A stretch of 64,000 nucleotides of DNA, from positions 1,178,001 through 1,242,000 of the forward strand of contig NZ_CP118164.1 of assembly GCF_028748185.1 (NCBI RefSeq). The letters are read 5' to 3'. A model generated the notes under the pieces. It was not told the DNA's origin. It saw only the letters and a list, made by a program, of their open reading frames with translations, and made no database searches. Numbering within the stretch: the stretch's first letter is position 1; every line of letters begins with the position of its first letter. Shown here piece after piece: positions 1 through 64,000 of this stretch. Origin of the DNA: Bremerella sp. P1 (lineage in GTDB: Bacteria > Planctomycetota > Planctomycetia > Pirellulales > Pirellulaceae). The translations under genes were made by a program, and so were the position numbers.

Positions 1-830
1 ATCGGCCCAGGAGCCATAATCAAGATGTCTGACTTGGCCCGCTGCATGCGATTTTGATCCATCGCATAAAGCAACGCGTACTCGCGAACCGATGGGAAGG
101 GACGCGTGTATTGCCGCTCGAATTGGATACGAAGCAAGTTCAAAACATCGCAACGGGGCAGGATCGCGTCCAAATCGTACGAGACCTCGACGCCGTATTC
201 TTCCCAGCGGCGGGAAACAAGCGTCGACGGGCCACACACGATGACGTGCGCCCCAAGCTTTTGTAGTCCCCAGATATTCGACCGGGCCGTCCGGCTATGG
301 GCGATATCCCCTACCAATGCGACGGTCTTGCCGCGTAAGTCGCCGCGATGCTGACGAATGGTTAGGATGTCGAGCAGACCTTGCGTGGGGTGCTCATGCG
401 GACCGTCACCGGCGTTGATCACGGAAACGTCCATGTTTTCGGACAGCATCTGAGCGGTGCCGGGCGCCTTATGCCGACAGACGAGCGTATCGATACACAT
501 CGACTGGATCGTCTTGGCCGTGTCTAGCAGCGTTTCTCCCTTGGAGAGACTACTACTGGATGCCGAGAACTCGATGACATCGGAACCCAAGCGACGAGCC
601 GCAAGCGAAAAACTGATTCGTGTGCGTGTCGAGTCTTCAAAGAACAGATTGACGCTGGTGCGACCGGTCAATAGCGGCAGCTTCTGGCGGCAATCTTGGG
701 TGGATTCTTTGAACGCTTGAGCAACGTCGAGAAGAAGCGTGATTTCGTCTGACGTTAAACTTTCCAAATCGAGCAGATGCCGCTTTGTCCAGCGGCCTAC
801 GAAGGGCTCGAGAAAACCAGGCGTCTCCAT
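1..830 (-). CDS. pyrB: Aspartate carbamoyltransferase, catalytic chain (3' end outside window)
   Basis: Condenses carbamoyl phosphate with aspartate in the second step of de novo pyrimidine synthesis, in the cytoplasm. Translating the minus strand from the ATG at 830 gives about 276 residues ending at the window edge. Seen: the carbamoyl-phosphate loop FEDSTRTR near residues 65-72, the SSLSKGET segment, and HPTQGLLD followed by VALVGDIAHSRTARSN, all typical of PyrB. The ornithine-carbamoyltransferase signature is not seen. The gene is cut at its C-terminal end by the window. It follows the outer-membrane factor gene on the same strand, but a terminator at 924-961 separates the two, so they are probably separate transcripts. 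Confidence 0.95.
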   Translation of the reverse strand, partial: METPGFLEPFVGRWTKRHLLDLESLTSDEITLLLDVAQAFKESTQDCRQKLPLLTGRTSVNLFFEDSTRTRISFSLAARRLGSDVIEFSASSSSLSKGETLLDTAKTIQSMCIDTLVCRHKAPGTAQMLSENMDVSVINAGDGPHEHPTQGLLDILTIRQHRGDLRGKTVALVGDIAHSRTARSNIWGLQKLGAHVIVCGPSTLVSRRWEEYGVEVSYDLDAILPRCDVLNLLRIQFERQYTRPFPSVREYALLYAMDQNRMQRAKSDILIMAPGP

Positions 831-923
831 GGAATCCCAGAATATGTAAGCGAAATGGGCCGGTTTACGTTGGGGCAAATTCTACGGATTCCGCAGCATG
901 CTCACAACCTGGGGCGCGCGAAA

Positions 924-961
924 AAGGACGACTGGGGCGAAAAAGTGCACCAGCCGTCCTT
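924..961 (-). terminator. Rho-independent terminator downstream of the outer-membrane factor gene
   Basis: Arms 924-935 and 950-961 form a 12-bp stem with one A-C mismatch and a 14-nt loop. Read on the minus strand the stem is followed by a run of five T. It lies 30 bases after the stop at 991. Confidence 0.75.
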
Positions 962-990
962 GTTTTCTCGTCCAAACCAACTCGCAGGAC

Positions 991-2664
991 TTAGTTGGCG
1001 TCAGCCGCCGGAGGTGGCAAGGCATCGGCCGGCTGCAAAGCGTCCTTGGGAACTGGAAGGTTGGGGATCAGGTTATCATCCAGCGGGATGTCCTTGTTGT
1101 TTTCCCCATCGTTGGCGTCGGCGTTGTCGCCATCGGGATTGGCTGGGGTCGGCTCGATGATCTCCCCGGCTGGCACGGCCGTCGGATCAGGTGCGACCGC
1201 GAACGGATCGATCCAACCACCCCCCAGGGCCTTGTACAACGAGACCACCGCCAGGTAGATATCCCCTTCGGCCGCGGCTGCTTGGTCGTCCAGTTCCGCC
1301 TGGAAACGCTGAGCGTCGAGAAGCGTCTGGAACGGGATGATCCCCCCCTTGTACTGCTCTTCGGAAATCTCAGCTGCCGCACGAGCCGCCAAGGCTGCTT
1401 CGCGAAGGCTTCTGGCTCGCTCGATGCTGTAGCGGTACTGCGACAACGAGTCTTCCACTTCCTGCGCGGCCGAGATCACTTCGTTCTGGTAGAAGTAGAC
1501 CAGACCTCGCCAACGAGCACGCTGGACTTCGATATCACTTCGCACGCGACCGAAGTCTAACAATCGCCATCGCATTGCCGGACCAGCCGCATAAGCAATA
1601 CTGTTACTCGTAAACCAGCGGCTAAACTTGGTCGAGTCAACGGTGAACGAACCAGTAATCGTGAATCGCGGATACAGTTCCGATACGGCAACACCGATTC
1701 GAGCTGCTTGAGCTGCTAACTGACGTTCGGCCGAGCGAATATCAGGTCGCTGACGAATCAATTCGATCGGTAGACCAACATCGATGTCTTGCGGCAACAT
1801 CGGAAATTGCTGCTGCGGGGTGATCTGCTTCGACAAGTCGGATGGTGGTTCGCCCATCAACACCGACAAGCGGTGGTAGGCCAGTTCCATTTCCTGACGT
1901 AGAAGCGGAAGGCCAGCTTCGGTGCTATACAAGTTGGACTTGGCCTGTTCGACGTCGAGTTGGCTCACCGTACCAGCGGCGAATCGGTCTTCGGTAATCT
2001 TCAGCGACTGACGCTGCAGTTGGATATTGCGTTCGACGAATTGAATTCGACGCTGCAAGGTTCGGACCTGAATGTAGTTCGCCCCCACTTCGCCCTGCAG
2101 ACTGACGAGCAAATCGTTGTGGTCTTCGATCGCCACGTCGACGTCAGCATCGGCCGCTTGGAGTCGACGACGCACACCGCCGAAGATGTCGATTTCCCAA
2201 GTCGCATCGAAACCAGCCGACCAGAAGTTGAACGGCGGTGGGTTGAAGTTGGCCAGACCGAAGTTATTACCACTGCCGGATGTCTTACGACGCGTGTAGC
2301 TGGCGATGCCGTCGATATCGGGGAACAGACCGCCACGCACGATGCCGCGCAAAGCTCGGGCTTCGGCAATTCGTTCGGCAGCTTGTCCTAGCGTCAGGTT
2401 TTGCTGAGCCGTGCGAACGATCAGGCTAGTCAGTACGGGATCGTTGAACTTCGTCCACCAGGCAATCGAATCGTTGGGCGACTGACTCACCCCAGGCGGA
2501 AGTGGCGGAATCCATTCACACTGAAACGGCGCCCCAGGATCAATATGGTCTGGCCCGACCAGGCACCCAGTCAGACCGATGCCCACGGCTGCGACGGCGC
2601 TGAGCACGAGCTTGCCAATGACAACCGCTACTTTGCTCGTCGATTTTGATTTTCGCATAACCAT
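991..2664 (-). CDS. NodT-type outer-membrane factor lipoprotein (TolC-like efflux channel)
   Basis: Predicted outer-membrane channel of a tripartite RND-type efflux system. The ATG at 2664 has an AAAGG-like ribosome site and gives about 557 residues; the frame is open further upstream, but that stretch is not signal-like. After a basic n-region and hydrophobic stretch comes the lipobox LTGC, then the two repeated helical halves of the family: an N-half with QAAERIAEARA, and motifs such as GLPIELIRQRPDIRSAERQLAAQ and SRDLL-like coiled segments. An acidic, proline-rich tail of about 60 residues after the second half is unusual. No RND pump or membrane-fusion protein gene lies next to it, so its partner is elsewhere. 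A palindromic element sits just before the start. Confidence 0.9.
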   Translation of the reverse strand: MVMRKSKSTSKVAVVIGKLVLSAVAAVGIGLTGCLVGPDHIDPGAPFQCEWIPPLPPGVSQSPNDSIAWWTKFNDPVLTSLIVRTAQQNLTLGQAAERIAEARALRGIVRGGLFPDIDGIASYTRRKTSGSGNNFGLANFNPPPFNFWSAGFDATWEIDIFGGVRRRLQAADADVDVAIEDHNDLLVSLQGEVGANYIQVRTLQRRIQFVERNIQLQRQSLKITEDRFAAGTVSQLDVEQAKSNLYSTEAGLPLLRQEMELAYHRLSVLMGEPPSDLSKQITPQQQFPMLPQDIDVGLPIELIRQRPDIRSAERQLAAQAARIGVAVSELYPRFTITGSFTVDSTKFSRWFTSNSIAYAAGPAMRWRLLDFGRVRSDIEVQRARWRGLVYFYQNEVISAAQEVEDSLSQYRYSIERARSLREAALAARAAAEISEEQYKGGIIPFQTLLDAQRFQAELDDQAAAAEGDIYLAVVSLYKALGGGWIDPFAVAPDPTAVPAGEIIEPTPANPDGDNADANDGENNKDIPLDDNLIPNLPVPKDALQPADALPPPAADAN

Positions 2665-2687
2665 TCGCAAGCTAACCTTTTTATTTC

Positions 2688-2713
2688 GAGATAGTCTATC
2701 TCCCAAGGAGATA
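2688..2713. promoter_or_regulatory. Overlapping palindromes upstream of the efflux channel gene
   Basis: GAGATAG (2688-2694), one T, then CTATCTC (2696-2702) is a perfect 15-bp palindrome. TATCTCC (2697-2703) and GGAGATA (2707-2713) form a second palindrome sharing the middle arm. The element thus holds three GAGATA units in alternating orientation, 24 to 49 bases before the ATG at 2664. That fits a repressor operator; this is inference. Confidence 0.5.
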
Positions 2714-3045
2714 TCCGTCAGAAACGTTATCGGTGGAATAATTGCGCCAGGTTGCACAGGAACTTTGACGGTCGTAATAGTCACTCAACCGTTAATCTTG
2801 ACGATAGTAGCGATAGCACGCTTTGGCGCGGTTGCCCGTGCTTTCGCCACCTCTGGGCCTGACATCATCGCGAGTCGCAGCTTGCTAGCTGACCATGCCC
2901 TTACGCAGATTAACTAATCCGAAATTTCTGCGGATTCGGTTCAACCGGAACACGACCGCTGGCCGATGTCCAAGAACGAGTCCGTGCGCAAGGATGCGTT
3001 CAGACCGCTCCCCCCAGAACACTCACTTCGCAAGGGATTGTGAGG
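2714..3045. other. Divergent intergenic region
   Basis: Together with 2665-2713 this is a 381-bp gap between two divergent genes. It should hold both promoters. I see no convincing -35/-10 pair, no coding potential and no RNA gene. Confidence 0.5.
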
Positions 3046-3540
3046 ATGAACCAACAACTTCCTCTATTCACACTTCCAGTGCTGGCCGTCATCTTATTGG
3101 CCAGTGGTTGCAGCACGGTTCCTCAATCCGATGCCGTGAGCACCCAAGATCAGGCCATGATTCCCCCGAATCAGCCGATGATCATGGTCGAGATGCAGTC
3201 GCCGGAAGCCGGCACTCAAACCCAGAAGATTCCACTTGCCTCGGCTCCGACGCTTCAGGCCGCGGTGATGCAATCCAAAGCCAATAAGAAATTCGATCGC
3301 TTCCACATCGCTGTGTCGCGTCTGCCGCAACGCCCAGGTGCCGCACCTGAGAAGCTGATCTCGAAGTACGACCACCACAACGAACAGATTCCGTTCGAGT
3401 ACGACTATCAACTGCGTCCCGGCGACCGTGTCGTGATCGTTAAAGATCCGACCGATACCATGGACGACCTTTTGGGCACCATCATCGGCCCTATGCGAAT
3501 GGCTGCCGGCCGCGAGCCTGTGAACAAGTCTCCATTCTAA
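3046..3540 (+). CDS. Small secreted lipoprotein, unknown function
   Basis: Not recognised. The ATG at 3046 follows an AAGGGA ribosome site at good spacing; an in-frame GTG six bases earlier is too close to it. The 164-residue product has a hydrophobic leader ending in the lipobox LASGC (Cys22), so it is probably anchored in a membrane as a lipoprotein. The C-terminal third contains EYDYQLRPGDRVVIVKDPTD, which resembles the LRPGD segment found near the end of SLBB or polysaccharide-export domains, but the match is too short to assign. A terminator follows directly. Confidence 0.75.
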   Translation: MNQQLPLFTLPVLAVILLASGCSTVPQSDAVSTQDQAMIPPNQPMIMVEMQSPEAGTQTQKIPLASAPTLQAAVMQSKANKKFDRFHIAVSRLPQRPGAAPEKLISKYDHHNEQIPFEYDYQLRPGDRVVIVKDPTDTMDDLLGTIIGPMRMAAGREPVNKSPF

Positions 3541-3572
3541 GAGACTCTTGAGCCATCGAATTGAACATCAAG

Positions 3573-3607
3573 AGCGTGCCGCGCGAAAGTCGCCGGCACG
3601 CTTTTTT
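3573..3607 (+). terminator. Rho-independent terminator after the lipoprotein gene
   Basis: Arms 3573-3581 and 3594-3602 form a 9-bp GC-rich stem, followed by T residues at 3602-3607. It lies between two convergent genes. Confidence 0.8.
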
Positions 3608-3610
3608 CGT

Positions 3611-5302
3611 TTAGTAAGAGACCCGCCAGCGTGTGCGGAAGAGCCAGACCATTACGCCGAACATCACCGCGTTCAAGCCAACGGTCAGCCCCATGAAGAT
3701 TGAGAAGCGATACCAGTCGCCGGGGTTGTCAGTCGCTCCATCCAGGTCAACCTTCAGCGGAACATCCCACAACGCAGCGAAAGGGCTGATGAGTGTCAGT
3801 TGACGCGAAACTTCCGCCACCAGTGTGATCGGCGGCGGCTCTGGCTCGGTATTGGAAGCCGACGTGTAGTCGACGACCGCCGTTTCGGCCACCGGAGTGA
3901 ACGCCAACTGAGCAAAGTAATCGAACGCGAGCGTCCCGCAGAACAGAGCGATGATCACCAGGTAAGTGCACATCAAGCTGTGCGATGTCTTACGAAACAA
4001 CACCGAGCAGAACAGAGCCAACATCGAGGTCGTGATGCAAGTAATCAAGATCACCGATAAATACGCCAACACGGACGTCCAATTGGTCCAGTAGTATGGC
4101 ACCATCACGCACGCTAGAAGCAGCGGCCAGAGCAAGAAGCCTGTGAGCACGCTCGACACGCGAAAGCCAGCGATCAATTTGCCGGAAAGAATCATCCACG
4201 GCGAGATCTCAGTCGTCAGCAGCAAATCGAGCGTTTCGCGTTCACGCTCGGAGGTAATGCTTCCCGCTGAGAAGACCGGCCCCACCAGGATGTTGAACAG
4301 AATCACATACGCCATGTAAAGCGGGGCGTACTGTGGCTTGAAGTACAGGCACACCGCCATCAACGGAATGGCCAGGAACATGCTGATCTGGATTACCAGG
4401 CGCAGCATCAACGTCCCTTGGGCGAAGATTTCGCTGTGAATCTCTTTGTCGTAGACCGGGTTCTTATGGTCATCCAGCAGTTGCGTCCGCTTGGGTGGCG
4501 CGAACAGGCGGTCCGGGAATTGATCGCGCTGAATCACCAGCCCGACCGCTTCGCGAGCCTCTTTCTCTAAGTCGACGACATCCTTTCCTTCGCTACCCAC
4601 ATCGTGCGGATACAACAACGTGCGGGCCGTGTAGAGCGAAAGCAAAAGAATTGTCGCCGCTGCAGCGGCTGGCACGGTAATCAACAAAACGATCAGACGC
4701 AGGCCACCATTCTGACCCAGCATCTGCCAGACGAATGCCCCGGCGAGTGCAATCGGTAAGATCAATAAGTAGGAAACGACCAGCGACGATGCCGTGCGGG
4801 CAAAGAAGCTGCTGCAGGCGACACTAATCATACCGAACGTCGCCACCGCAACCATCAAGATCGCGTACGCCGCCAGAAGTTCATACAGCGACACGCCACC
4901 CAGCGGCAGACATAACATCACGATCGGCAACGATGTGAAGATCAACAGCGCCAGGTGAGCGAGCGAGGCCAACAGCTTGCCCAGCACAATTGCTCCCGGC
5001 TTGAGCGGGCTGGCCAGCAGCATCTCGTAGGTCTTCCGCTCTTTCTCCCCGGTCAGCGTCCCCGAGGCAAAGCTCGGAGCCATCAACGAGGCGAGCACGA
5101 ATTGACCAAGAAAGAACAGATCGAACAGTCGCCGGGCCGCTTCCTGATCGGCCGAGAGATCGAGTCGTTCTACCTGTGGCCAGGCAAAATAAACGATCGC
5201 CGCCAAAAGCATCTGATAAGCCAACAGCAACAAGAAGGCCCTTGCAGTACGCAAGTTGACCAGCAGTTCGCGCTGTAAGACAGGATTTTCAAGCAGATAC
5301 AT
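3611..5302 (-). CDS. ABC-2 type transport permease, tandemly duplicated
   Basis: Integral-membrane part of an ABC exporter. The ATG at 5302 has an AAGGA site and gives about 563 residues with roughly 12 hydrophobic segments. Two halves repeat the same plan: NPVLQREL near residue 5 and NPVYDKEI near residue 280, each followed by a membrane segment and then a glutamate-rich cytoplasmic loop (SGTLTGEKERKTYEMLLASPL in the first, AGSITSERERETLDLLLTTEI in the second) leading to a GKL motif. The loop is characteristic of ABC-2 permeases related to gliding-motility and Nat-type exporters. One polypeptide could therefore supply both membrane domains. No ATPase gene is adjacent; the upstream neighbour is separated by 617 bp. 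Confidence 0.88.
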   Translation of the reverse strand: MYLLENPVLQRELLVNLRTARAFLLLLAYQMLLAAIVYFAWPQVERLDLSADQEAARRLFDLFFLGQFVLASLMAPSFASGTLTGEKERKTYEMLLASPLKPGAIVLGKLLASLAHLALLIFTSLPIVMLCLPLGGVSLYELLAAYAILMVAVATFGMISVACSSFFARTASSLVVSYLLILPIALAGAFVWQMLGQNGGLRLIVLLITVPAAAAATILLLSLYTARTLLYPHDVGSEGKDVVDLEKEAREAVGLVIQRDQFPDRLFAPPKRTQLLDDHKNPVYDKEIHSEIFAQGTLMLRLVIQISMFLAIPLMAVCLYFKPQYAPLYMAYVILFNILVGPVFSAGSITSERERETLDLLLTTEISPWMILSGKLIAGFRVSSVLTGFLLWPLLLACVMVPYYWTNWTSVLAYLSVILITCITTSMLALFCSVLFRKTSHSLMCTYLVIIALFCGTLAFDYFAQLAFTPVAETAVVDYTSASNTEPEPPPITLVAEVSRQLTLISPFAALWDVPLKVDLDGATDNPGDWYRFSIFMGLTVGLNAVMFGVMVWLFRTRWRVSY

Positions 5303-5919
5303 TAGTGGCAAATCCTTACCAGGCAAGGCGATGAGCACCTCGCTGTCCGACGAGGCTTGCCTATTCTAAACGTCCGCTCCAAGCCAAAGCTACCCTTAGG
5401 ACAAGATTCCTCTGACTCGTAAGGATCACCGAAATCGAGCCAACACATCTTCCGTAACCTGCGTCAGTCCCCGAATCTTTCAAGTCGCTCATCGCAATTG
5501 ATCAAACCGCTGGCTTCTGTAAGCTTTTTTGCGACACCATTTTGTCAATTTGTGTCGATTCCTGGTTTGATTTTGCGACGTTGCCCCCCAATTCGCTCAC
5601 ACACTAAGCAAATCAACAAGGCATCGCCTAAGGAGATAGCAATTCCCCTTAGCCTAGGGTGTCTATCACGAAATTGGCAGAAAGAAAACGCTTTCTATGA
5701 GCCAAAATTGACCATTTGCTTAGGGAAAGGATGGGACCTTGTAGGGAGATTAAAGGAACGATAACCGCAGCTGTGTTAAAACGCGCAAGCCGTTTCGGCT
5801 ATCCGAGCTTCTTGGACCCACAGATTCGCCGGATTTGGAACGCCGTTTGATTAGTTATCGAACCAGGAAGTTGTTTGAGTTTTTTTCCTGCCTGACAGAC
5901 CCTCCTGGAGTCGTATAAA
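5303..5919. other. 617-bp divergent non-coding region
   Basis: No convincing gene. Weak structure only: CGACAC (5532-5537) with GTGTCG (5552-5557), a 10-bp inverted pair CTAAGCAAAT (5604-5613) and ATTTGCTTAG (5714-5723) about 100 bp apart, and TTTTGCGAC twice (5527-5535, 5571-5579). It must hold the promoters of the permease and the DUF1559 gene. The short open frames here lack ribosome sites and coding character. Confidence 0.45.
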
Positions 5920-6924
5920 GTGACCACGAAATACACCACACGAAGTGGTTTCTCCCTGGTCGAATTGCTGGTCGTGCTGGCGGTGATTGGCGTATTGGTC
6001 GCCTTGCTACTGCCTGCGGTACAACAAGCGCGCGAAACCTCGCGTCGTATGGCGTGCACCAACAACTTGAAGCAGCTGAGCCTGGCGCTGCACGTGTATC
6101 ACGATACGTTTGAAGTCTTTCCCTATCGTGAAGGGGGTAGCGGTCAGCATCAGCACAATGGCGGAACGCTTGCTCCCTATCAACGTCAAAGCGGATTCGT
6201 CGGTCTGCTTCCTTACATCGAGCAATCGGCCGCTGCGAACGAAGTCCGGCTCAATGGCAACGCGGTGACCCCTTGGGATGACTTTCAACCTTGGACAATC
6301 ACATTCAACGCGCTGCTATGCCCATCAAGTCCGCAGCATGTCTCTAACGACGTGATCGCAGACGCCAACTATACCTTCTGTGCCGGCGACTCCTTCGATA
6401 CCGAAACGCTCGAGCCACGCGGTATCTTTGGTTTGGTGAAACACACGAGCATGGCGGATATCACGGACGGAACCAGCAACACACTCGCACTCTCCGAACA
6501 TGGTTTCCCAACCAGCCCTGACGATCGGTTCAACGTCAACTACGGTAGCGATCCTGCGACGCCAGCGGAATGTGCGGTGACCTTCGATCCGATCAACGGC
6601 TACAGCAATCCGATTAGTGCCCCTGGCAGCCGCTGGACCGATGGAGGCTCGGCCTTCTCGGCAATGAATACCTGCCTGCCGCCCAATAGCCCGCAATGTG
6701 CTTACTCGAATCACGACGCTCAGGATGGTTTCTACACCGCATCCAGTTACCACCCAGGCGGCGTGATGGCCACGTTCGCCGATGGTTCGGTTCGATTCAT
6801 TACTGAAACGATCGATGCCGGCAATCAAGGGGCTCATTCCGTGAAGGAAGGCCCGAGCCCTTACGGCGTGTGGGGTGCTATGGGAAGCAAGAGCGGTGGG
6901 GAATTCACCCCAGGTAGCGAGTAA
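5920..6924 (+). CDS. DUF1559 prepilin-like secreted protein
   Basis: Planctomycete-expanded family with a type IV prepilin/pseudopilin leader; biochemical role not established. The GTG at 5920 is chosen because a TGGAG site lies at proper spacing and the leader follows at once. The 334 residues start with the prepilin cleavage motif [10 protein letters not shown] (Gly10), one long hydrophobic helix, then [19 protein letters not shown], the hallmark of the family. Near the C-terminus the signature [18 protein letters not shown] is present. The lipoprotein gene at 6927 starts two bases after the stop, so the two form an operon. Confidence 0.93.
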
Positions 6925-6926
6925 TC

Positions 6927-7376
6927 ATGTTCCGCATTCACGCCACCATTCTGTTGATCCTGGCAGCGGCATCGCTGGGCTGCGGTTCCGGCGAGCCGAC
7001 CCTGATTCCTGGACGCTCACCAACGATCCCAGTTCAGGGAAAAATCACCCTCGAAGGAACACCGATCGAAGGCGCCACCGTGATGTTCTTCAGCGAAAAG
7101 CTGAAGATCACCTCATATGGCAAGACCGATGCGACCGGCCAATACGAGCTGACGACCTACGAACCAGGCGATGGCGCTCCCATCGGACGATACCAGGTTT
7201 CGGTGAAGAAAACCGAGCAAAAGATCATCAAGGAGAGCGATCACCCGGCCCTTCCGCCGAAGTCGCAAACTTCTGAGCTTCTTCCGCCGCAGTATTCCGA
7301 CTACGAGTCTTCGGAACTGAAAGCAGTCGTGTCCGAAGGAGGCACCAACTCGTTTCTGTTCAATCTCATGCCCTAG
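6927..7376 (+). CDS. Regulatory-like beta-sandwich lipoprotein paired with DUF1559
   Basis: 149 residues with a lipoprotein leader ending in LGC (Cys19). The body opens with VQGKITLEGTPIEGATVMFF, then GKTDATGQYEL and a G..GRYQVSVKK strand, the pattern of carboxypeptidase-regulatory/transthyretin-like beta-sandwich domains. Four other lipoproteins in this window share the V.G.(V/I)...G.P core. Directly downstream of the DUF1559 gene with a 2-bp gap, so co-transcribed. Probably exported and lipid-anchored; the partner surface and ligand are unknown. Confidence 0.85.
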   Translation: MFRIHATILLILAAASLGCGSGEPTLIPGRSPTIPVQGKITLEGTPIEGATVMFFSEKLKITSYGKTDATGQYELTTYEPGDGAPIGRYQVSVKKTEQKIIKESDHPALPPKSQTSELLPPQYSDYESSELKAVVSEGGTNSFLFNLMP

Positions 7377-7499
7377 CGCCAAATCGGTTCGCGCTCTTCC
7401 CCCTCGAACTGGTGCGACGTTTTCAACGTGCGTAGGCAGGACGTCTGGCTTAGAATCTCTCTATCCCCCAACAATCATGCAGCGGCTGGAGAGAATTCA

Positions 7500-7691
7500 A
7501 TGGGACCCATGCGAGGTCTATGGCGAGATACCTGGTGGCTCTGGTGTGTCTTTGCAGTACTTGTCGTGGTCGTATCATTCGCGGTCACTCCCTTCTTTGT
7601 CATCCTGATCCCGATCTTTGCCATCGTCTTCATCTACTTCAGCTTCATGCGCTACGACGACCAGGGACGCAACAAGGGTGACTTGATGTAG
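7500..7691 (+). CDS. Small membrane protein, unknown
   Basis: Not recognised. The ATG at 7500 has a GGAGAG site. The 63-residue product begins MGPMRGLWRDTWWLW, has two closely spaced hydrophobic stretches (about residues 13-45), and ends in a polar tail with RYDDQGRNKGD. Likely a hairpin inner-membrane protein with its short tail in the cytoplasm. Followed after about 100 bp by another small membrane protein gene on the same strand. Confidence 0.65.
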   Translation: MGPMRGLWRDTWWLWCVFAVLVVVVSFAVTPFFVILIPIFAIVFIYFSFMRYDDQGRNKGDLM

Positions 7692-7787
7692 TCGACCGTC
7701 CGATTTCTGACAATAATGAACGTTGGACTACGAATAACGAGACGAACGTGCTCTACATGTTGTTTCTTCTTGAGGTAAGTCCCTAGC

Positions 7788-8210
7788 ATGAACGGTGGTG
7801 AAGGCGTCTTAATCCTGATCGGGATCGCCATTGCGGTGAGCGTAATGTTTCGGCTGTTGGCCGGTTCACTCGATCGGGATCGCGTTCATCAATACATCAC
7901 CAGCATCGGTGGTGAACTCTTAGAATCACACTGGGATCCTTTCGGCCCTGGCTGGTTTGGTGAGAAGAACGATCGCATCTACAAGGTCCGTTATCGTGAT
8001 CGCCAAGGCTGCATCCACAGCGCCCACGTGAAGACATCAATGATGAGTGGCGTCTATCTGACCAATGACACAATCATCAGCCGCCCCCAGCCCAAAACCG
8101 AGCCCCCTCGCCCGAAACATCTCGATTTACCCGAAAAGCAGGAGACGGTTGAGGAGGAAAAGGCCCGACTTCGCAGGCGCTTGGCCGAACTAGAGGAGTT
8201 GGACGATTAG
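7788..8210 (+). CDS. Single-pass membrane protein with charged tail, unknown
   Basis: Not recognised. 140 residues: an N-terminal hydrophobic helix (about residues 5-26), then a compact domain containing GGELLESHWDPFGPGWFGEK and KVRYRDRQG, and a C-terminal heptad-like charged helix (EEEKARLRRRLAELEEL). The middle part looks like a small beta domain, with the coiled-coil tail as a possible oligomerisation element. No informative neighbour. Confidence 0.7.
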   Translation: MNGGEGVLILIGIAIAVSVMFRLLAGSLDRDRVHQYITSIGGELLESHWDPFGPGWFGEKNDRIYKVRYRDRQGCIHSAHVKTSMMSGVYLTNDTIISRPQPKTEPPRPKHLDLPEKQETVEEEKARLRRRLAELEELDD

Positions 8211-8317
8211 TTCGTTCATGGCAGATTCTCCAGCGGCATGCTAAACTTGGGTATCTAACCGAATACCTCCCTCAGGCGGTTTCCAATCGCTTGATTTGCC
8301 TCCCTCCCCGGCCCTGG

Positions 8318-9655
8318 ATGTTCATGACCACAGCCCGTTGGTTACCGCTGTCGCTCGGTTTGCTTCTAACGACGTCCTCCTGGACGTTTGCCGCCGATTA
8401 TTTCGTCGCTCCGGATGGCCTTGATAGTAACCCTGGAACCAAAGAAGCCCCGTTCGCTTCGATTCAACATGCCGAAACAGCCGCCGAGCCAGGCGACACC
8501 GTTTACTTGCGTGGCGGCACCTATCGTATGCAGGAAGCCGACATCGCCCGCAAGCGGCGGATCTGGGCCTACGTGATTCACCTGCGGAAGAGCGGCAAAG
8601 AAGGCCAACCGATTCGTTACTTCGCCTATGAGAACGAGCGTCCGGTCTTCGACTTCTCGGACGTGAAGCCGGAAGGCCACCGCGTGCATGCGTTTCAGGT
8701 CGAAGGTTCATGGCTTCATCTGCGGGGCATTGAAGTGGTCGGTGTGCAGGTCACCATGACCGGGCACACACAATCGATCTGTTTCGCCAACGAAGGACAC
8801 CACAATGTCCTGGAGCGGTTGAGCATGCACGACGGCCATGCGATCGGCATCTATGTGGTTCGCGGCAGCGATAGCTTGTACCTCAACTGCGATGCCTACA
8901 ACAATCATGATCCCGTCTCGCAGGGAGGTCGCGGCGGCAACGTCGATGGCTTCGGTTGTCATCCCCGGCCGGGGGCAAAGAATAATGTCTTTCGCGGCTG
9001 CCGAGCCTGGTTTAACGCCGACGACGGTTTCGATTGCATTAGCGCCGATGAAGCCGTTCGCTTCGAGAACTGCTGGGCTTTCTGGAATGGCTACTCATCC
9101 AAATTCGAAGCCCGGGCCGATGGCAACGGTTTCAAGGCCGGTGGCTACGGCGTTTCGCCCAACCCCCGCGCACCGCGTGACATTCCTCGGCACGTGATTC
9201 AGAACTGCGTGTCCGTCGGCAACAAGAACAGCGGCTTCTACGCCAACCATCATCCCGGCGGCTGCGACTGGCTGAACAACACGGCCTATCGCAACGGAGC
9301 CAACTTCAACATGTTGAACCGTTCGACCGACTTCCAAAAGGATGTCCCCGGCTTCGGTCACGTCTTGAAGAACAACGTAGCCTACGGTGGCCGACGAGCG
9401 ATCGTGAACATCGACGAGCAAGAGTGCACGCTCGAGGCGAACACGTTCGACAACGAAATCGAAGTCACCAAGGAAGACTTCGTCGAGCTGAAAGACAACC
9501 AGCAACTGTCCGCAGCCCGGCAGGCCGACGGAAGCCTCCCTCAGATGACCTTCCTGAAGCTATCGCCAAACAGCAAGCTTATCGACGCTGGCGTTGATGT
9601 CGGCTTGCCCTTGGAAGGAAAAGCACCCGACATCGGGGCGTTTGAAACCAAGTAA
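8318..9655 (+). CDS. Secreted right-handed beta-helix protein, polysaccharide lyase family 9-like
   Basis: Predicted exported pectate/uronate lyase-like enzyme. The ATG at 8318 starts a normal signal peptide ending near SWTFAA; a TTG further upstream would add non-signal residues. The mature protein begins DYFVAPDGLDSNPGT, the usual opening of these beta-helices, followed by PGDTVYLRGGTY. The segment GGNVDGFGCHPRPGAKNN then CRAWFNADDGFDCI resembles the Ca-binding and catalytic region of PL9 enzymes, where a lysine acts as base. It starts the plus-strand half of the degradation locus, 46 bp before the Gfo/Idh/MocA gene. PL9 assignment is by motif only; another beta-helix family is possible. 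Confidence 0.8.
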   Translation: MFMTTARWLPLSLGLLLTTSSWTFAADYFVAPDGLDSNPGTKEAPFASIQHAETAAEPGDTVYLRGGTYRMQEADIARKRRIWAYVIHLRKSGKEGQPIRYFAYENERPVFDFSDVKPEGHRVHAFQVEGSWLHLRGIEVVGVQVTMTGHTQSICFANEGHHNVLERLSMHDGHAIGIYVVRGSDSLYLNCDAYNNHDPVSQGGRGGNVDGFGCHPRPGAKNNVFRGCRAWFNADDGFDCISADEAVRFENCWAFWNGYSSKFEARADGNGFKAGGYGVSPNPRAPRDIPRHVIQNCVSVGNKNSGFYANHHPGGCDWLNNTAYRNGANFNMLNRSTDFQKDVPGFGHVLKNNVAYGGRRAIVNIDEQECTLEANTFDNEIEVTKEDFVELKDNQQLSAARQADGSLPQMTFLKLSPNSKLIDAGVDVGLPLEGKAPDIGAFETK

Positions 9656-9701
9656 TCAACTCCTCTCCCTAAACTCTCTTCTCAATATCAACTGGCCTAC
9701 C

Positions 9702-10883
9702 ATGAAACGCCGTACCTTCCTTGCTGCCTCGTCCGCTGCCTTGGTTTTACCGTCGGCGGCCTATGCGATCACTCCTCCGCGTCCCACCGCCGTGATCGGG
9801 CATACTGGCCGCGGCAACTATGGGCATGGGCTCGATACGATGTGGCTTAAGATCAGCGAGACACAAGTGGTGGCCGTGGCCGACGCCGATCCGCGTGGCT
9901 TGTCGCTGGCCACCAAACGGCTGGAAGGGGCCAAAGGATTTGCCGACTACCAGGTCATGCTCCATACCGTGAAGCCCGAGTACGTTTCCGTTTGTCCGCG
10001 ACATCCCGACCAGCACTTCGATATGGTCCTGGCCGCCATCGAGGCAGGCGCCAAGGGGATCTACTGCGAGAAGCCATTCGTTCGTAACCCAGCCGAAGCC
10101 GATGCCCTGATCGCCGCGGCCGAGAAACGCGGCACCAAGGTCGCCGTCGCGCATCGCAATCGCTATCACCCGGCGCTGGAGCATATCGATACGCTCATCG
10201 AATCGGGCGAGCTTGGCAAAGTCCTGGAGCTGCGCGGCAAAGGCAAGGGAGACCATCGCGGGGGTGGCGAAGACCTGTGGGTGTTGGGCTCGCACATCGT
10301 CAACTTGTTCTGCTACTTCGGCGGCGGCAAACCGAAGAGTGTCTCCGGTATGCTGCTGCAAGATGGCAAGCTGGTTACCCGCCAGGATGTTAAACGTGGC
10401 AACGAAGGTCTGGGACAGCTAGCCGGCAACGAAGTGCATGCCCGCTTCCTAATGGACAACGGCATGGTTGCATACTACGAGTCGATCGCCAACGACGGCA
10501 CCAGCCCCAATGGCTACTGCTTTCAAATCATCGGCAGCAAGGGAACGGTTACCTGGCACATCGACCGCGACCCGGTCGCCCACTTCACGCCGGGCAACCC
10601 TTACGATCCAGCGAACACGCCTCGCAAGTGGATTCCAATTACTTCCCAGGGAGTCGGCAAAGAGGAAACGGATCCTGAATCAATCCAAAAGGTTCACAAC
10701 CACGTCGCTGCGGGAACCGACTTACTGTGGGCGGTGTCCGGCAATAGTGCTCCTAAGTGCGATATTCAGGATGCTGCCTGGACCGTGGAAATGATCTGCG
10801 GCGTCTTCGAATCGCATCGCCAAGGCGGAAAGATCGTCGAGTTCCCTCTCAAGGAACGAGAAAACCCGCTTGCGAAGCTTTAA
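9702..10883 (+). CDS. Gfo/Idh/MocA family oxidoreductase with Tat-like leader
   Basis: NAD(P)-dependent sugar or inositol dehydrogenase-type protein, probably exported folded. The ATG at 9702 begins an RRTFLAA twin-arginine leader ending near AYA. The Rossmann segment is VIGHTGRGNYGHG, less canonical than GxGxxG, followed by VVAVADADP. The family motif EKPFV is present as YCEKPFVRNPAEAD near residue 125, and the catalytic-region lysine lies in it; later HRGGGEDLWVLGSHIVNLF supplies the conserved His. 393 residues. Short gap after the lyase gene implies an operon. Substrate unknown; release products of the neighbouring lyase are an inference. Confidence 0.88.
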   Translation: MKRRTFLAASSAALVLPSAAYAITPPRPTAVIGHTGRGNYGHGLDTMWLKISETQVVAVADADPRGLSLATKRLEGAKGFADYQVMLHTVKPEYVSVCPRHPDQHFDMVLAAIEAGAKGIYCEKPFVRNPAEADALIAAAEKRGTKVAVAHRNRYHPALEHIDTLIESGELGKVLELRGKGKGDHRGGGEDLWVLGSHIVNLFCYFGGGKPKSVSGMLLQDGKLVTRQDVKRGNEGLGQLAGNEVHARFLMDNGMVAYYESIANDGTSPNGYCFQIIGSKGTVTWHIDRDPVAHFTPGNPYDPANTPRKWIPITSQGVGKEETDPESIQKVHNHVAAGTDLLWAVSGNSAPKCDIQDAAWTVEMICGVFESHRQGGKIVEFPLKERENPLAKL

Positions 10884-10901
10884 CGCGTCGTCAATCGTTC
10901 C

Positions 10902-10929
10902 CGTGGGTACCACACGACTGGTACCCACG
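10902..10929. terminator. Perfect hairpin between convergent genes
   Basis: Arms 10902-10912 and 10919-10929 are an 11-bp perfect inverted repeat (CGTGGGTACCA) with a 6-nt loop, 18 bases after the oxidoreductase stop. There is no T-run on either side, so it may be a weak bidirectional terminator or an RNA-stabilising hairpin. Confidence 0.5.
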
Positions 10930-10963
10930 CGTCCTGACTTGAAGGCCTGGTGGCCAAAGCCAA

Positions 10964-12469
10964 TTACTTGGCCTGATCCCACAGCACGAACGGATCGTCC
11001 AGGCGTTTCATTTCTGCCTGCAGCAAGGCTTCCAATTCTTTTCGCTGGGGCGCGTACTTCGGATCGTCGGCCAGGTTCGTTTGATGCTTCTCGGGAGTCA
11101 TGCCAGTCATGGCGATCACTTCCTTGGCGTGATGCTGCGGCAGGAACTCGTGCGGGTTCTCGGCCAGGTTGAACAGCTGCGTCTCTTGCACACCGGCACT
11201 GGGCACATCGTACTTCAGCAGCTTCCAGTCACCTTTCTTCACGCATCGCATGCCAGGCTTTTCGCCGCCACAGTACACGCCGTACAGCACGTCGCGAACG
11301 GTATCCTTTTCGCCCATTAATACGGGCTTGAAGCTTTCGCCTTCGTTGGTCTTGGGCGCCTCAACGCCAGTCAGGTCGCAGATCGTTGCCAACACGTCCA
11401 ACAAGTAGATATTCCCCTCAGCACGCGTGCCAGACTTGATGCCAGGGCCTTTGACGACAAACGGAACGCGCCAGGTGTGCTGGTAAAGGTTCTGCTTCCC
11501 TTGCAGACCATGACGACCAATCGCCATGCCGTGGTCCGCAGTGTAGATGATGTAGGTGTTGTCGAGTTCCCCCATCGCTTCGAGCTTGTCCAACACCTTG
11601 CCGATCTGGATGTCGATGTTTTCACTGCAGGCAAACTCACGCCCCAGTTCGTTGCGGATGGTCGCCTCGTCACGGTTCGTCCACACGCCACTGACAGACA
11701 CTTCGTCGCGCACGTTCAAGTGGCTATTCTCAAACGGATGCTTGGGCAACCAGTTGGGCGGCATCTGTGGCTGCTTGTCGTTGGGCTCCGGCAGTGTCGT
11801 CTGCTTGGTGTGATTGATCGAACCGTACTTCTCCAGCAGTTCCGGCGTACCGTCACGCGTATCGTGCGGGTGCGAGAACCCGAAGTAAATCAGAAACGGA
11901 TCTTTGTCGTTCGCCTTCTCTCGCTCATTTAAATAATCGAGAACCTGCTTGCCATGCCAGGCACTACCGGTCTCTTCGGTGCCACCCCGCTTCGAAGCAT
12001 CCCGAACGACGGTGAACTGCTTGTTAGCCCCGTCGTAGCTGTTCCCCTTCTTACAGGTTCGCATCGTGTCGTACCCGGCACGATTGAACACGGCGGCCAT
12101 GGTGTATTCCGGAAGGTTCTCAGGAACCAGGCCCGCATTCCCTTCATTCGGGTTTCGCTTGCGGTTCATTCGGCTAGGAATGTGCCACACGGTGCGACCA
12201 CTCATCACCATGTGTCGCGATGGTGTGCAAACTGCTCCCGACCACGAGCCCATATGATAGGCCCCATCGAAGACCATGCCGTCGGCCGCCAGTTGGTCGA
12301 TCACGGGTGTATGGAGCTTGGAGTCCTGATTGTAGAACTTGAAGTCAAACGGAGATTGATCGTCGGCAATGATAAACAAGATATTCGGCCGTTCGGCTGC
12401 CGAAGCGGTCGCCATTAGGCCGACCGTCAGAAGCAAACACGCGAGTGCCATTCGAGTAGCGATGATCAT
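10964..12469 (-). CDS. Type I sulfatase (formylglycine-dependent), secreted
   Basis: Hydrolyses a sulfate ester after conversion of its active-site Cys to formylglycine. Start ATG 12469 has an AGGAC site and a clean signal peptide ending in ASA. Residues 29-37 give NILFIIADD with the paired metal-binding Asp; the maturation motif CTPSR starts at Cys81; a later YTADHGMAIGRHGLQGK carries the Asp-His metal/sulfate ligands and basic residues. 501 residues, normal for the family. Last gene of a minus-strand run of three sulfatases, 36 bp after the previous stop. Needs a formylglycine-generating enzyme, not found in this window. Substrate not deducible. Confidence 0.95.
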   Translation of the reverse strand: MIIATRMALACLLLTVGLMATASAAERPNILFIIADDQSPFDFKFYNQDSKLHTPVIDQLAADGMVFDGAYHMGSWSGAVCTPSRHMVMSGRTVWHIPSRMNRKRNPNEGNAGLVPENLPEYTMAAVFNRAGYDTMRTCKKGNSYDGANKQFTVVRDASKRGGTEETGSAWHGKQVLDYLNEREKANDKDPFLIYFGFSHPHDTRDGTPELLEKYGSINHTKQTTLPEPNDKQPQMPPNWLPKHPFENSHLNVRDEVSVSGVWTNRDEATIRNELGREFACSENIDIQIGKVLDKLEAMGELDNTYIIYTADHGMAIGRHGLQGKQNLYQHTWRVPFVVKGPGIKSGTRAEGNIYLLDVLATICDLTGVEAPKTNEGESFKPVLMGEKDTVRDVLYGVYCGGEKPGMRCVKKGDWKLLKYDVPSAGVQETQLFNLAENPHEFLPQHHAKEVIAMTGMTPEKHQTNLADDPKYAPQRKELEALLQAEMKRLDDPFVLWDQAK

Positions 12470-12505
12470 GGAAAGTCCTAGATGGGGTGATGGGACAAGG
12501 TTAAC

Positions 12506-13966
12506 TCAGTTCTTTTCACTCTTCCAAAGGTCGATGTTATTCGTATCGTTCTTTGATTTCGGTCCGTCGGTGCTACGACCACGCTCGACGTCGGCTTGCA
12601 GTTGCTTTAACAGTCGCTGGGCAATCGACACTTCGGTCAGGTAGCGATTGTCCTGTTCACCAACGTCTTCGGTCATGTTGTAAAGCTGCGCCTTGGGAGC
12701 ATTCTTACCCGCCTGCTTTTCATTGGGGGAACTCCACCCGCCGGATCCGCGAGCAAGGGCCAACTTCCACGGACCTTGTCGATAGGCGAAGTGCCCACTG
12801 ACCGAATGATGGACAACACCAGTTCGAGTCGAAGAGATCGGCTTGCCGGAGAGTGCTGGCAGAAAGCTGACGCTATCCTCGCAAGCGTCCGACGGAACCT
12901 CGGCCCCGATCAACTCGGCTGCAGTCGCAAACCAGTCGGTCAAGCAGATCAACTGATCGCTTGTCGAACCTGCTTCAACTTTGCCAGGCCAACGCACGAG
13001 AAACGGTACACGATGTCCGCCGTCCCAGATGTCGGCCTTTGAGCCGCGAAGATGGGCACTAACGATGTGCCCCTGCTCGGCCAGCTTCTGGATGCCGGCC
13101 GCTTTGCTACAGCCATTGTCACTGGTGAAGATGACCAAGGTATTGTCGGTCAGACCGTTACGCTCGAGTGCCTTACTGACCTCGACGACGACGTTATCGG
13201 TCTCCATCACGAAGTCGCCGTAGTCCCCCAGGCCGCTTTTGCCCTGCCAGGCTTCGGTCGGCAGGATTGGTGTATGGGGCGAGCCGAGCGGAATGTACAG
13301 GAAGAAAGGTTGCTTGCCGCCCGCATGCTGATCGATGTACTCGACGCTCTTCCTGGTAAGTCGCGGCAGCATATGGATGGGAGGATCATGGGCAATGACC
13401 GTATCGTTCTCGATCACCGTCTGCATGTCACGCGCGTGGTGAAAGCCGTGGTAATAATCGAATCCGCGAGCCAGCGGGCCATCCGGAATCTTGGTGCCCA
13501 CCGGCGGCGACTTGAAGTCCTTCGCCTTATATGGCTTGCCCGTTTGAGGATCGCAGTACTGAAAGTTCAAGTGCCACTTGCCAATGATCGCCGTCTGATA
13601 GCCGTGCTCTTTCAAAAAACTGGCCACGGTCGGGCGGTCTTCGTCAATCAAGCAAGGGGCAAAACCGGTTACCACACCCTTTTGCAACGTGGTCCGCCAA
13701 CTGTAACGCCCGGTCAACAAGCCGTAGCGAGTCGGCGTACAAACGGATGAACCGCTATGAGCATCGGTGAAGGTCATGCCCTGCTTGGCGAGTGCATCGG
13801 CACCCGGCGTGGCAATCTTACCGTGCTCGGGATTGAGACACTGGACGTCTCCATAGCCGAGATCATCACACATGATGAAGACGATGTTCGGCTTCTCTGC
13901 GCCCCACAGAATCTGCGGTACAAATAGCACTAACGCCAAGCAAAACCAAGTCACTCGAGAGGTCAT
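12506..13966 (-). CDS. Type I sulfatase, secreted
   Basis: The ATG at 13966 is preferred over an in-frame GTG at 13984 because AGGAG lies eight bases before it; the gap to the upstream sulfatase stop is then 17 bp. 486 residues with a signal peptide ending near LWGA, NIVFIMCDDLGYGD metal site, and maturation motif CTPTR at Cys76. GKWHLNF and FTSDNGC.KAAG segments supply the other active-site residues, as in arylsulfatase A-type enzymes. Middle gene of the sulfatase run and probably co-transcribed with both neighbours. Confidence 0.94.
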   Translation of the reverse strand: MTSRVTWFCLALVLFVPQILWGAEKPNIVFIMCDDLGYGDVQCLNPEHGKIATPGADALAKQGMTFTDAHSGSSVCTPTRYGLLTGRYSWRTTLQKGVVTGFAPCLIDEDRPTVASFLKEHGYQTAIIGKWHLNFQYCDPQTGKPYKAKDFKSPPVGTKIPDGPLARGFDYYHGFHHARDMQTVIENDTVIAHDPPIHMLPRLTRKSVEYIDQHAGGKQPFFLYIPLGSPHTPILPTEAWQGKSGLGDYGDFVMETDNVVVEVSKALERNGLTDNTLVIFTSDNGCSKAAGIQKLAEQGHIVSAHLRGSKADIWDGGHRVPFLVRWPGKVEAGSTSDQLICLTDWFATAAELIGAEVPSDACEDSVSFLPALSGKPISSTRTGVVHHSVSGHFAYRQGPWKLALARGSGGWSSPNEKQAGKNAPKAQLYNMTEDVGEQDNRYLTEVSIAQRLLKQLQADVERGRSTDGPKSKNDTNNIDLWKSEKN

Positions 13967-13983
13967 GTTCGTGCTCCTGTGCA

Positions 13984-15489
13984 CTATTTCGCCAAACGGG
14001 GTGCGGAGTGGCCTTGCTGCTGGATCTTGGCCAACAGCTTCTGCATCTGCTCAACCTTCTCGGGGTGATCGGCCGCCAGGTTGTGACGCTGACCGATGTC
14101 GTTCTTTAGGTTGTACAACTCGACCGGTTGATCGTCGTCGCCTGGATAATTGTGCCGAGGCTCCCAGGCTTGCCAGCCCTTCGAGCGATAGCCGGTCTTG
14201 TGATCGACCAGCAGCCAGTCGCCGTCTCGGATGGCATACTGTTTGTCGAACGTGTTATGCACGTGCGATGCCCGAACGTCTTCGGTCTCACCCTTGAGGT
14301 GTGGCAGCATGTCGTGTGAATCTTCGGCGGCATCATCCGGCAACTTATAGCCGAGTGCCGAAGCAAAGGTCTCCATCAAGTCGATCTGCGAAACCAAAGC
14401 ATCACTTACACTGCCAGGCTTGGTCACGCCTGGCCAACGGACGATAAACGGCACGTGATGGCCACCTTCGTAGATGTCTCGCTTCAAACCGCGGAACGGC
14501 TCTGGCGACCAGTGACCATACTTCGCATCGCGAGCATAGGCGTAATGCTCAGGCCCATTGTCGGCCGTGAAGACAACGATCGTGTTGTCGGCCTGGCCCG
14601 ATGCTTCCAAAGCAGCGAGCAGTCGGCCGACCATCGCGTCGGTTTCGACGACAAAGTCACCGAAGGGTCCGGCACCACTCTTTCCGTCGAAGGCATCGTT
14701 GGGAATGATCGGAGCATGGGGACAAGGAAACGCGAAGTAGAGGAAGAACGGTTCCTTCTGATCTTTTCGCGACTCAAGATACTCGACGCCTTGATCGGTC
14801 AGCGTCGGCAGCACGGCATAGGGATCCCAACCGGTGACCATCGGACCCGGACGACATTCCCAACTCCCTTCCTTAATCTTCTTCCACTTCGACTCGTCTT
14901 TCATCGTGTCGGGGATCTGGGCCATCTTGTCATCTTTGATCCAGGCATACGGCGGAAAGTTGATCACCGTATCGCCAAAGTAATGATCGAAGCCGTGAGC
15001 GAGCGGTCCGTCAGGGATCGATTTCGTCCAATCGAAGCTGTCAGGCTGAATGCCTTTGTTCTTACGAATCGCATTCCAGTCCCAGCCCAGGTGCCATTTA
15101 CCGATGCAGGCGGTGGTGTAGCCTTGCTCTTTGAGCATCTCTGGCATGGTCAAACGCTCAGGCTTGAAGACCGATCCACCAAATGCATTCACGATCCCAT
15201 GAAAGTCGCGCCAATGATGTCGACCGGTAAGCAGTGCATAGCGACTGGGTGTGCAGATGCCGGACGAAGAATGCCCATCGGTGAATCGCGTGCCGGAAGC
15301 CGCGAGCTTGTCGAGATTGGGCGTGGGGATCTTTCCCTTGGCGTTGTAGCAAGAGAGATCGCCGAACCCAAGATCATCGGCATAGAGAATCAAAATGTTG
15401 GGCTGGTCTTTTTCGGCGGCACGCAGCGTACCGGCCGACGTACTAACCAAAGCCAATAATAGCGCAGCAAACAGAAGGGGTCGCATCAT
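13984..15489 (-). CDS. Type I sulfatase, secreted
   Basis: Start at ATG 15489, where the signal peptide [14 protein letters not shown] begins; the longer open frame upstream has no signal character. 501 residues, leader ending in [18 protein letters not shown] metal site, maturation motif CTPSR at Cys79, then [10 protein letters not shown] and [11 protein letters not shown] with the conserved Asp-Asn. First gene of the three-sulfatase run. It is 152 bp downstream of the sialate O-acetylesterase gene on the same strand. Resembles arylsulfatase A-like enzymes acting on sulfated sugars. Confidence 0.94.
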
Positions 15490-15641
15490 AAGTTCAGGCT
15501 CGATAAGCGGTTGGGGCGGGATCGAAACTCGAAAACGAGGTGGCCAGTGGGCACAACGGCCCCTGGGCACTATTAAACAGCCGCGCGCGATCGATCCTGT
15601 CGCGCTAATTCGGATGTTTCGCGAAGTTTCCTGAAATCAAC

Positions 15642-17156
15642 CTACGGCGCGTAGTCATCCGTTCGGAACGGCACCGCCGGCAAATCCCAGTCGTTGATCA
15701 AATTCACTTGCGGGAACGAGGCAAACGCGTAGCGAACGGCGACCGGATCAGGGACGTCTTCGCTGGTCAAGCGAACCGTCTCGCCGTTGATCTTGGCCAC
15801 CGCTGGCTTCCACTTGCGATCCTTGCCGGAAATCCAAAATCCCGTTGGGTCGTTGCCGTCCGTGGTCTTCAGACCTCGGGCATGACTAAGCGATACCACG
15901 GCTGTCGCTCCATCGATCTGCATGCTCTTCAATTGCGGACCGGACGGATCGACTCTGCCCGGCTGAAGATAGTTCAGCGCGATCATCGCCAACCGTTTAC
16001 CAATGGGACGTTTGTCGGTCGGATGAATGTTAGTGAGGTGTCCCAGATCGATCGTGTTCGCCAGCCCGGTGTTGGGCAGTTCCAAGAGCTTGGCCTGCGA
16101 CTCGCGCATCCATGCCCATCCGTGCGCGATGGGTGACTCAACATCCTTGGTCGGCGACGTAGCAGCCATGCGACCATAGCGAGGAAGCATGACGGCCAGC
16201 ATCTGGAAGTCCTCGTTCTGAAAGCGATCCCGCAGCAGTTGGGTCCATAGCTTGAGCGTCTCGCCATACTGCTTCATCGTCACGAGCGAATGCGAGTTGG
16301 CTTCTCCCTGATACCACACCATCCCGCGAACGCTAAGTGGTTCGAGCGGATGCAACATCGCGTTATACAGAAGATTCGGCCGCTTGCGGAGGAAAATGTT
16401 TTCATCGCGCGTCCATCGCTCGCCGCCTGCCTGTTTGGCGATCAAGCTGGCGACGCGGTCGTGCTCTTCGGTGTCCAACTGATTCAGTGCCGCTTGGAAG
16501 TGAGGCAGGTCCTTACCCAAACTGCGCGGCATCCAGCCTTCGATGGACGAGCTTCCCCAGGAGGTTTCAATAACAGCGACCGGCACGTTTAGCGACTTCT
16601 GCAAGTCGTAAGCGAACGTGGTGGCAACGGCACTGTTGCCAGGGCCGGCGATCCACTTTGCCTGGCAACGATCTTGCTCCTCGAACGCCACGTCCTGTGT
16701 GATCTGCAAACAGCGAACCTGCTGTGAAGTCAGCCTATCCGCGAGTTTCTTGATTTCGGGGATACCCTTGTAGCCCATTTGCATGTTGGACTGTCCACTA
16801 CAAATCCACACTTCGCCGAACATGACATCCTGGGCGATCAGCGTCTGCTCGCCGCTCCGGGCAATCAGCTCATAACCGCTGCCGGCTTGCATAGCCTCCA
16901 GCGATACCTTCCAACTGCCGTCGGCGGCGACCGTGGTGGTGGCCTGCGGATCCTTGCTCATAACCAGCTGGTCGCCGATCTTCACGGTGACCTTCTCGCC
17001 TGGTGTTCCCCAGCCCCAAACCCGAATCGGCATATCGCGCTGCAGAATCATGTGATCACCGAAAGGAGACGCCCACTGAAATGGCTCAGCGACGGCCGTT
17101 CTGTGCGCGAAAACACACGACAAGAGGGCAAGCAGAAACAAAAACTTTCGGACCAT
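15642..17156 (-). CDS. Sialate O-acetylesterase-type SGNH esterase, secreted
   Basis: Removes O-acetyl groups from sugars or glycans. Start ATG 17156 opens a signal peptide ending near AVAEP. An N-terminal beta domain contains PFGDHMILQRDMP and VWGWGTPGEKVTV, standard for this family. The nucleophile motif is EVWICSGQSNMQM with Ser120; GVVWYQGEAN-like motif appears as MVWYQGEANSHS, and the catalytic Asp/His region as NIHPTDKRPIGKRLA. 504 residues. Faces the XylR-type regulator across a 283-bp promoter region and precedes the sulfatases, which suggests that de-acetylation and de-sulfation work on the same polymer. Confidence 0.93.
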   Translation of the reverse strand: MVRKFLFLLALLSCVFAHRTAVAEPFQWASPFGDHMILQRDMPIRVWGWGTPGEKVTVKIGDQLVMSKDPQATTTVAADGSWKVSLEAMQAGSGYELIARSGEQTLIAQDVMFGEVWICSGQSNMQMGYKGIPEIKKLADRLTSQQVRCLQITQDVAFEEQDRCQAKWIAGPGNSAVATTFAYDLQKSLNVPVAVIETSWGSSSIEGWMPRSLGKDLPHFQAALNQLDTEEHDRVASLIAKQAGGERWTRDENIFLRKRPNLLYNAMLHPLEPLSVRGMVWYQGEANSHSLVTMKQYGETLKLWTQLLRDRFQNEDFQMLAVMLPRYGRMAATSPTKDVESPIAHGWAWMRESQAKLLELPNTGLANTIDLGHLTNIHPTDKRPIGKRLAMIALNYLQPGRVDPSGPQLKSMQIDGATAVVSLSHARGLKTTDGNDPTGFWISGKDRKWKPAVAKINGETVRLTSEDVPDPVAVRYAFASFPQVNLINDWDLPAVPFRTDDYAP

Positions 17157-17439
17157 TAGAGAATTCTTTCGATACAGGCAGGATACGTTGACAAGCCTGG
17201 CAATGAGTACTCTTAAACGCTTTACAGGAAACCACATACGATAACAAGCAGACCGGCCAAATTAGGCCATCTATGCCATGATTTGGTACAAATACGCCCC
17301 GTCTCTTAGGGAGAAACAACCACCTAGTCTATTGCAAAAACACGAAATTGCACGTAAAACCTTGCGCAATACACCATACAAGATCGCGCACGTCGACGTC
17401 CTCTCCCTTTGACGGGCCAACCTGACATTCTGGACGCAT
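17157..17439. promoter_or_regulatory. Divergent promoter region of the degradation locus
   Basis: Between the esterase and regulator genes. ATTGCA occurs at 17331-17336 and 17347-17352, and the second copy forms an imperfect inverted repeat with GCGCAAT at 17364-17370 (6 of 7 matching, 10-bp spacer). Such elements 70-110 bp before the regulator ATG could be its operators. No clear -35/-10 pair was found. Confidence 0.4.
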
Positions 17440-18639
17440 ATGAGTGAAAAAATAACGATCGGGATCCATTCAGCTTCTTGGACCGAACATTCCCGACGCG
17501 TGTTGCAAGGACTACTCAATTACATCGAAGAGTATCCCAACATTCAAGTTCGCGACTTTCGATTCTCGAGCAACGACCCCAACCTGGTCGGCAATCCTCC
17601 GTGGGCGGGCAAAGTGGACGGGGCCATCGTTTCCGCTGGTCGCAACGCCGGCATCACCACTTGGCTCAAGCGAGGCAAAGTCCCGGTAGTCCTGGCCAGT
17701 GGCGACTTGATTGATTCCGGCTTCGTCTCGGTCTACACCGATGTGCATTCGGTCGGTCGACTTGCCGCGTCTCACCTGACCGAAGCAGGCTTCGAGCACA
17801 TTGCCTTCGTCGGATACCAGAAGTCGGACGGATCGAAACGACGCCGCGACGGACTCGCGGATGAACTCACCAAGCGCGGCATCAAGCTCAAGGCCGTTGC
17901 CCTCAAGGAAATCCCGGTGGATACGGTTGATGAAGACCGAGAGATCTCCGAATCAACGGTCGAAAAGATTCAACAGCTACTAGAGAAGTCCCCCAAGCCG
18001 CTTGCCGTTGTCGCGCTTAACGACGTCGTGGCCGAGTTTGTCGCGAAGATCGCCCTCGAAATGGGGCTCTCGATTCCTGATGAAATCGGCGTGCTGGGCG
18101 TGGGAGACTCGGAACGTGCTCGCATGGCCGATCCACCACTTTCCAGCGTGCATACGCCCGGCGTCGAGATTGGCTACCGCTGTGCGTCGCTACTGCACTC
18201 GATGATCTTAGGGAACACCCCGAAGGAAACCGTTTTCGAGATCCCCGCCGAGCAGGTCTCGGCCAGGCGTTCAACCACCGGCTGGAAACGTGCCGCGGTG
18301 ACCGATATCGATCGGGCCGTGAGCTACATTCGCGAACATGCCTGCGACGGTATTCGCTTGAAGGATGTTTCGAGTGCAGTCCGAATTCCGATCCGTACCT
18401 TAGAGATCGAATTCAAAAAGCAGATCGGCCGCTCGATGGGGGAAGTGATCCGCGAAGTTCGCTTGGAACGCGTGAAGCATTTGCTCGAGACGACTAATCT
18501 CTCGACGCAGCGGATCGCAGCCATGGTGGGCTACAGTCACTATTCCTACTTGAATAAGTTGCTGCGTGACGAATTGAATGTCACCCCCAGCCAGTACCGC
18601 AAACAGCAGCGGAAAGCCAACGCTGAGCTGGAATCGTAA
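17440..18639 (+). CDS. XylR-type transcriptional regulator (LacI-like sensor plus AraC domain)
   Basis: Sugar-sensing activator in the cytoplasm. Residues 1-275 form a periplasmic-binding-like sensor (ITIGIHSASWTEHSRRVLQG, VYTDVHSVGRLAASHLTEAGF, ALNDVVAEFVAKIALEMG, VGVGDSERARMADPPLSSV), the fold used by LacI and XylR. Residues about 290-395 are an AraC DNA-binding domain with two helix-turn-helix units, including RLERVKHLLETTNLSTQRIA and GYSHYSYLNKLLRDE, and the terminal P-S-QYR. The E. coli XylR has this same order. Position between the esterase/sulfatase operon and its own promoter suggests control of the locus; the inducer is unknown. Confidence 0.92.
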   Translation: MSEKITIGIHSASWTEHSRRVLQGLLNYIEEYPNIQVRDFRFSSNDPNLVGNPPWAGKVDGAIVSAGRNAGITTWLKRGKVPVVLASGDLIDSGFVSVYTDVHSVGRLAASHLTEAGFEHIAFVGYQKSDGSKRRRDGLADELTKRGIKLKAVALKEIPVDTVDEDREISESTVEKIQQLLEKSPKPLAVVALNDVVAEFVAKIALEMGLSIPDEIGVLGVGDSERARMADPPLSSVHTPGVEIGYRCASLLHSMILGNTPKETVFEIPAEQVSARRSTTGWKRAAVTDIDRAVSYIREHACDGIRLKDVSSAVRIPIRTLEIEFKKQIGRSMGEVIREVRLERVKHLLETTNLSTQRIAAMVGYSHYSYLNKLLRDELNVTPSQYRKQQRKANAELES

Positions 18640-18725
18640 CGCATGCATTCACACTGATGGGTGCACGCTTACCGCAATATCTGAGAATTGTGGCAACCAT
18701 CTCCGTGAGAGGTCGTTAACCGGGA

Positions 18726-18759
18726 AGACGCCAAGCTCTGCGCGGCGTCTACCGCTTTT
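18726..18759 (+). terminator. Possible terminator after the regulator gene
   Basis: AGACGCC (18726-18732) pairs with GGCGTCT (18744-18750), 7 bp with an 11-nt loop, followed by TTTT at 18756-18759. It is weak and 87 bases after the stop. Confidence 0.4.
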
Positions 18760-18793
18760 CTAACGTACGAATCTCATCGGGGAGGGAACAGAT

Positions 18794-19492
18794 ATGCCGG
18801 CCTGGACAGTGAAGAACGCGTGGACGCCATCCACGATTCAGTCCTACCGTAATTACGCTAAAACCAATGGTCCACGCCGTGCAGGCAACTTGCGTTCGAC
18901 CTGCGAGGACCTTTCGATCCGCATGGTGGTCGACTTTGCTGAGCAGAATAATCTGCCGGTATTCTTCGGCAACAACGCCAACTCACAGGGGCTCGACCCG
19001 GCCAAGTTCAATTCGAAGGCGGCGTACCTGGACGCAGTGCTCCCTTCGACCGGGGCCAGCGACCTGTTGGACTACAATACCGTCGTGATGGTGAAAGGCG
19101 CCCAGAAGGGGAACGCCAACGTCAGCTTGCCGCTGGCCAAGCCAGGCGACCTGATCATCCTGTACCAAGGAGGCGGACACGTCCAAGTCGTCACCTCCGT
19201 TACCCCAGGCACCGTGAATATCGTCCAGGGAAACTTTCGCCCATCCTCACAGCGATGCGGCAGAATCGATCGCGTCTGGAATGGCCAGAATCAGAACGAT
19301 CCGGCATCACGGTGCTACATCGGCGAGATCGTCGCGCAGAAAGCGTACACACGATCTGGCACGCCTCCGAAATGGACATTCACCGGAGGCAGGGATGAAT
19401 TCTCGAAGGAGGGACGGCTTTGCATCTGGGACTTCGATGGCTGGAACGACTTCGTTCCCAACTATAACCGCGCGAAGGCTACCACGCCGTAA
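18794..19492 (+). CDS. Papain-fold-like hydrolase (CHAP/NlpC type), unknown
   Basis: 232 residues after a strong GGAGGG site. No signal peptide or membrane segment. STCEDLSIRMVVDFAEQ (Cys37), then AKPGDLIILYQGGGHVQVVTSV (His129) and VNIVQGNF (Asn147) follow the order, spacing and 'PGDLI...HV.VV' wording of CHAP and NlpC/P60 cysteine peptidases/amidases. The C-terminal 60 residues, rich in Trp, Arg and Asp, are not recognised. A strong terminator follows. If exported it could act on peptidoglycan cross-links or toxin-like targets, but nothing in the context shows this; planctomycete envelopes can be peptidoglycan-containing. Confidence 0.65.
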   Translation: MPAWTVKNAWTPSTIQSYRNYAKTNGPRRAGNLRSTCEDLSIRMVVDFAEQNNLPVFFGNNANSQGLDPAKFNSKAAYLDAVLPSTGASDLLDYNTVVMVKGAQKGNANVSLPLAKPGDLIILYQGGGHVQVVTSVTPGTVNIVQGNFRPSSQRCGRIDRVWNGQNQNDPASRCYIGEIVAQKAYTRSGTPPKWTFTGGRDEFSKEGRLCIWDFDGWNDFVPNYNRAKATTP

Positions 19493-19520
19493 GCGAATCA
19501 ATGTCACGACCTGAATGTTC

Positions 19521-19556
19521 AGAACGCCGAGCCATACTCGGCGTTCTGGCATTTTT
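19521..19556 (+). terminator. Strong Rho-independent terminator
   Basis: Perfect 11-bp stem AGAACGCCGAG (19521-19531) with its complement at 19537-19547, a 5-nt loop, and a T-run at 19552-19556. It ends the papain-fold-like gene. Confidence 0.88.
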
Positions 19557-19560
19557 GCAG

Positions 19561-19995
19561 TTAAAGCTCAGGCACCTCGAAGTTAATCACCGTGTCCTCA
19601 TTTTTGATTTCTGCCTGCGTGGGATACTCTTTGAAGATCTGGGTTCCCTCGAGCGCGAACTCGCCATCTTTGACGATCTCAATCGCATCCTCTTCAAAGC
19701 CGCAAATCGAGACCTTCATCGGTCCGGCACACACGCCTTCTTCGGTGCGATACACGCCATTCTTGATCGGTGCGTAGCTACCTGGCCCGGTACCTCCCTT
19801 TTCGACATCGGGTTCAAACTTCACCAACCCCGAAGGAAGAGGCTGCCCAGCATAGGTGACCGTTCCCGAGACTTGATACCGTGGCGCGTAACTGTCATTA
19901 CCGCAGCCAGAGAATCCAACGAGCCCGCAAACAGTGGCGAGTATCCAAGCCAGGCAATTTAACGGTTGGCGGCCTCTAACGTAGCAGATATTCAT
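19561..19995 (-). CDS. Regulatory-like beta-sandwich lipoprotein without a DUF1559 partner
   Basis: 144 residues with a leader ending in FSGC (Cys31), then VSGTVTYAGQPLPSGLVKFEP and a closing strand INFEVPEL, matching the core of the lipoproteins that accompany DUF1559 genes in this window. ATG at 19995. Convergent with the papain-fold-like gene, only four bases after the terminator T-run. Unlike the other four copies no DUF1559 gene lies beside it. Probably a periplasmic-face or outer-surface lipoprotein of unknown ligand. Confidence 0.8.
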   Translation of the reverse strand: MNICYVRGRQPLNCLAWILATVCGLVGFSGCGNDSYAPRYQVSGTVTYAGQPLPSGLVKFEPDVEKGGTGPGSYAPIKNGVYRTEEGVCAGPMKVSICGFEEDAIEIVKDGEFALEGTQIFKEYPTQAEIKNEDTVINFEVPEL

Positions 19996-20393
19996 AGCGC
20001 ATTCCCCTAGAAGATCGCATGCTGCGTCTGCCCCGTCGCATAAGAAAAGATAAAGAAAAGATTGCTTCCCGCGAGTGTTCTTAACTGCGCGGAAGTAGGT
20101 TTATATCAGGTATCCGAGTGGCTGGAAAAGGGATGGCCGGCATCCGAATCAACATTTTTGTTTACGGTTTACCGCCACGAGGGTTGAACGTTACCAGAAG
20201 CTGAAATTGGGACAACGCGCGTTACCCACGCAAATGGGGAAACAAGGGCCGACAAGCTTTCGTTACGTCGAACCTTTCTGAATTTGTTCATTTTGGTGTC
20301 CCATTTGCTCTACGGCTAAGGGACAATCAGTGGTGATTATCGAGATTGCCAGCTGGAACCCTTTTAACGTGGGAATGCTGAGGAGATTCAGGC
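19996..20393. other. 398-bp divergent non-coding region
   Basis: Carries promoters for the lipoprotein and the zinc-peptidase gene. A purine-rich stretch (about 20043-20063) and GAGGAG before the ATG at 20394 are visible. No palindrome, RNA gene or coding frame stands out. Confidence 0.4.
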
Positions 20394-21248
20394 ATGCGAT
20401 GGCGAGGACGACGCGGTAGCGAGAATGTTGAGGATCGGCGATCTTCCCGTGGCCCGGCAGTGGCTGGCGGCGGAAGTATCTTGGGCATCTTGCTGATCAT
20501 GCTGCTGGTGTGGCTGCTTGGTGGTAACCCCTTGGCCATTTTGCGCGGACTGGCCGTTCAGCAACCAGGTGGTGCTCCGGCCGAAGTCAATCCGGCCGAT
20601 GACGAGCGAGCTCAGTTTGTTTCCGTCGTGTTGGCCGATACCGAGGACGTCTGGGGCGAGCAGTTTCAACTAGTCGGCAAGCAGTACCGCGACCCCACGC
20701 TGGTCATGTTCCGCGGGACGGTCCAGTCGGCGTGTGGTTTTCAACAAGCGGCGACCGGCCCCTTCTACTGCCCGCTGGACCAAAAGGTATACATCGATCT
20801 CAGCTTCTTCGACGAAATGGACAATAACCTGGGGGCTGGAGGTGACTTCGCCCGAGCCTATGTGATCGCTCACGAAGTGGGACATCACGTGCAGAACCTA
20901 TTGGGCATCAGCGAAGAAGTCCACCGCGCGCGTACGCGAGTCGGCAAAGAGGAAGCCAACGAGCTCTCCGTCCGACAGGAACTTCAAGCCGATTTTCTCG
21001 CCGGTGTCTGGGCACACCATGCCCAGCAGAACTGGAACATCCTGGAAGAAGGGGACATCGAAGAAGCCTTGAACGCGGCGACCGCTATTGGTGACGATCG
21101 ATTGCAAATGGAAGCACGCGGGTACGTTGTGCCTGAGTCCTTCACCCACGGCAGTTCCAAGCAGCGTGCCCGCTGGTTCTATAAAGGTTTAAAGACCGGC
21201 GACATGGACCAGGGAGACACGTTCAGCATCCCCTACAACCAGCTTTAG
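20394..21248 (+). CDS. ypfJ: YpfJ-type neutral zinc metallopeptidase
   Basis: Membrane-anchored zinc peptidase of the YpfJ/neutral-zinc-metallopeptidase family; natural substrate unknown. ATG 20394 with GAGGAG ribosome site. 284 residues: basic N-terminus beginning MRWRGRRGSENVEDRR, one membrane helix at about 28-52, and DDERAQFVSVVLADTEDVW leading into the catalytic domain. Zinc motif HEVGHH with His160, Glu161 and His164, then a downstream ELSVRQELQADFLAGVWAH segment whose E and D are the third ligand region. FYCPLDQKVYIDLSFF just before the motif is a family signature. Downstream is an unrelated esterase gene. Confidence 0.93.
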   Translation: MRWRGRRGSENVEDRRSSRGPAVAGGGSILGILLIMLLVWLLGGNPLAILRGLAVQQPGGAPAEVNPADDERAQFVSVVLADTEDVWGEQFQLVGKQYRDPTLVMFRGTVQSACGFQQAATGPFYCPLDQKVYIDLSFFDEMDNNLGAGGDFARAYVIAHEVGHHVQNLLGISEEVHRARTRVGKEEANELSVRQELQADFLAGVWAHHAQQNWNILEEGDIEEALNAATAIGDDRLQMEARGYVVPESFTHGSSKQRARWFYKGLKTGDMDQGDTFSIPYNQL

Positions 21249-21310
21249 CACGGTCCAGTGGCTTGTGCTACGATAGTTGCTCTCACTCGATTGAATTCTA
21301 CCTACCGTTG

Positions 21311-22141
21311 ATGAACACCATGATGACTCGCCAGACCTTCCTTCGCGCATTGCTCCTACTCGCTGTTCCTTCCCTGCTATATGCGGAGGATACCGGTTCC
21401 AAGCTGGAAACCGACATCCCTTACCGCACGGAAGCTGGCCTGGACGACTACGCCAAACAGCAGTGCCGCGTCGATGTATTTACGCCAGCAAGTAATGGTT
21501 TTGCCACCGTGGTTTGGTTTCATGGCGGAGGCCTCGAAGCTGGCGATAAGAAGATCCCCGACTACTTAATGCACAACGGCTACGCGGTCGTCTCGGCCAA
21601 TTATCGGCATAGCCCCCAGGTGAACGCACCGGTCTACTTGGAAGATGCCGCCGCAGCAGTTGCCTGGACGTTTGCCAACATCCAGAAGTACGGCGGCGAT
21701 CCCAGCAAGATCTTCATCAGCGGTCACTCGGCCGGCGGCTACCTGACCAGTATGCTGGTGCTCGACGAGCGTTGGCTCAAGCCGCACGGAATTAGTCCGA
21801 ACGACCTGGCCGGTGCTATCCCCCACAGCGGCCAAACCTTCACGCACTTCACGATCCGCATGGAACGAGGCCTCGGCCGCGAGACTGGTGTCGCCGACGA
21901 CCTGGCCCCGCTCTATCACGTTCGCAAAGACACGCCACCACTGCTGCTCACCACGGGCGATCGCAACCTGGAATTCCCCTTCCGCTACGAAGAAAACGCC
22001 CTGCTCTTCAAAATGCTGGAGTCGGTCAAACACCCCGACGTTCAGCTCTACGAACTACAAGGCTTCACCCACGGCAACATGGTCGAGCCAGGCGTTCTGC
22101 TGATGACGCAGTTCATCAAGAAGCACGCGAAGGGCGACTAA
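21311..22141 (+). CDS. Secreted alpha/beta hydrolase, esterase/lipase type
   Basis: Predicted exported esterase. Start chosen at ATG 21311 (MNTMMTRQTFLRALLLL); ATGs at 21320 and 21323 are equally possible and none has a clear ribosome site. Leader ends near LLYA. The oxyanion motif is VWFHGGGLEAG, the nucleophile elbow FISGHSAGGYLTS, and the acid/base region LLTTGDRNLEF and FTHGNM, as in HSL-family or BD-FAE enzymes. About 276 residues. Substrate unknown; related feruloyl/acetyl esterases de-esterify plant polysaccharides. Stops 18 bp from the convergent barrel gene. Confidence 0.85.
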   Translation: MNTMMTRQTFLRALLLLAVPSLLYAEDTGSKLETDIPYRTEAGLDDYAKQQCRVDVFTPASNGFATVVWFHGGGLEAGDKKIPDYLMHNGYAVVSANYRHSPQVNAPVYLEDAAAAVAWTFANIQKYGGDPSKIFISGHSAGGYLTSMLVLDERWLKPHGISPNDLAGAIPHSGQTFTHFTIRMERGLGRETGVADDLAPLYHVRKDTPPLLLTTGDRNLEFPFRYEENALLFKMLESVKHPDVQLYELQGFTHGNMVEPGVLLMTQFIKKHAKGD

Positions 22142-22159
22142 AAGCGATCGCCTATGGCC

Positions 22160-23044
22160 TTAGAAGCGATAGGCGAGTCGAATGTCGTTAAGAAAGTCAG
22201 GGGCGGCTTCGTTCACGCCGAACGCGCTGCGCCAGCTAATGGCCCAGCGATCGCTTAAAAGATACGAAAGCCCGCCACCGAGCATGTGCTGACTCGTGTC
22301 ATCCTGCGAACCGATATCGGCCAGCATTTCCCACGAGACAAACGCACCGACGCGGTCAGTCAGTACCACGTCGTAGCTCAGGCTCTGTTGAATCTGCGTA
22401 TAGTCATCGCCAAAGACATCGAACAAGGCAAACCCAGTGCGGCCTGTCACCGCCGCCCATGGGCTGACTTGCCACGAGTACATCACTTCGGTCAGGGGCT
22501 GAAAGCTATTGAGAGCAAATGGGTTTCCTTCCATCGAAACCGGCAACGCCACATGCACGGCGGTCAGCGGCCGATAGCCATCTTGTCCCCACAGATCGTA
22601 AACGACGCCGATGGTCGGATCGAGCGTATTAGTGCTGCCGCCGTCGTTGAAGACAACGCCTGGCCATCCCAAGCGAAGTTCCAACCGGTCGGACAATCCC
22701 ATTCGCAGCAGCATATCAGGCACCGCGTGCTGCGAGCCAAAACCATTGGGGCCGCGCAAGTACGAATAGCCACCTTCGATTTGAACGCGTCCGCGAGCCA
22801 TGCGAACCACCTTCTGCGTCCACGTCTGCTCAATCGGGGACGGCTCGGCCGGAGCCCCCCAGCTTGGCTCGGCCAGGAATTCGTTTTGAGTACGATCCAT
22901 CGGCTGGACGGAATAGACCGGTCCGCCATCGGATGGAAAAACATTCATTTGCTGCGCATGCCCTGTCTCACAACAAGTGACAAGCCCGGCGATGGCCAGG
23001 CATGTCGTTGCTGCGGCAAGGGCGCGCTGTTCTAAGCGACGCAA
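22160..23044 (-). CDS. Outer-membrane beta-barrel protein, transporter/MetA-pathway-like
   Basis: 294 residues. The TTG at 23044 is used because AGGGGG precedes it and no ATG follows until residue 33. Leader contains CLAIAGLVTC; mature part is rich in alternating strands with aromatic girdles (VQIEGGYSYLRG, LELRLGWPGVVF, LTAVHVALPV, SYDVVLTDRVGAFVSWEM, GGGLSYLLSDRWAISWR) and ends in ..IRLAYRF, the C-terminal aromatic of outer-membrane proteins. It resembles the Phenol_MetA_deg/transporter barrels. 11 bp downstream of the repeat-rich secreted protein gene on the same strand, so probably one operon. Confidence 0.72.
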   Translation of the reverse strand: MRRLEQRALAAATTCLAIAGLVTCCETGHAQQMNVFPSDGGPVYSVQPMDRTQNEFLAEPSWGAPAEPSPIEQTWTQKVVRMARGRVQIEGGYSYLRGPNGFGSQHAVPDMLLRMGLSDRLELRLGWPGVVFNDGGSTNTLDPTIGVVYDLWGQDGYRPLTAVHVALPVSMEGNPFALNSFQPLTEVMYSWQVSPWAAVTGRTGFALFDVFGDDYTQIQQSLSYDVVLTDRVGAFVSWEMLADIGSQDDTSQHMLGGGLSYLLSDRWAISWRSAFGVNEAAPDFLNDIRLAYRF

Positions 23045-23055
23045 GAGAAGTCCCC

Positions 23056-24000
23056 CTAGCGATTTCGTCCAGGAGCACTGCTTGCTCGAGATGCCATCGA
23101 AGCGGCACTTCCGCCTCCGTTGTTCACGCGTGTTTGTGGCGACACGGAGCGAGGTGTGCTACCAGCCCACGAAGGTCGATGCGTGTTTTGGCTGGCATGC
23201 ATGGAAGGATGATCGGTCGAATCAAAATCGGATCGAGCCGATGCACTTCGACTTTCCTGGCCGTTCCCAATGGTAAAACCACGGCGAGGTGTTGCGGTGG
23301 AAGCGGCAGCCGAGGTGCTGCTGCCGCTCTTGCTGAACGGATTCAAACGCTGCCACCAGCTTACCTTCTCGGCCGGCTTGGACGTGGTCGGTTGCATCGA
23401 GGTCGAGGCGAACGATTCCGAAGCAGTTCGAGAAGCTTCAAACGTTGCCGTGCTCACTTCACCATCTGGGGTCCAGCTTCGGACCGATTCGCGCGTCTGA
23501 CCATTGGGGCCAACGAACGTACGCTCCATGGTGCCACTTGTTCCGTCCCAAGTCCGAACTTGTGTTTGGCTGACCACACGACCGTCGGGCAAGGTCACCA
23601 TGTGCTGGCGTGTGTAGTTGTTGGGGTCGGTACCCGTGAGCGAACGTTCGTGCTGCCGCATGATGGTTCCATCCGGAGCGGTCCAGGTTTGCGTACGCAG
23701 TTGGCTATAACCGTCTTCGGTGTTGATCCGTTCGTAAGACTGCGTCATCTCGCCGCGTGGGTTGGTCACCATATGCTCACGGACAAAACGCCCTTCTTCA
23801 GGAGCATCCAAAACCTGCATGGTGTTGGTCACCGTGCCCGCTTGGTTTTGCGTCTGCCGCTGGAAGGTAAATGGCGTCGGTGCCGGGATGGGTTCGGTTG
23901 GAAGTGGCTCAACCGGCGGAAGGGGTGTCGTGTCTTGAGCGAACACAGGCGTGACGAACAACAGTGCTACGAGCGAAGATGCGGTGGCAAATTTCGTCAT
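23056..24000 (-). CDS. Secreted repeat-rich protein, unknown
   Basis: Not recognised. Start at ATG 24000, where AAGGTAG lies about 12 bases upstream and a signal peptide ending in VFAQ begins; a longer frame upstream has no leader. About 314 residues. After a Pro-rich linker (PLPPVEPLPTEPIPAP) there are four to five imperfect repeats built as [TV]xP[DN]G followed by a charged strand (TNPRGEMTQSYER, TAPDGTIMRQHER, TLPDGRVVSQTQ, VGPNGQTRESVR, TPDGEVSTAT). The C-terminal 100 residues are Ser/Ala/Arg-rich and probably disordered. Such PDG strands resemble beta-hairpin repeats of surface proteins. Confidence 0.72.
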   Translation of the reverse strand: MTKFATASSLVALLFVTPVFAQDTTPLPPVEPLPTEPIPAPTPFTFQRQTQNQAGTVTNTMQVLDAPEEGRFVREHMVTNPRGEMTQSYERINTEDGYSQLRTQTWTAPDGTIMRQHERSLTGTDPNNYTRQHMVTLPDGRVVSQTQVRTWDGTSGTMERTFVGPNGQTRESVRSWTPDGEVSTATFEASRTASESFASTSMQPTTSKPAEKVSWWQRLNPFSKSGSSTSAAASTATPRRGFTIGNGQESRSASARSDFDSTDHPSMHASQNTHRPSWAGSTPRSVSPQTRVNNGGGSAASMASRASSAPGRNR

Positions 24001-24332
24001 GGAAATGACTACCTTGCTATCCATAAAGGTGGGCGGATCGAACATGCTGACCAATGGACGTTCCGTACTGACAAACGTTTCTTCCAATATCGACGGCGAG
24101 ACTAGTCGAAGTTCAAGTATTGGAGAATCGCGGCGGGACATTACCGCAAACCGTCGGGAATCGTCCAGATGGATATCGCAATGCACGCTACCAGCGATAG
24201 CATCGACGTGCAGATAGCGCAAGCGACTGCATCAAGCAACTTTGATTGGTTGATCCATCGATCCCATCAACCACTTCTCGTTGAAAGGCACAGAAGAACT
24301 TGAAAGTCAGACACTTCGTACTTGCCGACGCT
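24001..24332. other. 332-bp intergenic region
   Basis: Lies between two minus-strand genes and should hold the promoter of the repeat-rich protein. Nothing recognisable: no palindrome longer than six bases, terminator, RNA gene or frame with a ribosome site. Confidence 0.4.
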
Positions 24333-25208
24333 CTACTTCAAATGCTGTTTAAAGAACTCGATGGCTCGCTCGCGGGGCTCGCCTTTGTAGAACTCAGCAC
24401 CGCCGTGGCCACCTCCTTCGATGACGATCAACTCCAGCGGCAGGCCAGCTTCTTTGTAGACCGTTTGAATTCGCTGCGATTGATCCAGTAGGACCGTGTT
24501 GTCCTTGTCGCCGTGAATGACCAGAAACGGTGGGTCGTCTTCGGTTACGTGGAACGCGGCCGAAGCCTGTTTGGCCAGTTCGACCTTTTCGTCGGCTCCG
24601 CCGCCTAACAGTTTGTAGACGACTGAGCCCTTCTTATTCGCGCGGTGTGGCTGCGTCTTCGAACGGAGGACGAAGTCGGTCGCTCCGTAGTAGTCGACCA
24701 CGGCCGCAACGCGTGACGACTGATCGAGGTTGCCGCCGACGTCTCCTTCCAGCGCCTTCACCTCTCCGGAAGTTCCCATCAGCGCGGCCAGGTGACCACC
24801 GGCGCTGGAGCCAGCAACACCGATCTTCTCGGTCGAGTAGCCATACTTGTCGGCATTGGCTCGTAGCCAACGCACGGCCGCTTTGCAGTCTTGGATCTGG
24901 GCTGGGAACGTGGCTTTATCGGTTAATCGATACGAGATGCTCGCGACGGCCATGCCATGATCGTTTAGCCACGTGACAGGGCAACCCTCCTTACTGCCGC
25001 CCTGCCAGCCACCGCCGTGGATCCACACGACCAGCGGAGCGTCCTTCTTCTGCGGCAAGTAGAGGTCCAACTTCAAGCTATGCCCATCAACCTCGGCGAA
25101 CTCGATGTTCTTGATGACCTTCTTCTCTTGTTCCGCCTGCAGCGTGGTTGTCGCGATCAACAGTACGGCGGCGGTCAAAGTCATTAGCAGAGGGCGGGCA
25201 CAGATCAT
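24333..25208 (-). CDS. Secreted alpha/beta hydrolase, BD-FAE-type esterase
   Basis: 291 residues with a signal peptide ending near LQA. Oxyanion motif VWIHGGGWQGG, nucleophile elbow IGVAGSSAGGHLAA, catalytic Asp in VIHGDKDNTV and His in EGGGHGG, the classic set of carbohydrate-acetyl or feruloyl esterases and hormone-sensitive-lipase-like enzymes. ATG at 25208. Independent transcript with the YHYH gene divergent across 181 bp. Works in the periplasm or outside the cell; acts probably on an acylated sugar, inferred only from the family. Confidence 0.9.
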   Translation of the reverse strand: MICARPLLMTLTAAVLLIATTTLQAEQEKKVIKNIEFAEVDGHSLKLDLYLPQKKDAPLVVWIHGGGWQGGSKEGCPVTWLNDHGMAVASISYRLTDKATFPAQIQDCKAAVRWLRANADKYGYSTEKIGVAGSSAGGHLAALMGTSGEVKALEGDVGGNLDQSSRVAAVVDYYGATDFVLRSKTQPHRANKKGSVVYKLLGGGADEKVELAKQASAAFHVTEDDPPFLVIHGDKDNTVLLDQSQRIQTVYKEAGLPLELIVIEGGGHGGAEFYKGEPRERAIEFFKQHLK

Positions 25209-25389
25209 GGCAGATTCCTAGGCATCAAACGCAATTGCGCAAGGTGTGTAGTGGAAAAGGACTTAGGCCGATCTTAAAGTGACTTTCTGCGAATTTCTAC
25301 CCAATAGGGCGGAACAATTCTCTCGCACCTCGGTTTCATAACCGATATACTGCTAAACCAGTAGAGAGCAATCTACGGGAGATTTACCT

Positions 25390-26367
25390 ATGACGCGCAA
25401 ATACCATCTTGTAATCCTCATGTTCCTCGCGATCATACTCGGGGCCGGGCCGATGCTCGCGCAACTGGCACCTCGCATGCGACGGCACTTGGTGACTCAG
25501 GCGAAAGCATTACGGCTCATTCCCGCCGATAGCCAGCCTCCGGGTCAAAACCAAGTCTCCATTGAGGTGGTTGGTAACGAGCGAGTCATTCGGGCCAATG
25601 GTATTCCCGATCATCGGACCGGTTCGTTCCCGAACCATGGCAACCCCAACGGAATTACTCAGCAGCAGTATGTTTTTCATCTGCCGGCCGAGCCCAAGCC
25701 GGCCAGTCAAATCACTCCCCTGCGAATGCAGAACTTTGGCATTGGCGTCAACGGCGTTCCTTTCGATCCAGGTGCTGCCGAGTGGTACAACGGCGATCCG
25801 CGCGGCGGCTGGCAGTATGAAGCCCTGTCAGGGGCCGTGTCGCTGGGTATCGATGCCAATCATGCCCACGTGCAACCGACCGGTGCGTATCACTACCACG
25901 GACTGCCGAGCGATTTGCTGAAAAGCCTGAACGTACAACGTGGCAAGCATTCGCCGATCGTTGGCTGGGCCGCCGATGGTTTTCCAATTTATGCCCTGTA
26001 CGGCTTTCAAGATCCGAACAATCCCGAAAGCGAAATTGTCCAGCTGGAATCTTCCTTCCGGCTGAAGAAAGGGCGTCGTCCCAGTACCGACAATCAGCCA
26101 GGCGGTCGTTATGACGGTACGTTCGTTCAGGACTACGAATACGTCGAAGGGCATGGTGACCTGGACGAGTGCAACGGCCGATTCGCCGTCACGCCTGAGT
26201 ATCCGGAAGGAACGTATGCCTACTACCTGACCAACCATTGGCCGGTAATCCCCCGCAACTATCGCGGTACCCCGTCCGATGATTTTCGTCGCGGCCCCGG
26301 GGGAGGACGCCCGGGTTTTGGACCTCCGGGTGGTCGACCGGGCTTTGGTCCACCGCCGCGGCGATAG
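25390..26367 (+). CDS. YHYH domain secreted protein
   Basis: 325 residues with leader MTRKYHLVILMFLAIIL ending near LAQ. The family signature is HAHVQPTGAYHYHGLPSDLL, with several His that could bind a metal, followed by GWAADGFPIYALYG. The second half holds QDYEYVEGHGDLDECNGRFAVTPEYP-type wording, shortened here, and the YHYH-family tail Y.YYLTNHWPVIPRNY. The last 25 residues are two near-identical RPGFGPP repeats of low complexity. YHYH proteins are widespread in planctomycetes; reaction unknown. A tyrosine-phosphatase gene begins 23 bp downstream. Confidence 0.9.
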   Translation: MTRKYHLVILMFLAIILGAGPMLAQLAPRMRRHLVTQAKALRLIPADSQPPGQNQVSIEVVGNERVIRANGIPDHRTGSFPNHGNPNGITQQQYVFHLPAEPKPASQITPLRMQNFGIGVNGVPFDPGAAEWYNGDPRGGWQYEALSGAVSLGIDANHAHVQPTGAYHYHGLPSDLLKSLNVQRGKHSPIVGWAADGFPIYALYGFQDPNNPESEIVQLESSFRLKKGRRPSTDNQPGGRYDGTFVQDYEYVEGHGDLDECNGRFAVTPEYPEGTYAYYLTNHWPVIPRNYRGTPSDDFRRGPGGGRPGFGPPGGRPGFGPPPRR

Positions 26368-26390
26368 CAGTCCCTCAGAAGGAACAGAGC

Positions 26391-26738
26391 GTGACGTCCC
26401 CCACGAAGATCTTGTTTATCTGCTCGAAGAACCTTTGGCGAAGTCCAACGGCAGAGCGGGTCTATTGTAATGACCCGCGACTCGCGGTTCGCTCGCGCGG
26501 CCTTAGCCCCAAGGCCGCGCGGCGGATCTCGCCAGATGACTTGCGTTGGGCCGACGTGGTCTTCGTCATGGAGTACGAACACCTGGCCAAATTACGTTCG
26601 CTCTACCGCAATGCACTCGGCCAAAGGCCTGTGCATGTCTTGGAAATACCTGACAAGTATCAGTTCATGGATCCCAAACTGGTCAAGCTGATTCAGGAAG
26701 GCGTCGAGTCGTTCCTGAGCGAATCTCCTGTTGAGTAG
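26391..26738 (+). CDS. Small low-molecular-weight protein tyrosine phosphatase-like protein
   Basis: 115 residues starting at GTG 26391 with a GAAGGAAC site. N-terminal IL FICSKNLWRSPTAE carries the C-X5-R phosphate loop (Cys11, Arg17, then Ser18), and a later MDPKLV may give the acid of the DP loop. About two-thirds of the usual 150 residues of LMW-PTP, but a short form of this length is a known variant. 23 bp after the YHYH gene, so possibly co-transcribed. Target unknown. Confidence 0.85.
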   Translation: MTSPTKILFICSKNLWRSPTAERVYCNDPRLAVRSRGLSPKAARRISPDDLRWADVVFVMEYEHLAKLRSLYRNALGQRPVHVLEIPDKYQFMDPKLVKLIQEGVESFLSESPVE

Positions 26739-26847
26739 ATCCTCTCGGCGAAGCGTTCTCATGTTGGCTAGAATGATGGGATCGAGTTCCCGATCGCAAT
26801 GATTGACGCTCGATCTCGTCAATGTCTCTCCTACTTCGCCGACCACC

Positions 26848-27567
26848 ATGTCAGACCTTTACGCATCCCTCGAAAAAGATGGCTACGCGATGCTGCCCGG
26901 CATCTTTTCAGCCGACCAAATGCATGATCTTGGTACGCGGTTGATCGCAGCACTCGAGGCCCACCCCGGACCGGCCGTTCTCGAGAGCCGCGGACGGATC
27001 TATGGTTCGCGCAATCTGCTGGCTGCCGCTGCCTGGCTGATCGATCTGGCACGCACGCCGCCGCTGGCGGAAGTACTGCACCAGACGCTGGGCGCGGAAG
27101 TCGGCCTGGTACGAGGACTGTATTTCGACAAGCCGCCCGATCGCAGTTGGTCGCTGCCGTGGCATCGTGATCGCACGATTGCGGTCACGGACAACACGAT
27201 TATCAGCGAGCACTTTGACAACCCGACTCAGAAAGCCGGTATCGCTCATCTGGAAGCCTCCGACCAGTTGCTCGCGAGCATGCTCACCCTGCGGATTCAC
27301 CTCGACGCGATGACCCCTGTGAACGGCCCGCTGTCGGTCATCCCAGGCTCGCACCTATTAGACGCCACGAAAGAAGAGCCGCCAGTCATTCTCGCCGCCC
27401 AGGCCGGCGACGTCCTGGCCATGCGGCCGCTCGTTTCGCACGCCAGCAGCATGTCGAAAGAAGGCATTACCGCGCATCGTCGGATCGTGCACTTGGAGTT
27501 CGCCGCGTCACCAGAACTGCCCGATGGGGTGCGGTGGCATGACTTTCTTAGCATCGAAGATCGTTAG
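26848..27567 (+). CDS. Phytanoyl-CoA dioxygenase-like Fe(II)/2-oxoglutarate oxygenase
   Basis: 239 residues. ATG 26848 gives MSDLYASLEKDGYAMLPGIF, the usual PhyH opening; no clear ribosome site. Iron ligands are WHRDRT (His106, Asp108) and a distal His in PLVSHASSM (His198), with RRIVHLEF at 211 binding 2-oxoglutarate. Also GPLSVIPGSHL, standard for the family. Hydroxylates an unknown small molecule or lipid. It ends inside the stop codon of the convergent amidohydrolase gene, sharing three bases. Confidence 0.88.
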   Translation: MSDLYASLEKDGYAMLPGIFSADQMHDLGTRLIAALEAHPGPAVLESRGRIYGSRNLLAAAAWLIDLARTPPLAEVLHQTLGAEVGLVRGLYFDKPPDRSWSLPWHRDRTIAVTDNTIISEHFDNPTQKAGIAHLEASDQLLASMLTLRIHLDAMTPVNGPLSVIPGSHLLDATKEEPPVILAAQAGDVLAMRPLVSHASSMSKEGITAHRRIVHLEFAASPELPDGVRWHDFLSIEDR

Positions 27568-28385
27568 TTCACGACCTTACCATCCACCACGTCCAGCTTG
27601 AAAAGCCGAGCCGCGTTCTGCCACATGATCAGCTCTAAACTCTTCTCCGGAAGGCCGAGCCCACGGATAAACTTAAGATAGCTCTTCATGCCGCAGATGG
27701 GCCAGTCGGTGCCATACAGCAGGTACTTCGGTTCGCCTGCGTACAGGATCATCTCGCGGATCTCTTGCAGCATGAACTGCTCGAAGCGGTCCTCGAAGTC
27801 CCCCAGCACCAGCCCGCTGATGTCGGCGTGGGCGTTTTCATTCTTGTAGACCACTTCCATGCAATCGCGAATCCACGGATTGCCAACGTGACAGATGACG
27901 AGTTTCAAATCGGGGTAGTCGACCGCCACGTCATCGATATGTAGCGGATGCGAGTAACGTACCTTGCCGGTTGGGCTGTACGTATCGCCGCTATGGATCA
28001 TCACCGGCACGTCGAACTCGATCGCTAAGTCGTAGATGACCTGTAAACGTTTATCGTGCGGGTAGAAGGGCTCGTACCCGGGATACAGCTTCAACCCTTT
28101 CACGAGGCCGTCGCGGAGGAAGTCGGCCATTTCGCGGAGGTCGCGCTCTTTGTAATGCAGATAGCTGATGCCGGCGACGACGGCGATGTTATCGAAATCA
28201 CGCGTCGCCTGAACGACGTCACGCGTTGCCGGCCTATGAGGCGTGATCTTGTAGGAGCTAAGCACCAAGGCATAGTCGACACTATTGGCCGACATATCTT
28301 CCTGCAGATGATCGAGGCACTCGGTGATCGAGCGAACGCGTTCCTCGTGATAATTATTCAGATGCGTGTGACAATCGATGATCAT
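27564..28385 (-). CDS. Amidohydrolase family 2 metal-dependent hydrolase
   Basis: 273 residues from ATG 28385 after AAGGAGAG. TIM-barrel amidohydrolase, cytoplasmic. Metal-binding HTH in the first strand (IDCHTHLNN, His6 and His8), then a Lys-containing KGLKLYPGYEPF strand, PVMIHSGDTY and LKLVICHVGNPW with the later His residues, and YGTDWPICG with the catalytic Asp. This order is that of amidohydrolase_2 enzymes acting on carboxylic or lactone substrates (decarboxylases and lactonases). No biosynthetic neighbour identifies the substrate. Its last codons overlap the PhyH gene stop. Confidence 0.88.
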   Translation of the reverse strand: MIIDCHTHLNNYHEERVRSITECLDHLQEDMSANSVDYALVLSSYKITPHRPATRDVVQATRDFDNIAVVAGISYLHYKERDLREMADFLRDGLVKGLKLYPGYEPFYPHDKRLQVIYDLAIEFDVPVMIHSGDTYSPTGKVRYSHPLHIDDVAVDYPDLKLVICHVGNPWIRDCMEVVYKNENAHADISGLVLGDFEDRFEQFMLQEIREMILYAGEPKYLLYGTDWPICGMKSYLKFIRGLGLPEKSLELIMWQNAARLFKLDVVDGKVVN

Positions 28386-28470
28386 CGGCTTCTCTCCTTC
28401 GCGGTGATTCTTGTAGCGTAGAGCCTACCGCTTAGGAGAGCAAATTTTGTTCCGCGTTGCTAGTCGAACA

Positions 28471-28860
28471 TCAGGATGCTGCCGCGGCTGGTTGGCTCGT
28501 TTTTCCATCGACCGTGTTCGACATTTTCGCATCGCGGTACTTCTTCAGCTCAAACGCCAGCGTCGCGACGGCTGCCAGAATCACGGCCGCGTCGTCGGTC
28601 AGACCAATCAGGGGAAGCAGATCCGGCACACCATCCAGCGGCGAGACCAAATAGAGCACCGCCCCGATGGCGATCGCTTTCGAGGTCCAACTGGCATTGG
28701 GATCGACAATCATCTTCCACAGGGAAAGCACATCGTCCCAGATCTTCATGATGGGTCCACGATTCATACCGGAAAGCTTCTCGCGAATCTTCTGAACATC
28801 TTCCGGCGATGCCTTTTCGGCATATTCATGCAGCCGATCGTAGGCTTCAGATTTACTCAT
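28471..28860 (-). CDS. DUF1232 (YkvA-type) membrane protein
   Basis: 129 residues from ATG 28860, which has a GGAGGAA site; the longer frame to 28917 is not supported. A helical charged N-terminus (SKSEAYDRLHEYAEKASPED) precedes the DUF1232 core at about residues 55-105: IGAVLYLVSPLDGVPDLLPLIGLTDDAAV, split here by a DGVPD turn. YkvA proteins are small membrane-associated, function unknown. An Ala/Ser-rich tail ends the protein. Confidence 0.9.
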   Translation of the reverse strand: MSKSEAYDRLHEYAEKASPEDVQKIREKLSGMNRGPIMKIWDDVLSLWKMIVDPNASWTSKAIAIGAVLYLVSPLDGVPDLLPLIGLTDDAAVILAAVATLAFELKKYRDAKMSNTVDGKTSQPAAAAS

Positions 28861-29119
28861 AGGGATTCCTCCAATTTCAAGGGAATCGTACTCGCGACCA
28901 GGCAAATGTCCAGGCATTTCCCCGTCAGAAACACCCCGCGCATACGGTCCCTCAGCAAGTTATTCGTCGCAGGAAAACGAATCTTGGACCGAATTGGCCC
29001 AAATTCTGGCAGGTTCGCCATCGCTTGCCAGGCGTCCGTAGATCGAGCGGGCAGCGTAAATTATCATACGTGGAACCTACTCCCCTGCCCCGTTGGCTTC
29101 ATTCCACCAGGCCTCCTTC

Positions 29120-31405
29120 ATGCAATTCTCGCGACTTGCCCTTGGTATTGTTCTGCTCGCCGCTACCAGCATTTTTGCTGACGAGCGTCCCAACATCATC
29201 TTGATCATGGCCGACGACCTAGGCGTCGAAGGGCTCGGCTGTTACGGCGGCACGAGCTACAAGACCCCTAATCTCGACCGCTTGGCCGGCGAAGGGCAGC
29301 AGTTCATGCACGCCTATGCCCAGCCGCTATGCACCAATACCCGCGTCCAGTTGATGACCGGCAAGTACAACAATCGGAACTGGAAATTCTTCGGTATTCT
29401 CGATCCCAGCGAACGCACCTTCGGTCACTTCATGAAGCAGGCCGGCTATCAAACATGCATGGCCGGCAAGTGGCAACTGCAAAGCTATGACCCGCCTGAC
29501 TACCCCGGCGCTCAGATGCGGCGCGATACTGGCATGAAGGTCGAGGATGCCGGCTTCGATTCTTACAACATGTTTCATAGCGGACACACCGAGCTGAAGG
29601 GTTCTCGCTACGCCAACCCAACACTCAACATCAACGGTACCCTGCACGAAGATATCGATGGCAAGTACGGTCCTGATCTGTGGGTCGACTTCATCAACGA
29701 CTACGTCCGCGAGGCCAGCCAGAAAGATCAGCCTTTCTTCGTCTACTACCCCATGGCCTTGCCGCACTGGCCGATGGTCCCAACGCCAGACAGCAAGGAG
29801 TGGTCCGACCCGAGCCGTCGCCTGGAAGAAGATACCCGCTACTTCGCCGACATGGTTGCTTACACCGATAAGTGTGTCGGCAAGATTGTCGACAATGTCG
29901 ATGCCCTCGGATTGAAGGAGTCGACGCTCATTCTCTTCTATAGCGATAACGGCACGCACGTCAAAATCACGTCGCAAACGAACAGCGGCCCCGTCGCTGG
30001 CGGCAAAGGCTCGACGACCAACGCCGGCACACACGTACCGTTGATTGCTCGTTGGCCCGGTCACATTACCCCTGGTAAGAATAACAACCTGGTCGACTCA
30101 ACCGATTTCCTGCCGACGCTATTGGAAGCCGCTCGGCAGCAGAAGCTAACGCCAGGAGGCATCGACGGGATCAGCTTCTATCCGCAATTGCTTGGCCAGG
30201 CATCAGACGTTCGGCCCTGGGTGTTCTGTCACTACGACCCGCGTCCAGGCTGGGACAAGGATCAGTTCGCACACATTCGCTTTGCCCGCGATAAGCAGTT
30301 CAAGTTGTACGACGACAGTAAGCTGTTTGACGTTTCCGCCGATCCGCTGGAGCAAAGCCCCCTCAGCCCCGTAGCGGAACCTGCGGCGGCGACTGCGGCT
30401 CGGCAAGCGTTGGGTACGGTCCTCGCCCAGATGCCCAACCCAGAACCAGCCCCGCGTGATCCACTGCATTTCCAAGCGACGAAGCAGGCCGAGTTCGTTC
30501 CCCCCGCAAGCAAACTCGAAGTCGTCTACAGCGGCGGCACCTTCACCGAAGGTCCGACCGTCGCGGCTGACGGAGCGATCTTGTTCAGCGACGTGCGGGA
30601 AAGCAAAACACTGCGATATGATCCGAAATCGGGGAAGACGACAGTCTTCCGAGCCGACTCGAATAACTCGAACGGCATGATGCACGACGCCCAGGGACGC
30701 TTGCTTTCCTGCGAAGGCGCTGGCGGAGGCCCGCGTCGCGTTTCGATTCGATCGCTTGACGGTAAGGTCACCACCGTCGTCGACAACTGGCAAGGCAAGC
30801 ACTTCCACAGCCCCAACGACGTGGCCATCGCTCCGAACGGAACTGTTTACTTCACCGACCCGCGTTATGGTGGCAATTCCCCGAAGGAGATCGACTTCGA
30901 GGGAGTCTACTTCATTCGCAATGGCAAAGCCCACGTTGCCAGCGACAAGATCCAGCGTCCCAACGGCATCTTGATCTCGCAGGACGGCACCACCGCTTAC
31001 GTGGCCGATAACAACAACCAGTTCGGTGGAGCCCGGTCGCTACTGAAAATGCCGATCGAAAAGGACGGCACCTTCGGCCCGGCGATCAAACTGTTTGACT
31101 TTGGTATGGGACGCCGCGGCATCGACGGCATGGCCATGGACCAACAAGGCAACATCTACGCCACCGCCGGCCAGGGGGACGACGCAGGCGTCTACGTCTT
31201 CAGCCCCACCGGTGAGCAATTAGCCGTGATCAAGGTACCTGATGTCCCCACCAACTGCATCTTCGGTGGACCCGACGAACCGAACGCACTTTACATCACC
31301 GCCCAAACCGAGCCCAACGAACAAGGCAAGACAAGCTTTGGGCTGTTTCGTATAGAGCTGGGCAAGGAAGGTTATCGGATCTTTCCACCGGCACGGCGGC
31401 GATAA
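29120..31405 (+). CDS. Secreted sulfatase fused to an SMP-30/gluconolactonase propeller
   Basis: Two enzymes in one chain of about 761 residues. Start ATG 29120 (MQFSRLALG) gives a signal peptide ending in IFA; an upstream TTG at 29093 is not needed. Residues 23-450: sulfatase with ILIMADDLGVEG, maturation region PLCTNTRVQLMTG (Cys71) and FYSDNGTHV. The usual proline after Cys-X is Asn73, so the C-x-P-x-R motif is broken. Residues about 463-757: SMP-30/LRE-like six-bladed propeller with TFTEGPTVAADGAILFSDV, SPNDVAIAPNGTVYFTD and DGMAMDQQGNIYATA. The C-terminal domain could open a sugar lactone produced after desulfation; this is inference. No gene shares the transcript. Confidence 0.92.
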   Translation: MQFSRLALGIVLLAATSIFADERPNIILIMADDLGVEGLGCYGGTSYKTPNLDRLAGEGQQFMHAYAQPLCTNTRVQLMTGKYNNRNWKFFGILDPSERTFGHFMKQAGYQTCMAGKWQLQSYDPPDYPGAQMRRDTGMKVEDAGFDSYNMFHSGHTELKGSRYANPTLNINGTLHEDIDGKYGPDLWVDFINDYVREASQKDQPFFVYYPMALPHWPMVPTPDSKEWSDPSRRLEEDTRYFADMVAYTDKCVGKIVDNVDALGLKESTLILFYSDNGTHVKITSQTNSGPVAGGKGSTTNAGTHVPLIARWPGHITPGKNNNLVDSTDFLPTLLEAARQQKLTPGGIDGISFYPQLLGQASDVRPWVFCHYDPRPGWDKDQFAHIRFARDKQFKLYDDSKLFDVSADPLEQSPLSPVAEPAAATAARQALGTVLAQMPNPEPAPRDPLHFQATKQAEFVPPASKLEVVYSGGTFTEGPTVAADGAILFSDVRESKTLRYDPKSGKTTVFRADSNNSNGMMHDAQGRLLSCEGAGGGPRRVSIRSLDGKVTTVVDNWQGKHFHSPNDVAIAPNGTVYFTDPRYGGNSPKEIDFEGVYFIRNGKAHVASDKIQRPNGILISQDGTTAYVADNNNQFGGARSLLKMPIEKDGTFGPAIKLFDFGMGRRGIDGMAMDQQGNIYATAGQGDDAGVYVFSPTGEQLAVIKVPDVPTNCIFGGPDEPNALYITAQTEPNEQGKTSFGLFRIELGKEGYRIFPPARRR

Positions 31406-31485
31406 GCATCGCCAGCGCGCATACGAACACACTGCCACGAAGGCTATTGCGAGCCGTTGGTCTGAGGTTCACATTGTCTGCCGCT

Positions 31486-32247
31486 TCATCGCGGAGGCCC
31501 GCGTCCCGGCAAGCGTTTTGCGCTGCGCCGTGGGCGACCTTGCCTATGCGTGGATGACGTTCGTCTTGCAAGCGACCGATTCGACTTCGGTCTGGGCGTG
31601 ATAATTATGTCTGCGGGGGCGTGCTCTTGGTTATTCTGCTTAAGAACCTTAGCCCGTGAGCGTACAGAGGATTTCTTCGAGCTGCCTGAGGGGTTGTCGC
31701 TCCAATGACTACTCGCCGGAGCGCTTTGTTGGTGCCGCCGCATTTTCTTGAGCAGTTTCTTCAGCCGCCCCACTTCACTCCCTTGTCGGTCGAGCACCTT
31801 GAGGTGAAACGTGACCCAGGCCAGCGCGCGGTCGAGTTGATGACTGGTCGGCACCCTGAGCCCGTCGATGGTGGTGCCGGCGAAACTTACTGGTTGCGGT
31901 TCTTTCGGACGTCGGGGACGCGGCGGCCTGATCTTTTGGTGACGGGTAGCGTCTGGATGATCTTCGACCGCGATCGGCACATCAGAAACAGGCACATGCG
32001 GGACAGGTTCCTTGCCGTGGCATGCTTGCTCCCCCGATTCTTCGGGGACATGTGTCTTTTCGACATGCGTATCTTGCGATGGATGACCGACCGCAATCAC
32101 CAGCTGCCCCACGACCTCGGCAGGCACCTGGACCATTGTCCCGCAGGCCGAGCAGAGGAAGTACTTGCCAGCGCGCACGACAACCTGCGGCTTACTCTCT
32201 GGCGAGAGCTGGCCGCTTTGTTCGGATTGTGCGATGGGCGATGACAT
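31486..32247 (-). CDS. Basic protein with Cys-pair motif, unknown
   Basis: Not recognised and only moderately certain to be a gene. Start placed at ATG 32247 (MSSPIAQSEQS), because residues upstream look non-coding. 253 residues: KYFLCSACGTMVQVPAEVVGQL near residue 30 has one CxxC and a short strand, like half of a zinc ribbon; the middle is polar and rich in Pro/Asp/His, followed by a segment LDRALAWVTFHLKVLDRQGSEVGRL that is likely helical; the tail is rich in Lys, Arg and Ser, so nucleic-acid binding is conceivable. No helpful neighbour. Confidence 0.5.
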   Translation of the reverse strand: MSSPIAQSEQSGQLSPESKPQVVVRAGKYFLCSACGTMVQVPAEVVGQLVIAVGHPSQDTHVEKTHVPEESGEQACHGKEPVPHVPVSDVPIAVEDHPDATRHQKIRPPRPRRPKEPQPVSFAGTTIDGLRVPTSHQLDRALAWVTFHLKVLDRQGSEVGRLKKLLKKMRRHQQSAPASSHWSDNPSGSSKKSSVRSRAKVLKQNNQEHAPADIIITPRPKSNRSLARRTSSTHRQGRPRRSAKRLPGRGPPR

Positions 32248-32565
32248 GGCGATACTCGTTGCACTCGTGTGACACGCAACTCCAGCCAGCATGAATTGGG
32301 TACTGGTGAGCCACAAAGAATGGGGCTCGAAGACACTGGATAGAGGCCAGCGGCACACGGATGAAAAGGATGGCTTGCGGGGAACGTCCCCAGGCATGGC
32401 TTAGGTATACCAGCCTGATGGTCTTGGAAGATAGTGCGCGCGCAACTTTTTTACAGGGCGTCGAAAAGACGCGAGAGAAACGGCGTGACCTGCGAAGTGT
32501 CACGGCGAGTGCCACTGCCGAAATTGGCAGTGGCGTTGCGGTATACGGCCCTGGGCGAAGAACTT
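32248..32565. other. 318-bp intergenic region with a hairpin
   Basis: Between two minus-strand genes. A 9-bp perfect stem GCCACTGCC (32511-32519) and GGCAGTGGC (32526-32534) lies 32 bases after the lipoprotein stop and may end that transcript, although no T-run follows. The rest shows no gene. Confidence 0.45.
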
Positions 32566-32988
32566 TTAAGTTTCGACCTGGATATCGAGATTCACGACCG
32601 AGTCACCCAGCTCGGCGGTAATTCCACTCTTGCTCGGAACGGAATACTTGCCGTAATTCGTAGGGGCACCTTTGACCTTCTCTTCGACCGACAGGCCGGT
32701 CTCGTCGGTCACCGTTTTGCCACCCGGTGGAAGAACGGCGACATGATAGTTACCTCGCTTGAGCGGAGCGAACTCAGGCGGCAAGTATTCGTAGGTCCCG
32801 TCGGCGGACGTTCGCGTGGTGAACGAGTAGTCGCCGCCAACCTCTGTGAACCGAACCTGGACGCCTTCGGGAGCCGGAGCTCCGTCGAGCGTGACATTTC
32901 CTTTCACGCCTTTGAGACCTGTCTGGGCCTCTTGGCATCCGGCCACTGTAGCCGCTAATAGCATGATGAAAAAGAATAAACGCTTCAC
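32566..32988 (-). CDS. Regulatory-like beta-sandwich lipoprotein paired with DUF1559
   Basis: 140 residues from GTG 32988 with an AAGGAAC site. Lipoprotein leader ending in VAGC (Cys18), then VKGNVTLDGAPAPEGVQVRF and TTRTSADGTYEYLPP, the same carboxypeptidase-regulatory-like core as in the other copies, closing with VVNLDIQVET. It follows the DUF1559 gene on the minus strand after 96 bp that contain a hairpin, so it is likely the second gene of that operon. Confidence 0.87.
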   Translation of the reverse strand: MKRLFFFIMLLAATVAGCQEAQTGLKGVKGNVTLDGAPAPEGVQVRFTEVGGDYSFTTRTSADGTYEYLPPEFAPLKRGNYHVAVLPPGGKTVTDETGLSVEEKVKGAPTNYGKYSVPSKSGITAELGDSVVNLDIQVET

Positions 32989-33039
32989 GATAGCTGTTCC
33001 TTGGATCTCACTGAGAGATAGTTATTACGGGAATCTCAA

Positions 33040-33062
33040 GTGCTGCTGGTGACCAACAGCAC
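33040..33062. other. Hairpin between DUF1559 and lipoprotein genes
   Basis: GTGCTG (33040-33045) pairs with CAGCAC (33057-33062); the inner TGGT/ACCA bases extend it after one mismatch. In the 96-bp gap inside the operon, with no T-run. It may attenuate or stabilise the message. Confidence 0.4.
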
Positions 33063-33084
33063 GTTTCAATACGAGAGCCGATTT

Positions 33085-34080
33085 CTAACTTCCCGCGATG
33101 ACCTGGCCATCGTCTCGAGTCGCTTGATATTTCAGAACATCAAGGTCGATCGTCTCGGAAATGAACTCGACGTGGCCGTCCGAGAACACACCCATCACCC
33201 CGCCTGGATGTTCCGAAAGCAGCGGGTTATTTGGGCCATAGTTGCCGTTGATCCCATCCAGATCAAAGTTCCTCGTATTGGGTGCGTAGCGAATGGTAGT
33301 GAGGTTGAACGTACGGATCCCGGTCGGCGTGCCGCCTCCATTGGTTCCCATCAACCAGCCATGAGAAATACCACTGCCAGTCATCAACACGTTGGGCCCC
33401 GGAATATTAGCGAACGAGCTTGAATTGGCAGTAAACATCCGTCCTCCCAATTCACTGATGACCAGCGTGTTACTGGTCCCATCCGTGGCATCACGGAAGC
33501 GAATGTTCTTGTTTGCCACCAACATACCGCCAGCAGCGGCGGTGCCATTGTTGTGACCTCCGGAGTGGGAACAGCAATCAAATCCGGTGACCGTCCGCGT
33601 TTCGGTGTAGTTGGAGTTGTTGATCACGGCGCCGGCAATGCCGATATAGGTGGAAGCGGAATCCCATGCATTGGTAGGCACATCCGAGGCGTCTCCCGGA
33701 AAGGATGGACACACCATCGACGCTGGCGTCTCGCCGATCAAAACACCGCTGTTCGCACTCCAACCGCAATGGGCAACCGAAAAGTTGAGTTGGTCATACA
33801 ACGCCCCTTGCTCAATGAAAGGCAATAAGCCTCCCCAGAAGGAAGGCCCAAACGAACTGCTGACGCCTACCCGACTTCCAAAAGGGAAGGCCAAAAACGT
33901 GTCGTGATAGTTGTGCAGCGCAACGCCAACCTGTTTCAGATTGTTGGAACACGACATCCGCCGAGCCGCTTCGCGGGCCTGCTGAACGGCGGGAAGCAGA
34001 AGGGCGATTAAGACGCCAATAATGGCAATCACAACTAGTAGCTCGACCAGCGTAAAGCCAGACGTATGAGAGCGTCGCAT
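33085..34080 (-). CDS. DUF1559 prepilin-like secreted protein
   Basis: 331 residues. N-terminus [13 protein letters not shown] with cleavage after Gly8, long hydrophobic helix, then [23 protein letters not shown], and near the C-terminus EHPGGVMGVFSDGHVEFI, both family signatures. Rich in Ser/Asn and Gly in the middle, as in other copies. First gene of a two-gene minus-strand operon with the lipoprotein at 32988. A possible promoter is at 34155-34183. Confidence 0.94.
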   Translation of the reverse strand: MRRSHTSGFTLVELLVVIAIIGVLIALLLPAVQQAREAARRMSCSNNLKQVGVALHNYHDTFLAFPFGSRVGVSSSFGPSFWGGLLPFIEQGALYDQLNFSVAHCGWSANSGVLIGETPASMVCPSFPGDASDVPTNAWDSASTYIGIAGAVINNSNYTETRTVTGFDCCSHSGGHNNGTAAAGGMLVANKNIRFRDATDGTSNTLVISELGGRMFTANSSSFANIPGPNVLMTGSGISHGWLMGTNGGGTPTGIRTFNLTTIRYAPNTRNFDLDGINGNYGPNNPLLSEHPGGVMGVFSDGHVEFISETIDLDVLKYQATRDDGQVIAGS

Positions 34081-34154
34081 AGGGAGGGTCCTTCAAGAAC
34101 TAGAAAAACAATGGCAGAAATGATTTCGAGATCTCATGAAGGGGGTGTACCCGC

Positions 34155-34183
34155 CAATCTATGTAGTTTCGCGGGATAGTCAA
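34155..34183 (-). promoter_or_regulatory. Candidate sigma-70-like promoter of the DUF1559 operon
   Basis: On the minus strand TTGACT (34183-34178) is followed after 16 bp by TAGATT (4 of 6 to TATAAT), giving a start about 75 bases before the ATG at 34080. The -35 also belongs to an 8-bp inverted repeat ATAGTCAA (34176-34183) / TTGACTAT (34203-34210). Confidence 0.4.
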
Positions 34184-34420
34184 GTTAATAATCTCAAACA
34201 AATTGACTATTAGGAAACACGTAGCGCAAGCAATCGTTAACTTGCTAACTGCTAAGAGCTTAGGCGAAGAGGCAGTCTGGGCGTTTTTTCCCTGGCGGCT
34301 AACGACTAATTGTTTGCCGCTGGTAAGTACCTGCTTAGAACCATCGTCAGTGCATCTCATACGAAAGTGCCCGGCGAGGCCTCGTTTTTCGATAAACTGC
34401 CAAGCTACTACCGAGCGAAT
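34184..34420. other. Intergenic region between the DUF1559 and argG genes
   Basis: With the flanking promoter and terminator this forms a 410-bp gap. Apart from the right arm of the inverted repeat (34203-34210) nothing is recognisable; short frames here lack ribosome sites. Confidence 0.4.
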
Positions 34421-34456
34421 AAAAAAAGGCAGCCGAGCGATTCGCTCGGCTGCCTT
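34421..34456 (-). terminator. Strong terminator of argG
   Basis: Arms AAGGCAGCCGAGC (34426-34438) and its complement (34444-34456) give a 13-bp perfect stem with a 5-nt loop. Read on the minus strand it ends in seven T. It lies 35 bases after the argG stop. Confidence 0.92.
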
Positions 34457-34490
34457 GAGAACTTATTTTCAATGTTCAATCGCCAGGCGA

Positions 34491-35705
<1,215 letters not shown>

Positions 35706-35765
35706 TTTTTGATGCTCGCAAGCGAATGGACAATGAAGTAAATAGCGGCCCCACCTCAAATCTTG

Positions 35766-35803
35766 TCCCCTCGCCCCTGAGGGGAGAGGGTTAGGGTGAG
35801 GGG
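35766..35803. repeat. REP-like palindromic element upstream of argG
   Basis: CCCCTCGCCCCTGAGGGG followed by AGAGGGTTAGGGTGAGGGG. The left part is self-complementary (CCCCT.GCCCCTGAGGGG), and the CCCTAACCCTCTCCCC-type wording matches a repetitive intergenic element seen in many bacteria. Only one copy in this window. Confidence 0.5.
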
Positions 35804-35898
35804 CCGAACCAGGGACACGCTTTCCCTACCCAAACAGAGAAAGCCCTGGAACAAGAGGTTCATTTTCGACTAGGGGGCCAGTGGTGGCAAGGGGCTGT

Positions 35899-35927
35899 TT
35901 GACATAAGTCAGCCGAGGGAATAGCCT
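35899..35927 (+). promoter_or_regulatory. Candidate promoter of the NPYATP membrane protein
   Basis: TTGACA (35899-35904) matches the -35 consensus fully; TAGCCT (35922-35927) at 17-bp spacing matches -10 at three positions. Predicted start about 36 bases before the ATG at 35971. Confidence 0.4.
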
Positions 35928-35970
35928 TGGGCCAACTTGGTAATCAACCGCCCCTTAGGCCGCCTGTAAT

Positions 35971-36783
35971 ATGAATGAAACCAACGAAGAGGGCTCATCG
36001 GCTGATGCGGCTGCGGTGAATCCTTACGCCACTCCCCGCTCAGAAACGGGGAAATTGGCCGAAACCGTGGATCAATCTTTTCGACCTCGTACGGTTCCTC
36101 TGTTTTGCGGCGTCCTTCTGGGGCTGCTGGCAGAATACGTTGGCTTCTTGGCTTTGCATTCGGGAATGGATCTTACTCCGGCCACGATGGTCATGACCTT
36201 TCTGGAATTGAGCAAAGGGATGCTTGCCGGCATCGGAGTTGGTATTTTCGTCGACTCGCTACTTCAGAAGAAGGTCTCGCTGCTCGCTCCGGGACATTGG
36301 TTTTTGCTTTTGATGGTTGCCTCGCGGGCAGCCCAGTTCGGGTCGGATGTGTGGGGCACCGGCGAAGACATTGAAATCGGGTTCACATCGTTTGGCATGT
36401 GGTATGTTGTCCAGACGACGATCAACCAAACGCTGGTGCTGTTGCTGCTAACGCCGATCGCATTGACGACCGCTGAACCGCTTTACTGGAAAGCTTTGGC
36501 ATGGTCGATCCTGGCCTTCGGCGTCGTGGTACTCCTTCAATTTCCCGCTGCCATGCTCGACCAACTGGCGGTGCTGGGAATGATCTCACACATCCTGTTG
36601 ATCGCGTCCACGTTCGGAGGCTTTATACTGGGCGTCGCCATCTTTGTTCTCGCAATCGGCGAACTTGCGCTCGATCGGCCGCGAGCCAAAAGCCGTGATC
36701 GATATCATTGGATCGGCATCTTCGGACCGGCTGGGCTGACCTTCCTGATGATTGTTCTCGGAATAGGTTTTGGTTACGCGTAA
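35971..36783 (+). CDS. Multi-pass membrane protein with NPYATP motif, unknown
   Basis: 270 residues from ATG 35971. A disordered, acidic N-terminus contains VNPYATPRSE at about residues 16-25, then six or so hydrophobic segments from residue 42. The loop LLAPGHWFLLLM and the last helix preceded by RDRYHWIGIFG recur in the protein at 38344 (LMPGHWRLIAF and RDAYHYLGLIL), so the two are paralogues. Family unknown. Convergent with the TPR gene. Confidence 0.75.
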   Translation: MNETNEEGSSADAAAVNPYATPRSETGKLAETVDQSFRPRTVPLFCGVLLGLLAEYVGFLALHSGMDLTPATMVMTFLELSKGMLAGIGVGIFVDSLLQKKVSLLAPGHWFLLLMVASRAAQFGSDVWGTGEDIEIGFTSFGMWYVVQTTINQTLVLLLLTPIALTTAEPLYWKALAWSILAFGVVVLLQFPAAMLDQLAVLGMISHILLIASTFGGFILGVAIFVLAIGELALDRPRAKSRDRYHWIGIFGPAGLTFLMIVLGIGFGYA

Positions 36784-36819
36784 ACACGCGAAAGCATCGT
36801 CGGTTAAAACTCAGAAAGG

Positions 36820-36897
36820 TTACTGCTCGAACGGGTCCGATGGACGCCGCATCATGATCGCAGCAAACACGACGACGCCACCCAGGACGAACAGTCC
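36820..36897 (-). pseudogene. In-frame membrane-helix continuation of the TPR gene beyond a TAG
   Basis: Reading on past the TAG at 36898-36900 in the same frame gives 25 sense codons, GLFVLGGVVVFAAIMM then RRPSDPFEQ, and TAA at 36820-36822. Length, hydrophobicity and the arginine pair after the helix fit a genuine transmembrane segment. Either the stop is a recent nonsense mutation or error, or it is read through. Confidence 0.5.
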
Positions 36898-38151
36898 CTA
36901 TTTGCGATCCCGGTTTTGCATTTCATACATGAACTCGACCCAGGCACGCTTCGTTTTGATATTCACGAAGATGAGGAGGATAACAGCGCCAAAGACGACC
37001 AGGCCAATCACTGCCAGGATGGCGAGATCGATCGAGGCTGCTCTCGGTGGACCGAGCTCTCGCGAACTTGTGTTGTGGTCAAGAACCGTATCGGAAGAAT
37101 GCATACTCGCCAAGCGGTTTGATTCCTCCTGAGATTGTGCAATATCCAACTGTGGGTTGTCGTAATACTTCTCGCTGAACTTCTCGTCGACGCGGTCGCC
37201 GTTGGCAATCCACTTCGCTTCGTCCGCGGCGATCTGTGCGGCTAACGTATCGGCCTGGGCCAGTTCGTCTTTCAGGGCCGCTTCGACCGCGTTGATCGTC
37301 TTACCTGGTGCGGGATGCTTTTGACTGGCAACCGCATTGGCGGCTTTCAAACGGAAGTCCTCTTGGGTAGCTGGATCGTCCACCTCGTACGAGGCCCGCA
37401 GGTAGGCCCGGGCGGCCAGCAAGTTGGCTGGCTGCGAAGCGGAAAGCAAGTCGCCGACGGCTTCCATCAAGATGGGCGAATCGTGATGGCCAAACCGCAC
37501 CATGCCCAGCACGCCTTTGAGGGCTCTGGCGTATTCGGCATCGACGCCATCCTTCGCATCGTCGCCCCGTTTTTCCTTCACATAGGCGGCAAAGCCAGCA
37601 ACGCGTGGCTTATGGTCGCCCCAGTCAACTTCTTCTTGATCTGGGTTTAGCGGCAGTTTGGCCCCGACGGCACGTCGCTCGATGACATACTGCACCAACA
37701 ACTGCTGATAAATCTCGCGGCCGAAGTGGGCCTCTGGATTGATCTCGATCGCGCGTTGAATGTGCACCAGGCCTTCGTCGAAATTGCCCGAATGAATCAG
37801 GAACGTGCCGAGATTGGCCTCCGACTCATAGAGGTTTTCGTCAGGCCAGCGCCCCATCTTTTCGCGAATCGTTTCGATCGCCTTTTCGTGCTCGCCCAAT
37901 TTGTCGTAGGCAACGGCGATGTCGTTGTAGTCCTCGGGAGTTCGCTGATCGACCGACTTGGTGGTGCGATCGCCGATGCGCCACTGGTAATAGGCATCGC
38001 TATGTCGCACAAAGTGCCCTGCGATCAGCTCGTGAACTTCGGGATACTGCTGCCGCTCCATCTCGAGCGTGTCTTCATCCCACAAGCAGGCGAAACAGGC
38101 ACACGGAAAGGCCAACGCCAACAGAACGAACCATGTCCAACGAGCACGCAT
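36898..38151 (-). CDS. TPR protein with C-terminal membrane anchor
   Basis: 417 residues from ATG 38151, which has an AGAAGGTG site. A signal peptide ends at FACLW. Helical TPR repeats occupy about residues 70-150 (YNDIAVAYDKLGEHEKAIETIREKMGR, ANLGTFLIHSGNFDEGLVHIQRAIEINPE). The rest is helical, with ALKDELAQADTLAAQIAADEAKW in the stalk, and one membrane helix near 370-395 before a basic tail YEMQNRDRK. The reading frame continues past the stop into another hydrophobic segment. Protein-protein adapter in the envelope; partner unknown. Confidence 0.85.
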   Translation of the reverse strand: MRARWTWFVLLALAFPCACFACLWDEDTLEMERQQYPEVHELIAGHFVRHSDAYYQWRIGDRTTKSVDQRTPEDYNDIAVAYDKLGEHEKAIETIREKMGRWPDENLYESEANLGTFLIHSGNFDEGLVHIQRAIEINPEAHFGREIYQQLLVQYVIERRAVGAKLPLNPDQEEVDWGDHKPRVAGFAAYVKEKRGDDAKDGVDAEYARALKGVLGMVRFGHHDSPILMEAVGDLLSASQPANLLAARAYLRASYEVDDPATQEDFRLKAANAVASQKHPAPGKTINAVEAALKDELAQADTLAAQIAADEAKWIANGDRVDEKFSEKYYDNPQLDIAQSQEESNRLASMHSSDTVLDHNTSSRELGPPRAASIDLAILAVIGLVVFGAVILLIFVNIKTKRAWVEFMYEMQNRDRK

Positions 38152-38343
38152 AACGCACCTTCTGGCTTGAAGAGAGTTGATGAGCTCAACCTACCAAATG
38201 ATGGCAAGAAGGTCGAAGGAAAAGCGAATAGGAAAACACCAGCTTCTTATAACTTCGTTGGATTGGCATGAGTCTTGGCATACATTAGGCTTAGTCGCAC
38301 GAATCGATGACTAACATTTATACTTGCTTATAGAAAATGATCT

Positions 38344-39129
38344 GTGACTGAAGTAGTACACGATTCAACGGCACCTGCCAATCCCTTTCAGTCACCCGTG
38401 AATCTCGAGACGCCCTCGGAAAGCGATCCCAACTCTCCTAGCCCCCGAACGTTTTGGATTTGCCTGATCTTGGGCAGTGTCGTCAACTTGGCGGCGTCGA
38501 TACCAACTTATACGAACACGAACTATACGGTCCTTACCAGATTGTCGTGGTTGATCCCCGACCTATGCTTCGGCCTGGCCTATGGTATGGCGTTGGCGTT
38601 GTTAACACACGCCGCGCGTTTTCGACAGTGGGCGACTCTTATGCCGGGGCATTGGCGATTGATCGCGTTTCTTTCGACTTGGTTTATCTATGCCGGGTCC
38701 TTTGCAGCGCCGTTGGCCGCACTGGCCGTCTATCTTGCTTTCGCTCTGATCACCAAAGAACGTCTTGTCTGGAGAGTGTACGCTTGGCTGTGCGTGCTCA
38801 TTTACGCGTTGGAACTATCGCAGACGATCTTCGTGAACCTAATTTCGGGTGAGATTTTTGCAGCTAATACGGAAATGGGTGGTGATCCACCCGACATAGG
38901 CGACTCGCCCATGCTCATTGCATTCATGGTGATTGCGTTCTTCGTGATGATCTTCAATCTGGCGACGCTCGTCGCGCTTATCGCTGGCGTCGCTACCGAT
39001 ATCCAATCGAAAATCCGCCGTGATGCCTATCACTACTTGGGGCTGATCCTCGTACTAGTCCTGCCCATGTCTCAGTGGATCTGGCAAATAGTCGTCGGCG
39101 GAGGGCTAGATACGCTTTACCTTCAGTGA
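38344..39129 (+). CDS. Multi-pass membrane protein with NPFQSP motif, unknown
   Basis: 261 residues from GTG 38344; the ATG at 38338 runs into a stop. N-terminus has ANPFQSPVNLE (residues 12-22) before the first of about six hydrophobic segments. Shares PGHW and RDAYH.LG motifs with the membrane protein at 35971. Divergent from the TPR gene across 192 bp. Function unknown. Confidence 0.75.
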   Translation: MTEVVHDSTAPANPFQSPVNLETPSESDPNSPSPRTFWICLILGSVVNLAASIPTYTNTNYTVLTRLSWLIPDLCFGLAYGMALALLTHAARFRQWATLMPGHWRLIAFLSTWFIYAGSFAAPLAALAVYLAFALITKERLVWRVYAWLCVLIYALELSQTIFVNLISGEIFAANTEMGGDPPDIGDSPMLIAFMVIAFFVMIFNLATLVALIAGVATDIQSKIRRDAYHYLGLILVLVLPMSQWIWQIVVGGGLDTLYLQ

Positions 39130-39176
39130 TTCAGGAGACCGCCTCACCAGGTATTCTTCTACGAACTAAGCGTCCC

Positions 39177-40610
39177 TTAGTCGTCCAAGTCATTCGTCCG
39201 CAAATCCGCCAGCTTCGTTACCAGTTTCGCCTGAAACTCCTTCACCACATCCTGATACTTCGGATCGCCAGCCAGATTCGTGTACTGCTTGGGATCTTTC
39301 TCCATATCGAACAGCTCGACGCCGCCGGTGCCGTCTTCCTTGTATTGGATGAACGCCCAGCGATCGGTACGCAGGAGGAAGCCTTTTTGCATGGGCGAGA
39401 CGTTCAAGATCTCGTCGTGCACGCTGGCCTTCGGATCGTTGAGCATCGGCGTGATGTCTTTCCCTTGTAGCCGCTCCGGGACTTCCAGGCCGCACAGCGC
39501 GGCGGTGGTGGGATAGAGGTCCAATAGCTGCGTTAGCGAGTCGCACACGGCAGGCTTCTGCCCTGGCACTTTGATGATCAGCGGAACGCTGGCTGACTCT
39601 TCGTGCAGGCTCACCTTTGCCCAGAAGTCGTGCTGACCGAGGTGAAAGCCATGATCGCTGGTGAAGATAACAATCGTATTGTCGGCCTCGCCGCTGGCTT
39701 CCAGGGCATCCAACACCTTGCCAACCTGGGCGTCGAGAAACGCGACCGCGCCGTAGTACCCACCAACCGCTTTCTTCTGACGGCGGATATCCATCTTCAT
39801 GTTCTTGCTGGTCTTGTAGTTGATGCCCATGCGCGGAATGTCATCCCAGTCGCCGGGGACTTTCTCAGGCAGTTCGCGATTAGCGTACGGCTTGTAAGGC
39901 TCGACATACTTACGCGGCGCGACAAACGGAACGTGCGGGCGAACAAACCCCACGGCCAGAAAGAACGGCTTGTCAGCCTTCGCGTGTTGCTCAATGAGCT
40001 CGACCGCTTTCGCGGCGGTCTTCCCGTCGCTGTGAACTTCATCGTCCCCGTCTGCTTCGACTACGACAAACGTATTGCCGCCTACCACAGGCTTCTTGCC
40101 ATCGGGATTGCCTTCGAGCGTTTCGCCATCGCCGGGCGCTTTCCATTCCGGGCCGGGGCTGTTGAAACGTTCGACCCAGCAGATCGGATCGTCGGCGCCG
40201 TCTCCGCCACTTTCGATCCCGCCTGGGACGCCCATGTGAAAGATCTTGCTCACGCGAGCCGTGTAGTAACCGTTGTTACGAAAGTGCTGCGGCCACATGG
40301 CCCGGTCACCGATCTGCGGACGAGGACTCACGTAACCCATCACACCGGTCGCATGCGGGTAATAGCCAGAAAGAAACGACGCACGACTCGGACCGCAGTA
40401 GGTCGCATTGCAGTAGGCGTGGGTGAATCGTGTTCCTTGGGCAGCCAAACGATCGATGTTGGGCGTCTTGCTGACATCATTCCCGTAGCACGAAAGCGCC
40501 GTCGGTGTGAGGTCGTCCGAAATGATGAACAACACGTTCAGCGGCTTGTCGGCAGCTTGGCTCAGGGAAGAGAGAAAAAGGACGATCAGCAGCGCAGTCG
40601 TGCGAGTCAT
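39177..40610 (-). CDS. Secreted sulfatase, iduronate-2-sulfatase-like
   Basis: 477 residues from ATG 40610, with an AAGGAAC site. Signal peptide ends near SQAAD. NVLFIISDDL metal site, maturation motif YCGPSRASFLSG with Cys72, GNTFVVVEADGDDEVHSDGKT-type insertion, shortened here, and TSDHGFHLGQHDFWAKVSLHEES, a hallmark of iduronate-sulfatase-like enzymes. Works outside the cytoplasm on a sulfated uronate or related sugar; exact substrate is not shown. Ends 47 bp from the preceding membrane-protein gene on the opposite strand. Confidence 0.94.
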   Translation of the reverse strand: MTRTTALLIVLFLSSLSQAADKPLNVLFIISDDLTPTALSCYGNDVSKTPNIDRLAAQGTRFTHAYCNATYCGPSRASFLSGYYPHATGVMGYVSPRPQIGDRAMWPQHFRNNGYYTARVSKIFHMGVPGGIESGGDGADDPICWVERFNSPGPEWKAPGDGETLEGNPDGKKPVVGGNTFVVVEADGDDEVHSDGKTAAKAVELIEQHAKADKPFFLAVGFVRPHVPFVAPRKYVEPYKPYANRELPEKVPGDWDDIPRMGINYKTSKNMKMDIRRQKKAVGGYYGAVAFLDAQVGKVLDALEASGEADNTIVIFTSDHGFHLGQHDFWAKVSLHEESASVPLIIKVPGQKPAVCDSLTQLLDLYPTTAALCGLEVPERLQGKDITPMLNDPKASVHDEILNVSPMQKGFLLRTDRWAFIQYKEDGTGGVELFDMEKDPKQYTNLAGDPKYQDVVKEFQAKLVTKLADLRTNDLDD

Positions 40611-40708
40611 CGGCAGGCGTTCCTTGGCAGGGAGGTCATACGTTCTGGGCAGGCAGATTTCATTCTAGCCGCTGTGCGCGAAATTGCACGAACAACTTTG
40701 GCAGCTAC

Positions 40709-41578
40709 CTAGGAACCCAGAATCGCCGCCAGACCTTCTCGGTAGCTCGGGTGCTTCGGCTGAAAGCCCAACTCAGTGACCAATCGCTGGTTGCTCATCT
40801 TCCGGTCGGAGCCTGCCCTCTTGGCGGCTGGGGAATCGGGGTCTGGTTCTTCGAAGGTTGGTTCCGGGGCACCCAGCAGCCGGGCTACCTCTTTGTAGTA
40901 GTCGCGGCGGTCGACTGGCGTGCCGTCGCTGACAATATATAGAGGAGAAAAACTCTCGGCATCGGCGGCCAGGCGAATGGCTTGGACGGCGTCGTCGACG
41001 TGGATCAAGTTCAACGCACCGCCGCCAGGGGCTGGAATTGGCCGTCCGGCCTGGATGTCAGCGGAGCGAGGGATGCGCTTGGGACCATAGATCCCGGCCA
41101 TCCGCAGAATGACACTTCGGCTGGACCAGACGGAATGGTCGCGCAAGTACTGTTCGGCTTTCAGAAACGCTTTTCCGCCAGGGCGAGCCGGATCGCAGGG
41201 GGTATCCTCGTCGACCGTTTGACCATCGGCGTCGCCGTAAACGCCGGTCGTGCTGACAAAGACCAGCCTCCGGGTCGACTCTGGCAGGTGATCGAGGACG
41301 TTTTTCAGACCTTCGGCATACACATCCTCGCGGGAAGCCCCACTGTCGGCGTCATACCCAACGGCGAACACGACCGTGTCCGCATCTGGCAAACTGCGCA
41401 AAGTATCCGTGTTGGTTACGTCGGCGATTTGCGGGTGGTAACCCTGCTGTTCAAACTGTCGGGCTCGTTCCTGGGACCTTGTTGTAGGGAAAACCGAATC
41501 GCCGGCTGCATGAAAAGCTTCGGCCAATGGGATTCCGACATAGCCACATCCAATGATCATTCGCGAGCGTGATTCCAA
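40709..41578 (-). CDS. NAD-dependent epimerase/dehydratase-type SDR
   Basis: 289 residues. The TTG at 41578 is preferred because AGGAAGGA lies seven bases before it; the ATG at 41560 lacks a site at normal spacing. N-terminal IIGCGYVGIPLAEAF has a GCGYVG nucleotide loop typical of extended short-chain dehydrogenases of the YeeZ type, then VVFAVGYD, LVFVSTTGVYGD, and a later GPKRIPRSADIQAG. The Tyr-Lys pair is not obvious, so it may bind NAD(P) without the usual chemistry. Cytoplasmic; substrate unknown. Followed by a sulfatase 98 bp on. Confidence 0.86.
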   Translation of the reverse strand: MESRSRMIIGCGYVGIPLAEAFHAAGDSVFPTTRSQERARQFEQQGYHPQIADVTNTDTLRSLPDADTVVFAVGYDADSGASREDVYAEGLKNVLDHLPESTRRLVFVSTTGVYGDADGQTVDEDTPCDPARPGGKAFLKAEQYLRDHSVWSSRSVILRMAGIYGPKRIPRSADIQAGRPIPAPGGGALNLIHVDDAVQAIRLAADAESFSPLYIVSDGTPVDRRDYYKEVARLLGAPEPTFEEPDPDSPAAKRAGSDRKMSNQRLVTELGFQPKHPSYREGLAAILGS

Positions 41579-41769
41579 CGGTTTTCCTTCCTAAAATAGC
41601 CAAACGAAACAAACGCTAAACTCTGACGGGATTGGCGTTTCTGACAATTCTAACAATTCCAAAGCGAGACTACCAAAGTCCTTCGGGGTTGACTAACATG
41701 GTGGTAGGAATGCGGTGACAGCAACGCCTACGCAGGTTGGCCCCGCCTGCGGTGCTAGTGACCAAGAAC

Positions 41770-41799
41770 GTGACAAACTCTTGATCGTATTCCTAGAAT
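41770..41799 (+). promoter_or_regulatory. Sigma-70-like promoter of the trypsin/PDZ protease gene
   Basis: GTGACA (41770-41775, five of six) and TAGAAT (41794-41799, five of six) with 18-bp spacing. Start predicted near 41806, 60 bases before the ATG at 41866. Confidence 0.5.
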
Positions 41800-41865
41800 A
41801 AAACCGAACCCCGATACGACCCCTACGTATTTGAGGTTGTCAGTTGAAATTCTAAAGGGCACATC

Positions 41866-42933
41866 ATGAAACAACGGATCCTCCCCTCCTCTTATCTTTC
41901 CGGTAGCGTGGCAGCATCCTTCCGAAAATTTCTGATCGTATGCGGTTTGATCTTGTGTTTGCCCCTACTGTCCAATGCACAGGATAAGGCCAACCCGCAG
42001 ATTCAACGCACGGCACACTTCGCCGAGATTCTTACCGGAGACGCTCCGGATAACGTGGCCGACCTGCGTTCGATGGAACAGCAGATTCAACAGGTCAGTA
42101 AGAAAGCTCTCGCCGCAACCGTCGGTGTGATTGTCGGGCCCGCGCAAGGTTCTGGCGTGATCGTTAGCGAAGACGGACTGATCCTCACCGCTGGCCACGT
42201 GATTGGTGCCCCCAATCGCGATGTGACCATCATTTTGAACGACGGCACGCGGGTGAAGGGTGTGACGCTGGGTATGGACCGCAGCATCGACTCGGGTGCG
42301 ATTCAGATCACCACGCCTGGCAAGTACGACTACTTACCGATTCGCAAGTCGAGTGGACTTCGCGAAGGAGAATGGGTTTTGGTGATGGGACATGCTGGCG
42401 GGATCGTGAAAGATCGCCTGCCGGCTTTGCGACTGGGCCGCGTGTTGGCTTCCAGCCGTGACGTGATTGCTACGGACGCTACCTTGGTGGGCGGCGACAG
42501 TGGTGGTCCTTTGTTAGACATTCAAGGCAACGTGATTGGGATCAACAGCCGAATCGGCAACCGGATCACGGCCAACTTACACGTTCCTTCCACACGCTAC
42601 CTCGAAGACATCGACCGCCTGAAGAAGTCGGAAGTCTGGGGACGGCTGGGCGGAACGCAACCATATTTAGGTGTACGTTGTGAATCTGACCGACAGGAAG
42701 TCGTTGTCACACGCGTCACCCCAGGTTCCCCGGCAGCAAAAGCGGGAATCGAAGAAGGGGACGAAATCTTGCGACTTAACAATCGCAATATCGGAACCTT
42801 CGATGACTTGAAACTGATGGTAAATCAGTATTCTCCGGGCGATCGCATTAAGGTACGGATACGGCGCAGCTCGGGCAGCGTAATTACTCTTGAAGTTGAA
42901 CTTGCAGATCGTCGCGAGTTGGACCGGAACTAG
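41866..42933 (+). CDS. HtrA-like trypsin/PDZ serine protease
   Basis: 355 residues from ATG 41866. Leader with an uncleaved or cleaved hydrophobic stretch ending at SNAQD. Catalytic triad intact: ILTAGHVI (His111), SIDSGAIQI (Asp142) and VGGDSGGPLLD (Ser212), in the S1C fold. One PDZ domain follows (about residues 262-350) with PYLGVRC and PGSPAAKAGIEEGDEIL. Periplasmic quality-control or regulated-proteolysis enzyme by analogy; substrate unknown. The degenerate relative is 125 bp downstream, probably in the same transcript. Confidence 0.93.
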   Translation: MKQRILPSSYLSGSVAASFRKFLIVCGLILCLPLLSNAQDKANPQIQRTAHFAEILTGDAPDNVADLRSMEQQIQQVSKKALAATVGVIVGPAQGSGVIVSEDGLILTAGHVIGAPNRDVTIILNDGTRVKGVTLGMDRSIDSGAIQITTPGKYDYLPIRKSSGLREGEWVLVMGHAGGIVKDRLPALRLGRVLASSRDVIATDATLVGGDSGGPLLDIQGNVIGINSRIGNRITANLHVPSTRYLEDIDRLKKSEVWGRLGGTQPYLGVRCESDRQEVVVTRVTPGSPAAKAGIEEGDEILRLNNRNIGTFDDLKLMVNQYSPGDRIKVRIRRSSGSVITLEVELADRRELDRN

Positions 42934-43058
42934 AGTAACCCTGGGAAGAGACAGGCTACCAGCCACTTTACCTTGCCTGGTGTATCACTAGCGCAGGCGC
43001 ACCTTGTGTGTTTGCCTGCAAACCGTACCAGCTTTCGACGAAACAACGGAGTGACCAC

Positions 43059-44237
43059 ATGCCCCGGTTTCGTTTGAATTCATTGCTGTCCCTTTTGATC
43101 ATGGCTCCTTTGTCGTTGGCGATGCTTGCCCCGACACCGGTCATCGGTCAAGTCTTTGAAAGTGACGGCATCGCGATGCGTTTCATGAAACGCGTCCATC
43201 AGCGCAGCAGTAGCGAAGTCCTGGGTGCGTTCAACTCGGTCGTACGCAACACGCGTCGTGCGACGGTTGAACTCAAGCGTGGCGGCGAACGCGTTGCCAT
43301 GGGAGGCATCGTCGACCCCAACGGCTTGATCGTCACCAAGGCCAGCTTGGTCAATACGTATAACAATGACGCTCCCCTGGTCGTGGAACTGGCCAATGGC
43401 GATCAGTACCTGACCAGCGAAGTCGCTGCAATCGACAAAGAAAACGACCTGGCACTGGTTCGTATTGATGGCAAGAACCTGCCGGTAATGGAGATCGCCA
43501 AAACCAGTAAGTTGTCGCTGGGCAGTTTGCTGGCCACGGCCGGTCTGGATGAAGAGCCGGTCGCGATCGGCGTGTATGGTCTCGATCCACACAAAGTCGA
43601 CATGAAGAACGCCATGCTCGGCGTGATGCTTTCCCGTGAACCAGGCCCAGCGACCGTGGACATGGTGGTCGAAAAGAGTGCCGCGGCAAACGCCGGCATT
43701 TTGGCTCAGGACATTATCGTTTCGCTCAATGATCTGGCGATCGATTCAGGCAACCATTTGATCGAAACCGTTCGCACCTTCGAGCCAGGTGATTCGCTCC
43801 GCGTGAAGCTCAAGCGGGCCGATAAAGAGGTCCTGCTAAGCGTCATTCTGGGCGAATGGGTTGCTGGTCCGAACCAGGCCCGTCATGAGTTCCAGAATCA
43901 CCTCGGAGGCGAGCTGAGCACGCGTCGTAGCGGCTTCCCTTCGGTCTTCCAGCACGACAGCTATCTGCAGCCGGAGCAATGCGGCGGACCGATTGTCAAC
44001 TTGGACGGACAGGTCGTCGGATTGAATATCGCTCGCGCGGGCCGCGTGGCCACCTATGCGATTCCAGGAGCCGAGTTGTCGCAGTCGATTGCCAAGATGC
44101 TTTCGGCGGCGGGAGCGACCAAGAATCAGGACATCGTGCAGTCACGCCTGAGTGCCAAGCCAGTGATCTCTGAAAATGGCGAATCTGCCCTGGCTCCTGG
44201 CGAGACCCGCTGGATTCCACGCGAGACGTCGAAGTAG
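43059..44237 (+). CDS. Trypsin-fold pseudoprotease with an inserted PDZ domain
   Basis: 392 residues from ATG 43059 after ACGGAG. Signal peptide ends near VIGQ. First barrel: GGIVDPNGLIVTKASLV, where the catalytic His of TAGHV is replaced by Ser96, and KENDLALVRI with Asp130. A PDZ domain (about 185-265: LGVMLSREPG, SAAANAGILAQDIIVSLND) then interrupts the second barrel, which resumes with VFQHDSYLQPEQCGGPIVNLDGQVVGLN; here the nucleophile Ser of GNSGGP is Cys308. His and Ser lost, so proteolysis is unlikely; a scaffold or regulatory partner of the neighbouring protease is a reasonable guess. Confidence 0.85.
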   Translation: MPRFRLNSLLSLLIMAPLSLAMLAPTPVIGQVFESDGIAMRFMKRVHQRSSSEVLGAFNSVVRNTRRATVELKRGGERVAMGGIVDPNGLIVTKASLVNTYNNDAPLVVELANGDQYLTSEVAAIDKENDLALVRIDGKNLPVMEIAKTSKLSLGSLLATAGLDEEPVAIGVYGLDPHKVDMKNAMLGVMLSREPGPATVDMVVEKSAAANAGILAQDIIVSLNDLAIDSGNHLIETVRTFEPGDSLRVKLKRADKEVLLSVILGEWVAGPNQARHEFQNHLGGELSTRRSGFPSVFQHDSYLQPEQCGGPIVNLDGQVVGLNIARAGRVATYAIPGAELSQSIAKMLSAAGATKNQDIVQSRLSAKPVISENGESALAPGETRWIPRETSK

Positions 44238-44296
44238 AATAGAGTTCGTCGCAAGACGTATAACTCGGACTACTATCGAATTTTTCAGTTTTCAAC

Positions 44297-44323
44297 AGAG
44301 GCAATCTCCCCTGGATTGCCTCT
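44297..44323. other. Perfect hairpin between the pseudoprotease and DUF4404 genes
   Basis: AGAGGCAATC (44297-44306) and GATTGCCTCT (44314-44323) give a 10-bp stem with a 7-nt loop. No T-run follows, so it may be a weak terminator or attenuator. Confidence 0.45.
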
Positions 44324-44364
44324 GGCTGAACATGGAAAACTGAGCATCGAAGAATCAGGCTATC

Positions 44365-44643
44365 ATGCAAGACAAACTGGCCGAACTGCGGGAGACCTTG
44401 GTCGAACTGCAGCGAGAACTACGCGAAGTTGACCAGCTGGACGCCGATACCAAATCACGTCTGGAAGGGGTCATGGAATCGATTAACGATGCACTGCATC
44501 GCGAAGACACCGAGGCCCTGACCCATCCTTCGCTGCGAGAAACGATCAACGAAGGAAACTCGCAGCTGGAAGATAGCAGCTATCCTTCTCTGACGCGTAT
44601 CCTGAGTAATCTGGCTGATATCCTGGGCAATAGTGGACTGTAA
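44365..44643 (+). CDS. DUF4404 family small helical protein
   Basis: 92 residues: an N-terminal coiled coil (MQDKLAELRETLVELQREL) and a polar middle, then HPSLRETINEG and SYPSLTRILSNLADILGNSGL. The overall size and the final helix match DUF4404. No leader. Cytoplasmic; function unknown. Lies 127 bp downstream of the pseudoprotease gene on the same strand, behind a hairpin. Confidence 0.85.
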   Translation: MQDKLAELRETLVELQRELREVDQLDADTKSRLEGVMESINDALHREDTEALTHPSLRETINEGNSQLEDSSYPSLTRILSNLADILGNSGL

Positions 44644-44720
44644 GTTGCTTCAATTCGCTTTGGCAATTCGGGGCGAAGCGAAGGGCGTGCGTCATCGCCG
44701 CGTTGCTGTGAGTAAAATTT

Positions 44721-44742
44721 CGGTATTTTAGAAATATTACCG
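44721..44742. promoter_or_regulatory. Imperfect palindrome upstream of the lipoprotein gene
   Basis: CGGTA (44721-44725) pairs with TACCG (44738-44742), with AT-rich bases partly pairing inside. 107 bases before the ATG at 44849; may be an operator. Weak. Confidence 0.3.
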
Positions 44743-44848
44743 AGTCCCAAGCACGAACAGTGGGTTAGATACTTCCGTTCGACAGATTATCGGAACGTCT
44801 GCGAACGCATTGTTCTTATTTATTCCCTATGCTTTGGACCTTCTAAGT

Positions 44849-45313
44849 ATGCCCTCTCCCTCTGATTTTTGTTCGTTTCGCGGTACGCGCGTATCGCTTC
44901 CGATGGCCATGTTCGGCCTGCTGATGTTCATTCCCCTGGTCGGCTGCCAGTCCTCGGTGGACACCGATGGACGCCAGGCCGTTACCGGTGAAATCTCCTT
45001 GAATGGAGCCCCGATTCAATCGGGTTCAATCCGCTTCGAGCCGGTTGGCGGCCAGACGGCCAGTGGCTCGACGATCACCGAAGGCAAATACACGATTCCT
45101 GCCGAAAAGGGACTGAAGCCGGGCAAATACCGTGTGTTTATCAATGCGACCGCACCGGATGCCGAACAACGTTCGGCGGAAGACCTAATGAACAACCCCG
45201 GCCCTCCGAAGAAAGAATTGATCCCGGCCAAGTACAACACCAAGAGCGACGTGACCGTGGAAGTCACTGAGGCCGGCCCCAATCAATTCGACTTCCCGAT
45301 CGAAGGCAAATAA
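44849..45313 (+). CDS. Regulatory-like beta-sandwich lipoprotein paired with DUF1559
   Basis: 154 residues from ATG 44849; an earlier TTG at 44810 is unnecessary. Lipobox LVGC (Cys33) after a hydrophobic leader. Core VTGEISLNGAPIQSGSIRFEP and ITEGKYTIPAEKGLKPGKYRV repeats the pattern of the other lipoproteins, ending NQFDFPIEGK. 138 bp upstream of a DUF1559 gene on the same strand and followed by another such pair, so this looks like a duplicated two-gene unit. Confidence 0.84.
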   Translation: MPSPSDFCSFRGTRVSLPMAMFGLLMFIPLVGCQSSVDTDGRQAVTGEISLNGAPIQSGSIRFEPVGGQTASGSTITEGKYTIPAEKGLKPGKYRVFINATAPDAEQRSAEDLMNNPGPPKKELIPAKYNTKSDVTVEVTEAGPNQFDFPIEGK

Positions 45314-45451
45314 CCTTCGTCCTAAAGAAGGCAGACCTCAATCGCAACAAGCGAAGGACCTGCCTTTCTGCAAACTGGCACGCGGCCGGAATCCGGTGAT
45401 CTGCGTGCAGTCGATACTTTTTATTTCACTTCATTCCCTAGGAACATTGCA

Positions 45452-46375
45452 ATGCGCACTCAATCTTGGATCTCGCGCCGAGGTTTTACCTTGGTCGAAC
45501 TGTTGGTGGTGATCGCCATTATCGGCGTTCTCATCGCCCTGCTCTTACCGGCTGTTCAACAAGCCCGTGAAGCAGCTCGCCGAATCGAATGCAGCGGCAA
45601 CCTCAAGCAGTTGGGGCTGGCCATGCACAACTATCATGACGTGAACAACTCGCTGCCGATCGGCTACATCGGCGACACGACCGGCGACGGTTGGGTCAAA
45701 GGAATTCTGCCGTATATCGAACAGAACGCGATGTACGAACAGTGGACCGAAAGCCAGAACTACAACACCGGCACGAATCAGTCCAACGTCTGCCAAAAGC
45801 GAATCGACCTGATGAGTTGCCCCAGCGATACCGAATCGCAGTGGTACAACAGCATTCCGCAGTACAACTACGCGGTGAACCTGGGTAATACCTCGTCGAC
45901 GCGAGTTTCGCCTCTGAACGGCGTGACCTTCGCTTCCGGTCCTTTCCACAACGAGAACAACGCTGGCGGTACCTGCAAGACGTACGGCTTTCGGGACATC
46001 GTTGACGGAACGAGCAACACGTTGATGCTGATGGAAGTTCGCCAAGGGCTGGAAGCCACCGACCTCCGTGGTCTGACATGGTGGGGTCCTGGCTCAGGCG
46101 TCACGGCCCACTACGGTCCGAATACGACTTCGCCGGATGCACTCAATAGTGGCTTCTGCAAAAACAATCCCCAGCGTGGCATGCCTTGCCAAGGTTATAC
46201 GGGAATCTCCGATGCTTCGAATCCGCTGATCTTCTCCTCGCGTAGCCAACACCCTGGTGGTGTTCAGGTTTCGCTGTCGGATGGATCGACTCGCTTCATC
46301 CCTGAAACCGTCGACATCGCTACCTGGCGGGCTCTGGGAACGATGAACCAGGGCGAAGTCGTTACCCTTCCGTAA
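45452..46375 (+). CDS. DUF1559 prepilin-like secreted protein
   Basis: 307 residues from ATG 45452. [14 protein letters not shown] leader with cleavage after Gly11, [23 protein letters not shown], and C-terminal [19 protein letters not shown], all DUF1559 signatures. [12 protein letters not shown] near the centre is a second family motif. Downstream of the paired lipoprotein and closed by a strong terminator, so the two genes probably form a transcription unit. Confidence 0.94.
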
Positions 46376-46407
46376 CACGCATCCATTCAAACTGATCGTT
46401 CCGTAGT

Positions 46408-46441
46408 AAAGCCACCTGCCAAAACGCAGGTGGCTTTTTTT
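46408..46441 (+). terminator. Strong Rho-independent terminator
   Basis: Arms AAAGCCACCTGC (46408-46419) and GCAGGTGGCTTT (46426-46437), 12-bp stem with a 6-nt loop and seven T (46435-46441). Ends the first tandem lipoprotein/DUF1559 unit. Confidence 0.92.
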
Positions 46442-46486
46442 GCGCCGTTTTATTTCTGCATGTAAGTTGTTGCTGGCGTTTATGTT

Positions 46487-46515
46487 TTGACAAACTTATT
46501 GATTCTTCTAACAAA
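46487..46515 (+). promoter_or_regulatory. Candidate promoter of the second lipoprotein/DUF1559 unit
   Basis: TTGACA (46487-46492) is a full -35 match; the best -10 at 16-17 bp is TAACAA, a weak match. It lies 130 bp before the ATG at 46648, right after the upstream terminator. Confidence 0.35.
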
Positions 46516-46647
46516 ATGACAATAAAGCGGCGTCATAAGATCTCTCACCGCGCTGAAACCCTGCAACATCTCATCCCAACATGATCTTCGTCGCTTTCCC
46601 CTAAGAGCGTCGATTGCCTTATCCATCGTCTAGCGCGGAAGTTCTTT

Positions 46648-47052
46648 ATGTTCATTCGTTTTGTGGGGCAGTGCGCGCTGCTCAGTTTATTGATTTCGAT
46701 CGTGGGTTGCTCGGGGAATTCCGGCATTCAGCAGGTCTCCGGAATTGTTACGCTCGATGGGCAACCTTGCCCTGGGCTATTCGTTCTATTCACACCGCTG
46801 GAAGGCGAGTCACGCACTTCCTCCCGCGGACAAACCGATCAAGAGGGAAAGTTCACGCTGCGTTACACGTCGCAGATCCAAGGTGCCCAAGTCGGAAAAC
46901 ACCTGGTGCAAATCTCACCGAATCCTGAGCCCGAGCCAGGGATTCCGAAGGTCAAGATTCCGCCGCGATACAACCGCTCGTCGACGCTGAATGCTGTTGT
47001 CCAAGAAGGCAGCAAAAACGAATTTCAATTCGATTTGACCAGCGGCAAATAG
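46648..47052 (+). CDS. Regulatory-like beta-sandwich lipoprotein paired with DUF1559
   Basis: 134 residues from ATG 46648. Lipobox VGC (Cys21). Core VSGIVTLDGQPCPGLFVLFTP, QTDQEGKFTLRYTS and VGKHLVQISP follow the pattern of the other copies; the end ..NEFQFDLTSGK mirrors the copy at 44849. 77 bp before a DUF1559 gene. Probably the duplicate of the unit at 44849-46375. Confidence 0.86.
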   Translation: MFIRFVGQCALLSLLISIVGCSGNSGIQQVSGIVTLDGQPCPGLFVLFTPLEGESRTSSRGQTDQEGKFTLRYTSQIQGAQVGKHLVQISPNPEPEPGIPKVKIPPRYNRSSTLNAVVQEGSKNEFQFDLTSGK

Positions 47053-47129
47053 TTCACACATTGATTTCGCGATAAATCTTTCGCCGTAATTCTATCTATC
47101 ATCTGATTCGTATTTTCCAGGAGGTTTCG

Positions 47130-48002
<873 letters not shown>

Positions 48003-48031
48003 AAAACCACGGCGCGACACTTCGCATCGAG

Positions 48032-48817
48032 CTACATGCTAAACGGATTGCCTGAGTCAGGTCGTGGCTCAGGCTCCTTTGGCTGATCGACCAGGCAATA
48101 GGTGTGGTAAAGCACCGCGTAGGCACAACTGAGCCAGATGATCGCCGGGATCACACCGACGATACACAGCAACATGCCGCCGATAAAAATCAGAACCGAC
48201 ATCGCCATCAACGCGAGCAGTGTCCCTTCGCGGCCTTCGGTCATATGCCAGCTTTCCTTCATCGCTTCGATCATTCCCATCTTTCGATCGACGATAAGGT
48301 ACTCGACAAACGCGAGCTTTATCAGCAGATAGAGCCCAGGCACGATTAACAGCAGCAGACCGACCAAGATAAGGATGGCCTTCAAAAGGCCTGCTCCGAT
48401 GGCATTCAAATAATTGCGAGAGAACGCGCCGAAGATATCGCTCAATGTGAATGGCTCGTACCGGGCTGCTTTCAGGAAGACCCAAGAGAGCCCCATCGAA
48501 AGCGGCGTGGCCACGATGATGTCATATGCCTGCGAGAATACCCACAAGCCTATCGCCGTTTCGTCATCAGTTGGCGTGACGATGTTCTCGAGGTTGTCTG
48601 CTGGAATGCGGATCAACCCACAAACCAACGAGTACCCCAGAAACGCCCAGAACCAACGGGACATCAACTCCCACCCCATCCTCAGTGCATCCATGCAACT
48701 GGCATCACACACCAACCCAGTGCGCGTGCTTGGTATTACCGGGGCTTCGGTAATTTCCGAATGAGGTGATGCGAAGGGGTTTTCGGGCTGAGGGTCACTC
48801 GAGAAGTCACTCGTCAA
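48032..48817 (-). CDS. Multi-pass membrane protein with NPFASP motif, DUF975/GDPD-membrane-like
   Basis: 261 residues from TTG 48817, which follows an AAGGAAG site. Acidic N-terminus contains ENPFASPHSE (residues 12-21). Four to six hydrophobic segments follow; LLLIVPGLYLLIKLAFVEYLIVD and GMIEAMKESWHMTEG resemble the amphipathic loop of DUF975 and of the glycerophosphodiester-phosphodiesterase membrane domain family, where the loop often reads 'A...S..L..G'. C-terminus ends NPFSM. Downstream of the PQQ-propeller gene on the same strand. Role unknown. Confidence 0.7.
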   Translation of the reverse strand: MTSDFSSDPQPENPFASPHSEITEAPVIPSTRTGLVCDASCMDALRMGWELMSRWFWAFLGYSLVCGLIRIPADNLENIVTPTDDETAIGLWVFSQAYDIIVATPLSMGLSWVFLKAARYEPFTLSDIFGAFSRNYLNAIGAGLLKAILILVGLLLLIVPGLYLLIKLAFVEYLIVDRKMGMIEAMKESWHMTEGREGTLLALMAMSVLIFIGGMLLCIVGVIPAIIWLSCAYAVLYHTYCLVDQPKEPEPRPDSGNPFSM

Positions 48818-48889
48818 AGCTGCTTCCTTACCGCCAAACGCTTAGTCCATCGGCGACTGACAATGTGTGTTGCGTCGAGCAAAGCTCCA

Positions 48890-50143
48890 CTACTTCGCAC
48901 CAAGTGCGTACAAGTGCGAATACGTACGCAGGTACATCACACCATCAGAAACCGAAGGAGTCGATTCACTTCCTTCACCCAGACTGGTATCACCGAGAAC
49001 TTCCAGGTTCTCATCGGCCGAGACGACCATCAGGTTCCCTTCTTCCGAGATGCAGAACAAGCGATTGCCAACGCGAATAGGTGAGCCATAGTAGTTGCCA
49101 CCAACACGTTTCTGCCCAAGCACTTTTCCGGTCTTGGCATCCAGGCAGCTGACAATGCCTTTGTCGTACCAGACGAAGACTTTGTCGTCGTAGGTAACCG
49201 GCGTCGGCACGTAGCTGGCCTGACGAGAAAGTCGCCATGCCAGTTTGGGCTCGCCACCGTTGGGATCGACAGCGCTGACGGTGTTACCGCCGCCGCCTGA
49301 ACCGCTGGAACCGAGAATCAAGTCGCCTGCGATGACGGGCGACGAAACACTTCGCATATTGAAGACCTGTTCGGCCCAAAGCTGCTCGCCTGTCTCTGGA
49401 TCGTGCGCGGCGATGCCGTGTGCACTGCTGTTGGCGATCAGAACCTTCTTGCCATCTTTCATTTCATACACGCATGGAACTGAGTAGGCCGCAACGTCGC
49501 TGTCGCGTTTGGTTTCCCAAAGCTTTTCACCGGTCTTCCGATCGAACGCAACCAGGCGGCTGTTGCCAACGGGACGATCTTTCAGCTTGCGTTCGTCTCC
49601 CAACTGCATCAGCGAGATGATCACCTTGTCTTCAAAGATCATCGGCGAAGTCCCAAAGCCGTGCTGGCTGACCCAAGGCCCCAGGTCGACACGCCACGAC
49701 GTGCCGCCGTCGTGATCCAACGCGACCAACTGCGTGTGTTCGTCATCGGCCCAGGCAACATAGATGTGCACATCGTCTACCGCAGGGCTGCACGATGCGT
49801 AGCTGCTCTTGCTGTGCAGATGGCTGGCGGCAGCAGGAAAAGCAACCTTCCAAACTTCTTCGCCCGTGTTCGCGTCGAGACACAACACATACCGCAGCCC
49901 AGAATCAGGGTCGGCACTCATCAAAAAGACACGATTGCCCCAGATCGTCGGAGACGAGTGCCCTAGACCTGGCAGTTCGACCTTCCACTTGAAATCTTCC
50001 TCAGTCGGTGCGGACGGGAAGTTCACATCAGCCGCGATGCCATTTCCATTGGGTCCGCGAAAACGGGTCCACTCTTGGGCGACCACCGAAGATGCAACGA
50101 CACTCGTCAAGACAACGGCGAGCACTAGGCGAATTGTCGACAT
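48890..50143 (-). CDS. Secreted PQQ-like beta-propeller protein (BamB-like)
   Basis: 417 residues from ATG 50143. Leader ends VVAQ. WTRFRGPNGNGIA opens the mature chain, typical of planctomycete propellers, followed by repeated LDANTGEEVWKV, FDRKTGEKLWETK, HDPETGEQLWAE and LDAKTGKVLGQK blade signatures of the PQQ/quinoprotein repeat. About seven blades. No quinoprotein catalytic Asp can be assigned, so it may be structural or binding rather than a dehydrogenase. Upstream of the NPFASP membrane-protein gene, gap 72 bp. Divergent from a sulfatase gene. Confidence 0.9.
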   Translation of the reverse strand: MSTIRLVLAVVLTSVVASSVVAQEWTRFRGPNGNGIAADVNFPSAPTEEDFKWKVELPGLGHSSPTIWGNRVFLMSADPDSGLRYVLCLDANTGEEVWKVAFPAAASHLHSKSSYASCSPAVDDVHIYVAWADDEHTQLVALDHDGGTSWRVDLGPWVSQHGFGTSPMIFEDKVIISLMQLGDERKLKDRPVGNSRLVAFDRKTGEKLWETKRDSDVAAYSVPCVYEMKDGKKVLIANSSAHGIAAHDPETGEQLWAEQVFNMRSVSSPVIAGDLILGSSGSGGGGNTVSAVDPNGGEPKLAWRLSRQASYVPTPVTYDDKVFVWYDKGIVSCLDAKTGKVLGQKRVGGNYYGSPIRVGNRLFCISEEGNLMVVSADENLEVLGDTSLGEGSESTPSVSDGVMYLRTYSHLYALGAK

Positions 50144-50365
50144 AATTATCTACCGAATAGAAAAAGGCAGGACTTCAGGAAGGAGCATTCGACATCGATG
50201 GTAATCGGTTTTTCCGCCAATTTCCACGACAGATCCATCCACGAACGGTGATAAATGTTCAGGTTTTTTAACCGTTTATTTCGTTGCGACTCGAATTTTT
50301 GCGGTTCTAGAATGGCAGTAAGCCGCGGAAACCCCACTTGTCCAACTACTTGAGGAACCAGGATT

Positions 50366-51958
50366 ATGAGTCTCCACCCGTTCTATCGCATGCTAAGTCT
50401 GTTAACGATCGTTTTATTAGGTCTATCTAATCCTGTGCTGGCAGATGACTCGCCGCCGAATATCCTTGTCCTTTGGGGAGATGACATCGGTTGGCAAAAC
50501 GTCAGCGCCTATGGCATGGGGACAATGGGCTACACCACGCCCAACATCGACCGCATTGCCAAGGAAGGTCTACGCTTTACTGATCACTATGCCCAGCCAA
50601 GTTGCACGGCGGGTCGAGCGGCATTTATCACCGGACAGTACCCCATTCGATCTGGAATGACGACCGTTGGCCGGCCAGGTGATGTCCTAGGGCTTCAGGC
50701 CGCATCCCCTTGTCTCGCTGAAGTTCTCAAAGAAGCGGGCTACGCGACCGGTCACTTTGGCAAGAATCACTTGGGCGATCGCAACGAACACCTACCGACT
50801 GTTCATGGATTCGACGAGTTTTACGGCAACCTCTATCACTTGAATACTCAGGAAGAAGCCGAGCAGCGGGACTATCAGCGATTCGGAAAGGAGTACTCCG
50901 GTAGCCTGGAAGAATACGAAAAGAAATTTGGCACGCGAGGTGTGATTCATTCGTTCTCCACAGAAGAAGATGATGAGACCGTCGATCCACGGTTCGGCAA
51001 AGTTGGCAAGCAAACCATCGAAGATACCGGCCCGCTAACTCAGGAACGCATGAAGAACTTCGACGCAGGCGAAGTCATCCCCAAAGCGACCGCATTCATG
51101 GAGAAGGCAAAGAAAGCGGACAAGCCTTTCTTTGTCTGGCTGAACACTTCCCGTATGCATTTGTACACCCGGTTGAATGACGAGTGGCGCTATGCTGCCG
51201 AGAAGTATACCTCGGAAGCCGATATCCACGGTAGCGGCATGCTTCAGCACGACCATGACGTCGGGCTTGTGCTCGACTTCCTGGAAGAAGCTGGGCTCAG
51301 TGATAACACGATTGTCTGGTATTCCACCGATAACGGTCCCGAGCATTCGTCTTGGCCACATGGAGCCACGACTCCTTTCCGCGGTGAAAAAATGACGACC
51401 TATGAAGGTGGCGTTCGCGTTATCTCCATGCTCCGCTGGCCTGGCGTTGTCGAAGCTGGCAAGACACTTAACGGTATCCAGGCACACCAGGATATGTTTA
51501 CGAGCCTGGCCGCTGCCGCTGGCGTCGAGGATGTTCACGAGAAGCTGCTTCAGGAGAAGAAGCAGTACATCGATGGCGTGAATAACATTCCGTACTGGAC
51601 CGGCGAATCCGAAAAGTCGGCACGAGACCTGATCTTCCACTACTACGAGAGCAAGCTTACGGCTGTCCGGATGGGCCCCTGGAAGTTCCACTTCTCAACC
51701 AAGGAAGACTACTACGCCAATGTCATTCCTCGCACTGTGCCTCTGGTCTTCAATATTCGCATGGACCCATTTGAATCGTTCGACAACAAGGATGCTTACG
51801 GTCATCTGATGCAAAAGGTCTCGTGGTTGCTGGCTCCGATGGGCGAACAGATGAACCATCATCTGGAAACGCTCGCCAAGTATCCGCCTGTTCAAGGAGG
51901 GCAGTCTTTCGACATGTCGAATGTGATCCAGGAATTCATCGACAAGGCTCAGCAGTAG
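50366..51958 (+). CDS. Secreted sulfatase with CTAGR maturation motif
   Basis: 530 residues from ATG 50366. Leader ends [18 protein letters not shown] metal site; [14 protein letters not shown] carries Cys80 in the C-x-A-x-R variant of the formylglycine motif, which is known in a subset of type I sulfatases. GKNHLGDR and [12 protein letters not shown] complete the active site. Long enough for the larger arylsulfatase subfamily. Free-standing, closed by a strong terminator. Substrate unknown. Confidence 0.93.
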
Positions 51959-51985
51959 ATTTGCTCGCAATTAGCGCAAACAAAT

Positions 51986-52017
51986 GGCCGGCAGATTCTC
52001 TATCTGTCGGCCTTTTT
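51986..52017 (+). terminator. Terminator of the CTAGR sulfatase gene
   Basis: GGCCGGCAGA (51986-51995) pairs with TCTGTCGGCC (52003-52012) with one G-T wobble and a 7-nt loop, followed by five T (52013-52017). Confidence 0.85.
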
Positions 52018-52097
52018 GCTTTCCGATGCCTACTTCTGCTTAGCGAATGCCCTTGGTGCGCCAGAAGATCTCACTCAGGTGCCGAAGAAATCTCTTC

Positions 52098-53120
52098 TTA
52101 AGAAGTGGCCTTGCGCGAGTCGAGGCTGGCGATCCACTGCACAACGCGGTGGTCCATCCAGCGGCGATCAGGCACGATGCTCTTGGAGGTAATGAAACCC
52201 AAGTGGCCACCGCCGCGGGTGACTTCTAATTCGACACTACCCGACCGCGGATGCTTGTCGAAGATCTCGACCGGGATGACGCTGTCGTCATCGGCGGTGA
52301 GAATGAGCCCGGGGATCTTGATGTTCTTGAGTACTGGGGCCGAACTTGCCTTGGCGTAGTAATCTTCCGCCGACTCAAAGCCACATTGGGGTGCGGTGAA
52401 GATCGAGTCAAACTCGATGATACGGCCCGGCTTCTCGGTGAAGCGAAAACCATCGTAGAAGTTTTCGTCCTTTGCCAGACGACCTTCAACCAGGTTCACC
52501 AGACGCCGCGAGAAGTCCCAATCGTAGACGCGATTAAAACCTCGGTTCATATTCCGGCAGCAGTAAGCCAAGTCGATCGGTGGTGCGACCGCCATCACGC
52601 TGTCGACGCCGCCAATGCGTCCGCTACCCATCTCGCCGGATAGCTTCAGGACGATGTTGGCTCCCATGCTGAAGCCACACAAGGTCAGCGGCGAACCGAG
52701 ACACAGGGCGCTGATCGTTTCTACGCAGTGGGCGATGTCGTCACTGCATCCGGCATGGAAGGGACGTTTGGCCAAGTGATGCCCTGCTCCGCAACCTCGC
52801 AGGTCGACGCGGAACGAGCGAATGCCGAGCGAATTCAGCTTGTGCGCAATTCGCACGAGGTAGCCGCTGCTATGACAACCACCCAGTCCGTGAATCAGCA
52901 GAACGGTACGATCGCCCGGTTTCCAACTTTTCGGGCAGTCGTCGTGCAGGACAATTTGGTCGCCGTCTTCGAAAAGAACCAAATGCTGCCGGGCGGTGTA
53001 CGGAAGGTTGTGACCAAACCAGTAAGCGCCGAGGATCGTCTGCGCGTGGGAATTCCTCAGCAATGGATGAGGCTTAAAAGGCCTCACCGAGGTCAGAACA
53101 TAAGGAGATCGGGCCAACAT
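52098..53120 (-). CDS. yheT: YheT-type alpha/beta hydrolase
   Basis: 340 residues from ATG 53120. Cytoplasmic or peripheral hydrolase of the YheT/ABHD1-3 family. Opening FKPHPLLRNSHAQTIL with the family's 'NPHxQT'-like wording, oxyanion motif LLIHGLGGCHSS, nucleophile elbow LCGFSMGANIVLKL, and acid/base ADDDSVIP and GGGHLGF. Length normal. Follows the sigma-54 activator gene by 46 bp on the same strand, so it may share a transcript; no functional link is apparent. Confidence 0.92.
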   Translation of the reverse strand: MLARSPYVLTSVRPFKPHPLLRNSHAQTILGAYWFGHNLPYTARQHLVLFEDGDQIVLHDDCPKSWKPGDRTVLLIHGLGGCHSSGYLVRIAHKLNSLGIRSFRVDLRGCGAGHHLAKRPFHAGCSDDIAHCVETISALCLGSPLTLCGFSMGANIVLKLSGEMGSGRIGGVDSVMAVAPPIDLAYCCRNMNRGFNRVYDWDFSRRLVNLVEGRLAKDENFYDGFRFTEKPGRIIEFDSIFTAPQCGFESAEDYYAKASSAPVLKNIKIPGLILTADDDSVIPVEIFDKHPRSGSVELEVTRGGGHLGFITSKSIVPDRRWMDHRVVQWIASLDSRKATS

Positions 53121-53166
53121 CGTTCAGCTCCAGGGGGTTACCCTGCCATCCATGCGTTTCGTCTTA

Positions 53167-55005
53167 CTAGCGCTGAATTTGGTATTCTTCGATCTTGCGA
53201 TACAACGTCGCACGGCTCGTACCCAATAATTTTACGGCTTCTGGGATGCTCCCTCCAGTTCTGGATAGAGCTTCTTCAATCAATTTCTTTTCCCAGAAGT
53301 CAAACCTTAACGACTCAGGCTCGTTCAAACCTGCGTCTCTGAGGCCTAAATCATGCGGTTGTATCGCCTCGCCATCCGCCAAAACGACGCTGCTATCGAT
53401 CACGTTTCGAAGCTGCCGAACATTGCCTGGCCAGTTGTAGTCAGCCAGCTTCTGTTTGGCGCTGTCCGAAAGGGTAAGCAGCGGTCGTCCGTGCGTCTTC
53501 CGGAAGTGCTCCAGGAAATGTTCCGCCAGCAGCACAACGTCGTCCCCGCGATCTCGAAGGGGAGGAATGTATAACTCAAAAACGCTCAATCGGTAATAGA
53601 GATCTTCCCGAAATCGTTTCTCACGAACGAATTCCGCCAAATCTCGGTTGGTCGCGGCAATCACACGAACGTCGACGCTGACTTCCTTAGTGGCTCCTAA
53701 GGGAAGAAATGGATGCCCTTCCAAGATTCTGAGAAGCTTGGCCTGACCATCGAGCGTCAGTTCGCCCACTTCGTCTAAAAACAAAGTTCCCGTGTCAGCT
53801 TGCTGGAAAAAGCCAATATGGTCGGAGTCGGCCCCGGTAAAAGCCCCCTTCTTGTGACCAAACAGCTGGCTCTCGATGAGATTCTCAGGCAGGGCCGCGC
53901 AGTTGACGCTGAGCATCGGGCGATCGGCTCGATTGGATGCCTTGTGCAGGGCTCTGGCGACAAGCTCTTTACCGCTGCCACTTTCCCCGCGAACTAGGAC
54001 ACATCCGCCCGCCTTCGAGATTCGGGTGATCTTTTGCTTCAACTCACCCATCGCGGGGCTTTCGCCGATCAGCTCGTCGAACGCAGCCGATTTGTCGACT
54101 AATTGCTGATAACTGGCCTGCAACTGGGTCACTTTCCAGGCCCGTAGCAACGCAATCGTCAGGATATTACCGACCGAAATCGCAAAATCGAGTTCGTTAT
54201 GCCAGAAGCGTTCCTGCTTGCGGTACAGGTGCAGGGCTCCGAAGGCCTTCTTCTTATGAATCAGCGGCACACAGATCGCATCGGCGAAGTGCGTCAGTTT
54301 TTTGCTGGTATCGCCTTGTGCTTCGTTGGCAATCCAGACGGCATTCCCTTTCTGGGTGACGATCTCGGTCAGGGCCTCGCTCAGTGGAGCCGGGCCTTCG
54401 GTGTCTTCGGGGTAAACCCGCTTGGCCCTTAACTGTCCATCGTCGCTAAGCCATAAAAAACCGACAACAACCGCTTTGGTCTGCTCTTTCACCATCTCCA
54501 AGGTGACTTGAATGATGGTATTCGGGTCTTCTTCGCCGAGCAGCCGGATCGCGAACTGGTGCAGAAGCAGCAAGCGCTGGGCTTGCTGGTAGTCCTTAAG
54601 CTCCTTAAGTGCTATCAGGTTCGTATCTTGCGGATTGACCGGCATGTTGCGGACGATCGTCTGCGTGATGCTCGGCGGCAGCTCATCGTGCGAAGTGGGA
54701 GGCTGAGCGCTGTGATTGAAGCTGAATTCCGTGTCGCCGATCTTCAGGCGACATCCGTCGGTCAATTCCGCCTCGTCGATCGGCTGATCATCGAGAAAAC
54801 TGCCATTACGGCTTTCACGATCTTTCACGAACCATTTGCCGTTCCGCAGAAAAATGGCGGCATGCACCCGCGAACAGAGGGGGTCGGTCAGCGTTACATC
54901 ACACTCCAAACCACGACCAATGAGGTTATCGCGCGAGTCGTCTAAGGGAAAGTTCTTCCCCGGACCGTTACCTGATATGGTTTTAAGGTAGCTGTAAATC
55001 GCCAT
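53167..55005 (-). CDS. Sigma-54 activator with FHA and GAF domains
   Basis: 612 residues from ATG 55005. FHA domain about 1-97 (LIGRGLECDVTL, SRVHAAIF, DRESRNGSFLDD), which reads phosphothreonine; GAF domain about 130-300 (KAVVVGFLWLS, HFADAICVPLIHKKKAFG); AAA+ domain about 315-545 with Walker A GESGSGKE near 339, the sigma-54 contact loop GAFTGA near 387 and GTLFLDEVGELT; Fis-type HTH at the C-terminus (EAVKLLGTSRATLYRKIEEY). No receiver domain, so control is probably by phosphopeptide and small-molecule binding. Divergent from the Prc-protease gene across 337 bp. Confidence 0.95.
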   Translation of the reverse strand: MAIYSYLKTISGNGPGKNFPLDDSRDNLIGRGLECDVTLTDPLCSRVHAAIFLRNGKWFVKDRESRNGSFLDDQPIDEAELTDGCRLKIGDTEFSFNHSAQPPTSHDELPPSITQTIVRNMPVNPQDTNLIALKELKDYQQAQRLLLLHQFAIRLLGEEDPNTIIQVTLEMVKEQTKAVVVGFLWLSDDGQLRAKRVYPEDTEGPAPLSEALTEIVTQKGNAVWIANEAQGDTSKKLTHFADAICVPLIHKKKAFGALHLYRKQERFWHNELDFAISVGNILTIALLRAWKVTQLQASYQQLVDKSAAFDELIGESPAMGELKQKITRISKAGGCVLVRGESGSGKELVARALHKASNRADRPMLSVNCAALPENLIESQLFGHKKGAFTGADSDHIGFFQQADTGTLFLDEVGELTLDGQAKLLRILEGHPFLPLGATKEVSVDVRVIAATNRDLAEFVREKRFREDLYYRLSVFELYIPPLRDRGDDVVLLAEHFLEHFRKTHGRPLLTLSDSAKQKLADYNWPGNVRQLRNVIDSSVVLADGEAIQPHDLGLRDAGLNEPESLRFDFWEKKLIEEALSRTGGSIPEAVKLLGTSRATLYRKIEEYQIQR

Positions 55006-55234
55006 TAGTTCGGCCGAAATCCCCCCTGGGTTTCTCTACGTGGCAAGCATCTTGGGTGGTCCGCGTTAAATTCAGCACTTGTCTTATCTTACGGAATTTC
55101 CGCTTGGATCTTCCAGTCGGGTCACGAAAATCGAGCAGGAAAAGATGGAATTGCTTTGCAAGCGAACCAACTTTCGTGGGTTAGCCCACGTACTGATAGA
55201 GGCTCGCTGATCTATTCGGGTTAAGGCATTCGCC
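55006..55234. other. Divergent region between the sigma-54 activator and protease genes
   Basis: Part of a 337-bp gap that ends at 55342. No sigma-54-type (-24/-12) GG/GC site, palindrome or RNA gene was found in this stretch. Confidence 0.4.
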
Positions 55235-55263
55235 TTGAGTCGAGTTGCCGACCTAGATAGGAT
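55235..55263 (+). promoter_or_regulatory. Candidate promoter of the Prc-type protease gene
   Basis: TTGAGT (55235-55240) and TAGGAT (55258-55263), each four of six to consensus, spaced 17 bp. About 70 bp before the ATG at 55343. Confidence 0.35.
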
Positions 55264-55342
55264 TACACGTGCCCTTCCTGCATGCCCCCAAATCTGCTAT
55301 TCGCTACATATTCACGCACACATCTTGCGATAAGGAATCATC

Positions 55343-57472
55343 ATGGCAAACGTTCGAGGGAATTGGACTAACTTGCGCCATCCCATTTTCTTCCTATTTA
55401 CTGTCGCTGCTACCTTCGCGACCCTCGTTGTCGCTTCCTTGCTTCCTAAAGACGCACCTGCTCAAGGCCCGCTTGCTGGCCAAGATCGTCATCTTCCCGA
55501 GCGACACATCTCGCGAATGGTCTCGCGACTCCTTCTTCGCGATCATCTTTCGACCGCACCGCTGGACGATACCATCTCGCAACGAGCGTTCGACAAGTTC
55601 CTGAAGTTTTGGGATCCGCTCAAACTGTACTTCACCGAGGCCGATGTCGCCGAATTCTCGGCCAACCGCAATTTGCTGGACGACCAGGTCCGCAGCGGCA
55701 ACACCGAGTTCGCTCACAAGGTCTTCGAACGTTTTATTCAGCGAACGCTGGAACGCGTGCAGACGGTCGACGACTTGCTGGCCAACCACGAATTCAACTT
55801 TGAAGAAGACGAAGTCTTTGTCACCGACGGCGATAAGGTCAAGTATCCGGCCAACGCCGCCGAAGCGACCGACCGTTGGCGTAAGCGCCTGAAGTACGAT
55901 CTGCTGACCCAGCTTGCCGACGGCAAGAGCCTGGAAGAAGCTAAAGAACGTATCGGCAAGCGTTACCATAGCTACGCTCGCCGTATCGGTCAGACGAGCG
56001 AAGACGAGTTGCTGGAAGTCTTCCTGACTTCGGTGACTTCCGCCTACGATCCACACACCACCTACATGTCTCCTGGCACGCTCGAGAATTTCAATATTCA
56101 GATGCGTTTGAACCTGGAAGGTATTGGTGCTGCCCTGATGTCGGAAGATGGCTTCTGCAAGGTTTCCAAGGTGATTCCTGGTGGTGCTGCCGATAAGCAT
56201 GGCAAGAAGAATGCTGATGAAAAGATCGAAGCTGGCGACTTCATCGTCAGTGTTGGCCAAGGCACCGACGGCGAAATGGTCGACGTAGTCGATATGAAGC
56301 TGAACGATGTCGTCGACATGATCCGCGGCAAGGCCAACACGGTCGTCCGCCTGGGCGTGAAGAAGAAGGGTAAAGGCGAAACGAAGATCTTCGACATTAC
56401 CCGCGCCAAGGTCGAACTGAAAGACAGCGAAGCCCGCGGCGAAATCGTCGAGCAGACGACCGCCGAAGGCCACAAGATGAAGATCGGCTGGATCGACCTG
56501 CCATCGTTCTACTTGGACATGGAAGCCGCTCGCTCCGGTAACCCAAATGTCAAGCGAAGCACGATCGACGTCGCTCGACTTCTTGCGGACTTCCGCCAGA
56601 AAGGTGTCGAAGCCGTGGTGCTCGACCTGCGTCGCAATGGCGGTGGTAGCTTGACCGAAGCGATCGACCTGACCGGCCTGTTCATCGATCAAGGTCCAGT
56701 CGTTCAGGTGAAGGACGCTGACAACAACGTTCATCCTTACGAGGACATGAACCGCGGCATGCTGTGGGACGGCCCCCTGGTCGTGCTCACCAGCAAGATG
56801 AGCGCCAGTGCCAGTGAAATTCTCGCCGGTGCAATCCAGGACTACGGTCGCGGGATTGTCGTCGGTGACGAGCAAACCCATGGCAAAGGCACCGTGCAAA
56901 CGCTGCTCGATCTGGGTCGCGAAGAATTGATGGGTGCCAACCCGGTCAATCCTCCGTCGCTGGGTGCTTTGAAGATCACGCTGCAGAAGTTCTATCGCCC
57001 AAGTGGTAAGAGCACGCAACTCAAGGGCGTCGAAGCAGACGTCGCATTGCCGGCTCTGACCGCCAACATGGACATCGCCGAAGGGGACCTCGATTACCCG
57101 GTTCCGTTCGACACCGTCCAGACGACCCGTTACCCAGTGAGCAATGCCAATGCGGCACCACTGGTTGCGGAACTCAACCGTCTGTCCGGGCAGCGTGTCC
57201 AGTCGTCGGAAGGCTTCACGAAGCTGAACAAGATGATCGAGACCTACCTGCAACAGAAAGACAAGAAGCAGGTCGATCTCAACAAGGCGAAATTCATGGC
57301 CGAGTACGAAGCCCTGAGCGAACGCGAAAAGGAAATCGAAAGCCTGGTTGGCGAAACGGATGAAGATCCCAACGAAGTCGTCGAACGCGACTACTACTTC
57401 GACGAAGTGATCAACATCACCAAAGATTACGTTCGTCTGCTGGAACAACAAAAGGTCGCCTCGAACAACTAA
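55343..57472 (+). CDS. prc: Tail-specific (carboxy-terminal processing) protease, Prc type
   Basis: 709 residues from ATG 55343. Processes C-termini of periplasmic proteins, anchored or secreted through an N-terminal hydrophobic segment (about 14-36). Order: N-terminal helical region, PDZ about 245-330 (LEGIGAALMSEDG, PGGAADKHGK), S41 domain with YDPHTTYMSP, VLDLRRNGGGSL, and catalytic dyad SKMSASASEILAG (Ser489) and HGKGTVQ (Lys515); C-terminal region rich in charged helices, as in the Prc DUF3340 extension. Normal length for the Prc branch of S41. Strong terminator follows. Confidence 0.96.
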   Translation: MANVRGNWTNLRHPIFFLFTVAATFATLVVASLLPKDAPAQGPLAGQDRHLPERHISRMVSRLLLRDHLSTAPLDDTISQRAFDKFLKFWDPLKLYFTEADVAEFSANRNLLDDQVRSGNTEFAHKVFERFIQRTLERVQTVDDLLANHEFNFEEDEVFVTDGDKVKYPANAAEATDRWRKRLKYDLLTQLADGKSLEEAKERIGKRYHSYARRIGQTSEDELLEVFLTSVTSAYDPHTTYMSPGTLENFNIQMRLNLEGIGAALMSEDGFCKVSKVIPGGAADKHGKKNADEKIEAGDFIVSVGQGTDGEMVDVVDMKLNDVVDMIRGKANTVVRLGVKKKGKGETKIFDITRAKVELKDSEARGEIVEQTTAEGHKMKIGWIDLPSFYLDMEAARSGNPNVKRSTIDVARLLADFRQKGVEAVVLDLRRNGGGSLTEAIDLTGLFIDQGPVVQVKDADNNVHPYEDMNRGMLWDGPLVVLTSKMSASASEILAGAIQDYGRGIVVGDEQTHGKGTVQTLLDLGREELMGANPVNPPSLGALKITLQKFYRPSGKSTQLKGVEADVALPALTANMDIAEGDLDYPVPFDTVQTTRYPVSNANAAPLVAELNRLSGQRVQSSEGFTKLNKMIETYLQQKDKKQVDLNKAKFMAEYEALSEREKEIESLVGETDEDPNEVVERDYYFDEVINITKDYVRLLEQQKVASNN

Positions 57473-57506
57473 GTTCGCTGGTCGATTGAATCGATAACGA
57501 ACAGAA

Positions 57507-57535
57507 AAGGGTCTGCCTCGGCAGGCCCTTTTTTT
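57507..57535 (+). terminator. Strong terminator of the Prc-type gene
   Basis: AAGGGTCTGC (57507-57516) pairs with GCAGGCCCTT (57521-57530) with one T-G wobble and a 4-nt loop, followed by seven T (57529-57535). Confidence 0.92.
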
Positions 57536-57631
57536 GTGGAATGCACAGGACGAATTGCGTTAAGATCTTGGCTCTGCTGGCGAATAAATAACATCGAAGC
57601 TAACAATTTGAACGTCATGGGAAGACAAAGT

Positions 57632-58003
57632 ATGGAATGCCCTGCTTGCAAGAAGGTCAACGCTGACAAACGCTTTCGATGCGACCATTGCAACTATGGG
57701 ATACGTCCAGTTCCGGCTCCGCCGAGCAATCGCCCCCCTAGGTACATCGGCGACAAAGGGAAGGAAAGCTTTGATGCCAAACTTGCTCGTACCTATCGCT
57801 GCACCAATTGTCGTTCTCATGGCGCGAACGTTAGAAGAATCGCGACCACAGGCGCAGGAATCACACGTCTTATGGATTGGCAAATTCATGAATTCATCGT
57901 TGCCAATTGCCACTATTGTGGGCTCGTCCAGCAATTTGATCCCCGTGTCGTCGACAAGACACATGGAGGGTGGAAAACGCTCGATTTTCTGTTCGAGATC
58001 TAG
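57632..58003 (+). CDS. Zinc-ribbon protein (DUF2082/zinc_ribbon_13-like)
   Basis: 123 residues; start at ATG 57632, where GGAAG lies eight bases upstream. Two metal sites: MECPACKK and FRCDHC (Cys3, Cys6, Cys17, Cys20), then YRCTNCRSHGANVRRI and ANCHYCGLVQQFD. The second part, with RIATTGAGITRLMDWQIHEF in between, follows the DUF2082 nucleic-acid-binding zinc ribbon. No catalytic motif. Cytoplasmic. No operon partner; 131 bp before the PIG-L gene on the same strand. Confidence 0.8.
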   Translation: MECPACKKVNADKRFRCDHCNYGIRPVPAPPSNRPPRYIGDKGKESFDAKLARTYRCTNCRSHGANVRRIATTGAGITRLMDWQIHEFIVANCHYCGLVQQFDPRVVDKTHGGWKTLDFLFEI

Positions 58004-58133
58004 CGAAACACCAATTCACAGATGCTGAATTTTTTCTTCGGCAAACGTCTACTCATCTGGTAAACTTTCCACGCACCCTCCCCTGCCCCTCCTACCTGAC
58101 AACTATTCACCCTCTTGATTCGGGAGCGATCCC

Positions 58134-58883
58134 TTGAGCGACGCGACGAACGTTGTTCTGTGTTTCATGGCTCATCCAGATGATGCCGAAATTTTGTGTG
58201 GCGGCGTACTCATTCGCCTAGCCGAGTTGGGCTGGGATGTGCACATTGCCACGGCGGCCGCCGGCGATTGCGGTTCCGAAAAACTGCCTGGGCCAGAGAT
58301 CGCCGCGATTCGTAAGAACGAAGGGATCGCCGCGGCCAAACTGATCGGTGGAACCTATCACACGCTGGCTGAACCGGATGTGAACGTCATTTTCGACAAG
58401 TCCACCAATCGCAAGGCGATCGACCTGTTTCGGCAGCTTTGCCCAACACTGGTCATCACGCACCCGCGAGAAGACTACATGCTCGATCACGAGCAAACGC
58501 ATCTGCTGGCCCGCAGTGCGTCGTTCAGCTTTCCGATTCCCAATGCTTCCAGCATTCCTCTATCGCCTGGCACCCATATTCCGCATTTGTATTACGCCGA
58601 CCCGATCGAAGGTCTCAATCCATATACTGGCGAGCCGGTTACGCCAACGGTTACCATTGACGTAAGTGACGTCATCGAGCGCAAAGCCGAAATGCTGGCC
58701 TGCCATGCTTCGCAGCGCGAATGGCTTCGGGCACATCACGGCATGGACGAATACCTGGAAGCGATGAAACGGCACAGTGCCCAGCGTGGTCAACTGATCG
58801 GAACCAACTACGCGGAATCGTTTCGCCAACACTTAGGTCACGCGTTTCCCCAAGAAGATTTACTCGCCCAACTCCTCCCCTGA
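58134..58883 (+). CDS. PIG-L family deacetylase (BshB/GlcNAc-type)
   Basis: 249 residues from TTG 58134, with a GGGAG site and no nearby ATG; the family motif starts only 13 residues in. Zinc deacetylase of N-acetylglucosamine-containing compounds. AHPDDAE (His14, Asp17 region) and HPREDYMLDHEQTH match the PIG-L/LmbE motifs. The next gene (58932) is NagB-like, so a route GlcNAc derivative to amine then isomerisation/deamination is likely. Cytoplasmic. Similar to the bacillithiol BshB, though no bacillithiol gene is seen. Confidence 0.92.
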   Translation: MSDATNVVLCFMAHPDDAEILCGGVLIRLAELGWDVHIATAAAGDCGSEKLPGPEIAAIRKNEGIAAAKLIGGTYHTLAEPDVNVIFDKSTNRKAIDLFRQLCPTLVITHPREDYMLDHEQTHLLARSASFSFPIPNASSIPLSPGTHIPHLYYADPIEGLNPYTGEPVTPTVTIDVSDVIERKAEMLACHASQREWLRAHHGMDEYLEAMKRHSAQRGQLIGTNYAESFRQHLGHAFPQEDLLAQLLP

Positions 58884-58931
58884 TTGCGCACGAACCACGA
58901 AACTCCCTCCTAGACGCAAGGACAAGTCAGA

Positions 58932-59870
58932 ATGGCCCGACCGATTAGCAAAGTAGCACCGCAGTGGTGGGACTACACGACCCTCGACGAAGAGCTCTTG
59001 GCCGATGCCGCGAAGCTGACCCCGGAAGACCTGCTCCAGCTTTCTCGACCCGGTTTTGAAGTCCGCATCTTCGATACCCTGGAAGAGCTGTACTGCGCCG
59101 AAGCGTTGGAATACATCCAAGCCTGGCAGCAAAGCACGCCCGACAATCCATGCGGTATCTGTGGCCCGATCGGCCCTACCGAGCAGTTACCCCTGGTTGC
59201 CCGGATGGTCAATGCACTGGGGATCGACCTGAAGAAGCTGGACGCCCATTTCTGGGGCATGGACGAATGGGTCGACGCGGAAGACAACCCCGTGCCGGTC
59301 GAGTTCCCCCTTTCATTCGCTAAGGCCGACAAAGACCTGTGCTTCGACCGGATCGATCCGAAATACTCGATGCCAACCGCCAACCTGCACTTCCCCACCG
59401 GCGACCTGGACGCATACTCGAAGTCGTACGACGACATCCGCTGCCTGGTCATGCAAGGCGGACAAGGCGAGGTCAAACATTGGGCCTTCAACGATCCACC
59501 CAAGCGCGAAGGTGACTATGTCGATGCTCCGCCACCGCCGGAGGTGTATCGAGAGTTGGGGACCCGCGTGACCGATCTTCATCCGATGACCGTCATTCAG
59601 AACGCACGCACCAGCGGCGGTGGCTACGTCCCGATGGTTCCCACCCGGGCATGTACCGTCGGACCGAAAGAAACCTGGAAAGCCGAACGGGTTTCCATCT
59701 GGCACCCTGGCCATCACGACAATCCCTTCGGCATGCGGCTCTCGGCGCTGATGATCAGCAAAGGCATCGCTGACACAAGCGTTCCGATGTCGCTACTGGC
59801 CGACCATCCCAGCGTGACCTTCAGCTACTATCGTGGCGGGATTGGTACCGTGGAAACGGAAATGCATTAG
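58932..59870 (+). CDS. NagB/6-phosphogluconolactonase-family sugar-phosphate isomerase
   Basis: 312 residues from ATG 58932. Amino-sugar-6-phosphate isomerase/deaminase fold. Opening [15 protein letters not shown], then [19 protein letters not shown] where GMDEWV matches NagB's catalytic MDEYV, and [20 protein letters not shown] in the place of NagB's G.DGHIAFNEP. Longer than NagB (about 260). Deamination of glucosamine-6-phosphate to fructose-6-phosphate is the best guess. 48 bp after the PIG-L gene, and its TAG is directly followed by the ATG of the membrane protein gene. Confidence 0.85.
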
Positions 59871-60308
59871 ATGTCTACCGAGGCGGAAACCACGACACCC
59901 GGCAGCGAAGATGAATACCATCTGGACCTGTTGGGCACGTTTCATTGGATTCTCGCAGGCCTTGCCGCCTTGGCAGGGCTCTTTCCCATCTTTCATGTGC
60001 TGTTCGGATTCATCGCCCTGGTGGCCAGTATCGTTGGCGTCGAGGGCGATCCGGAAGCCCGGGGGCTGGGCGTGGTGATGGGCATTATGTTCATGCTGAT
60101 CGGCACGCTTATCATCATCACGTTTTGGGTGATCGCATTCTGTCTCTACTTGAGTGGCAGCTATCTCAAGGCACATAAAAATCACACGTTTTGCATGGTG
60201 ATGGCGGTCATCAGCTGCTTTTCTTTTCCCCTGGGAACGGCCCTGGGTGTATTCACCATCCTGGTGCTTGTTCGACCAAGCGTTCGGAAACTGTTCGGGG
60301 TTGCTTGA
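59871..60308 (+). CDS. Small multi-pass membrane protein, unknown
   Basis: 145 residues. ATG 59871 abuts the preceding stop, so translation is probably coupled. Acidic N-terminus, then three to four hydrophobic segments: LLGTFHWILAGLAALAGLFPI, VASIVGVEGDPEARGLG, MFMLIGTLIIITFWVIAF and FCMVMAVISCFSFPLGT. Ends in a basic tail RPSVRKLFGVA. Possibly a transporter-like or accessory protein for the amino-sugar run; not recognised. Confidence 0.8.
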   Translation: MSTEAETTTPGSEDEYHLDLLGTFHWILAGLAALAGLFPIFHVLFGFIALVASIVGVEGDPEARGLGVVMGIMFMLIGTLIIITFWVIAFCLYLSGSYLKAHKNHTFCMVMAVISCFSFPLGTALGVFTILVLVRPSVRKLFGVA

Positions 60309-60528
60309 TCGACCACGCCACGACAGGCCCATCCTCTTCGCCCGCCAGTCACGGTGATCGAAGTCTATTTGCCAACAATTGAACGCTAATCTTCAGGCAG
60401 TTTGCGGTTTCAGCGAGGGGACGCATCCCCCAACTTGTTGCTAGACACCGAGATCTGGCCGCATAATGGCATGAGAGTTGCACCTTCGCAACACACAACA
60501 ACCACACGCTGAGATAGGAATGCGCATC

Positions 60529-61032
60529 ATGGGTTTGATTGGCGATTTCAAGAAGTTTGCGCTTCGCGGCAACCTGATCGACATGGCCGTTGGCTTTACG
60601 GTTGGTGCCGCTTTCACCTCGGTAGCGAAGTCGCTGGTCAGCGACATCATTATGCCTCCGCTCGGGTTTCTGCTCGGGAAAAGTGACTTCTCCGACTTGT
60701 TCATCGTGCTAAACGCCCCCGATCCCGATAAGACCTACACCACCCTAGCTCAGGCTCAGGAGGCAGGTCTTACCACGATCAACTACGGGCTGTTCATCAA
60801 CAACATCATTGCATTTATGTTGGTGGCTTTTGCCATGTTCATGATCATCCGCTTGATCAATCAACTGGACAAGAAACTCGAGGACACGTTCGGCGGAGAC
60901 AAACCACAGCCGGGTGATCCCGAGAATAAGAAGTGCCCTTACTGCCTTTCGACAATTCCCTATCGCGCGACGCGATGTGCACACTGCACAGCGGAACTAT
61001 CCGTTGCCGAGCAGCCTAGCTCAGACAGTTAA
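60529..61032 (+). CDS. mscL: Large-conductance mechanosensitive channel with zinc-ribbon tail
   Basis: 167 residues from ATG 60529, preferred over the ATG at 60520 because AGGA lies at correct distance. Opens under membrane tension and releases solutes on osmotic shock. MscL signatures: FKKFALRGNLIDMAVGFTVGAAFTSVAKSLVSD, shortened, the pore helix IIMPPLGFLLG, and the second helix FINNIIAFMLVAFAMFMIIRL. Usual length is about 136. The C-terminal helix is followed by a four-Cys zinc site (Cys136, 139, 150, 153; CPYC and CAHC), a variation known in some MscL proteins. Confidence 0.95.
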   Translation: MGLIGDFKKFALRGNLIDMAVGFTVGAAFTSVAKSLVSDIIMPPLGFLLGKSDFSDLFIVLNAPDPDKTYTTLAQAQEAGLTTINYGLFINNIIAFMLVAFAMFMIIRLINQLDKKLEDTFGGDKPQPGDPENKKCPYCLSTIPYRATRCAHCTAELSVAEQPSSDS

Positions 61033-61067
61033 CAACCACGTAACCTTTTTGACTTTCGCATAGGACC

Positions 61068-61718
61068 ATGGCTTCCATCAAGATTTTCAACACGACTCCG
61101 GCAACTTATGGCAAAGACTACGAGCGAGGCTGGATTGGATTCAATCACGCCGGTAGCTGGTTTTCCAAAGGTATCGCCCAGGTAGAGCAGTGGAAACAAG
61201 TCTCGGACATAACCGTTTCTCACGTATTTGTGGTGACAGGTGAAGACGAGTGCGTGGAAGCAGCCTATCCCAAAGGCGTCGTTCGGTCGAAGCTGAGTGA
61301 AGAGTATTGGTCGAAAGATGATCGATACGTGATCTTCCGAAAACCGAAGGGACTGACGCCAGAACTGGCCGATCGGATTGCGGAAACGGCTGAGGCGGAA
61401 CTGGGCACCGAGTTCGACTACCACACGACCGCCAACCTGGCGCTGCAAAAGAACTTCTTCGGTTGGATCATCAACTGGATGACCTCCGATGAAGTGAACC
61501 GTGCCGCTGATTCGCTCGTGGAAGACGACAGCCGATGGCTTTGCAGTGCGCTGGGTGCTTACTGCTTGAAGTCTCAACCCGAATTCAACGGCATCGGCGT
61601 ACTCGAGAAGAAGCCTGGCATGCTGACCCCTCAGGAGTTGTTCGAGTCGGACGAAGTCTTTGAACCAGTGCAGCGAACCGATGGAAGCCGCACGCCAGTA
61701 AAAAATGCCAACGACTGA
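61068..61718 (+). CDS. Permuted papain-like (YiiX-type) hydrolase
   Basis: 216 residues from ATG 61068. Order His, acidic, Cys is that of the circularly permuted NlpC/P60 and LRAT-like enzymes: VSHVFVVTG (His52), ECVEAAYP (Glu64), and SRWLCSALGAY (Cys159). Between, FDYHTTANLALQKNFFGWI and GLTPELADR helices. No signal peptide seen. Its TGA overlaps the ATG of the alpha/beta hydrolase gene (TGATG), implying coupling and a shared pathway. Substrate unknown; peptidoglycan or lipid amides are possible for this fold. Confidence 0.75.
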   Translation: MASIKIFNTTPATYGKDYERGWIGFNHAGSWFSKGIAQVEQWKQVSDITVSHVFVVTGEDECVEAAYPKGVVRSKLSEEYWSKDDRYVIFRKPKGLTPELADRIAETAEAELGTEFDYHTTANLALQKNFFGWIINWMTSDEVNRAADSLVEDDSRWLCSALGAYCLKSQPEFNGIGVLEKKPGMLTPQELFESDEVFEPVQRTDGSRTPVKNAND

Positions 61719-62719
61719 TGATGAACGGAATCTGGTACACGCTCCCCTTCCTTTTCATTGCTTTGATTGGCTTTGTGTTCGGGCTGCGCGTTCTCGTTCG
61801 GAAAATGCTTAGCGGAACCTACAAGGCTGGCGAAGTTCTCGATCCGTATCGTCCCAAGAATTTCTCCATCCCAGATCCGGTAAAAGTCGATTTCGAAGGC
61901 GAAAAACAAACCACACTTCGCGGGCGATTCTGGCAGGGAGCAACCGATAAGGCGATCATCGTCGTCCATGGCATTGACGGACCATCGATCGAGATGTTGC
62001 CCCATGTATCGTACCTATACCGGGCCGGGTACAGCGTGCTTGTATACGACAACCGCGGACGTGGCGACAGCGACGGTGGTTTCTCGACGCTTGGGTTCCT
62101 CGAATGGCGCGATGTGCTTCACGCAATCAACTGGGTAAAGCGTCAGCCAGGGATTGCCGAGAATAAGATCGGACTGCACGGCCTTTCACTCGGGGCGGCT
62201 TGCGTAATCATGGCCGCGGCGAAAGATCAACAAGTTCGCGGTGTCCTGGCCGAAAGCCCTTTTGTTTCGATGCCGATCATGCTGGCGCACATTGCTAACA
62301 AGATGACACGGCTCCCCAAGTTTCTGGTCGGAGAGATCGTGAGAATCTTCCTCGACTGGTCCCTGGAAACGAAGTTGCGACTGGTCGAACCTCATACGGC
62401 CGTTAAGAACATCGCTCCACGACCGATCTACATTATCGATGCCGAAGAGGATCAACTCTTTCCAGTTGATACCTCGCAGACAGTTTACGATGCCGCTGGT
62501 GAACCAAAGCGATTTTGGAAAGTACGCGGAGCCGCTCACGCGAACTGTTGGCATGTGAAGCCAGAAGAATACGAACAGCGGGCTCTGGATTTCTGGGAGG
62601 ATGTCTTCGCGGATAGTGAGCCTGTTGCCGAGACGACCGGGGCAGAGCTTCCGCCCTACAAATCGGCTCCTGCAGAGGCGTCGTCCGCCGATGAGTCTTC
62701 TGCTTCTTCACGCACCTGA
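61718..62719 (+). CDS. Membrane-anchored alpha/beta hydrolase
   Basis: 333 residues starting at ATG 61718, coupled to the preceding stop. N-terminal membrane helix (WYTLPFLFIALIGFVFGL), then hydrolase core: AIIVVHGIDGPS, VLVYDNRGRGDSDGG, nucleophile elbow IGLHGLSLGAACVIM, acid/base YIIDAEEDQLFPV and AAHANCW. C-terminal 30 residues are Ala/Ser/Glu-rich. Resembles the YqkD-like and BAAT-type hydrolases. Last 64 bases overlap the TetR gene on the opposite strand. Confidence 0.86.
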   Translation: MMNGIWYTLPFLFIALIGFVFGLRVLVRKMLSGTYKAGEVLDPYRPKNFSIPDPVKVDFEGEKQTTLRGRFWQGATDKAIIVVHGIDGPSIEMLPHVSYLYRAGYSVLVYDNRGRGDSDGGFSTLGFLEWRDVLHAINWVKRQPGIAENKIGLHGLSLGAACVIMAAAKDQQVRGVLAESPFVSMPIMLAHIANKMTRLPKFLVGEIVRIFLDWSLETKLRLVEPHTAVKNIAPRPIYIIDAEEDQLFPVDTSQTVYDAAGEPKRFWKVRGAAHANCWHVKPEEYEQRALDFWEDVFADSEPVAETTGAELPPYKSAPAEASSADESSASSRT

Positions 62720-63285
62720 CGCAGCGCGTCGTCGATTGCCAGGTCGGCCAATTCCTTGGCCAGTTCGATGGTGTGCGGGTTCTGCGTGACGTGCTTGGTG
62801 ATGTAGGCCCCTTCGATGATCAGGCAAAGCTTGCGTGCAAGTTCTTCGGGATCTTTCACCTGGCAATTCTTTGCCAGCACGACGACGAACTCTTCGAACG
62901 TATGCTTATTTCGCGCAGCCGCCTGAAAGACCGGCTCGGTGGGCAACGGGAACTCCATCGCGGCCCGCACGAAAAAACATCCATGAAAATCGTCCTGCAC
63001 CAGAAACATATCAACCAAGTCGAAAATGGCCCGCAATTGCCCTTCGGGCGTCCCTCCGCCTCGCTCCCAGACGACTTGCTTACAGAGTCCTTCGAGCCAA
63101 TCTCCTTTGCCATCGAGGGCAGCTAAGAGCAGGTCGTCTTTTGACTCGAAGTGCTTATAGAATGCGGTTTTACTGATTCCGACGTCGGAGAGAATCTGGT
63201 CGATACCGACGTTCCGAAACCCGTCTCGATAGAACCGGCTGCTGGCAGCTTCGATCAGTCGCTCGCGCGTAGGTGCTTTGACCAT
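62656..63285 (-). CDS. TetR/AcrR family transcriptional repressor
   Basis: 209 residues from ATG 63285, AGGGGAA site. N-terminal HTH: TRERLIEAASSRFYRDGFRNVGIDQILSDVGISKTAFYKHF is the classic TetR domain (quoted in parts); the ligand domain is helical with FLVQDDFHGCFFVRAAMEF. Repressor of a neighbouring gene by family rule. Divergent from the MddA-like methyltransferase gene across 176 bp that contain two 17-bp direct repeats, probable operators. The C-terminal tail overlaps the alpha/beta hydrolase gene by 64 bp and is Ser/Ala/Asp-rich. Confidence 0.94.
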   Translation of the reverse strand: MVKAPTRERLIEAASSRFYRDGFRNVGIDQILSDVGISKTAFYKHFESKDDLLLAALDGKGDWLEGLCKQVVWERGGGTPEGQLRAIFDLVDMFLVQDDFHGCFFVRAAMEFPLPTEPVFQAAARNKHTFEEFVVVLAKNCQVKDPEELARKLCLIIEGAYITKHVTQNPHTIELAKELADLAIDDALRQVREEAEDSSADDASAGADL

Positions 63286-63320
63286 AGATTTCCCCTAAAT
63301 GCGTTCCCCCGACCCGCCAG

Positions 63321-63359
63321 GTGTACCACGAGTCAACCCAAAGTGTACCACAAGTAAAC
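63321..63359. promoter_or_regulatory. Tandem operator-like repeats between tetR-type and methyltransferase genes
   Basis: GTGTACCACGAGTCAAC (63321-63337) and GTGTACCACAAGTAAAC (63343-63359) differ at two of 17 positions. Their starts are 22 bp apart, two helical turns, so both lie on one face of the DNA. They lie 36-74 bases before the regulator ATG and 103-141 before the methyltransferase ATG. Confidence 0.65.
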
Positions 63360-63461
63360 GCAACACCTGGGCGGGAAACACGATAATGACGTGACGGCGC
63401 TAAATGAGCGACGTTCCTAAGCGATCAACTGCCCCATAGTAAACAGAGAAAGACCCCAATC

Positions 63462-64000
63462 ATGCTGCGAATCATCTCCTTCCTGTACGCCGTATCTGCC
63501 TATTTAGGCTTCTTGGCAATCGTCACGTATTTCATGGCTTTCCTGGCCGGCATGATCGTTCCGATCACTGTCGATACCCCTTCGCAGCTTCCCCTGGCCG
63601 CTGCGATCGCTATCGACATTGGCCTCATTTCGCTCTTCGCTGCCCAACATTCGATCATGGCGCGGCCAGCATTTAAGCGGATGTGGACAAAGATTGTCCC
63701 CGAGCCAATCGAGCGAGCCACGTATGTTTGGGCCTCGAATATCGTCCTGGGAATCGTCCTGTTCTGCTGGCAAGGTATCGACATGGTCATCTGGGACATC
63801 CAGCAGCCAGCGCTGCGAATCACGATGTGGGCACTCTACGTGATTGGGTTCCTGATGGTGCCGGTGGTGAGCCTGATGATTAACCACTTCGACCTGTTCG
63901 GCCTGCGACAAGCCTGGCTGCACCTGAACGAGAAGGAATACCAGCCGCTCCCATTCCGTACTCCGCTGCTGTACGCCCTCGTGCGACACCCGCTGTACGT
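63462..64000 (+). CDS. MddA/isoprenylcysteine-methyltransferase-like membrane protein (3' end outside window)
   Basis: About 179 residues seen from ATG 63462; C-terminus lies past the window. At least five hydrophobic segments. AQHSIMARPAFKRMWTKIVP and ERATYVWASNIVLG strongly recall methanethiol S-methyltransferase (MddA), which makes dimethyl sulfide from methanethiol, and NnrU-type relatives; the final segment LLYALVRHPLYV is the start of the SAM-binding RHPxY motif of isoprenylcysteine methyltransferases. Divergent from the TetR gene with shared operator-like repeats, so likely repressed by it. Dimethyl sulfide production is an inference. Confidence 0.82.
   Translation, partial: MLRIISFLYAVSAYLGFLAIVTYFMAFLAGMIVPITVDTPSQLPLAAAIAIDIGLISLFAAQHSIMARPAFKRMWTKIVPEPIERATYVWASNIVLGIVLFCWQGIDMVIWDIQQPALRITMWALYVIGFLMVPVVSLMINHFDLFGLRQAWLHLNEKEYQPLPFRTPLLYALVRHPLY

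Follow-up and report, generated by a model that had tools for sequence, protein, structure and literature searches.

A CAZyme gene cluster has been defined as a CAZyme gene together with a second CAZyme gene or an auxiliary gene no more than two genes away, and none of the planctomycetal clusters had been functionally characterised to the knowledge of the authors who give that definition (PMC11131199). Planctomycete sulfatase clusters that resemble operons have already been described (PMC4807772). Among individual enzymes, the lyase BT4170 acts on plant RG-I along with arabinosidases and galactosidases (PMC8787155), P36_S1_25 is an exo-3-sulfo-L-rhamnose sulfatase (PMC9096561), the S1_15 sulfatase (6S-Gal/GalNAc) BT_3333 binds O4 and O3 through a D173 and R174 dyad and H225 (PMC6994673), and CE20 esterases are marked by a GQSNM block and a C-terminal D/N-x-H block (PMC12313940). 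A literature search found no publication on PL9 together with sulfatases in one gene cluster, and none on planctomycete sulfatases together with XylR/AraC.

Sulfatases are very numerous in planctomycetes, and a cluster that is small and stable and has its own dedicated regulator offers a tractable test case. Here, a locus of seven genes, made of familiar parts and probably serving the breakdown of a sulfated sugar polymer, was analysed within a window of 64,000 nucleotides from Bremerella sp. P1 (NZ_CP118164.1, positions 1,178,001 to 1,242,000). Our preferred explanation, to which we give an even chance, is that the locus is a genus-specific cluster of two units directed at an acidic polysaccharide that carries sulfate and acetyl groups and is most likely rhamnose-uronate linked.

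Results

The layout given in the first-pass annotation was confirmed: on the plus strand, a PL9 lyase and an oxidoreductase of the Gfo/Idh/MocA type run towards the minus-strand genes for three sulfatases and an acetylesterase (SASA/CE20-like), all seven reading frames (7/7) are open, and a LacI-sensor/AraC (XylR-type) regulator lies divergent from the esterase, with the gene order as claimed. The PL9 polysaccharide lyase (8318..9655, plus strand, ATG at 8318; PF22842, 314 bits) has a signal peptide as judged by eye, and is followed by the oxidoreductase (9702..10883, plus strand, probable ATG at 9702; PF01408 and PF22725). The minus strand holds the PF00884 sulfatases S1a (10964..12469; 128 bits), S1b (12506..13966; 169 bits) and S1c (13984..15489; 197 bits) and the acetylesterase (15642..17156; PF03629, 66 bits); the reading frames of the last three open at 13984, 15570 and 17237, and signal peptides located by eye place their probable true starts at ATG 13966, ATG 15489 and ATG 17156, respectively. 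The regulator (17440..18639, plus strand) combines PF13377 (110 bits, residues 111-279) with PF12833 (66 bits, residues 312-389), a LacI-like sensor fused to an AraC HTH, and we take 'XylR-type' to be the name for this combination of Peripla_BP_3 and HTH_18.

By its Pfam content, the locus is a CAZyme gene cluster in the dbCAN sense, with PL9, esterase, sulfatases and an AraC-type regulator; with no SusC/SusD pair among the seven genes, it is not a SusCD-type polysaccharide utilisation locus. The absence of SusC/SusD had been pointed out before and is correct for the seven genes by Pfam, but it marks no special system, because SusD (PF07980) was absent from all of the 98 relatives searched (0/98, the genome itself included; a Bacteroides control was positive) and its absence is the norm of the group.

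The PL9 protein aligned with 5olq, entitled 'Rhamnogalacturonan lyase', at E 9e-107 (361 bits; 181 of 396 aligned residues identical, 46%), and with the pectate lyase 1ru4 at 188 bits. Its NADDGFD and NGFKAGG motifs align with both structures, and NxDDGFD and NGFKAGG are present in 6/6 copies in the genus; we take these residues to be the Ca-binding Asp cluster and the catalytic Lys. The score against the Pfam model for a Pel9A-like right-handed beta helix is well over the cut-off (314 versus 25 bits). The best NCBIfam profile is the PelN pectate lyase NF041899, which matches nearly the whole protein (residues 20-454) at 341 bits, under its equivalog cut-off of 740 bits. The substrate may be rhamnogalacturonan, as 5olq suggests, or pectate, as PelN suggests. 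Since PelN is the best profile, pectate rather than rhamnogalacturonan activity is possible, and this counts against our preferred explanation. PL11, sought as a companion lyase and the sole rhamnogalacturonan lyase family searched for there, gave no match in the genus (0/9 genomes). The pectate lyase profile also favours a reading that we hold to be quite unlikely, namely that the locus is two unrelated units, a lyase-oxidoreductase pair for pectin/RG-I and an independent sulfatase operon, which lie side by side by chance and are maintained by general synteny.

Each of the three sulfatases has the formylglycine motif C-x-P-x-R (CTPSR in S1a, CTPTR in S1b and CTPSR in S1c), conserved in 9/9 genomes. 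The best solved relative of S1a is 6hr5, a weak match (E 6e-30, 108 bits); those of S1b are 7oze, 9s7x and 6s20, and that of S1c is 7oze (E 2e-78). In the sugar-binding region of S1_15, S1c aligned loosely with 7oze, and the region is not covered when S1b and S1c are aligned with 6s20. A recent tandem duplication of the three genes was rejected: S1b and S1c are 39% identical, S1a and S1c share 25-35% over short stretches, and S1c has a closer paralogue than these at another place in the genome (58%, with 15 of 155 candidates scored). S1b and S1c may go back to an old duplication. Of 133 sulfatase-domain matches in the genome, 127 were kept after six partial ones were dropped by hand, and these include six same-strand runs of at least three sulfatases whose starts are separated by under 2.6 kb. 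Five of these runs lie outside the locus, and the idea that a triple run is remarkable per se was abandoned.

The esterase matched 9ega, 9h4u and 7kmm at E 6e-71 to 5e-65, of which 9h4u is presumably Fl8CE20_II and 7kmm presumably XacXaeA. It is a CE20-type SGNH protein, with GQSNM and IHPxDK in 6/6 intact copies and NIHP in the window protein, so that the GQSNM block is common to it and to the CE20 acetylesterases and the D/N-x-H block reads N-I-H at the locus. It is shorter than 9ega, as the alignment skips 9ega residues 221-407 against 33 residues here, and the inserted ancillary domain seems to be absent. The oxidoreductase begins with MKRRTFLAASS, a twin-arginine-like signal by eye, and R5, R6, E125-K126-P127 and H200 are invariant in the nine genomes of the genus. 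Its best solved match, a weak one, is DgpA, which we take to be a C3 glycoside oxidase. It is conceivable, but very improbable, that the core forms a pathway of regulated desulfation and oxidation, in which exported sulfatases would free a hydroxyl on a sulfated sugar, the exported Gfo/Idh/MocA protein would oxidise it and the glycosidic bond would then break by elimination, with no dedicated glycosidase and with lyase and esterase optional.

The proposed synteny of all seven genes was borne out within the genus for five of them, but the lyase and the esterase are variably lost. The regulator, the three sulfatases and the oxidoreductase occur together, in identical order, in 9/9 genus genomes examined. 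PL9 is at the locus in 6/9 and absent from G001, G003 and G004, and a whole-genome search found no full match in these three; the esterase is intact in 6/9, a deleted remnant in G006 and missing in G004 and G008. Only G004 lacks both. Because the losses of lyase and esterase mostly do not coincide, and are independent of the sulfatases, the invariant unit comprises the three sulfatases together with the oxidoreductase and regulator, and lyase and esterase appear to be accessory. The same pattern is what would be expected of a desulfation-and-oxidation module, in which the three sulfatases, the exported oxidoreductase and the regulator act on sulfated mono- or oligosaccharides derived from several polymers and PL9 and the esterase are opportunistic neighbours, a reading we regard as somewhat unlikely. 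It gains from the oxidoreductase and the regulator orthologue being kept even without PL9. However, the divergence of PL9 (89/78/71/69/68% in G006/G008/G005/G002/G007) follows the order of the regulator's (95/91/87/84/81%), so that the common ancestor of the genus probably already had PL9, and the PL9 dN/dS of ~0.10, from one unsaturated comparison, also speaks against a merely opportunistic lyase.

For the regulator, oxidoreductase and sulfatases, dN/dS was ~0.035-0.14 (versus G006, G001 and G004); dS was saturated in the G008 comparisons, and the value for a flanking hydrolase of G006 was discarded for an in-frame stop in that sequence. These ratios indicate purifying selection on the carbohydrate enzymes of the cluster and, with the presence in 9/9 genomes, argue that the five genes stay together beyond chance. 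The flanks (a DUF1559 gene, a Zn peptidase, an alpha/beta-hydrolase and a 575-aa ORF) look unrelated and are mostly syntenic too, so that synteny in the genus is high anyway, which favours two unrelated adjacent units. Against such units, the oxidoreductase that lies between is never lost, and published work on planctomycete sulfatase operons stresses high turnover even within genera (PMC4807772), whereas the five-gene core here is stable in nine genomes, which suggests selection on the arrangement.

Outside the genus, the cluster was not found in 89 other relatives, many of whose assemblies are fragmented so that linkage can be missed, nor at 24 distinct PL9 loci; this comparison did not take in the G086 and G059 contigs with PL9 or the G391 hit, and L046, L051 and L052 were placed in a separate one. 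In five of the 24 loci, the retrieved stretch contains a single sulfatase that is 25-30% identical to those of the locus, and none (0/24) has two beside PL9, as searched with the three query sulfatases only, by which others could be missed; S1b and the esterase were searched for at fetched loci only. A recurrent PL9-sulfatase association across other genera was rejected on this comparison, and the lack of a like cluster at the 24 loci is in keeping with two unrelated units. S1a is found order-wide away from PL9 (43/98 genomes), which, with its weak match to P36_S1_25, counts against our preferred explanation. In Pedobacter puniceum, a PL9 relative (55%) has PL11 and GH28 genes next to it, a context that points to rhamnogalacturonan-I, and an S1c-like sulfatase (25%) lies ~6 kb away. 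The regulator orthologue was found in 9/9 genus genomes and 0/89 others (E<=1e-90).

A conserved intergenic box (17329..17392, plus strand) is a candidate XylR operator and contains two repeat-like halves, 17356-17368 and 17378-17390, that are alike at 9/13 bases. Upstream of the regulator, 27/80 columns are invariant at -120 to -40 versus 6/180 at -300 to -120, and the box pattern (at most one mismatch) occurs once per genome, between regulator and esterase, in 9/9 genomes (reversed control, 0). The regulator is predicted to bind this box. No copy was found at the PL9 promoter, either by upstream comparison or by a genome-wide pattern search, and the claim that one switch governs all seven genes is not supported; because the box lies at the regulator but not at the lyase promoter, the XylR-type switch probably serves the esterase-sulfatase operon and the regulator itself. 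The notion of the locus having its own switch holds in that a local sugar-type regulator is kept genus-wide, but the candidate operator lies between regulator and esterase only. The lyase-oxidoreductase unit has a candidate promoter of its own, a GGCATGCTAAACTT box (8235..8248, plus strand; extended -10-like, by eye) with a putative function. The box is recognisable by eye upstream of PL9 in G000, G006, G008, G005 and G002 but not clearly so in G007. The PL9-less genomes carry a similar box ahead of the oxidoreductase, in G001 and G004 and more loosely in G003; this similarity agrees with the desulfation-and-oxidation module. Convergent, tail-to-tail units for which no common regulatory box was found are also what two unrelated neighbours would look like.

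Discussion

In our preferred explanation, a genus-specific cluster of two units, the activities, location, target and inducer are predicted from sequence. The minus-strand unit (esterase, S1c, S1b, S1a) would act outside the cytoplasm to take off acetyl and sulfate groups, and the divergent XylR-type regulator would sense a released sugar, act at the conserved intergenic box and switch this unit. The plus-strand unit, with its own promoter, would comprise PL9, which would cleave the backbone through beta-elimination, and the oxidoreductase, which would be exported and modify a released or exposed sugar. Lyase and esterase would come and go, perhaps according to the exact polymer available. Several results weigh against this explanation: PL9 and esterase losses that do not track the sulfatases, a sulfatase at no more than 5 of the 24 PL9 loci elsewhere as searched with the three queries, the lack of PL11 matches in the genus, and the absence of the box from the lyase promoter. 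A hint of a sulfated rhamnose/uronate polymer comes from the nearest relatives of solved structure, and with natural lyase-minus and esterase-minus relatives, the nine genomes allow a comparison of which gene serves which polymer.

The suggestion of an undescribed degradation system stands as far as a compact cluster of carbohydrate enzymes with a local regulator and under purifying selection is concerned, but planctomycetes are already known for operon-like groups of sulfatases, and, as there, co-oriented dissimilar sulfatases, adjacent above chance in that account, lie near other carbohydrate enzymes (PMC4807772). The 5olq lyase, presumably BT4170 of Bacteroides thetaiotaomicron, is of the same PL9 family, 46% identical to the locus PL9 with the catalytic and Ca-site motifs aligned, and PelN is the nearest NCBIfam lyase profile, yet below its cut-off. 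The partners differ: arabinosidases and galactosidases for BT4170 (PMC8787155), three sulfatases at the locus. P36_S1_25 of Formosa agariphila (PDB 6hr5), an ulvan sulfatase, is the nearest solved sulfatase to S1a, with weak similarity, and its system presumably has SusCD and ulvan lyases from other families. Like the locus, that system joins a lyase with sulfatases, there acting on a sulfated rhamnose polymer (PMC9096561). Closest in organisation are the CAZyme gene clusters without SusCD, in which lyase, esterase and regulator are grouped as they are here (PMC10233909, PMC11131199); compared with the planctomycetal clusters as presented in PMC11131199, the locus is equally uncharacterised, but it comes with a record of conservation.

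Gene content and layout of the locus

The first-pass annotation had proposed a seven-gene locus for the degradation of a sulfated, acetylated polysaccharide with its own XylR-type switch, and all seven genes were borne out by six-frame ORFs and Pfam within the window (G000:C1:1178001-1242000; genome 6.96 Mb, single contig). The PL9 lyase (8318-9655) and the Gfo/Idh/MocA oxidoreductase (9702-10883, starting 46 bases 3' of PL9) are encoded on the plus strand, and the minus-strand genes for the acetylesterase (15642-17156) and then sulfatases S1c, S1b and S1a (S1a end at 10964) converge on them; the XylR-type regulator (17440-18639) is divergent from the esterase. Signal peptides were judged by eye to be present at the starts of the lyase, esterase and sulfatases, as was a twin-arginine signal in the oxidoreductase N-terminus (MKRRTFLAASS). 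A 140-aa ORF upstream of PL9 (7788-8210), with similar ORFs in G001, G005, G006 and G007, had no Pfam match, and of the nine genus genomes, G000, G001, G004 and G006 alone have at this locus the CHAP-like gene that adjoins the regulator (18794-19492; Pfam score below cut-off).

Conservation within the genus

Five proteins (PL9, regulator, oxidoreductase, S1a and S1c) served as queries against 98 genomes (own plus relatives), at most 15 or 19 candidates per genome being scored for all but PL9, and stretches of up to 20 kb were compared. The regulator, S1c, S1b, S1a and the oxidoreductase occur in the same order and orientation in 9/9 genus genomes (G000-G008), flanked on one side by a DUF1559 gene in all nine and on the other by a Zn peptidase in eight (not seen in G002). 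Comparing synteny, the check that the first-pass annotation suggested, thus supports joint conservation of these five genes within the genus, but not of the other two. G001, G003 and G004 lack PL9, both by whole-genome protein search (one short weak match each) and by family model; the other six (G000, G002, G005, G006, G007, G008) have it. An intact esterase is likewise at the locus in six (G000, G001, G002, G003, G005, G007); in G006 a remnant is left (residues 1-130 and 475-531), and locus comparison of the nine genomes found the esterase missing in G004 and G008. A G006 flanking alpha/beta-hydrolase gene has one in-frame stop (L032:1597-2433).

The interval between S1a and the oxidoreductase is a variable slot, holding a GNAT acetyltransferase gene in G001 (L054:12340-15587; the one checked by Pfam), G004 (L056:12765-13901; a similar ORF) and G008 (L033:9848-10984; 72% identical to that of G001). 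The G001 slot also holds an LRR protein.

An unrooted FastTree tree of five proteins placed (G003, G007) and (G002, G005), the latter with support of only 0.46, apart from G008, G004, G001 and (G000, G006); the flanking Zn peptidase tree differs, grouping G001 with G006. Because the PL9-less species are scattered in both trees, and PL9 divergence across the genus tracks that of the regulator, the simplest reading is that the ancestor had PL9 and that it was lost about three times. Upstream of the oxidoreductase, the PL9-less genomes have a box resembling the one upstream of PL9 (by eye; loose in G003), as expected if PL9 had been deleted behind its own promoter. The dN/dS values between the window and G006 were PL9 0.10, oxidoreductase 0.06, sulfatases 0.05-0.07 and regulator 0.04.

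A candidate operator upstream of the regulator

Across the nine genomes, 27/80 columns are invariant at -120 to -40 upstream of the regulator, versus 6/180 further upstream. A pattern drawn from this box (17329-17392), GCGC...ATCGCGCA, occurs once per genome in 9/9 genomes with at most one mismatch, always upstream of the regulator; as it was built from these same sequences, its presence is by construction and its uniqueness is the result. A reversed control gave no matches in the nine genomes, and neither upstream comparison nor pattern search found a copy of the box at the PL9 promoter in them. The regulator's own promoter may account for part of the box.

Locus genes outside the genus

None of the 89 other genomes has a regulator match at E<=1e-90. 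Counting the nine genus genomes, S1a was matched in 43/98 (E<=1e-90) and S1c in 36/98 (E<=1e-120). No PL9, S1a and S1c matches lay close together outside the genus, where many genomes are in hundreds of contigs and linkage could be missed: in G052 they are split between contigs, and ~92 kb separate S1a from S1c in G036. Window proteins were also compared with the PL9 neighbourhoods on 24 distinct contigs outside the genus (26 loci), and neither the regulator nor two sulfatases were found at any; five carry a single sulfatase (25-30% identity), among them the Pedobacter puniceum locus. Stretches L046, L051 and L052 entered the synteny comparison only; the G391 match and the PL9 contigs of G059 and G086 lie outside the neighbour survey. 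L052 (Opitutaceae) holds a 34% SASA homologue 2.2 kb from PL9.

By Pfam of selected neighbours, functional context is clear only around the P. puniceum PL9, which lies with PL11 and GH28; other neighbourhoods are mixed. The distant sulfatase at that locus (L043:2278-3825) is 25% identical to S1c and gives a first pointer towards sulfated rhamnogalacturonan. G045 has an esterase homologue (43%) with an S1a homologue (67%) directly downstream of it (L063:7230-10629); among loci fetched outside the genus, no other pair of locus genes was seen linked at >=40% identity.

Likely functions of the enzymes

PL9 is 46% identical to the rhamnogalacturonan lyase 5olq (361 bits, compared with 188 bits to pectate lyase 1ru4), and its Lys and Asp motifs align with those of both. 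We take the 5olq protein to be BT4170. PMC8787155 describes BT4170 as an RG-I lyase. Counting against the reading of PL9 as a rhamnogalacturonan lyase, its best NCBIfam profile is that of the pectate lyase PelN, which scores 341 bits (residues 20-454) but stays below the cut-off of 740.

The best solved match of S1a is P36_S1_25, and is weak; those of S1b and S1c are 7oze and, among others, S1_15 structures, but their alignments did not locate the galacto-binding dyad reliably. The esterase is nearest to CE20-type structures and seems to lack their inserted ancillary domain; "sialate O-acetylesterase" is a family name and no evidence for sialic acid. The oxidoreductase has only distant solved relatives, and its E125-K126-P127 and His200 are invariant in 9/9 genus genomes. 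It reads GSHxxN, with Asn at position 203 invariant in the nine; Gfo/Idh/MocA enzymes commonly carry Asp after the His.

Comparison with known clusters

A profile search found 133 sulfatase-domain matches in the genome, of which 127 were kept for run analysis after six partial ones were dropped. Six same-strand runs of at least three sulfatases were present, S1a-S1b-S1c being one. Since random placement (assuming 5600 genes) yields at least one run in about 1.6% of trials, sulfatases are clustered non-randomly, but this characterises the genome and not this locus in particular. Three more sulfatase-domain genes are dispersed in the same 64 kb (~29189, ~39489 and ~50456). PL9 is rarer, being single-copy in this genome, and its family model matched 23/397 genomes of the class (E<=1e-40).

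The cluster is real and conserved, and functional-looking, and the proposal can be refined to an invariant core (sulfatases, oxidoreductase and regulator) versus a dispensable lyase and esterase. This particular gene set was not found described in open-licence full text. PMC4807772 already describes operon-like sulfatase clusters that turn over strongly in planctomycetes, and according to PMC11131199 co-localised CAZymes are frequent in distinct planctomycete groups and functionally uncharacterised to its authors' knowledge. SusD was found in 0/98 genomes (own plus relatives), and pilus-based uptake of whole polysaccharides has been put forward for planctomycetes (PMC12078418); the lack of SusCD is therefore expected here.
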